From a virus, in the IMG/VR virus record IMGVR_UViG_3300033144_004200, positions 1 to 37,085 of that record: a DNA stretch of 37,085 nucleotides. One strand, 5' to 3'. The stretch's first letter is position 1. Every line of letters begins with the position of its first letter. The position numbers were made by a program, and so were the translations under genes. This document shows positions 1 to 37,085 of the stretch, in pieces. Below the pieces are notes generated by a model, which worked only from the letters and a program-made list of their open reading frames with translations, was not told where the DNA came from and ran no database searches.

Positions 1-741
1 TCCCGATCCGGATATTGACTTCGCCTTCTCAAGGACTGAATCTCCGCCTGACGCCGCCGACCCGACTCCTTCGAGTGCTTGCGTCTTCGTGAGGTTCGCT
101 GTTCCGTCGGCAGCAGCCGCTCCGGAGCCAGTGAGGAGCTGTATCGAGGAGAGGGTGGCGACGCCACCCGACGCCGCCGAGCCTGTTCCGGTGAGCGCCT
201 GCGTCTTCGGAAGGATTGAATCTCCGGCAGACGCGGCCGAACCTATTCCGAAGAGAGGAACGATCGTCGTGACCGTGAGAACAGAGTCGCCGTCTGCGGC
301 GGCGGAGCCGACTCCTTCGAGTGTCTGGATACTTCCGAGGACGGAGTCTCCGGCCGAGCTCGCCGAACCGACACCGAGGAGTCCCTTAAGGACCGACAGG
401 ATGGAGTCGCCGTCTGCGGCGGCACCACCGGCTCCGACGAGAGACTGCTTCGCGGTTAGGACTCCGGTTCCGGCGGATGCGGCGGAGCCGATACCTTCGA
501 GTGCCTGGAACGCCGAGAGGACCGAGTCTCCGTCGGCCGAAGCTCCTCCCGATCCGAGCATCGAAACGATGAACGAGAGGACCGAGTCGCCGGCGGAAGA
601 GGCCGAGCCGATACCGGCAAGCGCCTGCGTCTTCGTGAGGACGGCGTCGCCATCGGCCGAGGCGGAACCTACTCCGGAGAGTGCCTGCGTCTTCGTGAGG
701 TCGGCGTCTCCGTCCGAGGCCGCGGAACCGACACCGAGCAT
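1..741 (-). repeat. Tandem 60-bp coding repeats, left part of array
   Basis: Twelve-plus degenerate 60-bp units, each coding one 20-residue repeat of the fibre protein. One unit near 243-310 is longer (23 residues). The Gly-x-Gly-Ser-Ala core and the Gly-Asp-Ser core are the most conserved parts. The reverse strand is also open in this array, which gives spurious antisense ORFs. Confidence 0.9.
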
Positions 742-1923
742 CTGGACGGCTCCGGTCGACGCGAGGTTCAAGTTGAGGATCAGAAGCTGCGTCGCGTTTA
801 AGCCGTTCGTGATCGAGTTGATCGCTTGCTGGTTCAGTGTCGTAGCGCCAGTGATGTCGTCGACCTGGAACGTCTCTGGGAGGTGGAAATCCTTGTTTAC
901 ATCCCAGCCTTGGTCGTGGGTCGGGACGGAGTCTCCGGTTCGTATCTCCGTCGTCCCGTCCTCAATCCACAGCTTCGTTGACGGTGTCGACGAAGGCTGT
1001 GCTCTCGCCGAGCTATAGATGATGTGGTTGCCGTCCGTCGTCGGCGTGTACGAGATCGAACGCATCGTCGTTTCCGTCGGCGCGCTTATGGCGCCGTTGG
1101 AATAGTCATGCTCGAAGTCTGTGAACAGAGAAGCGTCGATCGCGATCAGGTATGCGCCATCGAACGTCGCGTTCGCGTTGTTCGCCGACTCCTGAACGGT
1201 GATATCAAGATCGGGAGTACCGGACGACGCTTTGTGCCGCCCCATGAACCCAGTCATTCGACGTTCGGCGGGGTCCTCGCCTTCCTCCTCATGGTGGACG
1301 AGAAGGGACTGTGAGGAGGAATCGAGGGCGGCTAAGACCCGATGGGTGAAGGTTCGTCCGGTCGATCCGATTCCGACCCTGATCGACCCGGCAACGACCC
1401 ATTCGTCGGTGCCGAGATCGGCGGCAGGTATCGACGTCTGGACCGTCTCAGTGGTGGTGTACTCGACGCCGGTCGAGGCTTGGATCACTTCGTGGTACTC
1501 GGTGCCTTCCGTTCCGAGAGCATCTAAGTCGATCATCAGCAGCGAGTACTGATCCATGTGTACGTCGGAGATACCGTCAGAGGTCATCTGGAAGTCGAGA
1601 TCGTCCGGCGTCGCCGAGGTCGTGTATGAGCGAACGAACATATACGGCAGCAGGCTCGTGGTCCCGGTCTTCTGCAACTCGTATATCGCTATCGAAGCGG
1701 ACCAGAACGACACGTCGTCGTCCGTGTCGACACTTACGTACACTTTCTGGGTCGTGCTCGACCCACCGAGTAGACAGCGTGCGATGACGAGATACTTCGT
1801 GTTCGCTGTCAGCGACGATCCGGGGATGCGTCCGTTCGTCGTGTCGACGTCCTGCCACCCTGACGGAGTAACACGCGTTTGGACCGTGTTCCCTTCGGCG
1901 TAGAAATGGGCGATTTCAGGCAT
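1..1923 (-). CDS. Repeat fibre protein, N-terminal 641 codons (runs off window)
   Basis: The frame is open from ATG at 1923 to the window edge without a stop. Residues 1-394 are a non-repetitive N-terminal part with no Pfam family I recognise; it is rich in Thr/Ser and looks like beta-structured virion protein. From residue 395 a 20-residue repeat begins, with the pattern LxGxGSAAxxGDxxLxxxQx. Twelve full units and part of a thirteenth are present before the edge. The same repeat resumes at the other end of the window (35597-37085), so the two pieces are parts of one gene. The start has only a weak ribosome binding site and is coupled by TGATG to a 22-codon mini-ORF. Its place directly after the capsid genes suggests a head fibre or an early-assembled appendage. 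A tail fibre is the alternative. Function is inferred from repeats and position. Confidence 0.8.
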   Translation of the reverse strand, partial: MPEIAHFYAEGNTVQTRVTPSGWQDVDTTNGRIPGSSLTANTKYLVIARCLLGGSSTTQKVYVSVDTDDDVSFWSASIAIYELQKTGTTSLLPYMFVRSYTTSATPDDLDFQMTSDGISDVHMDQYSLLMIDLDALGTEGTEYHEVIQASTGVEYTTTETVQTSIPAADLGTDEWVVAGSIRVGIGSTGRTFTHRVLAALDSSSQSLLVHHEEEGEDPAERRMTGFMGRHKASSGTPDLDITVQESANNANATFDGAYLIAIDASLFTDFEHDYSNGAISAPTETTMRSISYTPTTDGNHIIYSSARAQPSSTPSTKLWIEDGTTEIRTGDSVPTHDQGWDVNKDFHLPETFQVDDITGATTLNQQAINSITNGLNATQLLILNLNLASTGAVQMLGVGSAASDGDADLTKTQALSGVGSASADGDAVLTKTQALAGIGSASSAGDSVLSFIVSMLGSGGASADGDSVLSAFQALEGIGSAASAGTGVLTAKQSLVGAGGAAADGDSILSVLKGLLGVGSASSAGDSVLGSIQTLEGVGSAAADGDSVLTVTTIVPLFGIGSAASAGDSILPKTQALTGTGSAASGGVATLSSIQLLTGSGAAAADGTANLTKTQALEGVGSAASGGDSVLEKAKSISGSG

Positions 1924-1991
1924 CAGGAACTCTCGTCCGTCGAAGTGCCGTCGAGGATCGCTTTCGGATAGATGTGCAGGAACCGAGGCAA
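1923..1991 (-). CDS. Candidate 22-codon leader ORF coupled to fibre gene
   Basis: A TTG codon at 1991 lies 6 nt downstream of a clear GAGGAG. The frame codes a 22-residue peptide (starting MPRFLHIYPKAILDG if TTG is read as Met) and stops at TGA 1925-1923, so the stop overlaps the ATG of the fibre gene (TGATG). The fibre ATG itself has no good ribosome binding site, so translational coupling from this short frame is plausible. It lies just after the hairpin at 2012-2046. It may be a true small gene, a leader peptide or chance; I cannot separate these. Confidence 0.4.
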   Translation of the reverse strand: MPRFLHIYPKAILDGTSTDESS

Positions 1992-2011
1992 GGCTTGCTC
2001 CTCAAAGGATT

Positions 2012-2046
2012 AGTGGGGCCGACTCGCGGAACGAGCCGACCCCACT
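2012..2046 (-). terminator. Hairpin terminator after head genes
   Basis: A 15-bp stem with a 5-nt loop, arms 2012-2026 and 2032-2046. The minus-strand RNA pairs along the whole stem, using two G-U wobbles. In the plus-strand RNA the same two positions are C-A mismatches. The stem therefore fits a terminator read in the direction of the late genes. No U-tract follows, as is common for such hairpins in high-GC genomes. It sits 17 nt after the stop of the 145-aa gene and before the fibre gene. Confidence 0.65.
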
Positions 2047-2063
2047 ATCTCCGCTCCGCTGGC

Positions 2064-2501
2064 TTAGTACGAGTCGCCCGGGTCGCCGAGCTTGAGGTCG
2101 AGGTCGCCGATCGCGAACTCTGGTGTGTCGTTCTGCGACACGGCGGCGTTCGGCGTCACCGTACCGACGAAGACGATCGTCGTGCCGTCCAGCTTGTAGA
2201 TGACGAAGCCGGTGACGGTGTCTGAACCGACCTGCGAGCGCTGGGCGAAACCCATCGCGATACCGTTCGACTTGAGCGACGGATCGGCTCCGGTCGCCGC
2301 AGGCCACGTCGTGGCGTTATTCGTGAACGATCCTTGGACGTAGCCGGTCCATGACGCCTTTACCAGGCCGGTGCCTGCGTCGTCGGAAGGCTGTGTCGTT
2401 AGGAGGTCGATCTTGTGTGTCGCTGTCGGAGCGGCGAGCGCCGTACCACCGAAGTAGTGGTCGAGGATCGCTGCCTCTTGTACGTCTGGGAAACCAGCCA
2501 T
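2064..2501 (-). CDS. Virion decoration or fibre-like beta-sandwich protein, 145 aa
   Basis: The pattern (TxPSDDAGTG..., TNNATTWPAATG, KSNGIAMGF, NDTPEFAIGDLDLKLG) matches from memory a small phage family usually annotated 'tail fiber protein', in which a Gly/Asp-rich start is followed by NxxWPAAT, an NG..I.F stretch and a C-terminal GDTPxFxxGxLxIxL. It has no membrane segment and is probably all beta. The start at 2501 has AAGGAG 9 nt upstream. It follows the capsid and two tiny genes and precedes the repeat fibre across a terminator, so it may be a capsid decoration or an adaptor of a head appendage. The tail role implied by the family name is not shown by context. Confidence 0.6.
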   Translation of the reverse strand: MAGFPDVQEAAILDHYFGGTALAAPTATHKIDLLTTQPSDDAGTGLVKASWTGYVQGSFTNNATTWPAATGADPSLKSNGIAMGFAQRSQVGSDTVTGFVIYKLDGTTIVFVGTVTPNAAVSQNDTPEFAIGDLDLKLGDPGDSY

Positions 2502-2507
2502 TGGTGG

Positions 2508-2639
2508 TTACTCCTTCTCGTTAGGTTCGGACTTGACGATGGTCAGCTTGCCGGTAGCGACGATGCGTCTCGGCGCATCTTTGTTCGAGGAGTCCGCCTT
2601 CGGCGTCTTCTCGGCTTTGTTGCTCATGCCCTTACGCAT
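2508..2639 (-). CDS. Small Lys-rich protein, 43 aa
   Basis: ATG at 2639 is preceded by AGGAG with a 7-nt spacer. The product is 43 residues, highly charged, with a Lys/Asp/Ser-rich first half and an RRIVATGKLTIVKSEPNEKE tail. I recognise no domain. It lies between two other small head-module genes, with 6 nt to the next gene. Small charged proteins in this position of HK97-like operons are often virion accessory or assembly factors; here that is only a positional inference. Confidence 0.6.
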   Translation of the reverse strand: MRKGMSNKAEKTPKADSSNKDAPRRIVATGKLTIVKSEPNEKE

Positions 2640-2655
2640 CGCCGCTCCTAGCAAT

Positions 2656-2817
2656 CTATTCGTCGGAGTCGGAAGACGCCTTCGACGCCTTCGCCTTGAA
2701 CTGAGGCTCGACCTTCCAGCCAGCCTTCTTGCGTTCCTTGACTCCGTCGGCATCGAGTCGGATCAGCCGATCTCGGTAACCCTTTCGGGTCAGCCTGTAT
2801 GCCTTAATCGTGGCCAT
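2656..2817 (-). CDS. Small basic protein after capsid, 53 aa
   Basis: ATG at 2817 has GAAGGAG 9 nt upstream. The product is 53 residues, with Arg/Lys-rich first half (IKAYRLTRKGYRDRL), a GWKVEP motif and a Lys/Ser/Asp tail. No family is recognised. It directly follows the major capsid gene. A second small protein with a similar build, a GW-containing centre and a Lys-rich tail, lies before the tail tube gene at 33082-33237. Confidence 0.6.
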   Translation of the reverse strand: MATIKAYRLTRKGYRDRLIRLDADGVKERKKAGWKVEPQFKAKASKASSDSDE

Positions 2818-2845
2818 CGTCCGATTCTCCTTCGCTGGTTTCTCT

Positions 2846-4150
2846 CTAGGTCGTGGCGGTGATGACCGTGATTCCGGCAGGACGGAAGACCGGGAAGCCG
2901 ATCCTCTCTTCTGCGCGGAACGTCAGCACGTTCGACGCGAACGTCGCGGCGTGGCTGTCCGAGACGGCGAGCGTGATGGCGTTCCTGCGAACAACCATCG
3001 CGGCTTCGGGCGCCCAGACTGCGATGCACTCGGCGGTGTTCGCTTCCGCTGGGAAGCCTTCGTTGGAGACGACCTGACGACCCCAGAGGCGAGCCGGAGT
3101 TACCTCACCGGGACGTCCGAGGAGGTACTGGCCGTTGCCGTCCTTCGCGAGGACGAACCGCTCCCATGTCGCTGCTGCCATCCCGATCGTCTGTGCGCTC
3201 AGGAACGCCTCGGAGATCGCTCGGATGCCGCGATACACCGTGTCGACAACCACAGTGGCGTCGGTGACGGCTGCGGCGATCGAGTAGGTGTCCGAGTTCG
3301 TTCCTGCGGCTGTCAACATGCCGGTCAGGTCTGCGCCTGTGCCGCCACCGTTGATCAGCTGCGAGTCCTCGCGGTTCTGGACGAACAGGCGGAGCCGTCC
3401 GTTCACATACGCACGCATGAACGCTTCGTCTTCGAGAAGCTGGTTCGTGACCTGCATCGTGACGGCGATGTTCGCAACCGGCGACGTCGCCTCGGCGAAC
3501 GCGATGACGGCTTCCGGCTTCGCTCCACCCTCGAGGGTTTCCGCTGCGCCTTCGTCCGTGACCGTCTCGTTCATGTACGTGATCGAGAACTGGTTCGTCA
3601 CTCCTTGGAGGAACGTCGGAGCGATGTTATTCGCTTGGAAGAGAACGTCGTTCACGCCAGGCAACCGGATCGACTGCGGTCCGTACTCGACGTCGACTCC
3701 GGCGAGGGCGTCGTCCTCACCGAGAACCTTCGACGCGAACTGCTTACCGAAGAGTGCCGAGATCGGGACTTCGAGGTCGAAGTTCTTGGAGCCGTTCTTG
3801 TACGCTTCGAGTTCGGCGATGAGGCTTCCGGCGGACTTGAATCCGTCGACTTTCTTGCCTTCGCCGTTCCAGTCGGGGGACGCCATCGAACCGGCAGGCG
3901 TGTTCAGCCAGTCGGTGAGCTTGTGCTGTTTCTCTTCGGCTCCGTCGAGCGTCTTGAGTTCGTCGAACCGCTCGCCGAGCTGGTTCAGACTGCGGAAGAT
4001 GTTCGACGCTTCGGTCGCTTCTCCGCCTTCGAGGTCGCCGAGGTTCCGGTCGCCCTTGATTCCTTCGATCCGGTCCGTCGCGGTCTTCATCTCTTCGCGG
4101 ACGCGAACGAGCGACATCGTCTTGACGTCGGCTTCGAGTAGTTCAGCCAT
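2846..4150 (-). CDS. Major capsid protein, HK97 fold
   Basis: 434 residues. Residues 1-110 are charged and helical (MAELLEADVKTMSLVRVREEM...), as expected of a scaffolding delta domain, followed by an HK97-like shell domain. Typical C-terminal features are visible, including a run on MAAATWERFVLAKDGNGQYLLG and a closing RAEERIGFPVFRPAG. The start at 4150 is chosen because GAGGAG precedes it by 6 nt; an upstream in-frame ATG at 4198 lies inside the protease gene and codes an Arg/Ser-rich extension. It overlaps the protease stop by 8 nt. The adjacent protease probably removes the delta domain during maturation; the cleavage point cannot be placed from sequence alone. Confidence 0.93.
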   Translation of the reverse strand: MAELLEADVKTMSLVRVREEMKTATDRIEGIKGDRNLGDLEGGEATEASNIFRSLNQLGERFDELKTLDGAEEKQHKLTDWLNTPAGSMASPDWNGEGKKVDGFKSAGSLIAELEAYKNGSKNFDLEVPISALFGKQFASKVLGEDDALAGVDVEYGPQSIRLPGVNDVLFQANNIAPTFLQGVTNQFSITYMNETVTDEGAAETLEGGAKPEAVIAFAEATSPVANIAVTMQVTNQLLEDEAFMRAYVNGRLRLFVQNREDSQLINGGGTGADLTGMLTAAGTNSDTYSIAAAVTDATVVVDTVYRGIRAISEAFLSAQTIGMAAATWERFVLAKDGNGQYLLGRPGEVTPARLWGRQVVSNEGFPAEANTAECIAVWAPEAAMVVRRNAITLAVSDSHAATFASNVLTFRAEERIGFPVFRPAGITVITATT

Positions 4151-4952
4151 TGGTTGCTCCTCTGAGTCTGTTGAGGTTGGAGACGACGAGCGCCTCATAT
4201 TCTAAGTCGGTGAAGTCGACCGTCTCTGGCATCGTGGGATGGAGGATCGACTTGATCTCGGAGGCCGCTTCGTCGAGGTCGGCGAGGAACGCTTCGAGCT
4301 CACGGCGTTGGCCGTCTCCGAAGTCTCCGTCCGCCTTCTCGTCGCGGCCATGCTTTACAGCCCGCACCCGAGTTATCGCTTCGGCGATCTCGTGTCGGAC
4401 CTGAATAACGTGGTCTGTGAATTTCATTCCGGTGAGCATGGTCTCCACCAGATCGGAGTCTCGCTTCTCGCCCTTGACGGACGACGTTCCGGTTCCGACG
4501 CCTGCGCCTCGAAGCACCGGAGATACCTCGGCGACGTCTGCGCCGGGGGTCCCGTCCGTTAGGGGTTGGAGGAACCGTACTGCGTCGCCGTCGTGGTCGC
4601 CTGCTTTCGATCCGCCTTCGTTCACCATGTAGCCGTAGGACCATTCGATGAGGGCCGGAGGATTCTCGACGTCAAACTTGAGTTTCCGGAACATCTTCTC
4701 GCCGTCCGGATCGTCGAGGTTCAACCTTCCCTTGAAGGTTGCGCCGTCTTCCGTTTCGGAGATGAGTCCCTTACCGATCTGGACTTGGCCCCAATCGTGG
4801 GACTCGACGATCGCTACGTGCTGCTCTCCAAAGAATCCGGGGAGCGTGACGTCGCCGTCGGAGTCCTTAACGCCGAACGTGGCGAACAGCGCCTCGATCT
4901 CGCCCGTCTCCGTGGCAGTTGCTTTAAACGTCTTGGTCAGCATGTCTCGCAT
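4143..4952 (-). CDS. Prohead maturation protease (HK97/S78 type)
   Basis: 269 residues. His52 in IVESHDWGQ and Ser144 in AEVSPV are the expected catalytic residues of the HK97 prohead protease family. The DGDxxxPGFF stretch near residue 32 is also typical. The ATG at 4952 is chosen since GGAGG lies 6 nt upstream; a further in-frame ATG at 4973 would overlap the portal gene by 20 nt. The gene sits between portal and capsid as in HK97. The enzyme acts inside the procapsid, cleaving scaffold domains. Confidence 0.93.
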   Translation of the reverse strand: MRDMLTKTFKATATETGEIEALFATFGVKDSDGDVTLPGFFGEQHVAIVESHDWGQVQIGKGLISETEDGATFKGRLNLDDPDGEKMFRKLKFDVENPPALIEWSYGYMVNEGGSKAGDHDGDAVRFLQPLTDGTPGADVAEVSPVLRGAGVGTGTSSVKGEKRDSDLVETMLTGMKFTDHVIQVRHEIAEAITRVRAVKHGRDEKADGDFGDGQRRELEAFLADLDEAASEIKSILHPTMPETVDFTDLEYEALVVSNLNRLRGATNG

Positions 4953-4953
4953 C

Positions 4954-6315
4954 CTATACCTCCACTGGCTCATTTACACGCACCGGATCGTCGACGGCGA
5001 GAGGAACCTCCTGCGGAACGACGAGTGGCGCTTCTGTTGGGATTCGTAGCTGGTTCGCAGATTCGATCCACGTTCCCGGCTCAGGTTCGGCGGCGAGGCC
5101 GATCGCCTTCCGGCCCTCTTCCTGCGTAGCGATCGTGTTCTGGACGAGGCCGGTCCACCGTTTCGCCTTCTCGTTCTCGTCCTCTTGGAGCGCCCGAACC
5201 TGCGACGTGTCGAACTGGATCGACGCCGTCGTCGAGTCCGAGAAGTCGTCGAGGAGTTGGTTCGTCAGCTGCCTTCCGATCGACACCCACATCGGCGACA
5301 GTTTCGATTCCGTGAAGAACTCTCGGAGTTGTCGCGCGTTCGAGTACGTTCCTCGTTCGAGTCCGGCTCCGAGGCCGGCGAGGATCGCAGGCACGCCGAG
5401 GTCCGCGGCGATCCGTTCCTCCGGTAGGCGACGGAGCGCCGTGAAGTTCATTTGCTCCGGCGACCAGCCGACGACGGTAACGTCCCACGCACCGCCGGAC
5501 ATGACCGTCAGTTTCCCACGGTTCGCTCCGCCGAACTTCTCCGTGAGTACCTTCTCCGTTGCTTCCGCTTCCTTAATCGACGGTCCTTCGTCCGACGCCG
5601 ACTTCGCTGAGAAGACGAGTCCAGGCACCCCGAAGTTCTGTAGGAGAACGGTCGCGAACTTGCCTGCCTCTTCGTCTCCGAGGACTTCTCGAAGCGCCGC
5701 CTTGAGCGGTGCGCGTCCTCGACGGAAGTCGTCAGGATCGAGGCCGAGGCGGAGGTGGACGAGGTCGGCCGGTTGGAAGTGTCGTTCCTCTCCTTCGACG
5801 GTGTAGCGGTAGGCGGCAATGAACGGGTCCGCCTCGAACGTCTCGCCGACTCCGGTCGCTCCTCGGAGGACGGTGTCGATGCCGAGGCCGATCGGTTCAA
5901 CCATGCCGGGGTTCAGCGGCCAGAGTTCCACGACTCGACCGGACGACGATCGGAGCTTCGCGAGGTAGGCGTCTCCGGCTCCTCCGAGCGCATACTGGAT
6001 ATATGAGGCGAGGAGGTCCCAGACCATGAAACGGTTCGGCTGTAGGAGTAGCTGCTCGACCTGCGACCCGTGCTGCGGTACGGACTCGGTTCCTTCCTGC
6101 TGGTACTCGCGAGGCGTCGCCTCGGCGAACGAGTTGGAGAGAACTTCCAGGCAGGCGACGACCGCCGAGTTCCCGGTTCCGTCTCCGACAGCGGCGGTCG
6201 AGATCGAACCGGCTGGCTGCTGCCACCACGTTCCACCGAACGGTTGGAGCGGCTGGAACGACTTGACGCCGGTAGCGATACCGAGCGTCGTCGTAAGTCT
6301 TTCGAGGATTCCCAT
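4954..6315 (-). CDS. Portal protein (HK97 family)
   Basis: 453 residues. The sequence has the family hallmarks: an N-terminal NSAVVACLEVLSNSFAE segment, ALGGAGDAYLAK, WPLNPG, FQPADLVHLR, a GVPGLVFS segment, and a late EERIAADLGVPAILAGL with YSNARQLREFF. The portal forms the dodecameric vertex through which DNA is packaged and to which the connector binds. The start at 6315 has AAGGAG 6 nt upstream. The C-terminal 30 residues are Pro/Val/Glu-rich and probably disordered. Confidence 0.95.
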   Translation of the reverse strand: MGILERLTTTLGIATGVKSFQPLQPFGGTWWQQPAGSISTAAVGDGTGNSAVVACLEVLSNSFAEATPREYQQEGTESVPQHGSQVEQLLLQPNRFMVWDLLASYIQYALGGAGDAYLAKLRSSSGRVVELWPLNPGMVEPIGLGIDTVLRGATGVGETFEADPFIAAYRYTVEGEERHFQPADLVHLRLGLDPDDFRRGRAPLKAALREVLGDEEAGKFATVLLQNFGVPGLVFSAKSASDEGPSIKEAEATEKVLTEKFGGANRGKLTVMSGGAWDVTVVGWSPEQMNFTALRRLPEERIAADLGVPAILAGLGAGLERGTYSNARQLREFFTESKLSPMWVSIGRQLTNQLLDDFSDSTTASIQFDTSQVRALQEDENEKAKRWTGLVQNTIATQEEGRKAIGLAAEPEPGTWIESANQLRIPTEAPLVVPQEVPLAVDDPVRVNEPVEV

Positions 6316-6325
6316 CAGGCTCCTT

Positions 6326-7087
6326 CTACGTCTTCGGCTTACGTCGGCGGCGAGTAATCATTACACAGCGGCAGTTGATCGTCTCGCCGGTGGCTCCTGC
6401 TGGGTCGCGAGGATACCTTAAACTGACGCCTCCGACAATGAATGGGTCGTCGAGGCGTCTCGTCTGGCCCTGCGCGGCTTGGTGAGAGTCGCGGACTCGG
6501 GCGTCTCCTTGCGTCATCCACGACTTCGCGATCTCGACGTTGTCGCGGCGTAGACCGTCCTGTTCGACGACCGCCTGCTCGAAGTCGAACGTCGCTGTCG
6601 AGCGGAGGACGTTATCGAGAGCAATGAGGTTCGACCTCGTCCCGACGAACTCCGTCGCATAGAGACGGCGGAGGTTATCGAGGACCGCCGCTCGATCCGT
6701 GACCGTCGTATCGGCGAGGATTGTCGCAAGCCTCCGCCGAGTCGTCGTCGTGATTCCGGCCGAGGCTTCGTCGAGGAAGCGTGCGATCTCCCGAGCTCGT
6801 GTAGGCGAGTCGATGATCTGTTGGACGAGCGCGACGAGTTCCGACCGTGTCGCCTTCGACTTCTCGTCGTCTAGCGCCTCGAACACTTGACGCCAGATGG
6901 CGAGGAGCGCCGCCTGCCATTCGTCGACGTCTATCTCGGACGCCGGATCGCGGCCTGCGGCGACGGCGTCGACGACTCGGTTGCCTTCCCTCTGGAAGAC
7001 GATCCGGATACGTTTCTCGGCGGCTGCTGCCATCCGAGTCTCGGCGGCGAGGCGACGACGGGCGATCGTCCGTTCTCTCGACGTCAT
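6326..7087 (-). CDS. MuF-like minor head protein
   Basis: 253 residues from the ATG at 7087, which overlaps the large-terminase stop by ATGA. A longer form from 7099 is possible but lies inside the terminase gene. The protein is Arg/Ala-rich and largely helical. It ends with SWMTQGDARVRDSHQAAQ, a GGVSLRYPRDP stretch and GETINCRC, the C-terminal signature of the Mu gpF / SPP1 gp7 family of minor capsid proteins that enter the head with the portal. Its place between terminase and portal is slightly unusual; these genes more often follow the portal. Confidence 0.85.
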   Translation of the reverse strand: MTSRERTIARRRLAAETRMAAAAEKRIRIVFQREGNRVVDAVAAGRDPASEIDVDEWQAALLAIWRQVFEALDDEKSKATRSELVALVQQIIDSPTRAREIARFLDEASAGITTTTRRRLATILADTTVTDRAAVLDNLRRLYATEFVGTRSNLIALDNVLRSTATFDFEQAVVEQDGLRRDNVEIAKSWMTQGDARVRDSHQAAQGQTRRLDDPFIVGGVSLRYPRDPAGATGETINCRCVMITRRRRKPKT

Positions 7088-8409
7088 ACCGCGCCCCATT
7101 CTCGGAGTTTCGTTCCAGCGAGTTCCGAGATCGCCCAGACGAGGGCGTCGAGACGGTTCGGTGACCAGTCCGACTCGTCCGGTTCCCACGTGACCATCTC
7201 CGACTCTAGGGCCGGGAAGACTCCGATGTGGTGGACACGGTGCTGCTCGTAGAGGGCGAAGATCGGTTCCGCTCGTATCCGTTTCCCTCGCGAGGCGTGA
7301 ACCATCTTGTACGAGACGGAAGGATCGACGTTCCGGATTATTGCTTCGACCATGTCGCCCCCATAGTTAGCCTCACCGACGATCCGGTCGCCTCCGATCT
7401 CGTCGAGGAGCGCGACCGCTCGGGCGCCCCAGCCTTCCGGAGACAGTTTCCCCGAGGCGTCTGCGAGGACGGCGTAGTGAGGCATCCTCTTCGCTCCGCA
7501 CTTGCAGTTAGGTATCTCGGCGACGGCGACGATCCCAGCTTCGGTAGCTCCGCCAGGCGGATCGACGGCGACGATCGACCGTCCTCTCCGCTTCCGTTTC
7601 ATCTTCGAGAGGCGGTCCGTCTCGATCGAAGCGAACGTCCAGATCGCGCCTTCGGCTTCCTCGATCAGTTTCCCGAACAGTTCCTGTTCCCCGATCGACG
7701 TTCCTTCGTAGAGATCGAAGAGGCGCTGCTTCTGCTTCTCGTTCAGGTTCGGGTTGTCGAGCGTCGTCGCGGACGTAACGTGGTCCGCCTGCTTCCTCAC
7801 TTCGACGTACACCGGCCGAGCCTTCGGAGTCGTCGTCGCAATGATCCGAGGCGACGGTCCGAGACGGAGGCCGAACATCATGTCCGCCCACGCCTCGGCG
7901 AGGTAGCGCCACGACGCCAGTTCCTCCGCCCAGACGAGGCAGCGGTTACCACCAGCGCGGAGACGGTTGACGTCCTCCTTCGAGTGGGTGCCGAAGAGAC
8001 GGACCTGCGATCCGTTCTCGAACTTGACCATCGAACCTCCGGCCGACGATCGGAACACGGAACCGGGAGCGACCTTCGTCAAAGCCATATCCGACAAGGT
8101 CGCGGACTCGACGGCGTCTCCGATCGTCGGAGCGATAAGCGCCACACGATGCGGCGTCTTCCGAGAGATACACGCCGGACCTTCGACATGCTCCTTGACG
8201 TACTGTGCGGCGGTCGCGGACTTCCCAGCGCCTCGACCCATCTCTAGGAGCCAGAGGAACCAGTCGTCGTCGGGGATGATCTGGTGCGGCAGTGGTTCCC
8301 ACGGAGCCGGACGGTCCTCGTTCTGTAGATCGAGGAGGAGTTCGAGGCGTGCTTCGTCGAGGCCGGCCGGAGGGACGATCTGGATTCTCTCCGGCTGCGG
8401 AGCGGTCAT
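7084..8409 (-). CDS. terL: Large terminase subunit
   Basis: 441 residues. The packaging ATPase has Walker A GRGAGKS at 58-64, Walker B CLVWAEE at 157-163 and the coupling motif ATTTPK at 191-196. The nuclease domain starts with IVAVDPPGG around Asp283, continues with VGEANYGGDMVE and ends in a DALVWA segment. The start at 8409 overlaps the small terminase stop by ATGA; the longer open frame upstream lies within the small terminase gene. With the small subunit and portal it packages DNA. The position of the window ends inside a structural gene fits circularly permuted packaging, but the packaging type cannot be proved here. Confidence 0.95.
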   Translation of the reverse strand: MTAPQPERIQIVPPAGLDEARLELLLDLQNEDRPAPWEPLPHQIIPDDDWFLWLLEMGRGAGKSATAAQYVKEHVEGPACISRKTPHRVALIAPTIGDAVESATLSDMALTKVAPGSVFRSSAGGSMVKFENGSQVRLFGTHSKEDVNRLRAGGNRCLVWAEELASWRYLAEAWADMMFGLRLGPSPRIIATTTPKARPVYVEVRKQADHVTSATTLDNPNLNEKQKQRLFDLYEGTSIGEQELFGKLIEEAEGAIWTFASIETDRLSKMKRKRRGRSIVAVDPPGGATEAGIVAVAEIPNCKCGAKRMPHYAVLADASGKLSPEGWGARAVALLDEIGGDRIVGEANYGGDMVEAIIRNVDPSVSYKMVHASRGKRIRAEPIFALYEQHRVHHIGVFPALESEMVTWEPDESDWSPNRLDALVWAISELAGTKLREWGAV

Positions 8410-8762
8410 CCTTCCAACTCTCGTTCGGCTTGGAGCTTCGCGATCTCCTCTTCGACCCTCTCCGGTGTGAGTATCTCGACCATCGCAGGAGCCTTGAAGC
8501 CGTTCCGGTCGAGGATCGAGTCGACCGCTCGCATACGGACATTCCACGGGACGTCGTCGTTACCGAGCGCGCCACGAAGCTCGACGAGCGCCGGACCGAC
8601 CATCTGCTTCATAACCTCTCGGGCGTTCGCCTTCCGAACCTGCGGCGCGTTGCCTCCGTGGATACGACAGACGGTGCCGCCCTTGTTCGGAGGATTACCG
8701 CATCTCTTCCCCGTCGACTTCGCCGTCGCGGTACACGACACTCCGTCCTTACGTCTCGCCAT
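8406..8762 (-). CDS. terS: Small terminase subunit
   Basis: 118 residues. The N-terminus has CTATAKSTGKRCGNPP and VCRIHGG, a Cys/HGG zinc-binding-like signature common in actinophage small terminases. The rest is helical (VRKANAREVMKQMVGPALVELRG...). It probably recognises the packaging site and recruits the large subunit. ATG at 8762 has GGAGG upstream and overlaps the glycosyltransferase end by 14 nt, so the modification genes and packaging genes are on one transcript. Confidence 0.9.
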   Translation of the reverse strand: MARRKDGVSCTATAKSTGKRCGNPPNKGGTVCRIHGGNAPQVRKANAREVMKQMVGPALVELRGALGNDDVPWNVRMRAVDSILDRNGFKAPAMVEILTPERVEEEIAKLQAERELEG

Positions 8763-10059
8763 CGGTGCCTCCTCCGTAGGTCGACTTCGACATCGGGACT
8801 CCCATGTTCCGGAGTGCCGATCGGTACGGCGTCCACTTGATGTTCACTCCCCACCGCATCTCCTTAAGGAGCGACGCCTTCGACCGCTCCTCCTTCGAGA
8901 CGAGACGATGGAGATCGTGTATCTTCTTGGAACGGGCTCCGATCGTCGGAAGCTCCTCGATCGCCATATCGAGCATTGCGGAGAAGTCTCCGATCCGAGC
9001 TTTCCACGTGAGGGAAGCGAACCTCGAAGCGCTGAGTGTCCGCGCGTCCTCGTGTAGAGCATCGTTTGACAGCATTTCGTCGAGTAGAGCGACGAGGTCG
9101 CCTTCTGCCTGGAATCCGAACATCGCGTCTCCGGCGAGTTCTCGATACGAAGGCTCGTCGTGTAGGACGTACGGGACGCCGACGGAGTATCCGTCCGTGA
9201 CGGCGACCGACCATCCGGCGTACTTCTGAGCCATACCGACTCCGACTCGACAGGCCGAGAGGTTCGACAGATACTCGAACCGTGTCTCGTTCTCGCCGAC
9301 GACCATCCAGTCTCGGATCGGCTTATCGGCGAGCGGCACCCAGACGTCGAAGTCCTTCCGCTTCGCCCAGAGTTCGTCGATCGCGGAGACGAAGTCGCCG
9401 AAGCCCTTGTACGTCTGCGGCCGGTGGTTGAACACGATCCGGGAATGCTCGAGGGATCGCTGCTCGAAGTCCGGCGTCTCCGCTCCGAGCGTCATCGGTG
9501 TGACGATCTCGTCGAGGCGTTCGATCGTCGCGTCATTGAACCGAGTAGCGGCGTTCGAGAGGAGGAGCGCCTTCTGCGCTTCCGTGTTGATTCCGCATCG
9601 GAGCATCTGGAGGAGGCCGAGAATGTTGACGTCCATAACCGTCGAGTCGTAGTTCGTGATCTCGGGGAACTCGGTCCAGTGGGTATAGCCGACGATCGGT
9701 GGCTGCTCGTTCGTCGCATTATCGAAGAGGTTCCTCAGTTGGAGCGTATGTTCCGGCAGATGTGAGAAGACGACGTCGACGGACTTCCTCTTCCAGTCGA
9801 TCAGTTCGAGGAGGCGGACCGTGTCGAAGTGGAGACGCATCGTGTTCGGATACGTCGGCAGCGGATACCGAAGCTGTCGGACGTTCGGAAGGTCGAGCGA
9901 TCGGACGCCTTCGGGGAGGAGCGCCGTGAACGTAAGGTCGTCTCGGACCTCGGCGAGCTCTCGAAGGAGCGGCGCGAGGAGGACGATGTACGAGTCCGTT
10001 TCGAGTTCCTTCTGGTACGTGATGTTCGGGTACAGGAGTACGTGATATCGACTTTCCAT
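8749..10059 (-). CDS. GT-B glycosyltransferase (GT4-like)
   Basis: 436 residues from ATG 10059, 4 nt after the Mom-like stop. The C-terminal half has the GT-B hallmarks: HSRIVFNHRPQTYKGFGDF starting the nucleotide-sugar domain, then SACRVGVGMAQKYAGWS and YSVGVPYVLHDEPSYRELAG, which match the donor-site loop of GT4-type enzymes. The N-terminal half begins with a beta strand and Gln/Glu loop (HVLLYPNITYQKELETDS). The acceptor cannot be told from sequence. It is wedged between a Mom-like DNA modification gene and the terminase, so DNA bases, or virion proteins, are candidate acceptors. A much longer open frame from 10314 is a shadow over the Mom gene and has biased Arg/Ser content. Confidence 0.85.
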   Translation of the reverse strand: MESRYHVLLYPNITYQKELETDSYIVLLAPLLRELAEVRDDLTFTALLPEGVRSLDLPNVRQLRYPLPTYPNTMRLHFDTVRLLELIDWKRKSVDVVFSHLPEHTLQLRNLFDNATNEQPPIVGYTHWTEFPEITNYDSTVMDVNILGLLQMLRCGINTEAQKALLLSNAATRFNDATIERLDEIVTPMTLGAETPDFEQRSLEHSRIVFNHRPQTYKGFGDFVSAIDELWAKRKDFDVWVPLADKPIRDWMVVGENETRFEYLSNLSACRVGVGMAQKYAGWSVAVTDGYSVGVPYVLHDEPSYRELAGDAMFGFQAEGDLVALLDEMLSNDALHEDARTLSASRFASLTWKARIGDFSAMLDMAIEELPTIGARSKKIHDLHRLVSKEERSKASLLKEMRWGVNIKWTPYRSALRNMGVPMSKSTYGGGTDGET

Positions 10060-10063
10060 GAGG

Positions 10064-10798
10064 TCAGGACTTTCCTTGCGGTCGAGCGGCACCCGAGGAT
10101 CGCACTCGGCCCTCCGGTCGGGTAGACCGGCGTCTCGCTTCTGAGACTTGTGCCGCGAGGTCGTCGCTCGTCGGATACGGTAGTGCCTCTTTCGAGATCG
10201 TCCTGCGCATCTTCTTGTCGAACGCATAGAGGTAGCGGAACTTCGAGGACCGGAAGCGCGTCGGTGCGGCGTCGATCTCTTCCTTCGTGAGGACTTGGCC
10301 AGGCTTCCGCCCAAACTGTGTCTTTCCGTGAGGGTTCGCGTTCGTCGCTCCTTGGATCGTCCGGTTGTGTCGCCACTTTCCGTCGATGCGTTTCTCCCAT
10401 AGCATCGCGGACGGTCCGGTGTACGTCCAGTTCATTGCTTGGTAGATCGAGCCGAGATGTCCGGCTTCGGGGTCGGCGTAGGAGACGACGAGCATCAGCT
10501 TCGGGTTCGTCGAGCGGAGGAGGCGGAGCGCAGCGGCGACGAGTTGCGATACCGGCATCGTGTGGTCGCGGAGTGCGACTCTCGCGAGTTCGCATGTCTG
10601 CTCTCGGTCGAGGCCGTACTTGAACCCGATCGCTTGGAGGTTCCCGACTCCGGTCGAGAAGATGACGATGCCGGCGAAGCGGTCGTCTTCCCAGAGGCCG
10701 ACCTTGACCGTCTTCCCGATCGGGAGCGTGCCGGAGTAGTGCCAGTGTTCGCATGCGTACTTCGCCGAGGCGGTGTCGGCGAACGCGATCGTCGTCAC
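10064..10798 (-). CDS. Mom-like DNA modification protein
   Basis: 244 residues from a GTG at 10798 that overlaps the ParB-like stop as GTGA; an ATG 16 codons further up (10846) is possible. The pattern HYSG (20-23), a KVGLWEDDRFAGIVIF strand, ELARVALRDH, and SYADPEAGHLGSIYQAMNW (106-124) fits the phage Mom family, whose Mu member converts adenine in DNA to a carbamoylmethyl form and has an acyltransferase-like fold. The last 40 residues are basic and probably disordered. Such a protein would shield phage DNA from host restriction. Neighbours are a ParB-like protein and a glycosyltransferase, making a compact cassette. Family assignment is from remembered motifs. Confidence 0.85.
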   Translation of the reverse strand: MTTIAFADTASAKYACEHWHYSGTLPIGKTVKVGLWEDDRFAGIVIFSTGVGNLQAIGFKYGLDREQTCELARVALRDHTMPVSQLVAAALRLLRSTNPKLMLVVSYADPEAGHLGSIYQAMNWTYTGPSAMLWEKRIDGKWRHNRTIQGATNANPHGKTQFGRKPGQVLTKEEIDAAPTRFRSSKFRYLYAFDKKMRRTISKEALPYPTSDDLAAQVSEARRRSTRPEGRVRSSGAARPQGKS

Positions 10799-11370
10799 TT
10801 GTTCGCTCGGTCCGCCCACGGAAACGAGTGGGCGCACTTCGGGCATTCGATCCTCGTATCGCCTTTGACCGTGTCGAGTTGTCCTTGCTCGTCTCCGTCG
10901 ACGGGGAGGAACAGTGTCGTGTCGAGGTCGGCCATCATGTCGTCGAGGAGGTCTTCGTCGTATCCGGTGGCGAGGAGTCCGAGGTTCGACTGTTGGAGTT
11001 CGAGAAGCGTCTCGGCGAGGAGCGCGTCGTCGGAGTATGCGAGACGGGCGTACTGGTTGTCGGCGGTCATAACCCGAATCTCGTCCTCCGGAGTAAGCGG
11101 TCCTCCGTCGAAGCGGACGAGTAGGTGGGCGAGCATCTTCTGGTCGCCGTTCATCTTCGCGGCGAGGTAGGTGTGGTTCCCAGCGAGGATATTCCCCGAC
11201 GCTTCGGAGACGACGATCGCTCGGAACTGTCCGAGGACGCCGAGGCTGATAGAGATCGCTCCGGCGTCGCCGTGGTTCGCGTTCTTCGGATGCGTCTGGA
11301 TCGTGGCGAGCTCGACGAGCTTCGTCGTCCGGACCTTCGCGATCGGATCGGTCGTCTTCGTCTTCGCCAT
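10795..11370 (-). CDS. ParB-like nuclease domain protein with C-terminal CxxC
   Basis: 191 residues. The N-terminal two thirds resemble the ParB/sulfiredoxin fold: KLVELATIQTHPKNANHGD, SISLGVLGQFRAIVV and an ILAGNHTYLAA motif at 61-71 in place of the usual GERRyrA. The C-terminus has CPKC (176-179) before HSFPW. This kind of protein is common beside phage DNA-modification genes rather than in partition, and no parA is visible. ATG 11370 is chosen because GGAGGAACAG, the start-associated element found throughout the early genes, lies directly upstream; ATG 11388 has none. It is the first gene of the late operon. Confidence 0.82.
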   Translation of the reverse strand: MAKTKTTDPIAKVRTTKLVELATIQTHPKNANHGDAGAISISLGVLGQFRAIVVSEASGNILAGNHTYLAAKMNGDQKMLAHLLVRFDGGPLTPEDEIRVMTADNQYARLAYSDDALLAETLLELQQSNLGLLATGYDEDLLDDMMADLDTTLFLPVDGDEQGQLDTVKGDTRIECPKCAHSFPWADRANK

Positions 11371-11438
11371 CTGTTCCTCCTTAGACATATCGGGCAGCGT
11401 CACGGGTCCTCGAACCGTCGAATGACCGCTGCCTCGAT

Positions 11439-11458
11439 GGCTCCTTGAAGCAGGAGCC
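11439..11458. other. Hairpin in 5' leader of late operon
   Basis: Arms GGCTCCT (11439-11445) and AGGAGCC (11452-11458) with a 6-nt loop. It lies 70-90 nt upstream of the ParB-like ATG, inside the leader predicted from the minus promoter at 11522-11550. One arm contains an AGGAG on the plus strand and its complement on the other, so it could fold away ribosome signals. A regulatory role is inference. Confidence 0.35.
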
Positions 11459-11477
11459 GACGGAGTAGGAGGAACAG

Positions 11478-11528
11478 ATGATCGCCGTTCCCTCCGTCCG
11501 AGAACCGAGTGATATCCCACAAGGCTAG
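11478..11528 (+). CDS. Candidate 16-aa ORF with start-associated element
   Basis: ATG at 11478 follows GGAGGAACAG (11468-11477) with no gap, the same arrangement as the real early genes. It codes MIAVPSVREPSDIPQG and then stops at TAG 11526-11528. No plus-strand promoter is obvious upstream. It may be a leader peptide, a decayed gene start, or a decoy. The good translation signal is seen; expression is not. Confidence 0.3.
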   Translation: MIAVPSVREPSDIPQG

Positions 11529-11550
11529 GCGCGTGCCTGGAATCGTTCAA
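11522..11550 (-). promoter_or_regulatory. Candidate late-operon promoter
   Basis: On the minus strand TTGAAC (11550-11545) and TAGCCT (11527-11522) are 17 nt apart, a fair match to an actinobacterial housekeeping promoter (TTGAnn, TAnnnT). The start point would be near 11515, leaving a leader of about 145 nt before the ParB-like ATG. The -10 box overlaps the stop of the 16-codon plus-strand ORF. Confidence 0.4.
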
Positions 11551-11640
11551 CCCGACCGTTTCAGACGCTCCGCCGAGACGTTTCGGATATTCTTTCAGAC
11601 CGGCCGGAAACCGTTGGTACCACTACGTCCTGAGCGTCCG

Positions 11641-11656
11641 AGGCGATAGATCGCCT
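11641..11656. promoter_or_regulatory. Palindromic operator-like site
   Basis: AGGCGATAGATCGCCT has perfect 7-bp arms around a 2-bp centre. If transcription starts at 11692 (see TATATT box), its centre is about 43 bp upstream, the usual place for an activator overlapping a poor -35. A repressor site is equally possible. A direct repeat CGGCTAT follows at 11675-11681 and 11687-11693. Confidence 0.4.
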
Positions 11657-11678
11657 ATACCTAGCGTGATAGTTCGGC

Positions 11679-11684
11679 TATATT
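11679..11684 (+). promoter_or_regulatory. Candidate early promoter -10 box
   Basis: TATATT lies 7 nt before an ATG at 11692 that is in frame with the first early gene. No good -35 is seen 16-18 nt upstream, where the palindrome at 11641-11656 ends. Transcription from here would give a leaderless or nearly leaderless message starting at 11692, with the better supported ATG 11734 further down. Confidence 0.35.
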
Positions 11685-11733
11685 GACGGCTATGGAAAGA
11701 GGAAACACCGAAGCGACGAACCGGAGGAACGAA

Positions 11734-11991
11734 ATGACCACGAAGACATTCGTGAAGGAATGGCTGCTCGATAACTATCTAGTCCGGAGCTACCCGGGGA
11801 ACGCCGAACTCGCCGACTGCATCGTCTCGCAGAAGCTCACGAACCTCGACGCCACGGTCGAGCATTACCGCTCGATGGAGTCCGGCGATCCGGAAGGCGG
11901 AAACGACGCACTCGGGTTCGTCCTTACCAGCCTCGTCGAATGCCACGAAGGACCGCACACCGACAACTGCCCAGACGGAGGAACGAAGTGA
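11734..11991 (+). CDS. Early protein, 85 aa, unknown
   Basis: First gene of the early operon. The ATG at 11734 follows GGAGGAACGA (11723-11732); an in-frame ATG at 11692 would add 14 residues if the transcript is leaderless. The sequence is acidic and helical (KTFVKEWLLDNYLVRSYPGNAELADCIV...). No family is recognised. It ends in GGTK because the last codons double as the translation signal of the next gene. Confidence 0.7.
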   Translation: MTTKTFVKEWLLDNYLVRSYPGNAELADCIVSQKLTNLDATVEHYRSMESGDPEGGNDALGFVLTSLVECHEGPHTDNCPDGGTK

Positions 11992-12167
11992 GTCTCCTAA
12001 CCGCCGCACAGAAGAGGAACCACCCTCGCCGACAAGTCCAGACGCTCCGCCGGATCGCGACGAACGCGAACCGGAGAGGCGACACCGCGAAAGTACAAGC
12101 AGCCATCGACGAGATGACGGCACTCGACGTCGAGTACCAACTCGGATATCTAGGAGGAACGAAATGA
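11988..12167 (+). CDS. Small basic protein, 59 aa, unknown
   Basis: GTG start at 11988 in a GTGA overlap with the previous gene, directly after GGAGGAACGA (11977-11986). The N-terminal half is Arg/Gln-rich (QKRNHPRRQVQTLRRIATNANRRGD), followed by an acidic helix (AIDEMTALDVEYQLGYL). This could be a small nucleic-acid-binding protein, but no motif proves it. It ends in GGTK from the overlapping signal. Confidence 0.65.
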   Translation: MSLLTAAQKRNHPRRQVQTLRRIATNANRRGDTAKVQAAIDEMTALDVEYQLGYLGGTK

Positions 12168-12694
12168 ACACCTACACGCTACGCCAAGGAAACGACGAGA
12201 TCACGATCGACGCTCGGAGCGGACTCGAAGCTCGCGCCGACGCTTACGAACTCACCGGCAAGGACCGCTGGGTCGTCGTTCCTTCCTCCGATCCGAGAAT
12301 GTGCGATCGGTGTAGGATCGCTCGCCACTCCGGAACGTGCGAAGAGAACTCCGATCGCCTCGCCGCCGAGTCCGTCCACACTTTCGCCGCCGCCGCACAA
12401 GACGAGATCGACAACGACTTCCGAGACGCGCATCTCGAAGGACTCGGACAACTCGGCTTCGTCCACGAATGGCTCGCCGCTTCCGATCCGAACTCCGGAC
12501 GCTGGTTCGTTCCGAGCGGAGACTTCGGGAAGCAGACGAGGATTCGTGCGGTCGTCGGACTCGGAGCCGAAGGTTCCGATCTCTACGTCTTCGCCGCCGG
12601 AGGTCAGGAACTCGCCTACACGATCCACTTCGACGCTCCTACGCCGTCGAACGTAATCAACCAGAGCGTCGCAGCCGCGATGCGGAATCTCTAG
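12164..12694 (+). CDS. Early protein, 176 aa, unknown
   Basis: ATG at 12164 after GGAGGAACGA (12153-12162), with an ATGA overlap. There is one CDRC pair with a further Cys (CDRCRIARHSGTC, about 47-59) that could bind zinc. The middle is acidic and helical, and the C-terminal half is beta-rich with many Gly. No family is recognised. Confidence 0.7.
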   Translation: MNTYTLRQGNDEITIDARSGLEARADAYELTGKDRWVVVPSSDPRMCDRCRIARHSGTCEENSDRLAAESVHTFAAAAQDEIDNDFRDAHLEGLGQLGFVHEWLAASDPNSGRWFVPSGDFGKQTRIRAVVGLGAEGSDLYVFAAGGQELAYTIHFDAPTPSNVINQSVAAAMRNL

Positions 12695-12704
12695 GAGGAA
12701 CAGA

Positions 12705-12977
12705 ATGGCCTACCCACACGACGAGCAGAACGAAACGACCATCCACGAAGCCGAGTCCGCCGAGCCGTTCCGGTTCCGTCGGATACCGACCATCTACTTC
12801 GACGAGAAGATCGTCCGCCTCGCCGACGCCATCGAGCGCCTTCCGAGAGTCTGCGATCAGGTCTGGGAACTCCAAGCCATCGTCGTCTACGCCGAAGCGA
12901 TCGCGGCGGAAGCGGCCAAGTGGGGGCGAGTCGCACGCGAAGACGAGAAGCGGTACAACGAAAGCGTCTCGAAGTGA
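12705..12977 (+). CDS. Acidic helical early protein, 90 aa
   Basis: ATG at 12705 after GGAGGAACAG. Residues 30-90 form long charged helices (DEKIVRLADAIERLPRVCDQVWELQAIV..., then EAAKWGRVAREDEKRYNE), suggesting a coiled coil. No family is recognised. Confidence 0.65.
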   Translation: MAYPHDEQNETTIHEAESAEPFRFRRIPTIYFDEKIVRLADAIERLPRVCDQVWELQAIVVYAEAIAAEAAKWGRVAREDEKRYNESVSK

Positions 12978-13555
12978 GTCGCCTCACGGTCCGGCGGACT
13001 ATCGAACTCGAACTCTCTGACGACGAGTACGTCGAAGTCCAGAACGTCCTCCGACGCGCGGCCGTCCGGTCGACGGTCGACCTCGACGTCGACGAGAAGG
13101 AAGCACTCACGATCGAACACCTGAGAACGAACCTCGCGCAAGCGATGGTCGCCACCGACGATAAGAGGAGGAACGAGATGGAAGAGACAATCTACGTCGA
13201 GACGATGGGCGAAGGCGACTTCGCCGTCGCGGAGATCATCGACACCGCGAAGGCGAACGTCGGCGATCCGCACTGGAAGATCGAATACTGGAACACCGGA
13301 GGCGGCTGCATGTGCATCGTCGCCGACCATCCGGCGCTCCCGATCTGCGAAGGCGGAGGAGAAGACGAGACGGACCTCGTCTATGTCGGAGACGCCTCCG
13401 GCGAGATCGGCTGGTCGAACTACTACGGCGACCGCTTCGGAGACTTCGATCCGGCGTCCACCGCAGAAGAGACAGGAGAGGCGCTCGCGGCGCTCCTCGA
13501 CGGATACCTCGCAAGGAACGAACTACCCAACCCATACGAAGGAGGAGCGAAGTGA
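12974..13555 (+). CDS. Early protein, 193 aa, with internal second start
   Basis: GTG at 12974 in a GTGA overlap. The first 68 residues (TIELELSDDEYVEVQNVLRRAAV..., DVDEKEALTIEHLRTNLAQAM) are a charged helical unit. In the same frame an intact GGAGGAACGA and ATG occur at 13167-13180, so a 125-residue product (MEETIYVETMGEGDF...) can also be made. That second part has HWKIEYWNTGGGCMCIV and GWSNYYGDRFGDFD and reads like a separate protein. The simplest view is two ancestral genes joined by loss of a stop, with two products possible. No function is recognised for either part. Confidence 0.65.
   Translation: MSRLTVRRTIELELSDDEYVEVQNVLRRAAVRSTVDLDVDEKEALTIEHLRTNLAQAMVATDDKRRNEMEETIYVETMGEGDFAVAEIIDTAKANVGDPHWKIEYWNTGGGCMCIVADHPALPICEGGGEDETDLVYVGDASGEIGWSNYYGDRFGDFDPASTAEETGEALAALLDGYLARNELPNPYEGGAK
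13167..13180 (+). promoter_or_regulatory. Start-associated element inside an open frame
   Basis: GGAGGAACGA at 13167-13176 followed by G and ATG at 13178-13180, in frame with the GTG at 12974. In every other copy of this element in the early operon an upstream gene stops within a few bases. Here it does not. Confidence 0.6.
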
Positions 13556-13785
13556 AGACCATCACGATCTATCGCGACAACCGGATCGACCAACGAGAGG
13601 AGTGGGACGTCGACGTCACGGCCGACGTCTTCTGGCGCTCCGAGTACGCCGCCTACGAATGGCCAATCGAGCGGAAGGTCGCCGCCTACCTGAGCGGCGT
13701 CGGCGACGTCGAGGACACGGACCACTTCAACCGACTAGTCGACGCCGTAATCGAGCGGCGTCCGAACAGAGGAGGAACGGAATAA
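13552..13785 (+). CDS. Early protein, 77 aa, unknown
   Basis: GTG at 13552 in a GTGA overlap, after the variant GGAGGAGCGA (13541-13550). The sequence is acidic with aromatic residues (DVFWRSEYAAYEWPIERKVAAYLSG). It ends in GGTE from the overlapping signal of the next gene. No family is recognised. Confidence 0.65.
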   Translation: MKTITIYRDNRIDQREEWDVDVTADVFWRSEYAAYEWPIERKVAAYLSGVGDVEDTDHFNRLVDAVIERRPNRGGTE

Positions 13786-14045
13786 TGGCACGCCTAACGA
13801 TGAAGGACGACAAGGCACCAGCGGACACCTACTACCCGATGGCGGCGATCGCCATCGAGATCGGAGACGACGGAGAGGTCAAGTACATCGCGGTCCTTCC
13901 GGCCGAAGGCGACCCCGGCTACTTCGGAGCGAAGCTCGACGAACGAGTCTGGGCGGCGGTCCAACGCCACTTCGACAAGGTCGCCTCCGAGGTCGAGGCC
14001 GGACTCCTCGACGACAGCGAAGTAATCATCGGATGGGAGGGCTAA
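13785..14045 (+). CDS. Early protein, 86 aa, unknown
   Basis: ATG at 13785 in a TAATG overlap, after GGAGGAACGG (13771-13780). The centre is beta-rich (AAIAIEIGDDGEVKYIAVLPAEG) and the C-terminus is a helix (RVWAAVQRHFDKVASEVEAGL). No family is recognised. Confidence 0.65.
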   Translation: MARLTMKDDKAPADTYYPMAAIAIEIGDDGEVKYIAVLPAEGDPGYFGAKLDERVWAAVQRHFDKVASEVEAGLLDDSEVIIGWEG

Positions 14046-14251
14046 TGGACGACCTCCTTACCGGACGCCGGATCGTCGAGGTCCGACCGCAGACACAAGC
14101 CGAGAAGGACGAGGAAGGATGGCTCCATCCGGCGACCGTCCTCGTCCTCGACGACGGCACGAAGCTCTACCCATCTATGGACGACGAAGGAAACGGAGCC
14201 GGAACTCTCTTCGGCATGACGACAACCGGCGACGCGTTCGCGCTCGCTTAG
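14045..14251 (+). CDS. Small early protein, 68 aa
   Basis: ATG at 14045 in a TAATG overlap with GGGAGG upstream. It looks like a small beta-barrel (GRRIVEVRPQTQAEKDEEGW, then TVLVLDDGTKLYPSMDDEGN). It resembles in style the short 'DDGTxLYPSxDxEGN' phage proteins of unknown function. No role can be assigned. Confidence 0.65.
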   Translation: MDDLLTGRRIVEVRPQTQAEKDEEGWLHPATVLVLDDGTKLYPSMDDEGNGAGTLFGMTTTGDAFALA

Positions 14252-14259
14252 GAGGAACA

Positions 14260-14478
14260 ATGAAACCACAGAAGAGTCCGGTCGAAGGAGCGAACGTCGA
14301 ACTCCACTCAATCCAATGCGGAGGCGCTTACGGCGTCCCGTTCGTCTGCGTCTGCGACGACGAGGCGAAGGTCCGACGTCACGACTGGCAGGTCGACGAC
14401 GACGTCCTCGCCTGCGACTGGTGCGGAGTCCGCTCGTACAACAAGGAAGCGGAGAAGCCATGTCCCAGCGACGTATAA
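14260..14478 (+). CDS. Cys-rich small protein, 72 aa
   Basis: ATG at 14260 after GGAGGAACAA. It carries CVC near residues 30-32 and CDWC at 52-55 with more Cys at the end, so zinc binding is plausible. The next gene starts inside its last codons. No family is recognised. Confidence 0.65.
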   Translation: MKPQKSPVEGANVELHSIQCGGAYGVPFVCVCDDEAKVRRHDWQVDDDVLACDWCGVRSYNKEAEKPCPSDV

Positions 14479-14795
14479 CGATCGCCGAGGTCGACGAGTC
14501 CTTCGAGACGCTGTGTAAGCGCCTCGGAGTTCCGGTCGGCCATTACGAGCGCCGAGAGGTCTACGGCGTCGAGGCGTGGGCGGCGATTCCAGGCGGATGG
14601 TCACTGTCCAATTCTCACGATCCGCGAGCACCGGGACTCGTAATCGAGATCATGGCGGACGACGGAACGACCTCCGTCTCGCGGCCGTTCGGAATGGAGC
14701 GGAAGTCGAAGCGGAAGATGTTCGAGTTCATCCGAGCGGTCCACGAAGGAATCACTCTCGAACGAAACCGGACGAACGAATGGAGAGAACAGTGA
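14460..14795 (+). CDS. Early protein, 111 aa, unknown
   Basis: ATG at 14460 with GGAG 6 nt upstream, overlapping the previous gene by 19 nt. Predicted mixed fold: an N-terminal helix (AEVDESFETLCKRLG), a beta-rich centre and a basic C-terminal helix (MERKSKRKMFEFIRAVHEG). No family is recognised. Confidence 0.65.
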   Translation: MSQRRITIAEVDESFETLCKRLGVPVGHYERREVYGVEAWAAIPGGWSLSNSHDPRAPGLVIEIMADDGTTSVSRPFGMERKSKRKMFEFIRAVHEGITLERNRTNEWREQ

Positions 14796-15058
14796 AGGAG
14801 ATACCGAGGAACATGACGACCGATCCTGTAATCGAGATACTGACGAGCTTCGAGATCAGGTTCGACGCCTTCAACCACGACACGATACTCGACTCGCTAC
14901 AGCCGGACATTCCGGGCGAGTCTCGACTCAAGTGCCTCAAGTGCGGCGAGGTCGCGACCGTCTCTATCCGAGAGGAGAAGGCGTGGACGCTCGTCGGAGC
15001 GACGAACCTCGGACGTCTCTGCGCCGGAACGAACGTCGTCGATGTGAGGTTCCGATGA
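14792..15058 (+). CDS. Early protein with CxxC, 88 aa
   Basis: GTG at 14792 in a GTGA overlap is chosen by analogy with its neighbours; ATG 14813 is the alternative. It has an acidic N-terminal half and a CLKCGE motif in the middle with one later Cys, a possible small zinc site. No family is recognised. Confidence 0.6.
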   Translation: MKEIPRNMTTDPVIEILTSFEIRFDAFNHDTILDSLQPDIPGESRLKCLKCGEVATVSIREEKAWTLVGATNLGRLCAGTNVVDVRFR

Positions 15059-15348
15059 GCCACCGAGAGGTCGAGGCGAAGGCGGCGACCTACGTCCTCG
15101 AAGGAAGAGTCGTCGTCGAGACGGTGATCTTCGACGACGACGGACTGGTCGTCGAAGCGCTCGGCTTCGTAACGAACGACGACGGCGATACGTGGATGGT
15201 TCACATCGACGGAGACGAGACGACCTGCAACTGCCCGTATGGAATCCGGCAGGACGCCGGAGGCCACGCACACGATATCGCGATTCGAGTCGCTGCGATG
15301 GGTAGCTACTCGACGAACGGAAACTACTCGATGAGGGAGGAGCAATGA
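15055..15348 (+). CDS. SWIM-like zinc finger protein, 97 aa
   Basis: ATG at 15055 in an ATGA overlap. Residues 55-80 read TTCNCPYGIRQDAGGHAHDI, with Cys58, Cys60, His71 and His73 followed by a helix. This matches the SWIM zinc-finger layout (CxC ... CxH) except that the third ligand is His. SWIM domains bind DNA or protein. The rest is short and beta-rich. It lies just before a small HTH gene. Family assignment is from the pattern only. Confidence 0.6.
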   Translation: MSHREVEAKAATYVLEGRVVVETVIFDDDGLVVEALGFVTNDDGDTWMVHIDGDETTCNCPYGIRQDAGGHAHDIAIRVAAMGSYSTNGNYSMREEQ

Positions 15349-15524
15349 CGCTCGACGTAATGGGAGTCACGGAGATCGCCGAACGGCTCGGCAAGACGGA
15401 AGGCTACGTCTCGACGTCGCTGATCCAGCGAGGGAAACTTCCCGATCCGGACGCGATCGTCGGAGGTCGGAAGATATGGCGGCGCTCAACGATCGAACGC
15501 TGGATCGACAAGGAGGAACGATGA
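15345..15524 (+). CDS. Small HTH protein, excisionase/MerR-like, 59 aa
   Basis: ATG at 15345 in an ATGA overlap after GGAGGAGCA. The sequence has a clear winged-HTH pattern: EIAERLGKTEGYVSTSL as the helix-turn-helix, then GKLPDPDAIVGGRKIWRRSTIERWI. It is a paralogue in layout of the 71-aa protein at 33323-33538; both share EIAERLG, LPDPxA and IW. Such small proteins act as excisionases or transcription regulators. With no integrase in view, regulation is more likely. Confidence 0.8.
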   Translation: MTLDVMGVTEIAERLGKTEGYVSTSLIQRGKLPDPDAIVGGRKIWRRSTIERWIDKEER

Positions 15525-16039
15525 CAGAGAAGCCACGAACGAGACGGCGAGTAAACCTCGCTATGCAGACAGCGAAGATGGTCCGGACCGAAGGCGAGAA
15601 GCTCACGCCCGAAGACGTCCTCTTCGACGAGATCGACGAGATCGAGTTGGCGATGGCGCTCTGGCGAGACGCTCAGACGACGCTCGCCGCAGCGAAGGAC
15701 GTCGCTCGCGTCGCGTCGGAGGTCGTCGCCGGAATCCTCGGCGAAGGAGGAGCGTTCGGTTACGGCGACTCCGTCGTCCGACACTCGAAGTCGACCGAGG
15801 AGAAGTGCGTCGACCCTCGCGGATTCCAGGCATACCTCACGATGCGAGTGAAGGACGACTCGGTCGATCTCGCCGACGTCCTCAATCCGAACAACGCGAA
15901 GGTCGGATGGATGGACGAGGCCGTCCGGACGACATTCTTCGAGAAGACGTTCGGCGATCCGAAGCTCGCGATCGTTCCGAGGACGCGCGCTCCGAAGTTC
16001 CTCGTCGACCTCGGCGACGGCGAGGTCTTCCTCCCATGA
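15521..16039 (+). CDS. Early protein, 172 aa, unknown
   Basis: ATG at 15521 in an ATGA overlap after GGAGGAACGA. The N-terminus is basic (RTRRRVNLAMQTAKM), the middle forms acidic Ala-rich helices, and the C-terminal part has FQAYLTMRVKDDSVDLADVL and KVGWMDEAVRTTFFEKTFG. It is encoded a few genes upstream of the ERF recombinase, so a recombination or host-nuclease role is possible. No motif supports a specific one. Confidence 0.7.
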   Translation: MTEKPRTRRRVNLAMQTAKMVRTEGEKLTPEDVLFDEIDEIELAMALWRDAQTTLAAAKDVARVASEVVAGILGEGGAFGYGDSVVRHSKSTEEKCVDPRGFQAYLTMRVKDDSVDLADVLNPNNAKVGWMDEAVRTTFFEKTFGDPKLAIVPRTRAPKFLVDLGDGEVFLP

Positions 16040-16254
16040 GTGAACCGACGGCGGCGCAGGAAGCCGAGATGGAGGACCGGCGTCTCGATGGTCAGATCGA
16101 AGACTGGTATCAGGCGAAGGACGACGAGCGGCGAGGCATGGTCCCACCGCCGGAGGAGTTCGAGGAAGCCGAACTCGACCGGCAGATGCGAGCGAAGGAG
16201 GACCGCGAGGCGATGGAAGAGGCCGACTACAACCACAGATGGAGGAACCGATGA
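16036..16254 (+). CDS. Highly acidic small protein, 72 aa
   Basis: ATG at 16036 in an ATGA overlap. More than a third of residues are Glu or Asp, and Arg is also frequent; aromatic residues are rare. It should be a charged helix or disordered, a profile shared by some small host-takeover and DNA-mimic proteins, but no evidence points to a target. Confidence 0.6.
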   Translation: MSEPTAAQEAEMEDRRLDGQIEDWYQAKDDERRGMVPPPEEFEEAELDRQMRAKEDREAMEEADYNHRWRNR

Positions 16255-16376
16255 CAACACGCCTAGAGATGGAGAACCAAGCGATCGAGGAGCGGAAGGT
16301 GAAGGCGCTCGAAGCCATCGAGCGTCGGCTCCTCGACCTCGTCGTCGCTATCGAAGAGAACACGGACAAGCGATGA
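16251..16376 (+). CDS. Small helical protein, 41 aa
   Basis: ATG at 16251 in an ATGA overlap after GGAGGAACCG. The product is a single amphipathic helix (EERKVKALEAIERRLLDLVV) with a polar tail. It ends in an ATGA overlap with the next gene. Unknown role. Confidence 0.55.
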   Translation: MTTRLEMENQAIEERKVKALEAIERRLLDLVVAIEENTDKR

Positions 16377-16531
16377 CGACGGATACGAAGGGGGCGATCG
16401 TCGCCGGACTGATCGTCCTCGTCCTCTGGGTCGGAGCCTTCGTCGCGGCGCAGACCGAACTCGACATAGACGAGAATCCGTCTCATCCGACGAGTAGTAT
16501 CTACCCACAGGAGGAGGAACAGGATGGATGA
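16373..16531 (+). CDS. Small membrane protein, 52 aa
   Basis: ATG at 16373 in an ATGA overlap. Residues 8-27 are a strong membrane helix (IVAGLIVLVLWVGAFVAA). The outward or inward tail is acidic with Pro/Ser. Function unknown. Confidence 0.6.
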   Translation: MTTDTKGAIVAGLIVLVLWVGAFVAAQTELDIDENPSHPTSSIYPQEEEQDG

Positions 16532-16859
16532 ACAACAGCTGCTTACGTTCGGCGACGATCCGGTCGTCGAGGCGGTCACTACCCAAGCGAGGTTCGAGCG
16601 GTTCCACACGGAGCATCCGATCGTATATCGGCGGCTCGTCGACCTCGCCTATCGAGTGAAACGAGCCGGACACGATCGGTGGGCGATCGCGAACCTCTGG
16701 GAGAAGCTCAGATGGGAGATCGCGGTCGAAGGACTTCCGGACTCGACGGAGGACTTCAAGCTGAACGACCACTACAAGAGTCGCTACGCGCGGCTGATCA
16801 TGGAACGAGAACCGGAACTCGAAGGACTCTTCGAGACGCGGATTCTCACGACACCATAG
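16524..16859 (+). CDS. Conserved phage protein of unknown function, 111 aa
   Basis: ATG at 16524 after GGAGGAACAG. The order RFERFHTEHPIVYRRLVDLA, AIANLWEKLRWEIAVEG, FKLNDHYKSRYARLIMEREP and LEGLFETR matches from memory a common ~100-residue phage and prophage protein (FHxxNPxVYxxF ... IRWxxxVExxxxxxKINNxYxxxYARxxMExxPxxxGFFxxR). The family has no known role. It sits immediately upstream of the ERF gene. Confidence 0.75.
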   Translation: MDEQQLLTFGDDPVVEAVTTQARFERFHTEHPIVYRRLVDLAYRVKRAGHDRWAIANLWEKLRWEIAVEGLPDSTEDFKLNDHYKSRYARLIMEREPELEGLFETRILTTP

Positions 16860-16867
16860 GAGGAACG

Positions 16868-17677
16868 ATGAGAACACCGAAGCAAATGACGAAGGCTGAA
16901 CTCCTCGCCGAGGTCGAGCGTCTAGCGCTCGAAGGAGTTGGCCAGGCAGACACACAACCGGCTTACGGATGGGCGAGAGGACTCGACCACGACGCCGGAA
17001 TCTATGAGCGCCTGATCGGGATCGGATCGGACGTCGGAGCGATGGAGAAGTCTCCGGTCCAGAACTTCGAGGCGTTCACGATCGACAACGTCTACTCGAA
17101 ATTGAGGCCACTGTTCACGAAGTGGGGAGTCTCGGTCCTACCCGAGGTCCAGCCGATCGCCTACGAGTCGCAGCCGAGGGAGGGGAAGCCTCCGGCGATC
17201 GACGCGCGAGTGGTTGTCGTCTATCGGTTCACTACTCCGAACGGCGACTCGACGTCGATGCGGTTCGCATCCGAAGGTCGAGACTTCTCGGACAAGGCGA
17301 CGAACAAGGCGGTCCAGCAGGCGTTCAAGTACGGACTGATCCAGATGTTCATGATCTCGACCGGCGAGGTCGATCCGGACGAACACAACCTCGAACTCGA
17401 TCCGATCGTCCACAACGAGCCCGTCGAGGAGTCCGCTCCTCCGAAGCCGGAACCGACGCCGTCGGAGAAGCGTATGAACGTCGTGAAGACGGCGGCTTGG
17501 AAACACACGGAAGGAGAACACGACGCGAGGGTCGTCGAGGCGCAAGCGATCGTCGAGCAAGCGATCGCCGTCTTCGGAGGAGTACCCAAGAACAAGGCGG
17601 ACGTCGACGCGATCGTCGAGAACATCGACGACATCTTCGAGGACGATCCGGACGACGGATCGGGGTACGGAGGATGA
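16868..17677 (+). CDS. erf: ERF-type single-strand annealing protein
   Basis: 269 residues. IYERLIGIGSDVGAMEKSPV near residue 50, followed by NVYSKLRPLFTKWGVSVLPEV and a RVVVVYRF strand, matches the ERF superfamily of phage annealing proteins. DFSDKATNKAVQQAFKYGLIQMF is the conserved helix near residue 150. The C-terminal third is acidic and Pro-rich, as usual for these proteins, with a last helix full of Asp. It would promote homologous recombination and genome circularisation. ATG 16868 follows GGAGGAACGA (16859-16868); the longer frame upstream is the shadow of the previous gene. Confidence 0.9.
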   Translation: MRTPKQMTKAELLAEVERLALEGVGQADTQPAYGWARGLDHDAGIYERLIGIGSDVGAMEKSPVQNFEAFTIDNVYSKLRPLFTKWGVSVLPEVQPIAYESQPREGKPPAIDARVVVVYRFTTPNGDSTSMRFASEGRDFSDKATNKAVQQAFKYGLIQMFMISTGEVDPDEHNLELDPIVHNEPVEESAPPKPEPTPSEKRMNVVKTAAWKHTEGEHDARVVEAQAIVEQAIAVFGGVPKNKADVDAIVENIDDIFEDDPDDGSGYGG

Positions 17678-17883
17678 GAGTCCAAGACGCGCTCTGGCTC
17701 GTCATACGGAAGGACATTCCGGTCGAGTCCGAGCCGTCTTACGTCACGCCGTGGGAAGTCCTCTTCAACTGGAAGCCGAGGACGTTCGTCTACCGACAGG
17801 AATGGTCGGCGAGGCGTAAGGCGAAGGAACTCGACAAGGTCGGAGGACTCTTCGGGCTCTTCGAGTATCGGAGGGTCGAATGA
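17674..17883 (+). CDS. Small basic aromatic protein, 69 aa
   Basis: ATG at 17674 in an ATGA overlap with the ERF gene and GGAGG upstream. It has many Trp/Phe/Tyr (EVLFNWKPRTFVYRQEWSARRKAKEL). Unknown role; translational coupling with ERF suggests a replication/recombination link only by position. Confidence 0.6.
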   Translation: MRVQDALWLVIRKDIPVESEPSYVTPWEVLFNWKPRTFVYRQEWSARRKAKELDKVGGLFGLFEYRRVE

Positions 17884-18068
17884 CGGAACGTCTCTGCCTG
17901 GAATATCCCACCGCCACGTTCCGGCTCGTCGGACTCGGCGGCGAGGTCTACACGATCTGGCGCTACGAGCAAACCCTCGAGCAGGCGGAGGAGTGGCTTC
18001 GTCGAGAACGTGCGGCGCACGCGACGCTGCACTTCGTCCTAGAGAGGAAGCGCGATGGCGATATCTAA
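17880..18068 (+). CDS. Small protein, 62 aa
   Basis: ATG at 17880 in an ATGA overlap. A beta-rich first half (ATFRLVGLGGEVYTIWRYE) is followed by an acidic helix (EQAEEWLRRERAAHATLHF). No family is recognised. The HNH gene starts in its last codons. Confidence 0.6.
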   Translation: MTERLCLEYPTATFRLVGLGGEVYTIWRYEQTLEQAEEWLRRERAAHATLHFVLERKRDGDI

Positions 18069-18348
18069 GGAACTCTACGAAGCCGTGATGGAGAGGGCCG
18101 GAGGTCGCTGCGAGATTCCGTGGTGCGTCTTTCCTCGACCTCGACTCGAAGTCGCTCACTTGAAAGGGAAGCAGGCCGGAGGATCGAAGTATCGGGACGT
18201 CCCCGAGAACCTGATCGTCCTCTGCCGGATACACCACGACATTCTCGACGGAGTCGTCGATCTAATGAAGGCGACGTACTCGATGCGAGGCGAGCGCGAG
18301 GAGTTCTATCGAGCGGCCGTCGATCGACCGTGGAAGGACCGACGATGA
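18055..18348 (+). CDS. HNH endonuclease
   Basis: 97 residues. Cys19 and Cys24 (CEIPWC), the first His at 35 (VAHLKGKQAGG), Asn52 (ENLIVLC) with Cys57, and His60-His61 (CRIHHD) form a complete HNH site with its zinc knuckle. It is a short free-standing HNH protein, in the middle of the early genes rather than next to the terminase, so a homing or recombination nuclease role is as likely as one in packaging. Confidence 0.88.
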   Translation: MAISKELYEAVMERAGGRCEIPWCVFPRPRLEVAHLKGKQAGGSKYRDVPENLIVLCRIHHDILDGVVDLMKATYSMRGEREEFYRAAVDRPWKDRR

Positions 18349-18364
18349 CTAAGAGGAGGAACAG

Positions 18365-18586
18365 ATGAGCAAGGCGAACCTATACCGAAGGTCGAACCCG
18401 AACCGAGACGGAACGTATCACTATATCGAAGCGGCGCTCCCGTCGGAGGAGACGATCGCGAAGACGCTGACGTTCGGAATCGAGACGGGCCAGTACATGG
18501 CGGCGACGCCCGATCTCCTCGGAGCGGTCCTCGCAAAGGAGCTGTGTCGGATGCTTCAATACGACGTAGAGGAGGCAGGAACGTGA
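18365..18586 (+). CDS. Early protein, 73 aa, unknown
   Basis: ATG at 18365 after GGAGGAACAG (18355-18364), 16 nt from the HNH stop. Beta-rich first half (TYHYIEAALPSEETIAKTLTF) and a C-terminal helix (LLGAVLAKELCRMLQYDVEE). No family is recognised. Confidence 0.65.
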   Translation: MSKANLYRRSNPNRDGTYHYIEAALPSEETIAKTLTFGIETGQYMAATPDLLGAVLAKELCRMLQYDVEEAGT

Positions 18587-18861
18587 AGAAAGACCGGCCG
18601 ACGATAGACGAAGGTTTCACGATCCTCGACATTCTGGATCAGGCGAAGACGCTCGAAGCGATCGGGTCGACGGAGATGAGCGACGACGAGCTCCTGATGT
18701 CGGAGACGACTTGGAAGCAGCTGACGTCCGTCCTCCTCGGTACGGAATACGAAGACGAGGTCGTGGTTCCGGCAGGACTGTTCGGACTTCCGGTCGTAAT
18801 CGAGAACCTGCTACAAGACGGAGTCGTCCACCGTAGGCCACGGACGAAGGAGGAACGATGA
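18583..18861 (+). CDS. Early protein, 92 aa, unknown
   Basis: GTG at 18583 in a GTGA overlap. The sequence has acidic helices (ILDILDQAKTLEAIG) and a region reading MSETTWKQLTSVLLGTEYEDEVVVPAGLFGLPVVIEN that resembles a phage capsid-like peptide only superficially. It ends in KEER from the next start element. No family is recognised. Confidence 0.6.
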   Translation: MKKDRPTIDEGFTILDILDQAKTLEAIGSTEMSDDELLMSETTWKQLTSVLLGTEYEDEVVVPAGLFGLPVVIENLLQDGVVHRRPRTKEER

Positions 18862-19043
18862 CAGAGATACGAGTTCAGATCGTGAGTATCCGGAAGACGA
18901 TGGAAGGAACGTCGGAGATGGAGATCGCCGTGACTAATGCCGGAGACTTGACCTTCGACGAGGCCAACCGTCTCCGTCGAGACGCTGTCGAGTTCCGGCT
19001 CGTTCCGGTCGACAGGATGCGCCGGTTCGGGGAGGAGCAATGA
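18858..19043 (+). CDS. Small protein, 61 aa
   Basis: ATG at 18858 in an ATGA overlap after GGAGGAACGA. Beta-rich first half (RVQIVSIRKTMEGTSEMEIAV), helix at 32-45. Ends EEQ from the next start element. Unknown role. Confidence 0.6.
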   Translation: MTEIRVQIVSIRKTMEGTSEMEIAVTNAGDLTFDEANRLRRDAVEFRLVPVDRMRRFGEEQ

Positions 19044-19831
19044 CGAGACGATCCGGTTCGGTTATCCCTCGAGGGATTCCGTTCGCTCAGATTCCGCATG
19101 CGCTGACGCTCGACGTCGAGGTCACGAACGCCGCATATCGGGTCTATGGACTCCTTATGAAGCTCGCGAACTCGGAGAGCCGAGCTTGGCCAGGCCACCG
19201 CTATCTCGAAGACAATCTCCCGATGACGAGGAAGACGATCGCCGGAGGAATCTCGAACCTCGAAGACTGCGGCTGGCTCGTCGTCGATCGGAGCCGTCAG
19301 GCGCATCGGTATACGATCGTCGTCGAGTTGGCTCGCCTCGACCTCGACTACACCAACCGGAGTAGAAACGACTCCGGAGGAGAAATTACTCCGGCGGAGT
19401 TTCGACCCCTGACTGGAGTAGAACTTACTCCGGAACCGGCGGAGAAACTACCCCGAACAGACAACCACGATAGACAACCAGTGAAAGACACTTCCGCTCC
19501 GAACGTCGCGTGGGAGTTCCTGACCGATCCGAACTCCTTCGCTATGACGGTCGCGACGGCGGCGCAGAGGAAGCGCGTCGGACGGATCGCTCGCGAGATC
19601 AACGCGAAACTCTACGCGCAGAACGTCCTCGACTCGATGCCGCATACCGGCTCCTTCGACGCCGAGCTTCGACGTCGAGCGTCGCTCTGGCCTACCCACT
19701 TCCCCGATGCCGTTATGACCGCCGAGGCGTTCGAGAAGCACTTCGAGCTTCTGGGCGCTCCTCCGCTCAAGCGGTCGAAGTCGGCGACGACGAGGTCGGC
19801 AGCGTCGGCGGCGATCGAGGCGCTCCGATGA
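19040..19831 (+). CDS. Replication initiator with internal iterons
   Basis: 263 residues. The N-terminal ~95 residues are a winged-helix domain: NAAYRVYGLLMKLANSESRAWPGHRYLEDNLPMTRKT is the initiator-type HTH, followed by SNLEDCGWLVVDRS and a wing ending at YTIVV. Residues 105-140 are a polar linker, and the last 110 residues are helical with a basic, Ala/Ser-rich end. The same design (HTH, linker with origin, partner-binding C-terminus) is that of lambda O-type initiators. Five iteron-like repeats lie in the DNA of the linker (19359-19455). The next gene may load the helicase. Start after GGAGGAGCAA in an ATGA overlap. Confidence 0.78.
   Translation: MTRRSGSVIPRGIPFAQIPHALTLDVEVTNAAYRVYGLLMKLANSESRAWPGHRYLEDNLPMTRKTIAGGISNLEDCGWLVVDRSRQAHRYTIVVELARLDLDYTNRSRNDSGGEITPAEFRPLTGVELTPEPAEKLPRTDNHDRQPVKDTSAPNVAWEFLTDPNSFAMTVATAAQRKRVGRIAREINAKLYAQNVLDSMPHTGSFDAELRRRASLWPTHFPDAVMTAEAFEKHFELLGAPPLKRSKSATTRSAASAAIEALR
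19359..19455 (+). repeat. Iteron array in initiator gene, candidate replication origin
   Basis: Five imperfect copies of GGAGTAGAAxxTACTCCGG start at 19359, 19379, 19396, 19415 and 19441. Copies 1 and 3 are 19 bp; copy 3 (GGAGTAGAACTTACTCCGG) is an inverted repeat of GGAGTA and TACTCC. Spacings of 20, 17, 19 and 26 are not multiples of three, so the repeat is kept at DNA level and not as a protein repeat. AT-rich sequence follows. This is the layout of a lambda-type origin in which the initiator gene carries its own binding sites. Confidence 0.7.
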
Positions 19832-20247
19832 CGACAACGAAGGAGTGGCAGGAGATCATGGAATGGATCGGCGCTCGGTTCCCCGAGAAGCCGTGGACGG
19901 CGGAGCAGGCGGTCGCATACTTCCACGACCTCGAAGACTTCGACGCCTCCGACGTCTGGACCGGACTCCTCGCGTTCTACGAGGAAGGACAACGGTTCGC
20001 TCCGAACGGATCGCAACTCCTACACGCAGCGAGGAAGGAACGGCGTCGAGGAGCGATCGACGATCTCTACCGGACGTCGGATCGTGCGCTTCCGGAACCG
20101 AAGGAGCCGGTGCCGGAGTGGGAGGAGATCACGAGGAAGAGGTTCGACGAAGTCCTGACGCCGACGCAGTACGTCGCTCGGATACACGCCGACTCGTCGA
20201 GATGCCGGAACTCGAATTGCGATATCCACAACGAGGTCGTCGTATGA
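19828..20247 (+). CDS. Candidate helicase loader
   Basis: 139 residues, ATG at 19828 in an ATGA overlap with the initiator. The layout WQEIMEWIGARFPEKPWTAEQ, AYFHDLEDFDASDVWTGLLAFY, GQRFAPNGSQLLHAARK resembles the SPP1 G39P type of phage helicase loader (short N-terminal helical domain with WT..Q and L.D motifs, then a disordered acidic tail). The C-terminus has CRNSNCDIHN, a possible zinc site. The role is supported by position after the initiator and by the absence of any phage helicase. Confidence in the family is moderate. Confidence 0.55.
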   Translation: MTTTKEWQEIMEWIGARFPEKPWTAEQAVAYFHDLEDFDASDVWTGLLAFYEEGQRFAPNGSQLLHAARKERRRGAIDDLYRTSDRALPEPKEPVPEWEEITRKRFDEVLTPTQYVARIHADSSRCRNSNCDIHNEVVV

Positions 20248-21407
20248 AGGTCGGATCGTTGTTCGCCGGAGTAGGAGGCTTCGACCTCGCGGCGGAGGCC
20301 GCAGGAATGGAAGTCGAGTTCCAGGCAGAGAACGATCCGGCGGCGAGCCGAGTCCTCGAAGCGCATTGGCCGGACAAGAATCTAGGAGATATACATGGAA
20401 TCGAAACACCACCAGCCGTCGATGTTCTCGTCGGAGGCTTCCCTTGTACCGATTACTCGGTCGCAGGAACGAGGTCTGGGTTGGCTGGAGATTCTGGCGC
20501 GCTCTGGTGGGAGTTTCGACGCCTCATTGATGCGGGGCGTCCCGATTGGGTGGTCGGCGAGAATGTCGCTGGCATCCTCTCTAGCCGAGGCGGTCGAGAC
20601 TTCGCAACGATCGTCGACTCCCTTACCGAACATGGGTATGGCGTCGTCTGGGCTGTGCTGGACAGCCAGTGGAGTGGAGTGGCGCAACGACGCCGCCGTC
20701 TCTTCCTTGTGGGACATTCTGGAGGAATCCCCCGACCCGAGATACTTGCTCTCGGCGAAGGCATGCAGGGGCATCCTCGACCGAGCCGAGCGGCGAGGCC
20801 GTCGCCTTCCTCCCGGTTTGAAGACGGCGCTCCTGTCCCGTACCGAAAGGCTACGAAAGACGGATGGGATAAGGGCTTCGAGCGGTGGGAACTCGACGAC
20901 GTAACCGGCACTCTGAATACGCAAGGTGATACCGCCGGCACCGTCGTGACGACTTCAGAGGCGATCGCCGACGGAGAACTCGCGAGGAGTCTCGGAGCCG
21001 TCGGAGGAGGAAACGATATCGGAGCGAACAAGGGGACGATCATCTATCGCTTGGAGGCGTTCGGGAAATACCGGCCGGACGGAGTCTCGTCGACGGTCCA
21101 GTCTCGCGACTTCAAGTCGGCGACGGACCTCGTCGTCAACGCGAGGCAGGACCCGATAACGGTCGAGGACGGATCGCCGCCGCTCGACGCCGGACGTCCG
21201 CAGCACGCCGTACTGCTCGAGGGAGCCGAGACGGTCCGGAGACTTACGCCGCTCGAATGTGAGCGGCTACAGGGATTCCCCGACGACTGGACGAAGATTC
21301 CAGGCAACACGGATTCGATGCGATACCGACAGATGGGTAACGCCGTGACGGTTCCGGTCGTCCGATGGATCATGGAACGGATAGCGAAGGAGGCCACCAA
21401 TGCCTGA
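20244..21407 (+). CDS. dcm: C5-cytosine DNA methyltransferase
   Basis: 387 residues with motif I (LFAGVGGFDLA, 6-16), catalytic Cys68 in GGFPCTDYS, ENV at 106-108, QRRRR at 148-152, then a target-recognition region of about 180 residues, LECERLQGFPDDW and QMGNAVTVPV near the end. No cognate nuclease gene is seen, so it probably protects phage DNA. Codon use between about 20395 and 20900 differs from the rest (more GCT, GGT, AGC, CTG and GTG); this is exactly the stretch that overlaps a second gene in the +1 frame. ATG 20244 is in an ATGA overlap. Confidence 0.93.
   Translation: MKVGSLFAGVGGFDLAAEAAGMEVEFQAENDPAASRVLEAHWPDKNLGDIHGIETPPAVDVLVGGFPCTDYSVAGTRSGLAGDSGALWWEFRRLIDAGRPDWVVGENVAGILSSRGGRDFATIVDSLTEHGYGVVWAVLDSQWSGVAQRRRRLFLVGHSGGIPRPEILALGEGMQGHPRPSRAARPSPSSRFEDGAPVPYRKATKDGWDKGFERWELDDVTGTLNTQGDTAGTVVTTSEAIADGELARSLGAVGGGNDIGANKGTIIYRLEAFGKYRPDGVSSTVQSRDFKSATDLVVNARQDPITVEDGSPPLDAGRPQHAVLLEGAETVRRLTPLECERLQGFPDDWTKIPGNTDSMRYRQMGNAVTVPVVRWIMERIAKEATNA
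20395..20904 (+). CDS. Embedded overlapping gene within methyltransferase
   Basis: 169 residues in the +1 frame of the methyltransferase, covering its residues 51-220. ATG 20395 has AGGAG at 20384-20388 with a 6-nt spacer, better than many real genes here. Unlike the shadow frames it is not Arg/Pro-biased throughout and it ends in a recognisable motif: DPRYLLSAKACRGILDRAE followed by RRGRRLPPGLKTAL (about 115-145), preceded by EWRNDAAVSSLWDILE. From memory, RYFLSxKACxGILRRAExRGKxLPxxLxxAL is the C-terminus of a widespread phage family encoded at DNA methyltransferase genes. The overlap explains the local codon anomaly. Function of the family is unknown. Confidence 0.75.
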   Translation: MESKHHQPSMFSSEASLVPITRSQERGLGWLEILARSGGSFDASLMRGVPIGWSARMSLASSLAEAVETSQRSSTPLPNMGMASSGLCWTASGVEWRNDAAVSSLWDILEESPDPRYLLSAKACRGILDRAERRGRRLPPGLKTALLSRTERLRKTDGIRASSGGNSTT

Positions 21408-21504
21408 GATCGTCGGATGGATTATCGGAGCGGTCCTCCTCGTCTCTTCGGCGCATGGGTTCCGGTGCTGGTATCGAGAGTTTCGCGACAAGGAGGAGCA
21501 GTAA
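21400..21504 (+). CDS. Small membrane protein, 34 aa
   Basis: ATG at 21400 overlaps the methyltransferase stop by 8 nt, with AAGGAGG 8 nt upstream. Residues 3-20 are a membrane helix (EIVGWIIGAVLLVSSAHG) followed by a basic/acidic tail. It ends in EEQ from the next start element. Confidence 0.55.
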   Translation: MPEIVGWIIGAVLLVSSAHGFRCWYREFRDKEEQ

Positions 21505-21701
21505 TGGCAGGACGAACAATGACCCTGATCTATCGAGGCGACCGGATAACGGTCTGCGAAGGCGGCGACGGCGACCTCGAACTCCGGATGGGTAAACACC
21601 GTGAGACGCCGAAGGCGAAGTCGTTCGAGGCGGCGACGAACGAGGCACGGAAGTGGCTCCTCTCGAACGCCGGAGATATGAAGGGAGACTACGAACGATG
21701 A
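21504..21701 (+). CDS. Small protein, 65 aa
   Basis: ATG at 21504 in a TAATG overlap after GGAGGAGCAG. It looks like a small beta-sheet (TMTLIYRGDRITVCEGG, DLELRMGKH) plus a helix. Unknown role. Confidence 0.6.
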   Translation: MAGRTMTLIYRGDRITVCEGGDGDLELRMGKHRETPKAKSFEAATNEARKWLLSNAGDMKGDYER

Positions 21702-22048
21702 GCGAAGGAACAGCAGCAGCGTTCGGATTCATTATCGCTTCGGCGATCTGGTTCGGGTTCTTCTCCGTGTCGTTCCGGAACTGGCACGAGAGGTACACGG
21801 CAGCGGAAGCGACGATCGTCAACCGGAACGAAACGATCCGACACCTAGAAGCGCAGAAGTCACCGACGTATCAGATTCCGGCGTATCCCGGTGCCGATCC
21901 GGTCGCTCGCCGGAACGTACTGACCGACGTCGAGGAGTTCGAGGAAGCGGACCTCAAACCGTGGTCCGAGGAGGAGACGGTCGAGACGATCCGGATAACG
22001 GAGCAGGACTTATGGGACACCGCGCTCGGAGGATATCGTGGAAATTGA
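21698..22048 (+). CDS. Membrane-anchored acidic protein, 116 aa
   Basis: ATG at 21698 in an ATGA overlap. Residues 5-25 are a membrane helix (TAAAFGFIIASAIWFGFFSV), followed by a charged coiled-coil-like segment (NWHERYTAAEATIVNRNETIRHLEAQK) and a long acidic tail. The topology resembles small Rz-like or exclusion proteins, but the gene is in the early operon and not in the lysis cassette. Function unknown. Confidence 0.6.
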   Translation: MSEGTAAAFGFIIASAIWFGFFSVSFRNWHERYTAAEATIVNRNETIRHLEAQKSPTYQIPAYPGADPVARRNVLTDVEEFEEADLKPWSEEETVETIRITEQDLWDTALGGYRGN

Positions 22049-22202
22049 TATGGGTTGGGTCGTTCCGATCGTGGCGTTCGGCGCTGGTGTACTCGTCGGA
22101 GGTTTCGCTATGGCGCTCTTGGCGATGGCGTCTCAATCGGAACTCCGAGCGGAGATAATGCGAGACGAGGTCGAGGAGCGACGAGCTCGGAGGCGACAAT
22201 GA
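22038..22202 (+). CDS. Small membrane protein, 54 aa
   Basis: GTG at 22038 with GGAGG 5 nt upstream. Residues 6-30 are a Gly/Ala-rich membrane helix (GWVVPIVAFGAGVLVGGFAM), followed by a charged Arg/Glu helix. It overlaps both neighbours. Too short for routine ORF calling; the start signal and frame overlaps support it. Confidence 0.6.
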   Translation: MEIDMGWVVPIVAFGAGVLVGGFAMALLAMASQSELRAEIMRDEVEERRARRRQ

Positions 22203-22435
22203 AAGTCGACGACGCGCTCCTCGACGAACTCGGCGACCGGATCGCCGGACGCCTGATGCTCGTCGTCCATCTCGCCGACTTCAAGAACGGTTGGCTCGGA
22301 GCGTCCGGATTACGAAACGACCACGAACGTCTCGCCCAATACGGCTACGACCTCAGCGCCTGTCCCTGCCACATACCGGCACCGGGAGTATCGGTACGCC
22401 TCTGGGAGGATAGAGACGCTCAGATCGCATCCTGA
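22199..22435 (+). CDS. Last early gene, 78 aa, unknown
   Basis: ATG at 22199 in an ATGA overlap. Acidic N-terminal helix (DDALLDELGDRIAGRLMLVV), then a beta-rich half with CPCHIPAPG. No family is recognised. A hairpin region follows. Confidence 0.65.
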   Translation: MKVDDALLDELGDRIAGRLMLVVHLADFKNGWLGASGLRNDHERLAQYGYDLSACPCHIPAPGVSVRLWEDRDAQIAS

Positions 22436-22456
22436 GAGGTCTAAGAGGACGTCCGT

Positions 22457-22499
22457 AGTCGGTCCTCGATCGCGGAAGGTGGCGACCGTAGGACCGGCT
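22457..22499. terminator. Bidirectional hairpin between early and late modules
   Basis: Outer arms AGTCGGTCCT (22457-22466) and AGGACCGGCT (22490-22499), with inner arms CGATCGC (22467-22473) and GCGACCG (22482-22488). Each strand's RNA pairs with at most one or two imperfect positions. It lies between the convergent ends at 22435 and 22537. No U-tract. Confidence 0.5.
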
Positions 22500-22515
22500 A
22501 GGACGGGACGATCTG

Positions 22516-22537
22516 ACGGTTCCTGCGCGAGAACCGT
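22516..22537. terminator. Second small hairpin at late-operon end
   Basis: Arms ACGGTTC (22516-22522) and GAACCGT (22531-22537). The right arm overlaps the last base of the holin stop codon. It may assist termination with the larger hairpin at 22457-22499. Confidence 0.35.
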
Positions 22538-22752
22538 TAGATGTCCGCCGGAACCTTCTCGCGGTAGGAGTCCGTCGGGGAAACGGACCACCTAGCGGCG
22601 AGGAGGCCACCGACAGCTATGAGGACCGTCAGGCCGATCCGTAACCATTCCGGTGCGCCGGTCCACTCGTTAAGGAGCGTCACCGAGACGAGCGTCACGA
22701 CGCCGATCACGAGGACCGGATTGTTCCAGAGTGCTTCCCATATCTGCTTCAT
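22537..22752 (-). CDS. Holin, two membrane segments, 71 aa
   Basis: ATG at 22752 has GGAG 5 nt upstream. Two membrane helices: residues 10-30 (WNNPVLVIGVVTLVSVTLL) and about 37-57 (WLRIGLTVLIAVGGLLAARW), with a charged loop and tail. Position directly after the endolysin as the last late gene supports a holin. A longer frame to 22794 overlaps the endolysin and is not needed. Confidence 0.75.
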   Translation of the reverse strand: MKQIWEALWNNPVLVIGVVTLVSVTLLNEWTGAPEWLRIGLTVLIAVGGLLAARWSVSPTDSYREKVPADI

Positions 22753-22766
22753 GGTTTCTCCGTTCG

Positions 22767-23720
22767 TTATTGCGCCAGAAGTAGCGCCGTCCAAGTCATC
22801 GGACCGACCGAGCCGTCGTCGTCGAGGCCGACCGATATTTGGAATCCTTCGACCGCTGCTTCGGTTCCTCGACCGTATTTCCCGTCGACAGGGATCGCTC
22901 CGTCGTCCTCCGACTTCTCGTCGATGAAGCCTCGGATCGTGAGGAGCGACTGTGCGTTCTCGACGTAGAACCCGAGCGCCTTATCGCCGCCGGAACCGGC
23001 CGGAGTCGTGTTGTAATATCCGTCGCCGTACTCGATGGTCGGTGGCATTTCCATAGTGTCGATCTCCTGTGGTGGTATCGGTTGCGCTGGTCCTCCGTTG
23101 AGTATCGCTTGCGCCTCGGTTCGGATCGCAGGCATCCGGTTGCCTGGCCCTTCCCAGCGTGGGTCGATCTTCGTCGCTCGCCATTCGAGGTGGCCGATCG
23201 TCTGTTCGATCGACTGGCCGAGGACTTCCGACATGGCGGCAGTGAGAGTCGCGATCGCGAGTTCCTGTACGTCGGGCATCGAGGAGCCGTCGCCGGGGTG
23301 TTCGGCTTCCATGTTCCAGAAGTAGCGATTGCCGCAGATAGAGATGTCAGTTATGCCTCGTTCGCGTGCGGTTCCGCCTGGCCAAGTATCGGTGCGGACC
23401 TCTTCGAGCGTCTTCCTCGATCCGTAGCAGGAAGCGTAGGTCGCTGCTCCGGAGGCGATGAGATGTAGCGTTCCGCTCCGGTCGGCGAACCAGTTACAGA
23501 TGATGCGGTTATCTGTTCGGAGTCCTCCGTCCGTCTTCGGGTAGCAGTGTCCTGCTCTTACGTTCCCGGCGGCTGCGGCGGAACCTCCCCAATGGTGGAG
23601 CATGCCTCCGTAAATGCCGCGAGCGAAGTCCGCTCCTCGCGTCCAAGCTCCGTCCTCGACGACGACGTCGACTCCTCTCGAACGAAGGAGCTGCACAACA
23701 GTGTTCGGTATCCGGTTCAT
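22767..23720 (-). CDS. Endolysin: zinc amidase with peptidoglycan-binding domain
   Basis: 317 residues. MLHHWGG (His42-His43) begins the Amidase_2-like site; NMEAEHPGD and HLEWRATKIDPRW supply further zinc and catalytic residues, so the enzyme should be an N-acetylmuramoyl-L-alanine amidase. Residues 245-317 form a PG_binding_1-type domain (AQSLLTIRGFID, DGKYGRGTEAAVEGFQ, DDDGSVGPMTWTALL). There is no signal peptide, so release depends on a holin. ATG 23720 overlaps the previous stop as ATGA. Confidence 0.92.
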   Translation of the reverse strand: MNRIPNTVVQLLRSRGVDVVVEDGAWTRGADFARGIYGGMLHHWGGSAAAAGNVRAGHCYPKTDGGLRTDNRIICNWFADRSGTLHLIASGAATYASCYGSRKTLEEVRTDTWPGGTARERGITDISICGNRYFWNMEAEHPGDGSSMPDVQELAIATLTAAMSEVLGQSIEQTIGHLEWRATKIDPRWEGPGNRMPAIRTEAQAILNGGPAQPIPPQEIDTMEMPPTIEYGDGYYNTTPAGSGGDKALGFYVENAQSLLTIRGFIDEKSEDDGAIPVDGKYGRGTEAAVEGFQISVGLDDDGSVGPMTWTALLLAQ

Positions 23721-24046
23721 TCTCTCACCCTTCGATCGCTTCCGTCCCACATGAAATGGCGTTGGATATCGTCGACGACTCCGCCGATCCTCGCGACCTC
23801 CGACGTCAGTCCGTTCTCTAATTTCGACTCGATCTCGCGGACACGAATAAGCTCGCCGTTCATCGTGATGAGCTGTAGCTGTATCGGTTGCATCGCCCTG
23901 TCGATCGACTCGCGGACGACGTCGGCGACCGTCCGATGGATGTACTGTTTACCGAGACTCAAAGCCGCTCCTGTCCATACGCTCAGGAAGACGGTGACCG
24001 CGGCGATCGTCGTCGCCCAACCTGCGATCGTAGAAGGCGCATCCAC
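23717..24046 (-). CDS. Holin-like membrane protein, 109 aa
   Basis: GTG at 24046 overlaps the GNAT stop by one base (TAGTG). Residues 5-30 are a membrane helix (STIAGWATTIAAVTVFLSVW) followed by a long charged helical tail (ESIDRAMQPIQLQLITMNGELIR...), a layout of holin-like or spanin-like actinophage proteins. Location immediately before the endolysin supports a lysis role. Which of the two membrane proteins is the true holin is open. Confidence 0.65.
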   Translation of the reverse strand: MDAPSTIAGWATTIAAVTVFLSVWTGAALSLGKQYIHRTVADVVRESIDRAMQPIQLQLITMNGELIRVREIESKLENGLTSEVARIGGVVDDIQRHFMWDGSDRRVRE

Positions 24047-24432
24047 TACAGATCGCCATCTATGATCCGTTCGCCAGTCGCTCCGTGAGTAAGCGTGGTG
24101 CCGTCGATCGAGTCCCAGAACGGTTCCGATCTCGCCGTGATGTACCCTCGGACGACTCCTCCGCCGACGGTCCTCTTCGTACATTCCTTCAAGACACGGA
24201 GCCGTATCTTCGTCCCGATCCCCGAGGAGCGATGCTCCGTCGCGACCCATAACCGTTCGACGGTCCACGCGTCCGAGTCGCCATGTGCGTAGGAGAAGCC
24301 GACGAGGACGTCGTCGTCGCGAGCGGCGACGAAGACGTCGGCGTGTTCGAGGATGCCTGCCCACTTCTCCTCCGACTTGCCGGAGACGGCGGCGAGCTCG
24401 CCGGCGGTCGGTCGCTTCGTCGTGATCTTCAT
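24046..24432 (-). CDS. GNAT-family acetyltransferase
   Basis: 128 residues; ATG 24432 has AGGAG 4-5 nt upstream. Motif A is clear: VERLWVATEHRSSGIGTKIRLRV around residues 58-80, with the R/QxxGxG pyrophosphate loop, and a beta strand DVFVAARDDDVLVGFSYAHG before it. Motif B toward the C-terminus is short. Substrate unknown. It lies between the second spike gene and the lysis genes, an unusual late position for an acetyltransferase; modification of a virion or cell-wall component is one idea. Confidence 0.85.
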   Translation of the reverse strand: MKITTKRPTAGELAAVSGKSEEKWAGILEHADVFVAARDDDVLVGFSYAHGDSDAWTVERLWVATEHRSSGIGTKIRLRVLKECTKRTVGGGVVRGYITARSEPFWDSIDGTTLTHGATGERIIDGDL

Positions 24433-24439
24433 GGTTCTC

Positions 24440-25510
24440 CTAAGTGACGGTGAGGACGGAGTCGCCGTCGGAGGCTCCGGAGCCGACGCCGATCTGTCCG
24501 ACGATGAACTCGTTCCTCTGCCGCGACACTCCGGACGCTCCGGCGAAGTCGAGGAGCATCCGGTTGATCCCGATAACTGCGCTGGAGCCTACAACGACGA
24601 TGCCGTTCGACAGCGGAGTCTTACCTGACGCCCACCGAGGACCAACACCCATGTAGTAATTATCGGCGACGTAGAACGGACCGTCAACATTGATCGCCGT
24701 ATCGACTCCGCCGACTTCGTGTCCGACGATCGAGTTCGCTATCACCATGCCGCCTTCGGTCGCTTCGACGTTGATTACTCCGCCGAGCGTGGTCTGGTCG
24801 CCCTTGTCTCCTAGAGCGACGTCGTTATCGGACACGAACACGTACTCGTTCTCGCCTTCGACCCATATCTGAGACGCCGTGAGGTCGGCGTCCGTCTCCG
24901 TCGCTCCTCGTTCGTGCGGTAGCGAGTTGCTCTTAACGGTCACATGCGTTCCGTCTTTCACATGGATGCCGTCCGATCCTTGAATCTGGTTTCCGGAGAT
25001 TATGACGGAGAGGTCGTCGTCGATACCGACGGTCGGGTTCCCGAGCACTTCGATCGCCCAAGTCTGGCCGGTCGACTCCATACGGATCGTGTTGTTCGCG
25101 ATGAGGATGTTCCCACTCTGGCTCGCACCGTTCACCTTGATCGCGATCGGCGGCGACAACGGCGACGACGTATCGAAGAGGTTCCCCGTGATCGACAGTT
25201 TCCCGACGATCGACAGGAGCGCCGTCTTTCCGATCCCTAAGTCGATATTGCCCTTGTTCGGGAAGACGTTGTTAGCGATCACGACGTTCTCTAGCCGGAC
25301 ACCGGCCGACTGATTGTCCTGCTGTAGAATGATCGCGCCTTTATTCCCGGCCGTATTCTCCAAGGTCGACCAGAGGTTCCCGACGATCGCCAGCCCCTCG
25401 ACCTCCGAGCCGTCGGCGAAGACGATCGCTTGCGACTCGAATAGGTTGCCGGAGATCGCGATGTCGAAGCTGTCACCGTGGAAGTCGATGGCATTTGTTA
25501 CGCGTCCCAT
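24440..25510 (-). CDS. Second beta-helix tail spike protein, 356 aa
   Basis: ATG 25510 overlaps the stop of the preceding gene (TAATG). Most of the protein is a right-handed beta-helix with repeated rungs of the type IxGNxF, VVIANNVFPN, LSITGNLFD, ILIANNTI, VIISGNQI. The last 17 residues (IGVGSGASDGDSVLTVT) match one unit of the giant fibre protein repeat. The helix continues the one that ends the previous protein, so the two may form one structure or be a split gene. Likely a receptor-binding or depolymerase spike; no catalytic site is assigned. Confidence 0.75.
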   Translation of the reverse strand: MGRVTNAIDFHGDSFDIAISGNLFESQAIVFADGSEVEGLAIVGNLWSTLENTAGNKGAIILQQDNQSAGVRLENVVIANNVFPNKGNIDLGIGKTALLSIVGKLSITGNLFDTSSPLSPPIAIKVNGASQSGNILIANNTIRMESTGQTWAIEVLGNPTVGIDDDLSVIISGNQIQGSDGIHVKDGTHVTVKSNSLPHERGATETDADLTASQIWVEGENEYVFVSDNDVALGDKGDQTTLGGVINVEATEGGMVIANSIVGHEVGGVDTAINVDGPFYVADNYYMGVGPRWASGKTPLSNGIVVVGSSAVIGINRMLLDFAGASGVSRQRNEFIVGQIGVGSGASDGDSVLTVT

Positions 25511-28500
25511 TAGGAGCCAGTCACTTGATTACCGAAGTAGTTTCCGGAGATCGTCGCTTTGTCCCAGTCTACAATCCAGATCGTTTGGTTCGCGAAGTCT
25601 GTCTGATCAGGGAAGTGGTTTCCGACGATCGTTGCCCTTGTCCCGAGTTCTAATTTGATCGCTGTCCGACCGGCGAAGCGGTTACCGACGATGTGGACAT
25701 TGTCCGATGATGGCGGACACCAGATCATTCCGACTCCGGAGAAGAAGCAGCCTTCGATCGTTCCTTCGTAGAGTTCTGGACCCCAGCTCGATATCCCCCA
25801 GAGAATACAGTTCTGCATTATGCCGCCGAAGGCGATCCTCGCGAACGTGACGGCGTTCCCCTTCGGGTTTTGGTTCGAGTTGACGTTCTCGATGAGGCAC
25901 CTAGACGAACTCGTGTAGATTCCGACGAACTTGTCGTCGTCGTTCTGACCCAAGTCGATCTCTAGGTTCGACACCGTACAGTCCTGCCCCATGTCGATGC
26001 CGATCTGTTCGATCGTCGAGTTGTCGCCGTAGCAGCTGAGGACAGTCGCCGCCCCGACTCCTTCGAGGGTGCTGTGCGTCGGCATACCGAGCGCTGCGGT
26101 TCCGGCTCCTCCTTCCGAGACGATATCAAAGAACCCTTCGGAGAGCATGACTCGTCCGCCTCCGGTCGGCAACGAGTCGAGCGCTGTCTGTATCTCTAAG
26201 TGGTCGTCGACGCCTGAACAGACGTAGTCGGCGACGGCTTTGAGTTCGGATCGCGCCGTCGAGGACGCGACGAGGAAAGTTACTTCGATCGGACCTCGGA
26301 ACGGTTCGGCGTCGGCAGCGAGGTTATCTGCCGGTGCTATGTCGTCCAGGCCGTCGAACTTGAGGAGCAGCCTCCGGATCGCTTCGGCTCCTCCGGAACC
26401 TCCGCCGAACGTCTGCCGATCGAAGTCGAGGGAGAAGCTCGTATGTTCCTCCGACAGCGACGACTCAATCTTCCGGATACGCCGATCGACGAGGCCGAAC
26501 TGAGATTGTGTCGCGATCCGGTCGCCAGCGTCGAAGTCTCGGAGCGGACGATCCGCCACGTCGCCCTCTACGGTCGTCTGCTGGCCCGTAGTCGCCGACA
26601 GTCGTTCGATGAGTATCTGGTCGGCGAGGGACTGGACCGTCGTCGGCGAGAGGAGATTGTCGTCGAGCTCGGCGATCTCTCGCCGCCCGAAGTTCGCGAT
26701 CGAGGTCGCATCGGTAGAGAACCCGAGGAGTCCTTCTGCGCCTCGACTGATCGCCGCGTTTCCGGAAGGTGCCGATCGGATAAGCGGTCCGCCGGTAACA
26801 CCGGCACCCCAAGTAACGGCGACGCCGGAGGCGGTGAGATCGGAGCCGAGTCCTCCGCCGAGCGTGACCGGATTGTATGGAACGAAGAGGCTGAGTTCGT
26901 ACATGCCTGCGCCGTCGTTCCACGCGACGTCCCATTCGTAGCCGAGAGTCGAGAGGTCACCGAGGACTTGGAGATACGACTTGCCTTGTTGCGCTCGGAA
27001 CGAAAGCGTCTCTGGCCAGGCTGTTCCATTCGAGTCGAGCGTCTCGTCGAAGCCGTCGTATTTGATGAAGCCGAGATGGTCGCGAACGTAGACACCGGAC
27101 TCGCCGATATGGTCGACGGCTGCGTCGTCCATAAGCGCCTGCATGATCCCGCCAGCGGTCGTCTCGGTGAGTCCAGCCCACACTTGGAATCTCGACGCCC
27201 ACCATTCGTCGGTAATGATCGCCGTCGGGAATATGGTGAAATAGACTTCGGTCGGGTTCGTCGCCGAGGCCGGGACCTGAGCCGTTACCTCAATGACGGT
27301 ATCGGTATCGGTCGGCACCGACACGACCGTCGAGGAGATGATCGCCCCTCCGTCGACCTTCACGAACCGGACAGTGAAGTCTCGGTTGACTCCGGCTTCG
27401 TGGTATATCTCGACCGACCCGGAGATCGTCATCCCCGGAGTCGCTTGGATAATTTGATGGGTGCCAGCCATATCGACTCCGGTCGCGATATGGCTGATCG
27501 CGAACTCGTCGACGTAGTTCGGATGGACGACGACCGCCCAGATCGACATCGTTCCGAACGACGTCCACGGTGCTAGGCCGAGGCCGTTTCCGGAGACAAC
27601 GAAGTCGTCGAGATAAGCGACCGGCCCGTTGTCCGGCAGGTCGTGGTGGTCGTAGACGACTCCGACCGGCATATCGAATTGCCCGATAGGGAGCGTGACG
27701 TCCATAGCGAAGGTCTGCCACGTTCCGTCCGTCGAGCCGGGAGGGTTCCCGTCCTTCGCCGACGCCCGAGGGACGTTGTCGAGTTCGCACCAGTACGTTC
27801 CGTCGAAGGTGTAGCCGTTCGTCGAATGGTGCGTTCCAGCGCCCTTCGGATCGGGAACAACGAAAGCGGTGAACCGTCGGCCGATCGTGTTCGACTTGAG
27901 CCGGATCGTGAATTGGATGCGGCGACCGTCGCCGTCGACGTCGACATTCCATTGGACGCCGGAGTGGAATCCTCCGGAGACGCCGTCCGGATTGAACTCC
28001 AACGACTTCGTACCCGAGAAGGCTTCGTCGGTCGTGATCTCGATCTCGCCTTCGGTCGGGTTCGATTCGAGGATCGCCGACGCCGACTTCGCTCCTCCTG
28101 CCTCGTCGTCGTCGAAGTCGAACGTGAGTCGGTTGTCGGTGAGTTCGGCGTTCACGAGGAACTCGTTCTCGCCGCCCCATGTCCAATCGGGCTGAACGGT
28201 CGGGTCGAGAGGATGGTCGAAGGCGTAAACAACAGCGGACGACATTACGTCTCCGATGCCGGGACCCGTCAGCGAGTAGACCGTCTCGGCGTCCTCCGTC
28301 TGGTCACGTGTCCAGCGGCGTGCGTAGAACGTCTTCTGCTCGACAAGCGTCCCACCGACGTTCTCCATAACTCGGATGACGGCACCTTCGGTGTCGGAGA
28401 GAATCGAGTCGATGTCGAAAGTTCCAGGCAAGACGAGGACGCCTCGACCGGCGTTACTGATCTCGTTCGAGAAGGACGCATCCATATAGGATACGGAAGC

Positions 28501-28569
28501 GATCTTGCGCTCGAAGGCACCGACGCCGGGGAGCGTCCACGCCTCGATGATCCACTTCGGATACGGCAT
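25510..28569 (-). CDS. Tail tip (Tal-like) protein with carbohydrate-binding inserts and beta-helix
   Basis: 1019 residues. Residues 1-130 and about 480-740 look like the tail tip protein of actinophages of the ReqiPepy6 gp37-like kind (NAGRGVLVLPG..., GKSYLQVLGDLSTLGYEWDV, ILIERLSATTGQQTTVEG). Between them, about 190-480, are two beta-sandwich regions resembling carbohydrate-binding modules (SFSGTKSLEF-like start near 195; YHEAGVNRDFTVRFVKVDGG). From about 770 a pectate-lyase-like right-handed beta-helix begins (ADYVCSGVDDHLEIQTALDSL) and runs to the end. It probably is the tail tip and receptor-binding component. Confidence 0.82.
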   Translation of the reverse strand: MPYPKWIIEAWTLPGVGAFERKIASVSYMDASFSNEISNAGRGVLVLPGTFDIDSILSDTEGAVIRVMENVGGTLVEQKTFYARRWTRDQTEDAETVYSLTGPGIGDVMSSAVVYAFDHPLDPTVQPDWTWGGENEFLVNAELTDNRLTFDFDDDEAGGAKSASAILESNPTEGEIEITTDEAFSGTKSLEFNPDGVSGGFHSGVQWNVDVDGDGRRIQFTIRLKSNTIGRRFTAFVVPDPKGAGTHHSTNGYTFDGTYWCELDNVPRASAKDGNPPGSTDGTWQTFAMDVTLPIGQFDMPVGVVYDHHDLPDNGPVAYLDDFVVSGNGLGLAPWTSFGTMSIWAVVVHPNYVDEFAISHIATGVDMAGTHQIIQATPGMTISGSVEIYHEAGVNRDFTVRFVKVDGGAIISSTVVSVPTDTDTVIEVTAQVPASATNPTEVYFTIFPTAIITDEWWASRFQVWAGLTETTAGGIMQALMDDAAVDHIGESGVYVRDHLGFIKYDGFDETLDSNGTAWPETLSFRAQQGKSYLQVLGDLSTLGYEWDVAWNDGAGMYELSLFVPYNPVTLGGGLGSDLTASGVAVTWGAGVTGGPLIRSAPSGNAAISRGAEGLLGFSTDATSIANFGRREIAELDDNLLSPTTVQSLADQILIERLSATTGQQTTVEGDVADRPLRDFDAGDRIATQSQFGLVDRRIRKIESSLSEEHTSFSLDFDRQTFGGGSGGAEAIRRLLLKFDGLDDIAPADNLAADAEPFRGPIEVTFLVASSTARSELKAVADYVCSGVDDHLEIQTALDSLPTGGGRVMLSEGFFDIVSEGGAGTAALGMPTHSTLEGVGAATVLSCYGDNSTIEQIGIDMGQDCTVSNLEIDLGQNDDDKFVGIYTSSSRCLIENVNSNQNPKGNAVTFARIAFGGIMQNCILWGISSWGPELYEGTIEGCFFSGVGMIWCPPSSDNVHIVGNRFAGRTAIKLELGTRATIVGNHFPDQTDFANQTIWIVDWDKATISGNYFGNQVTGS

Positions 28570-28572
28570 CGG

Positions 28573-29313
28573 TTACCGCCACTTCGGGAAGTAGTCGATC
28601 GAGGCCGTGCCTCCGCCGGTAAGGGTGAACGTGTTCGATCCTTGGAGGAGTTGCATCCAACGAGGATGAGAGAACTCGGTCAGCGCCGCAGCCGGCGATC
28701 CTCCTTGGAGGACGGTCCTCTCGCCGACGTCGATAACGATGGGTGTTCCGGTCGAGCCGGTGATCGTTATCGCCTGACCCCATAGCGTATTCGTGAGGAC
28801 TTGGTTCGTTCCGGCGGACAGCGTCACGATCGGGTCGCGAGACGGTGCGTCTCCGGCGGGCGTGATTGTCGATACCGGATTCGCACCAGTCACTTCGGTG
28901 CCTCGCCAGAACGGTTCGAGGGTATGGAGGACGACCGAGATGCGGTTACGGGGATCGGTCGTCGTAGGAGCCGACAGGACAGTGACCGGAATCTCGACGG
29001 TTCCTTGGAACGGTGCGGTGCGGACGAGGTACAGCTTCGTCCCTTGCTGGCCGAGGAGTTTCAGTATCTCGGATCGGTCCTCGAAGACGCCTGCGTCCTC
29101 CGTCCGGAGAGTCTGTATCTCGAAGTTGAAGTCGAAGTTGGCGTATGAGGAGTCAGGGTCGGCGGCTTCGCGTTCGTCGTAGGCGACGATCTGTCCGCCT
29201 CGTCCTCGAAGCGGAGCGGACGCTTCCGGATGGATGCGCGCCATCGAAGCCCACGTCGAGAACGGCGAAGCCGATCCTCCTTCGGCTCGGATCGAATATG
29301 CGAATACTGCCAT
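28573..29313 (-). CDS. Distal tail protein (Dit-like)
   Basis: 246 residues; ATG 29313 has GAGGTG 4-5 nt upstream. Pattern: a beta-rich N-terminus, GGQIVAYDEREAAD, a block VEIPVTVLSAPTTTDPRNRISVVLHTLEPFWRG typical of Dit ring proteins, then a C-terminal beta-sandwich (PIVTLSAGTNQVLTNTLWGQAITITGS..., MQLLQGSNTFTLTGGGTASIDY). It follows the tape measure gene and precedes the Tal-like gene, the usual order. Joins the tail tube to the tip. Confidence 0.85.
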   Translation of the reverse strand: MAVFAYSIRAEGGSASPFSTWASMARIHPEASAPLRGRGGQIVAYDEREAADPDSSYANFDFNFEIQTLRTEDAGVFEDRSEILKLLGQQGTKLYLVRTAPFQGTVEIPVTVLSAPTTTDPRNRISVVLHTLEPFWRGTEVTGANPVSTITPAGDAPSRDPIVTLSAGTNQVLTNTLWGQAITITGSTGTPIVIDVGERTVLQGGSPAAALTEFSHPRWMQLLQGSNTFTLTGGGTASIDYFPKWR

Positions 29314-29316
29314 GCT

Positions 29317-31764
29317 TCACCTCACCGTCGTCGAGCCGAGGAACTCGACCTCTTCGGTTATACCTGCCATGAGGAGTCCGGTCTGGACCGCCTGCGATAA
29401 GTCGATCGACTCGGCGATCTCGTTCCCCGTGATCGTCACTTGGACGGTTCGGCCACCAGCGTTCGAGCCGAGTTGGTCGTTCGGAATGATCCGGCCGGAC
29501 GCGTTCGGCGTGAATATCTCCGGTCCTTGCTCGCCGACGAGGAACGATCCTCCGGCACTGACCGGCCCTCCGTGAGCTCGGGCACCGCCGGGACCTCGAT
29601 CGAAGTCGTCGAACTGGTTCCGGTGCGTGACCGTGACGGTCGAGTTGACGTCCGTTCCGTCGAGGAGTCCGAGAGTTTCGAGGAGGTCGCGTGCTTCGTC
29701 GTCGGACAGTCCGAGTGCGTCTTGGAGAATCTGCATCGCACCGTTGACCGAGTTCGCGTCGACGCCGTCGAGCGCCCCTTGCGCCTCGAATATCGCGACG
29801 GCGAAGTCGAGTTGCGCCTGCGCTACGTCCTCCGTCGTCGCCTTCGTATCGGCGAGGACGTCGTTGAGGGATTCCTCCGCCGTCTGCATCTTCTCGACAG
29901 CGTTGATCGCTTTCAGTGACGGAGACGAGAGTTCGAGGATCGCGTTGGCCAGGCCGTTGACTTCCGCCATCGCTGCGGCGACCGCTTCTCCGTACTCCGT
30001 GAACACCGGACCGGAGTCCTCGATGACGGACGAAGCATCTGCCGCCTGTTGCGCGAGCCACCGTTCCGAAGCGCCGAGGAGACGAGTGACTTCGTTCGCC
30101 TGCTCGACCTCCGCTGCGTTCTCGTTGACGGCTTCGGTGTAGAACCCGAACGCCACCATGAGATGTTGCATCTCCGCCTCGGTGATGCCGAGTCCTTCGG
30201 CGACGTCCGAGACCCTCTGGAGTGCGATTCCCATCTCGATATCGGTGGCGTGGAAGGCGTCTTGGAGTCCGTTCATTTGCGCCGCCGTGATACCTCCTTC
30301 CATGCCGAGAGTTCCGATGGCCGTGGCCAGAGCATGTGCGTCGTCTCGGAGGAATCCGCTATCGAGTCCGGAGCGGACCTCGGACATTACCTTCGAGAGC
30401 ATGTTCATATCTCGATCGAAGTCGTTGATAAAGTCGTTGATGTTGATATTTGGACCGAGCATCGTATCGAAGATGTTGTTGAAGGCGTCGACTCCGGAAG
30501 CGAACCCGAACATTCCTTGCTTGAAGACTTCGGGCGCTTCGGTAGCGAACTTGATTACCTCCGTCGCCGCCGGAACAGCGGACGAGGCGAGGTCGATGAA
30601 AGCGATCGTCAAGTCGCCGATCGCAGTAACGAGATCGGGGATGAGCGGACCGACCTCTTCGAGCGCAGCGGCGATATCGGGCATGATCTGTTCACCGATT
30701 CCGAGGAGTGCGTTCTCGATATCGACCTTCGCCTGCTTGAACGCGAACGCCGACGTCGCGGCGGCTACGTCGAAGGCGTCTCCGGCGGTGCCTGCGGATG
30801 CCGCGACTTCGTCGAAGATATCGCGAGTGTCTTCGAGGTTCGATCCCATAAGCGACAGCACTCCGGTAAGCGCTCGGACGTTCCCGAAGACTCTCGTCGT
30901 GGCGTCTGCCTGGCCATCGAAGGCGGTGTTGATCTGAACCAATCCCTCGAGCAGTCCTCCCGGTCCGGCCATCGTCGCTCGGATACCTCCGGCGGAGAGG
31001 CCGACCTCTTCGAGTGCGCGTGCGGCGTCCGTCGTCGGATTGAGGAGCGACGTCATTATCGAACGGAGCGCGGTCGTTGCTTCGTTGGCGTCGAGGCCGA
31101 CTCTCGTCATGGCGGCGATCGCCGCACCGACTTGGTCGAAACCGATCCCCATTTGAGAAGCGATCGGAATGACTCGACCCATCGCCGACGCGAGTTCCGG
31201 TGCGGCTGCTTTACCTTCTCGGACCGTAGCGACGAGGACGTCGGTCGCTTCGGCGGAGGAGATCACTTCGGAGCCGTAAGCGTTCACGGCGGAAGTGAGG
31301 AGGTCGGCGATCGTTACGACGTCTCCGAGGCCGGCGGCGGATGCTTTCGCCGACGATTCGAGAGTGTCGAGCGCTTCCTGTCCTTCGAGTCCGGCGGAGG
31401 TTATGAAGAACAGCGCCTCGGCGAGTTCCTGCGATCCGACCGCTGTCTCGTGGGCGATCTCCTTGACGTCGTCTCCGAACGCGACGACGGCTTCGTGTGA
31501 CACGCCGACGAGCCCTTCGATCCTCGACATCGTCTCCTCGAACTGCATGAACGCCTTCGCGCCTTTGATGCCGACGGCGGCCATCGCTACGCCGAGCGCG
31601 ACGACTCCTCCGACGACGGCAGCGGAACCGAGCTTCGCTGCCTTGTTCGCGAGTCCGCCGAGTGACTTATCGAACGACTTCGTCTCCGCCATCGCTTTCT
31701 TGAGGCCGGACGAATAGCGTCCCGTCTTCGCGACGATATTGACATTGATGTTCCGGCTAGTCAT
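29317..31764 (-). CDS. Tape measure protein
   Basis: 815 residues; ATG 31764 overlaps the chaperone stop. The N-terminus VAKTGRYSSGLKKAMAETKSFDKS with Ala/Gly-rich membrane-like segment (SAAVVGGVVALGVAMAAVG), then MQFEETMSRIEGLVGVS and ATTALRSIMTSLLNP, matches the TMP family. At about 1.5 angstrom per residue the tail should be near 120 nm long. The C-terminal 120 residues are Gly-rich (RGPGGARAHGGPVSAGGSFLV). Helices dominate otherwise. The gene is transcribed with its chaperones. Confidence 0.95.
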   Translation of the reverse strand: MTSRNINVNIVAKTGRYSSGLKKAMAETKSFDKSLGGLANKAAKLGSAAVVGGVVALGVAMAAVGIKGAKAFMQFEETMSRIEGLVGVSHEAVVAFGDDVKEIAHETAVGSQELAEALFFITSAGLEGQEALDTLESSAKASAAGLGDVVTIADLLTSAVNAYGSEVISSAEATDVLVATVREGKAAAPELASAMGRVIPIASQMGIGFDQVGAAIAAMTRVGLDANEATTALRSIMTSLLNPTTDAARALEEVGLSAGGIRATMAGPGGLLEGLVQINTAFDGQADATTRVFGNVRALTGVLSLMGSNLEDTRDIFDEVAASAGTAGDAFDVAAATSAFAFKQAKVDIENALLGIGEQIMPDIAAALEEVGPLIPDLVTAIGDLTIAFIDLASSAVPAATEVIKFATEAPEVFKQGMFGFASGVDAFNNIFDTMLGPNININDFINDFDRDMNMLSKVMSEVRSGLDSGFLRDDAHALATAIGTLGMEGGITAAQMNGLQDAFHATDIEMGIALQRVSDVAEGLGITEAEMQHLMVAFGFYTEAVNENAAEVEQANEVTRLLGASERWLAQQAADASSVIEDSGPVFTEYGEAVAAAMAEVNGLANAILELSSPSLKAINAVEKMQTAEESLNDVLADTKATTEDVAQAQLDFAVAIFEAQGALDGVDANSVNGAMQILQDALGLSDDEARDLLETLGLLDGTDVNSTVTVTHRNQFDDFDRGPGGARAHGGPVSAGGSFLVGEQGPEIFTPNASGRIIPNDQLGSNAGGRTVQVTITGNEIAESIDLSQAVQTGLLMAGITEEVEFLGSTTVR

Positions 31765-32047
31765 CGACGCTCGTCTCCTTCGGGAAGAGTCCGAGCTTCA
31801 CTCCGGAGAGTCGACTCTTCGTTCCTTCCATTTCCTTCTCGGCGACGTCGAGGAGTTCGCATCCTCGGCACCGCTCCGTCGCAGCTTCGTAAGGTTCGTG
31901 GTTTCCGTCCCACTGCCACGAATACGTCCGGCAGCGTCCGCAGCGTTCGGATTGCGCACGATTCCAGGCAAGCGCCTTCGACTGGTCGTCGACGGGCCAC
32001 GACAGGAACTCGGAATGTGGAAGTCCGAGCGGTACGCAGTACGTCAA
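31757..32047 (-). CDS. Second tail assembly chaperone frame (gpT-like), CxxC rich
   Basis: Open frame in the -1 frame to gpG. A TTG at 32047 overlaps the gpG stop, but the frame is also open upstream to the slippery site CCCUUUC at 32095-32089 (minus), 42 nt before the gpG stop. Read through by -1 slippage, the fusion continues HQARIQTDGAFREELTYC and then PLGLPHSEFLSWPVDD, so the GT fusion is the likely main product (276 residues). CGRC and CRGC pairs suggest a zinc site. This second frame is typical of actinophage tail chaperones. Confidence 0.8.
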   Translation of the reverse strand: MTYCVPLGLPHSEFLSWPVDDQSKALAWNRAQSERCGRCRTYSWQWDGNHEPYEAATERCRGCELLDVAEKEMEGTKSRLSGVKLGLFPKETSVDD

Positions 32048-32586
32048 CTCTTCTCGGAAGGCTCCGTCCGTTTGTATTCGGGCTTGGTGAAAGGGACATT
32101 GCGCACCTCGCGGTTCACGGCGACAGCGGCGAGGAAGAGAGTCGACCGTTCAGCGTCGGACCACTCTTCCCATATCTCTGTCGCTTGTTCGATCGAGACG
32201 TCTTCCGGTAGCCCGTCGATCTCGACGATCGACTCGGCTAGGAGGACCGGCCCCATCTTCTCGGGGTCGTAGGGCCAGTTGTCGTCGATCTGTTCCTCGG
32301 TCGGCGGATACTCGCCAACCATCTCAGACCATCGGACAGCTGGGACCGCTTCGACGGTGAACCTGACGGTGGCCTCCTCGACTTCGATCTCCATACTCTC
32401 GATCGCTTCCGCGATGAGGATCGGCTGGTGTTGTACGTCCGTGTCGTTTGATCGGACGGCGACTCTTTCAGCCTTTCGGAGATCGAGAAGCGCTGCGGCG
32501 TGTCGTTCGGCGATTCCTGAATCGAGGAGTACGTCGACCGTTCGTCGTTGCGGCTTCTTGCGTTTGAGAACGTCAGCTATGTTCAT
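32044..32586 (-). CDS. Tail assembly chaperone (gpG-like)
   Basis: 180 residues; ATG 32586. N-terminal basic segment, then acidic helical body (LIAEAIESMEIEVEEATVRFTVEAVPAVRW..., EIWEEWSDAERSTLFLAAV). Directly upstream of tape measure with the -1 shifted second frame; this is the classical G/GT arrangement. It chaperones tape measure assembly. Contains CCCUUUC at 32095-32089 in the right phase (zero frame CCU UUC). Confidence 0.85.
   Translation of the reverse strand: MNIADVLKRKKPQRRTVDVLLDSGIAERHAAALLDLRKAERVAVRSNDTDVQHQPILIAEAIESMEIEVEEATVRFTVEAVPAVRWSEMVGEYPPTEEQIDDNWPYDPEKMGPVLLAESIVEIDGLPEDVSIEQATEIWEEWSDAERSTLFLAAVAVNREVRNVPFTKPEYKRTEPSEKS
32089..32095 (-). promoter_or_regulatory. -1 frameshift slippery site CCCUUUC
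   Basis: Minus-strand CCCTTTC in the zero frame (xxC CCT TTC) of the gpG gene. The -1 frame is open from here through the gpT frame with no stop. No strong downstream pseudoknot was checked for. The arrangement and motif follow the canonical X XXY YYZ rule. Confidence 0.7.
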
Positions 32587-32589
32587 CGG

Positions 32590-33078
32590 CTACGCAACGA
32601 GGGCGAAGTCGATCGCTGGAACGTCGGTCACGGCGCACTCGGTCATGAACCGTTGCAACTCGTTCCGCTGGATCGGGAGATCGTCGGCGGTTATGACGTC
32701 CATCGGCCAGATGTCGACGAAGTCGGCAATGGCGAAAGTGCTCTTGGCTGCGAGCGGACGGCGGACGATCGCGAAATATCCGACGGTGCCGCGAGGCAGG
32801 GTCGTGAACGCCGTATCGCTGCCCTGTACCAAGTCCTTGAAGAACTCGGCGGTGAGCGGCTGTCCTCCGTAGGTGCCGGAACTCGTCTTGTTGAACGCCG
32901 AGGACATATCGGCTCCGTCGACTACGGAACCAGCGAACGGTGTCGTGAGTCCTCCGTCGGTAAGGAAGCCGGTCAGGTCGACTCCGGCGTTCAGTTCGGT
33001 AGTTGTGGGTGCGGTGTATATCGCGATCGTGGCTACATACCACAGCTCAGCAATACCTGCTCCAATTCCTCTAGCCAT
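32590..33078 (-). CDS. Major tail tube protein
   Basis: 162 residues; ATG 33078. Beta-rich with GAGIAELWYVATIAIYTAPTTTELNAGVDLTGFL and a C-terminal half with a YFAIVRRP strand, fitting the tail tube family of siphoviruses by position and composition. It lies between the tail terminator and the chaperones, as expected. Confidence 0.82.
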   Translation of the reverse strand: MARGIGAGIAELWYVATIAIYTAPTTTELNAGVDLTGFLTDGGLTTPFAGSVVDGADMSSAFNKTSSGTYGGQPLTAEFFKDLVQGSDTAFTTLPRGTVGYFAIVRRPLAAKSTFAIADFVDIWPMDVITADDLPIQRNELQRFMTECAVTDVPAIDFALVA

Positions 33079-33081
33079 CGG

Positions 33082-33237
33082 CTACTCCTTCGCTTTCGTT
33101 TCGGACTTCGGCTTCGGCAGCTTGCCAGCCTTCCATCCCTTGTCACCGAGACCACCAGTCGCGGCGAGCGCGATCCGAGTCGAGACGGCTTCCGCCTTGA
33201 TCTTCGGATGGTGGATGGTTATGAACTCGACCGGCAT
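33082..33237 (-). CDS. Small basic protein before tail tube, 51 aa
   Basis: ATG at 33237 with GGAGG 5 nt upstream. MPVEFITIHHPKIKAEAVS, an ALAATGGLGDKGW centre and a Lys-rich tail. Similar in build to the 53-aa protein at 2656-2817. Upstream frame to 33420 lies on the opposite strand of the HTH gene and is a shadow. Possible head-tail joining accessory; not recognised. Confidence 0.6.
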   Translation of the reverse strand: MPVEFITIHHPKIKAEAVSTRIALAATGGLGDKGWKAGKLPKPKSETKAKE

Positions 33238-33285
33238 AGGTGCCTCCGTTCGGTCGGACTCCTCGGACTCTAGGGTCGTTTCGAG

Positions 33286-33315
33286 TTGGACGCCAGCATC
33301 GTGTCTCGATAGTCT
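33286..33315 (+). promoter_or_regulatory. Candidate promoter of reverse-oriented HTH gene
   Basis: TTGGAC at 33286-33291 and TAGTCT at 33310-33315, spaced 18 nt. The start point would be at or next to the ATG at 33323, so the message would be leaderless. No ribosome binding site precedes this ATG, in agreement. Confidence 0.45.
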
Positions 33316-33322
33316 GGACGGT

Positions 33323-33538
33323 ATGCGCCCCGGCTCCGACGCTCGACCGAAGACGACTCCGCTTCCGGACCTCGTTGGCCCTGTCGAGATCGCCGAACGT
33401 CTCGGCGTCGAACGAGCCACCGTCGATAAGTGGCGGCAGAGGCGCGTCCTTCCCGATCCGGCGGCGACGATCTCCGGATCGCCGATCTGGAAATGGGGCG
33501 AGATCGTCGAGTGGGCTTCGAGGACCGGACGACGATAG
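33323..33538 (+). CDS. Reverse-oriented small HTH regulator, 71 aa
   Basis: ATG 33323, plus strand, inside the minus-strand late operon. Residues 17-70: VGPVEIAERLGVERATVDKW is an HTH, followed by RRVLPDPAATISG and PIWKWGEIVEWA. It parallels the early protein at 15345-15524 (EIAERLG, LPDPxA, IW). It has its own candidate promoter and a terminator-like hairpin after it, the design of a moron or control gene. Likely a DNA-binding regulator or excisionase-like protein. No integrase is present. Confidence 0.82.
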   Translation: MRPGSDARPKTTPLPDLVGPVEIAERLGVERATVDKWRQRRVLPDPAATISGSPIWKWGEIVEWASRTGRR

Positions 33539-33553
33539 GGCGAGGAGTCGTCG

Positions 33554-33576
33554 TCCGGTCCTAGAACTAGACCGGA
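33554..33576. terminator. Hairpin at convergent ends of HTH and tail terminator genes
   Basis: Arms TCCGGTC (33554-33560) and GACCGGA (33570-33576), 9-nt loop. The loop covers the stop of the tail terminator gene (33567). It lies 16 nt after the HTH stop, so it could end that short plus transcript; it is also the end of the connector block on the minus strand. Confidence 0.45.
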
Positions 33577-33989
33577 GTCGACCAGAAGGCGAAGATGTCG
33601 ATCGAGTAGAACAACGATTGACCGTCTCCGGTCCGAGCGTCGTCGTCTCGTTCCGTTGGACCGTCAACAAGGATACGGACCTCGGAGATCGACCGGCCAA
33701 CGACAGCGAACGCCGTATTTAAGAATCGGTCACGCAGCTTCCATTGCAGCCACTCGGCTTGATCTCTACGGACGCCGACGGAGGTTACTTGGTAAGTGAG
33801 TTCCACATCGGCGTCCTGATCGTTCATCGGACCGTCGGTCGAGCCGGGGAGCCGATACACGACGGCGTAAGGGAAGTCAGGCGACGGAGACTCCGGAGCT
33901 TCGCCGTCTCCGATCGCGAACCCTGCGCCGCCTAAGTGGTTGACGACGGTGGTCGTGTGTGCATCGTTGTTAATGATCGTGAGCGGCAT
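33567..33989 (-). CDS. Tail terminator protein
   Basis: 140 residues; ATG 33989. The beta/alpha pattern with PDFPYAVVYRLPGSTDGP, VELTYQVTSVGVRRDQAEWLQWKLRDRFL and a late strand FYSIDIFAFWSTPV fits tail terminator proteins (HK97 gp10/lambda U-type function). Position after gp10-like and before tail tube supports this. Weak ribosome site AAGGAACACGA. Confidence 0.78.
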   Translation of the reverse strand: MPLTIINNDAHTTTVVNHLGGAGFAIGDGEAPESPSPDFPYAVVYRLPGSTDGPMNDQDADVELTYQVTSVGVRRDQAEWLQWKLRDRFLNTAFAVVGRSISEVRILVDGPTERDDDARTGDGQSLFYSIDIFAFWSTPV

Positions 33990-33998
33990 TCGTGTTCC

Positions 33999-34421
33999 TT
34001 ATCGGACTCGGTCGATGGTCTGAGCGATCTTCCGCATCTTCCGCATGAGTCGCTTCTCGTGTTTCTTCCAGGCAACGTCCATAAAGGGTCGAGGAGCCAT
34101 CCGAGACGTACCGTCGTGAACCCAATGGGCATAGTCCGTCGCTTCCTTATCGCCGGAACTCCGGTCGAGTGCGTCCTTCATCGGACCGACTTCGAGCTTG
34201 ATGAACGACCGGCCCTCCTGCGTCTTCCAGTCGATCGAGCGATGTAGCGATCCGGTGTCGTAGGCGTTCGACCGGACGTACTTCTGCGCCGAGTCCGTCA
34301 CCTTCTGGCCGTACAGCATGAAAGTGTCTTGAATCTCGTCGACGACGTTCGTCTGCTTCCAGCGGAGCGCCGCGACCCAAGCCTCGTCGCCGGTGACCTC
34401 GAACTCGATGTTAACCGGCAC
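33999..34421 (-). CDS. HK97 gp10-like neck/tail completion protein
   Basis: 140 residues, GTG start at 34421. The pattern (TDSAQKYVRSNAYDTGSLHRSIDW, YAHWVHDGTSRMAPRPFMDVAW) matches HK97 gp10-like proteins: the YDTGxLxxSI motif, a YAxxVxxGTxxMxxRPFM block and a C-terminal helix. Overlaps the stopper gene end by 11 nt. Confidence 0.88.
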   Translation of the reverse strand: MPVNIEFEVTGDEAWVAALRWKQTNVVDEIQDTFMLYGQKVTDSAQKYVRSNAYDTGSLHRSIDWKTQEGRSFIKLEVGPMKDALDRSSGDKEATDYAHWVHDGTSRMAPRPFMDVAWKKHEKRLMRKMRKIAQTIDRVR

Positions 34422-34830
34422 TCGGACCGCCGCCCAGATTCATTCCGCAGAGTGCGACTCGCATCGTCTCGTAGGAGTCGAAGTGGATCGCTCGGATCGT
34501 GAGCTTCCGTCCTACGAGCTCGGCGTCGAGTCCGGACGTCGTCACCTCGACCGTCTGTCCGACTCCGATAGCGGCGACGCCGGTCGGTGGGAGAACGACG
34601 AGATGCGAAGCGGAAGCGATCTGCTCTTCGCCGAACATGGCGACGCCGTCTCCGGCCGGCCTGACGAGCGCCGGTCCGGTGTAGATCGTCGTCGCCGTTC
34701 CGCCTTCGATCTGGCCGGTCGACTGGTTCAGTGTCCCCTTCGCGTCCGGTTCCGTGATCGTTACGGCGTCGACGAGCGAAGCCGTCAGGTAAGTGCGGAG
34801 TTGGGAGGCGACCTCAGTCTGTGTCGACAT
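34411..34830 (-). CDS. Head closure (stopper) protein
   Basis: 139 residues; ATG 34830. Beta-rich small protein with ITEPDAKGTLNQSTGQIEGG, TGPALVRP and a C-terminal GLDAELVGRKLTIRAIHFDSYE. This layout is seen in actinophage head-tail stoppers. Position between connector and gp10-like gene supports it. Family assignment is by pattern and place. Confidence 0.7.
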   Translation of the reverse strand: MSTQTEVASQLRTYLTASLVDAVTITEPDAKGTLNQSTGQIEGGTATTIYTGPALVRPAGDGVAMFGEEQIASASHLVVLPPTGVAAIGVGQTVEVTTSGLDAELVGRKLTIRAIHFDSYETMRVALCGMNLGGGPSAG

Positions 34831-34936
34831 CTTGCGCCTTCGCGATCTCCCACGCCAGCAATACTCGGTAGACGACCGTCCGGAGGATCGTAAAGACGGC
34901 GAACACTACGAGGACGGAGATGAGGATGTCAGTCAT
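34814..34936 (-). CDS. Small membrane protein in head-tail block, 40 aa
   Basis: ATG 34936 in an ATGA overlap with the connector gene; it ends at 34814, overlapping the start of the stopper gene (34830). Product TDILISVLVVFAVFTILRT is a membrane helix, then a short charged end. An unusual position for a membrane protein; it may be translated only through coupling. Too short for routine calling but kept by tight overlaps at both ends. Confidence 0.55.
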   Translation of the reverse strand: MTDILISVLVVFAVFTILRTVVYRVLLAWEIAKAQDVDTD

Positions 34937-35565
34937 GTTCGCCTCCGATAGTGGTCGAGAATCTGCTTCTCCGATCCGACGAGCGCGATAGCGGCGGAAG
35001 CGACGTCGGCGAGAGCAGGCATCGAGTCGGCGTCTTGATACGTGATTGATCCGGCCGGTCCGAGGTCGACTTCCGATACTCCGGCGACGGCGACTCCTCC
35101 GGCGTTCGCGAACGTGGCTGCTGCCTGGAAAGCGCGGAACGAGGAGCGGAGGCAGACGGCTCGGATCGCTTTCGGAACGTCGACGGCGGCGTACCCGCCC
35201 GTGTACGTCACGGTCGTTACTTGGACGCCTCGGAGCCAGTTTCGTCCGACCTTCGGTGACGAAGCGGAGATGCGGCGGAGGAGTCCGTCGTCGGTCCAGA
35301 CGAAGTCTTCGTCCTCGACGAGCGTCAGGTCGTTCTCTACGATCGAGGCGACGGCGGTCAGCGGCCAGTTATCTATCCGGAGGAGCGTCGACCAGTAGTC
35401 GACGTCGAACGTCTGGACATACGAGTCTTCCTCGAAGGTGCGGTCGCAGTAGGAGTTGATGATCTCCGAAGCGTCGTCGATGTATTGGAGGACCGCGACG
35501 TCGGACTGGTTCGTTATATCGACCTGCCCGAACTGCTCGAACTCTTCCATTGTCGCTAGAGCCAT
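34933..35565 (-). CDS. Head-tail connector protein (gp6-like)
   Basis: 210 residues from ATG 35565, which has AAGGAG 5 nt upstream. MEEFEQFGQVDITNQSDVAVLQYIDDASEIINSYCDR is the connector start, with helices and TVTYTGGYAAVDVPKAIRAVC near the middle; this resembles HK97 gp6-like connectors. A longer frame from 36036 is a shadow of the repeat fibre gene. Confidence 0.85.
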   Translation of the reverse strand: MALATMEEFEQFGQVDITNQSDVAVLQYIDDASEIINSYCDRTFEEDSYVQTFDVDYWSTLLRIDNWPLTAVASIVENDLTLVEDEDFVWTDDGLLRRISASSPKVGRNWLRGVQVTTVTYTGGYAAVDVPKAIRAVCLRSSFRAFQAAATFANAGGVAVAGVSEVDLGPAGSITYQDADSMPALADVASAAIALVGSEKQILDHYRRRT

Positions 35566-35596
35566 GTCTTCTCCTTCGCTGGGACGGTAGCAGGAA

Positions 35597-37085
35597 TCAC
35601 CAAGGCGTCGGGTTCCCTTTCTTGACCTTGTCGAAGAGGACCGGCGACTTGTCGAACGCGATCGGGTTCGGAGACTTCCCGACGGGCTTCTCGTCCCAGA
35701 AGGTAAGCGCCTTGAGCCCGAGCGTCGACGTTCCGTCGGAAGCGGCAGCGCCGACACCGATAAGTGTCTGCGTCTTCGTAAGGATCGCGTCTCCGTCGGA
35801 TGCCGCTCCGCCGACTGCGACGAGGAACTGGATCGAGGACACTGTCGCCGTTCCGGTCGCCGCTGCTCCTCCGGTTCCGAAGAGAGACATCGTCGAAGAG
35901 AGAAGCCCGTCTCCGGTGGAGGCTGCTCCTCCGGCTCCGACCATCCGGTCGAAGACAGTGAGGACCGCCGTTCCGTCCGAGGCGTTCGATCCGATCCCTT
36001 CGAGCGCCTGCGCCTTCGAGATCGCTCCGAGTCCATCGGATGCAGCAGCGCCGGAACCGACTATCGCGACGAGGCCACCAATCGAGATCGTCGAGTCGCC
36101 CGAGGACGCTGCTGCACCCGAACCTTGCAGCGCTTGCGCCGACGTAAGCGTCGCGTCTCCGGCAGACGCCGCGCTTCCTGTTCCGAGTAGCGGTGCTGCA
36201 CCAGCGGTCGAGAGGACCGAGTCTCCTCCGGACGCAGCCGAGCCGACACCGACGAGCGCCTGTACGTTCGAGAGGACTCCGACGCCGTCCGCCGCCGCGC
36301 TACCGACACCGACGAGAGCTTGGAGGTTCGACAGAGAGGCGTCGCCAGCGGAGGAGGCTGCTCCGACACCGGGGAGTTGAACCGTGATGAGGAGGAAGGA
36401 GTCACCGGCCGACGCGGCACCACCGGCTCCGACGAGAGTCTGCTTCGCCGTTAGGACGCCGGTTCCGTCGGACGCTGCTGCTCCGACTCCGAGGAGGTCG
36501 ATGTCCTTCGAGACGGTCGCGTCACCGGCCGAGGCTGCGGAACCGACACCGAGGAGGACGACCTGACCGGAGATCGAGAGGATCGAGTCGCCACTTGCGG
36601 CCGCGTCTCCGGAACCTACGAGTCCACGGAGAACCGAGATCGCCGAGTCGCCCGAGGACGCTGCGGAACCAACACCGACGAGCGCTTGGATATTCGTAAG
36701 CGTCGAGTCTCCGGCAGAACTCGCGGAACCGATTCCAGGCAGCGCGATCTCCTTCGAGATAACGGAATCGCCGTCCGCTGCCGCCGAGCCTGCTCCGACG
36801 AGAGTCTGCTTCGCCGTGAGTACCCCTGAGCCGTCCGAGGATGCTCCTCCTACGCCGGAAAGGGCTTGGACGGACGAGAGGACCGCATCGCCGTCCGACG
36901 CTGCTCCGCCCGATCCTAAGAGGCGGTCAAATACGGTGAGGACCGAGTCGCCGTCGGCCGAAGCGGACCCGATTCCGAAGAGAGGCACGACTCCGGCGGC
37001 GATCGTGATAGCCGAGTCACCATCCGAAGCGGCGGAACCGATACCCGAAAGAGCTTGTGTCTTCGTAAGGACGCCGACGCCGTCC
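35597..37085 (-). CDS. Repeat fibre protein, C-terminal 495 residues (runs off window)
   Basis: Open from the window edge to TGA at 35597. About 22 units of the 20-residue repeat LxGxGSAAxxGDxxLxxxQx are followed by a non-repetitive end (FWDEKPVGKSPNPIAFDKSP..., KKGNPTPW). This is the continuation of the gene at 1-1923. An ATG at 36988 within the array is only one of several internal Met codons and is not the start. It is located directly before the connector gene with 31 nt between. Total protein size is about 1140 residues if only 11 nt are missing at the window ends. Confidence 0.85.
   Translation of the reverse strand, partial: DGVGVLTKTQALSGIGSAASDGDSAITIAAGVVPLFGIGSASADGDSVLTVFDRLLGSGGAASDGDAVLSSVQALSGVGGASSDGSGVLTAKQTLVGAGSAAADGDSVISKEIALPGIGSASSAGDSTLTNIQALVGVGSAASSGDSAISVLRGLVGSGDAAASGDSILSISGQVVLLGVGSAASAGDATVSKDIDLLGVGAAASDGTGVLTAKQTLVGAGGAASAGDSFLLITVQLPGVGAASSAGDASLSNLQALVGVGSAAADGVGVLSNVQALVGVGSAASGGDSVLSTAGAAPLLGTGSAASAGDATLTSAQALQGSGAAASSGDSTISIGGLVAIVGSGAAASDGLGAISKAQALEGIGSNASDGTAVLTVFDRMVGAGGAASTGDGLLSSTMSLFGTGGAAATGTATVSSIQFLVAVGGAASDGDAILTKTQTLIGVGAAASDGTSTLGLKALTFWDEKPVGKSPNPIAFDKSPVLFDKVKKGNPTPW
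35710..37085 (-). repeat. Tandem 60-bp coding repeats, right part of array
   Basis: About 22 degenerate 60-bp units in a single frame, with a few units longer by 2-3 codons (for example near 37000, 36580, 36200 and 36080). Same consensus as the left part. The array caused the break at the window ends. Confidence 0.9.

Follow-up and report, generated by a model that had tools for sequence, protein, structure and literature searches.

The window analysed here is the whole of a 37,085-nucleotide stretch of viral DNA (IMG/VR record IMGVR_UViG_3300033144_004200). It encodes a C5-cytosine DNA methyltransferase (Dcm) that is similar to M.HhaI, and the whole of a second ORF is contained within this gene, in its +1 frame. 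An HNH endonuclease-like ORF (18055–18348) and a replication-initiation-like protein (19040–19831) are encoded upstream of the methyltransferase; elsewhere in the window there are genes for an endolysin (22767–23750, minus strand) and a tape measure protein (29317–31764, minus strand). The features of the methyltransferase locus are as follows.

20244–21407, plus strand: Dcm host gene, a C5-cytosine DNA methyltransferase of 387 amino acids, frame 0; PF00145 E=2.5e-64, TIGR00675 E=1.3e-62
20384–20388, plus strand: AGGAG, Shine-Dalgarno-like, separated by a 6-nt spacer from the embedded ATG; found in the sequence
20395–20904, plus strand: embedded gene, 169 amino acids and a TAA stop, ATG start, +1 frame of Dcm; homologues and synonymous constraint
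20395–20700, plus strand: N-terminal part of the embedded protein, overprinted on Dcm motifs IV–VIII; predicted disordered, weak constraint
20685–20699, plus strand: Dcm motif VIII (QRRRR), frame 0, directly 5' of the putatively displaced core; found in the sequence
20704–20781, plus strand: conserved core of the embedded protein, SLWDILEESPDPRYLLSAKACRGILD; invariant columns, PSSM matches in ordinary Dcms after motif VIII
20707–20883, plus strand: C-terminal basic helical domain with three helices predicted by AlphaFold; pI 10.8
20754–20903, plus strand: Dcm frame-0 linker above the embedded C-terminal domain, poorly conserved; the +1 frame is better conserved across most of it

A preliminary description of this stretch had proposed the 169-codon frame, its AGGAG, its 6-nt spacer and its ATG, all of which are present in the sequence; an open frame with a start and a ribosome-binding site thus lies within another gene. 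The overlap covers Dcm codons 51–220 and, as had been claimed, includes the catalytic region – PC (Cys68), ENV (106–108) and QRRRR (148–152). The embedded frame had also been said to coincide with the only part of the methyltransferase with unusual codon choice. The mean log-odds of Dcm-frame codons does drop inside the overlap (−0.30 to +0.2, versus ca. 0.3–0.44 in most of the remaining gene), but "only" was slightly too strong, as values are also low near 21234–21353.

Homologues of the embedded protein are abundant and are each nested in a Dcm gene in +1, and the C-terminal motif that the first reading had ascribed to a widespread phage family at methyltransferase loci is real. A tblastn search with the embedded protein as query found 129 phage records, and a consensus query found 160. 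There are 531 plasmid records with the embedded protein, mostly P1-like, and matching stretches number at least 600 in IMG/VR and at least 590 in GTDB contigs. In all of the ca. 435 loci with a detected embedded domain, which come from phages, prophages and phage-plasmids of several phyla, the domain lies in the +1 frame of a Dcm gene. This was the case for 80 of 80 loci fetched with the embedded profile (classified by script, best 80), for 80 of 80 contigs from bacterial genomes (best 80), likewise for P1 and MM1, and for 181 of 181 loci in three more scans with Streptococcus MM1, P7 and marine queries. When loci were fetched with the Dcm protein alone, 78 of the best 80 had the embedded domain in +1; the two that seemed to lack it (L137 and L138) have an open +1 frame and proved on reading to be divergent members. 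No standalone copy of the embedded gene was found among the ca. 435 loci (best 80 per query, so that rare ones could be missed). A few prophage copies (G041, G050, G051 and G057) have one in-frame TAG or TGA within the match.

The embedded gene belongs to a particular, phage-linked class of Dcm, since only 3 of 150 sampled genomes from the phylum of G042 (Novosphingobium, Pseudomonadota), the seed genome included, carry it. Ordinary chromosomal Dcms, that of E. coli among them, have no homologous protein in the +1 frame. The P1 version of the embedded ORF is found in 493 of 5426 complete E. coli genomes.

An open frame by itself is weak evidence, and this one is only mildly surprising: when the window Dcm gene is shuffled synonymously, the +1 frame remains open in 1% of cases, and the median probability of an open frame is 0.007 across 108 non-redundant loci. 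In some ordinary GC-rich Dcms the +1 frame has open runs of 200–390 codons, so that the long ORF might be a chance outcome of GC-rich composition, but those runs have no homology to the embedded protein, and chance is excluded for practical purposes by conservation – the low probability of an open frame across loci, the synonymous constraint that matches the ORF bounds and the phase flip described below.

Synonymous constraint was measured in a codon alignment of 109 non-redundant Dcms (ca. 5,700 pairs), with synonymous-site identity scaled to the mean of each pair. The ratio of observed to expected synonymous identity in Dcm is ca. 0.6–0.75 outside the overlap versus 0.9–1.8 inside it. The constraint rises at 20379–20408 and falls at 20874–20918, which are the bounds of the embedded ORF. 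The N-terminal part (20395–20700) has ratios of ca. 0.9–1.4 versus ca. 0.7 outside. Further downstream, between 20754 and 20828, amino acid identity is 0.73 in the +1 protein versus 0.40 in the Dcm frame, and over 20739–20888 variation is no longer greatest at the third codon position of Dcm but at the first, where the +1 frame has its wobble base.

The same pattern of selection is repeated in two independent lineages, represented by 59 MM1-type and 71 P1-type sequences. In the P1 family, dNN/dNS is 0.10 for the C-terminal half of the embedded protein, compared to 0.81 and 1.24 in the flanks that encode only Dcm, and 0.69 for the weakly constrained N-terminal half (ca. 100 residues); because sequence pairs are not independent, these ratios are effect sizes rather than tests, and the main support is the agreement of three lineages. 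The second frame is therefore repeatedly found to be under purifying selection, within limits that coincide with those of the ORF. The outcome named beforehand as fatal to the proposal – no homologues as a protein, with the +1 frame broken by stops at homologous loci – is clearly not what was found.

Synonymous constraint alone would fit a DNA or RNA element within Dcm, with no protein, as well as it fits a gene. Such an element is very improbable here: RNA structure is unfit as a cause because the variable codon position flips to the +1 wobble position, amino acid identity in +1 exceeds that in frame 0, in P1 the +1 dN/dS lies far below 1, and the frame is open in AT-richer and GC-rich genomes alike. 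The embedded gene is under selection at the protein level and is obligately nested in Dcm; judged by all of these comparisons, it is almost certainly real.

The start of the embedded gene is marked in an aquatic phage clade, in which a Dcm motif, K-E-W, lies just 5' of the embedded start (ATG or TTG). The codons for this motif read AAGGAG in 30 of 33 loci of the clade, versus 21% expected from codon use in the same genes, and the neighbouring lysine of the same Dcm motif is encoded by AAA in 22 of 25. By this measure the AAGGAG is a putative Shine-Dalgarno sequence kept beyond the needs of Dcm. Its counterpart in the window is the AGGAG–6 nt–ATG arrangement, and the N-terminal motif past the start can be recognised in the window as well, with PSMFSSEAS corresponding to MSMFSSEE in many relatives. 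Since AAGGAG is kept far beyond Dcm codon needs, although in one clade, the embedded gene very probably has its own initiation.

Alternatively, the core might be made mainly by programmed ribosomal frameshifting after motif VIII, which would fuse it to the N-terminal half of Dcm. Constraint is indeed greatest past motif VIII and weak before it, and a few loci (L245 and L012) have the C-terminal half of Dcm in the embedded frame. This route is nevertheless improbable, as constraint begins at the embedded start rather than at motif VIII, the Shine-Dalgarno sequence is kept at synonymous sites, and the N-terminal motif near the embedded start is conserved.

In L245, L233 and L012 (Mycobacterium phage Lucky2013 gp113/gp114) this half of Dcm is in the embedded frame, so that Dcm is split, and for L245 and L233 the embedded protein runs on without a break into the half that has the target-recognition domain (TRD) and motifs IX–X. 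These may be cases of frameshift decay or of a split enzyme. A reading of the embedded protein as a split or fused "beta subunit", based on L245, L233 and Lucky2013, was considered and rejected: the frame is other than standard in only 6 of 290 loci, and most of these look like sporadic frameshifts or errors. In the standard arrangement, the TRD and motifs IX–X that would define such a subunit are in Dcm frame 0.

AlphaFold predicts that the N-terminal 100 residues of the embedded protein are disordered (pLDDT ca. 45–58), followed by helices at residues 105–111, 121–134 and 140–163, with pLDDT above 90 in the core. Searches with Foldseek using the predicted domain, and sequence and profile searches of the PDB using the domain or the core, gave nothing significant. 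Pfam and NCBIfam searches with the embedded protein had no match over cut-off, including none to a described anti-restriction or anti-defence family, and there was no PF00145 match within it.

A significant match was obtained to PHROG 16143, a family built on such proteins and named "DNA methyltransferase". Its profile matches the window protein (E=1.4e-6, residues 54–123), L012 (5.1e-11) and orf14 of Streptococcus phage MM1 1998 (DQ113772; 5.3e-82). The last is a homologue, annotated as "C5 methyltransferase beta subunit" and the sole annotated case among the records examined; orf14 (7631–8056) lies inside orf13 (7480–8637), in the +1 frame. Another family, phrog_1008, was tried as a source of standalone relatives and rejected, as its best case, L263, is another +1 overlap in a different class of Dcm. 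This locus (G017:C1, a 40813-base IMG/VR contig; 1354–2208 and 1242–2243) encodes a FFAGIGVWSLALREAGW-type Dcm with another long +1-overlapping protein, which is matched (E=2.8e-17) by phrog_1008, a family that likewise goes by the name "DNA methyltransferase". More than one Dcm class may thus contain hidden +1 genes.

In phage P1 (NC_005856), an unannotated ORF of 157 amino acids lies inside dmt at 66728–67201. The embedded ORF is not mentioned in the dmt annotations of P1 and P7, and among the matches listed in E. coli genomes there is a dmt-type feature only, with no separate feature for it. Many matches in E. coli relatives end at base 406 of 473, and variability jumps past the embedded core, which suggests recombination of the recognition domain just downstream. 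In a CRISPRi screen of P1, knock-down of dmt had no effect on plaquing and the gene was classed as non-essential, though the two frames are not separable in such a screen (PMC10695390).

The core of the embedded protein has a counterpart in ordinary Dcms. An ungapped 26-column matrix was made from 42 embedded cores and evaluated by column permutation, a procedure chosen since the full-profile HMM was weak. Core-like segments were found in frame soon after motif VIII in the Dcm of E. coli (TLAQLLDPMVEAKYILT / TLAQLLDPMVEAKYILTPVLWKYL) and in L534 (KLGSILEPHVDEKYTLT / KLGSILEPHVDEKYTLTPKLWKYL), with further in-frame segments in L519 (KLGHILDSNVDEKYTISDKLWAG) and L525 (VVKDILQTNVDKKFFCNKDFTNRL); the embedded cores for comparison are SLSDILEEEVDERYFLSAEMVQRLL in MM1 orf14 and SLWDILEESPDPRYLLSAKACRGIL in the window. 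Permutation p values were 5e-5 for E. coli Dcm, 5e-5 for L498 and 5e-4 for L494. In a sample from the Pseudomonadota, 6 of 30 ordinary Dcms had a match at p<0.01 versus 0.3 expected, mostly 22–54 residues past motif VIII, and in a second set 4 of 41 did so; the match extends over ca. 26 amino acids, most tested Dcms are without one and the full-profile HMM support is weak. The core therefore matches an in-frame segment after motif VIII beyond chance and in the same place, and is probably a displaced Dcm segment.

The proposed origin of the locus is a frame jump after motif VIII that would have shifted this segment of Dcm into the +1 frame. In ordinary C5-methyltransferases the core would lie in frame between motif VIII and the TRD, while in this class of phage enzymes it would be read in +1 and Dcm would read an overprinted linker in its place. 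The Dcm frame would be ancestral over the catalytic motifs and the +1 frame over the C-terminal domain, and the poor conservation of the Dcm frame exactly over that domain fits a +1 frame that is ancestral there. One mRNA read in two frames would then yield Dcm and, as its partner, a small basic protein that is disordered at the N-terminus and has a C-terminal domain that is compact, basic and helical. The partner may act on Dcm in trans, docking near the junction of the catalytic and recognition domains, and as a structural complement or a regulator it may provide or control the function that the segment performs in cis in other Dcms. Two observations make action on Dcm in trans seem the likeliest role, namely that the two genes are never found apart and that the core is like a piece of Dcm; a partner role is plausible on these grounds, with about an even chance of being correct. 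The rarity of fused or split forms (6 of 290 loci), which would favour a role as a subunit, counts against it.

The first reading had offered roles in anti-restriction or in regulation of the methyltransferase as speculation. The embedded gene might instead be real but have nothing to do with methylation – for example, an anti-defence or DNA-binding regulatory protein trapped inside Dcm. A basic helical C-terminal domain with a pI of 10.8 and a phage or prophage setting beside a modification gene would suit such a protein, and recombination cannot easily part overlapping genes. This is the strongest of the alternatives, but it is rather unlikely: there is no standalone copy in the ca. 435 loci (best 80 per query), the core resembles a Dcm segment, and Pfam and NCBIfam have no match to a known anti-defence protein. 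The explanation as a whole – an overlapping gene with its own start, encoding a displaced segment that would be a partner of Dcm in trans – is about equally likely to hold or to fail. A broader version is more tentative. In an ancient phage lineage, the methyltransferase may have become an enzyme of two proteins that are both encoded by the same DNA, with one segment displaced to +1 as the C-terminus of a protein started inside the catalytic domain and with both frames overprinted and functional, and the pair may then have spread in phages, prophages and phage-plasmids of several phyla, P1 included.

What is new here is the likeness of the core to the segment after motif VIII and the presence of the same hidden gene in phage P1. 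A conserved gene is hidden in one of the commonest phage gene families, including P1 and ca. 9% of complete E. coli genomes, and has been overlooked because gene finders give one frame per locus. Many studies, knock-outs and clones of phage methyltransferases have in effect handled two genes. If the core is a displaced segment, the locus would also be a natural case of mutual overprinting, in which each frame is ancestral over a different part, and one that could be tested in standard laboratory phages.

Several known systems resemble this locus in part. M.AquI is a split methyltransferase of two subunits, and like the phage locus it has two gene products at one methyltransferase locus. The subunits of M.AquI share out the conserved motifs, however, while the phage locus encodes a complete Dcm, with the gene for the second product nested within it in a different frame. 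Elements of the ShiLan type are mobile, out-of-frame HNH insertions in phage methylases (PMC11855218); they share with the embedded gene the placement of an out-of-frame protein within a phage methylase gene, but the embedded gene is not inserted and overlaps conserved catalytic motifs. A literature search, with most subscription journals outside it, found no description of the embedded gene, and that paper, on a different thing, was the nearest. Insertions resembling the ShiLan out-of-frame HNH elements (PMC11855218) occur in the Dcm genes of L169–L171 (4428–5085 in L169, for example), where the insertion is open in the Dcm frame, has a homing-endonuclease-like ORF in another frame and splits the embedded gene.

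The closest systems are the other members of the family. MM1 orf14 has the same nested +1 arrangement as the window gene; it does not fit its label as half of a methyltransferase, as no methyltransferase motif occurs in it and orf13 by itself encodes a complete Dcm. It and the streptococcal versions differ from the window protein in lacking the second half of the domain, GILRRAEKRGK-LP. The ORF in dmt of P1 and P7 has the same core in the +1 frame of the Dcm part, with strong purifying selection in the P1 family, but has another N-terminus (MQLT start) and lies within a bifunctional Dam/Dcm gene. Ordinary Dcms such as that of E. coli have no embedded ORF and carry the segment in frame within one polypeptide, yet they resemble the embedded core both in sequence pattern and in its position soon after motif VIII.
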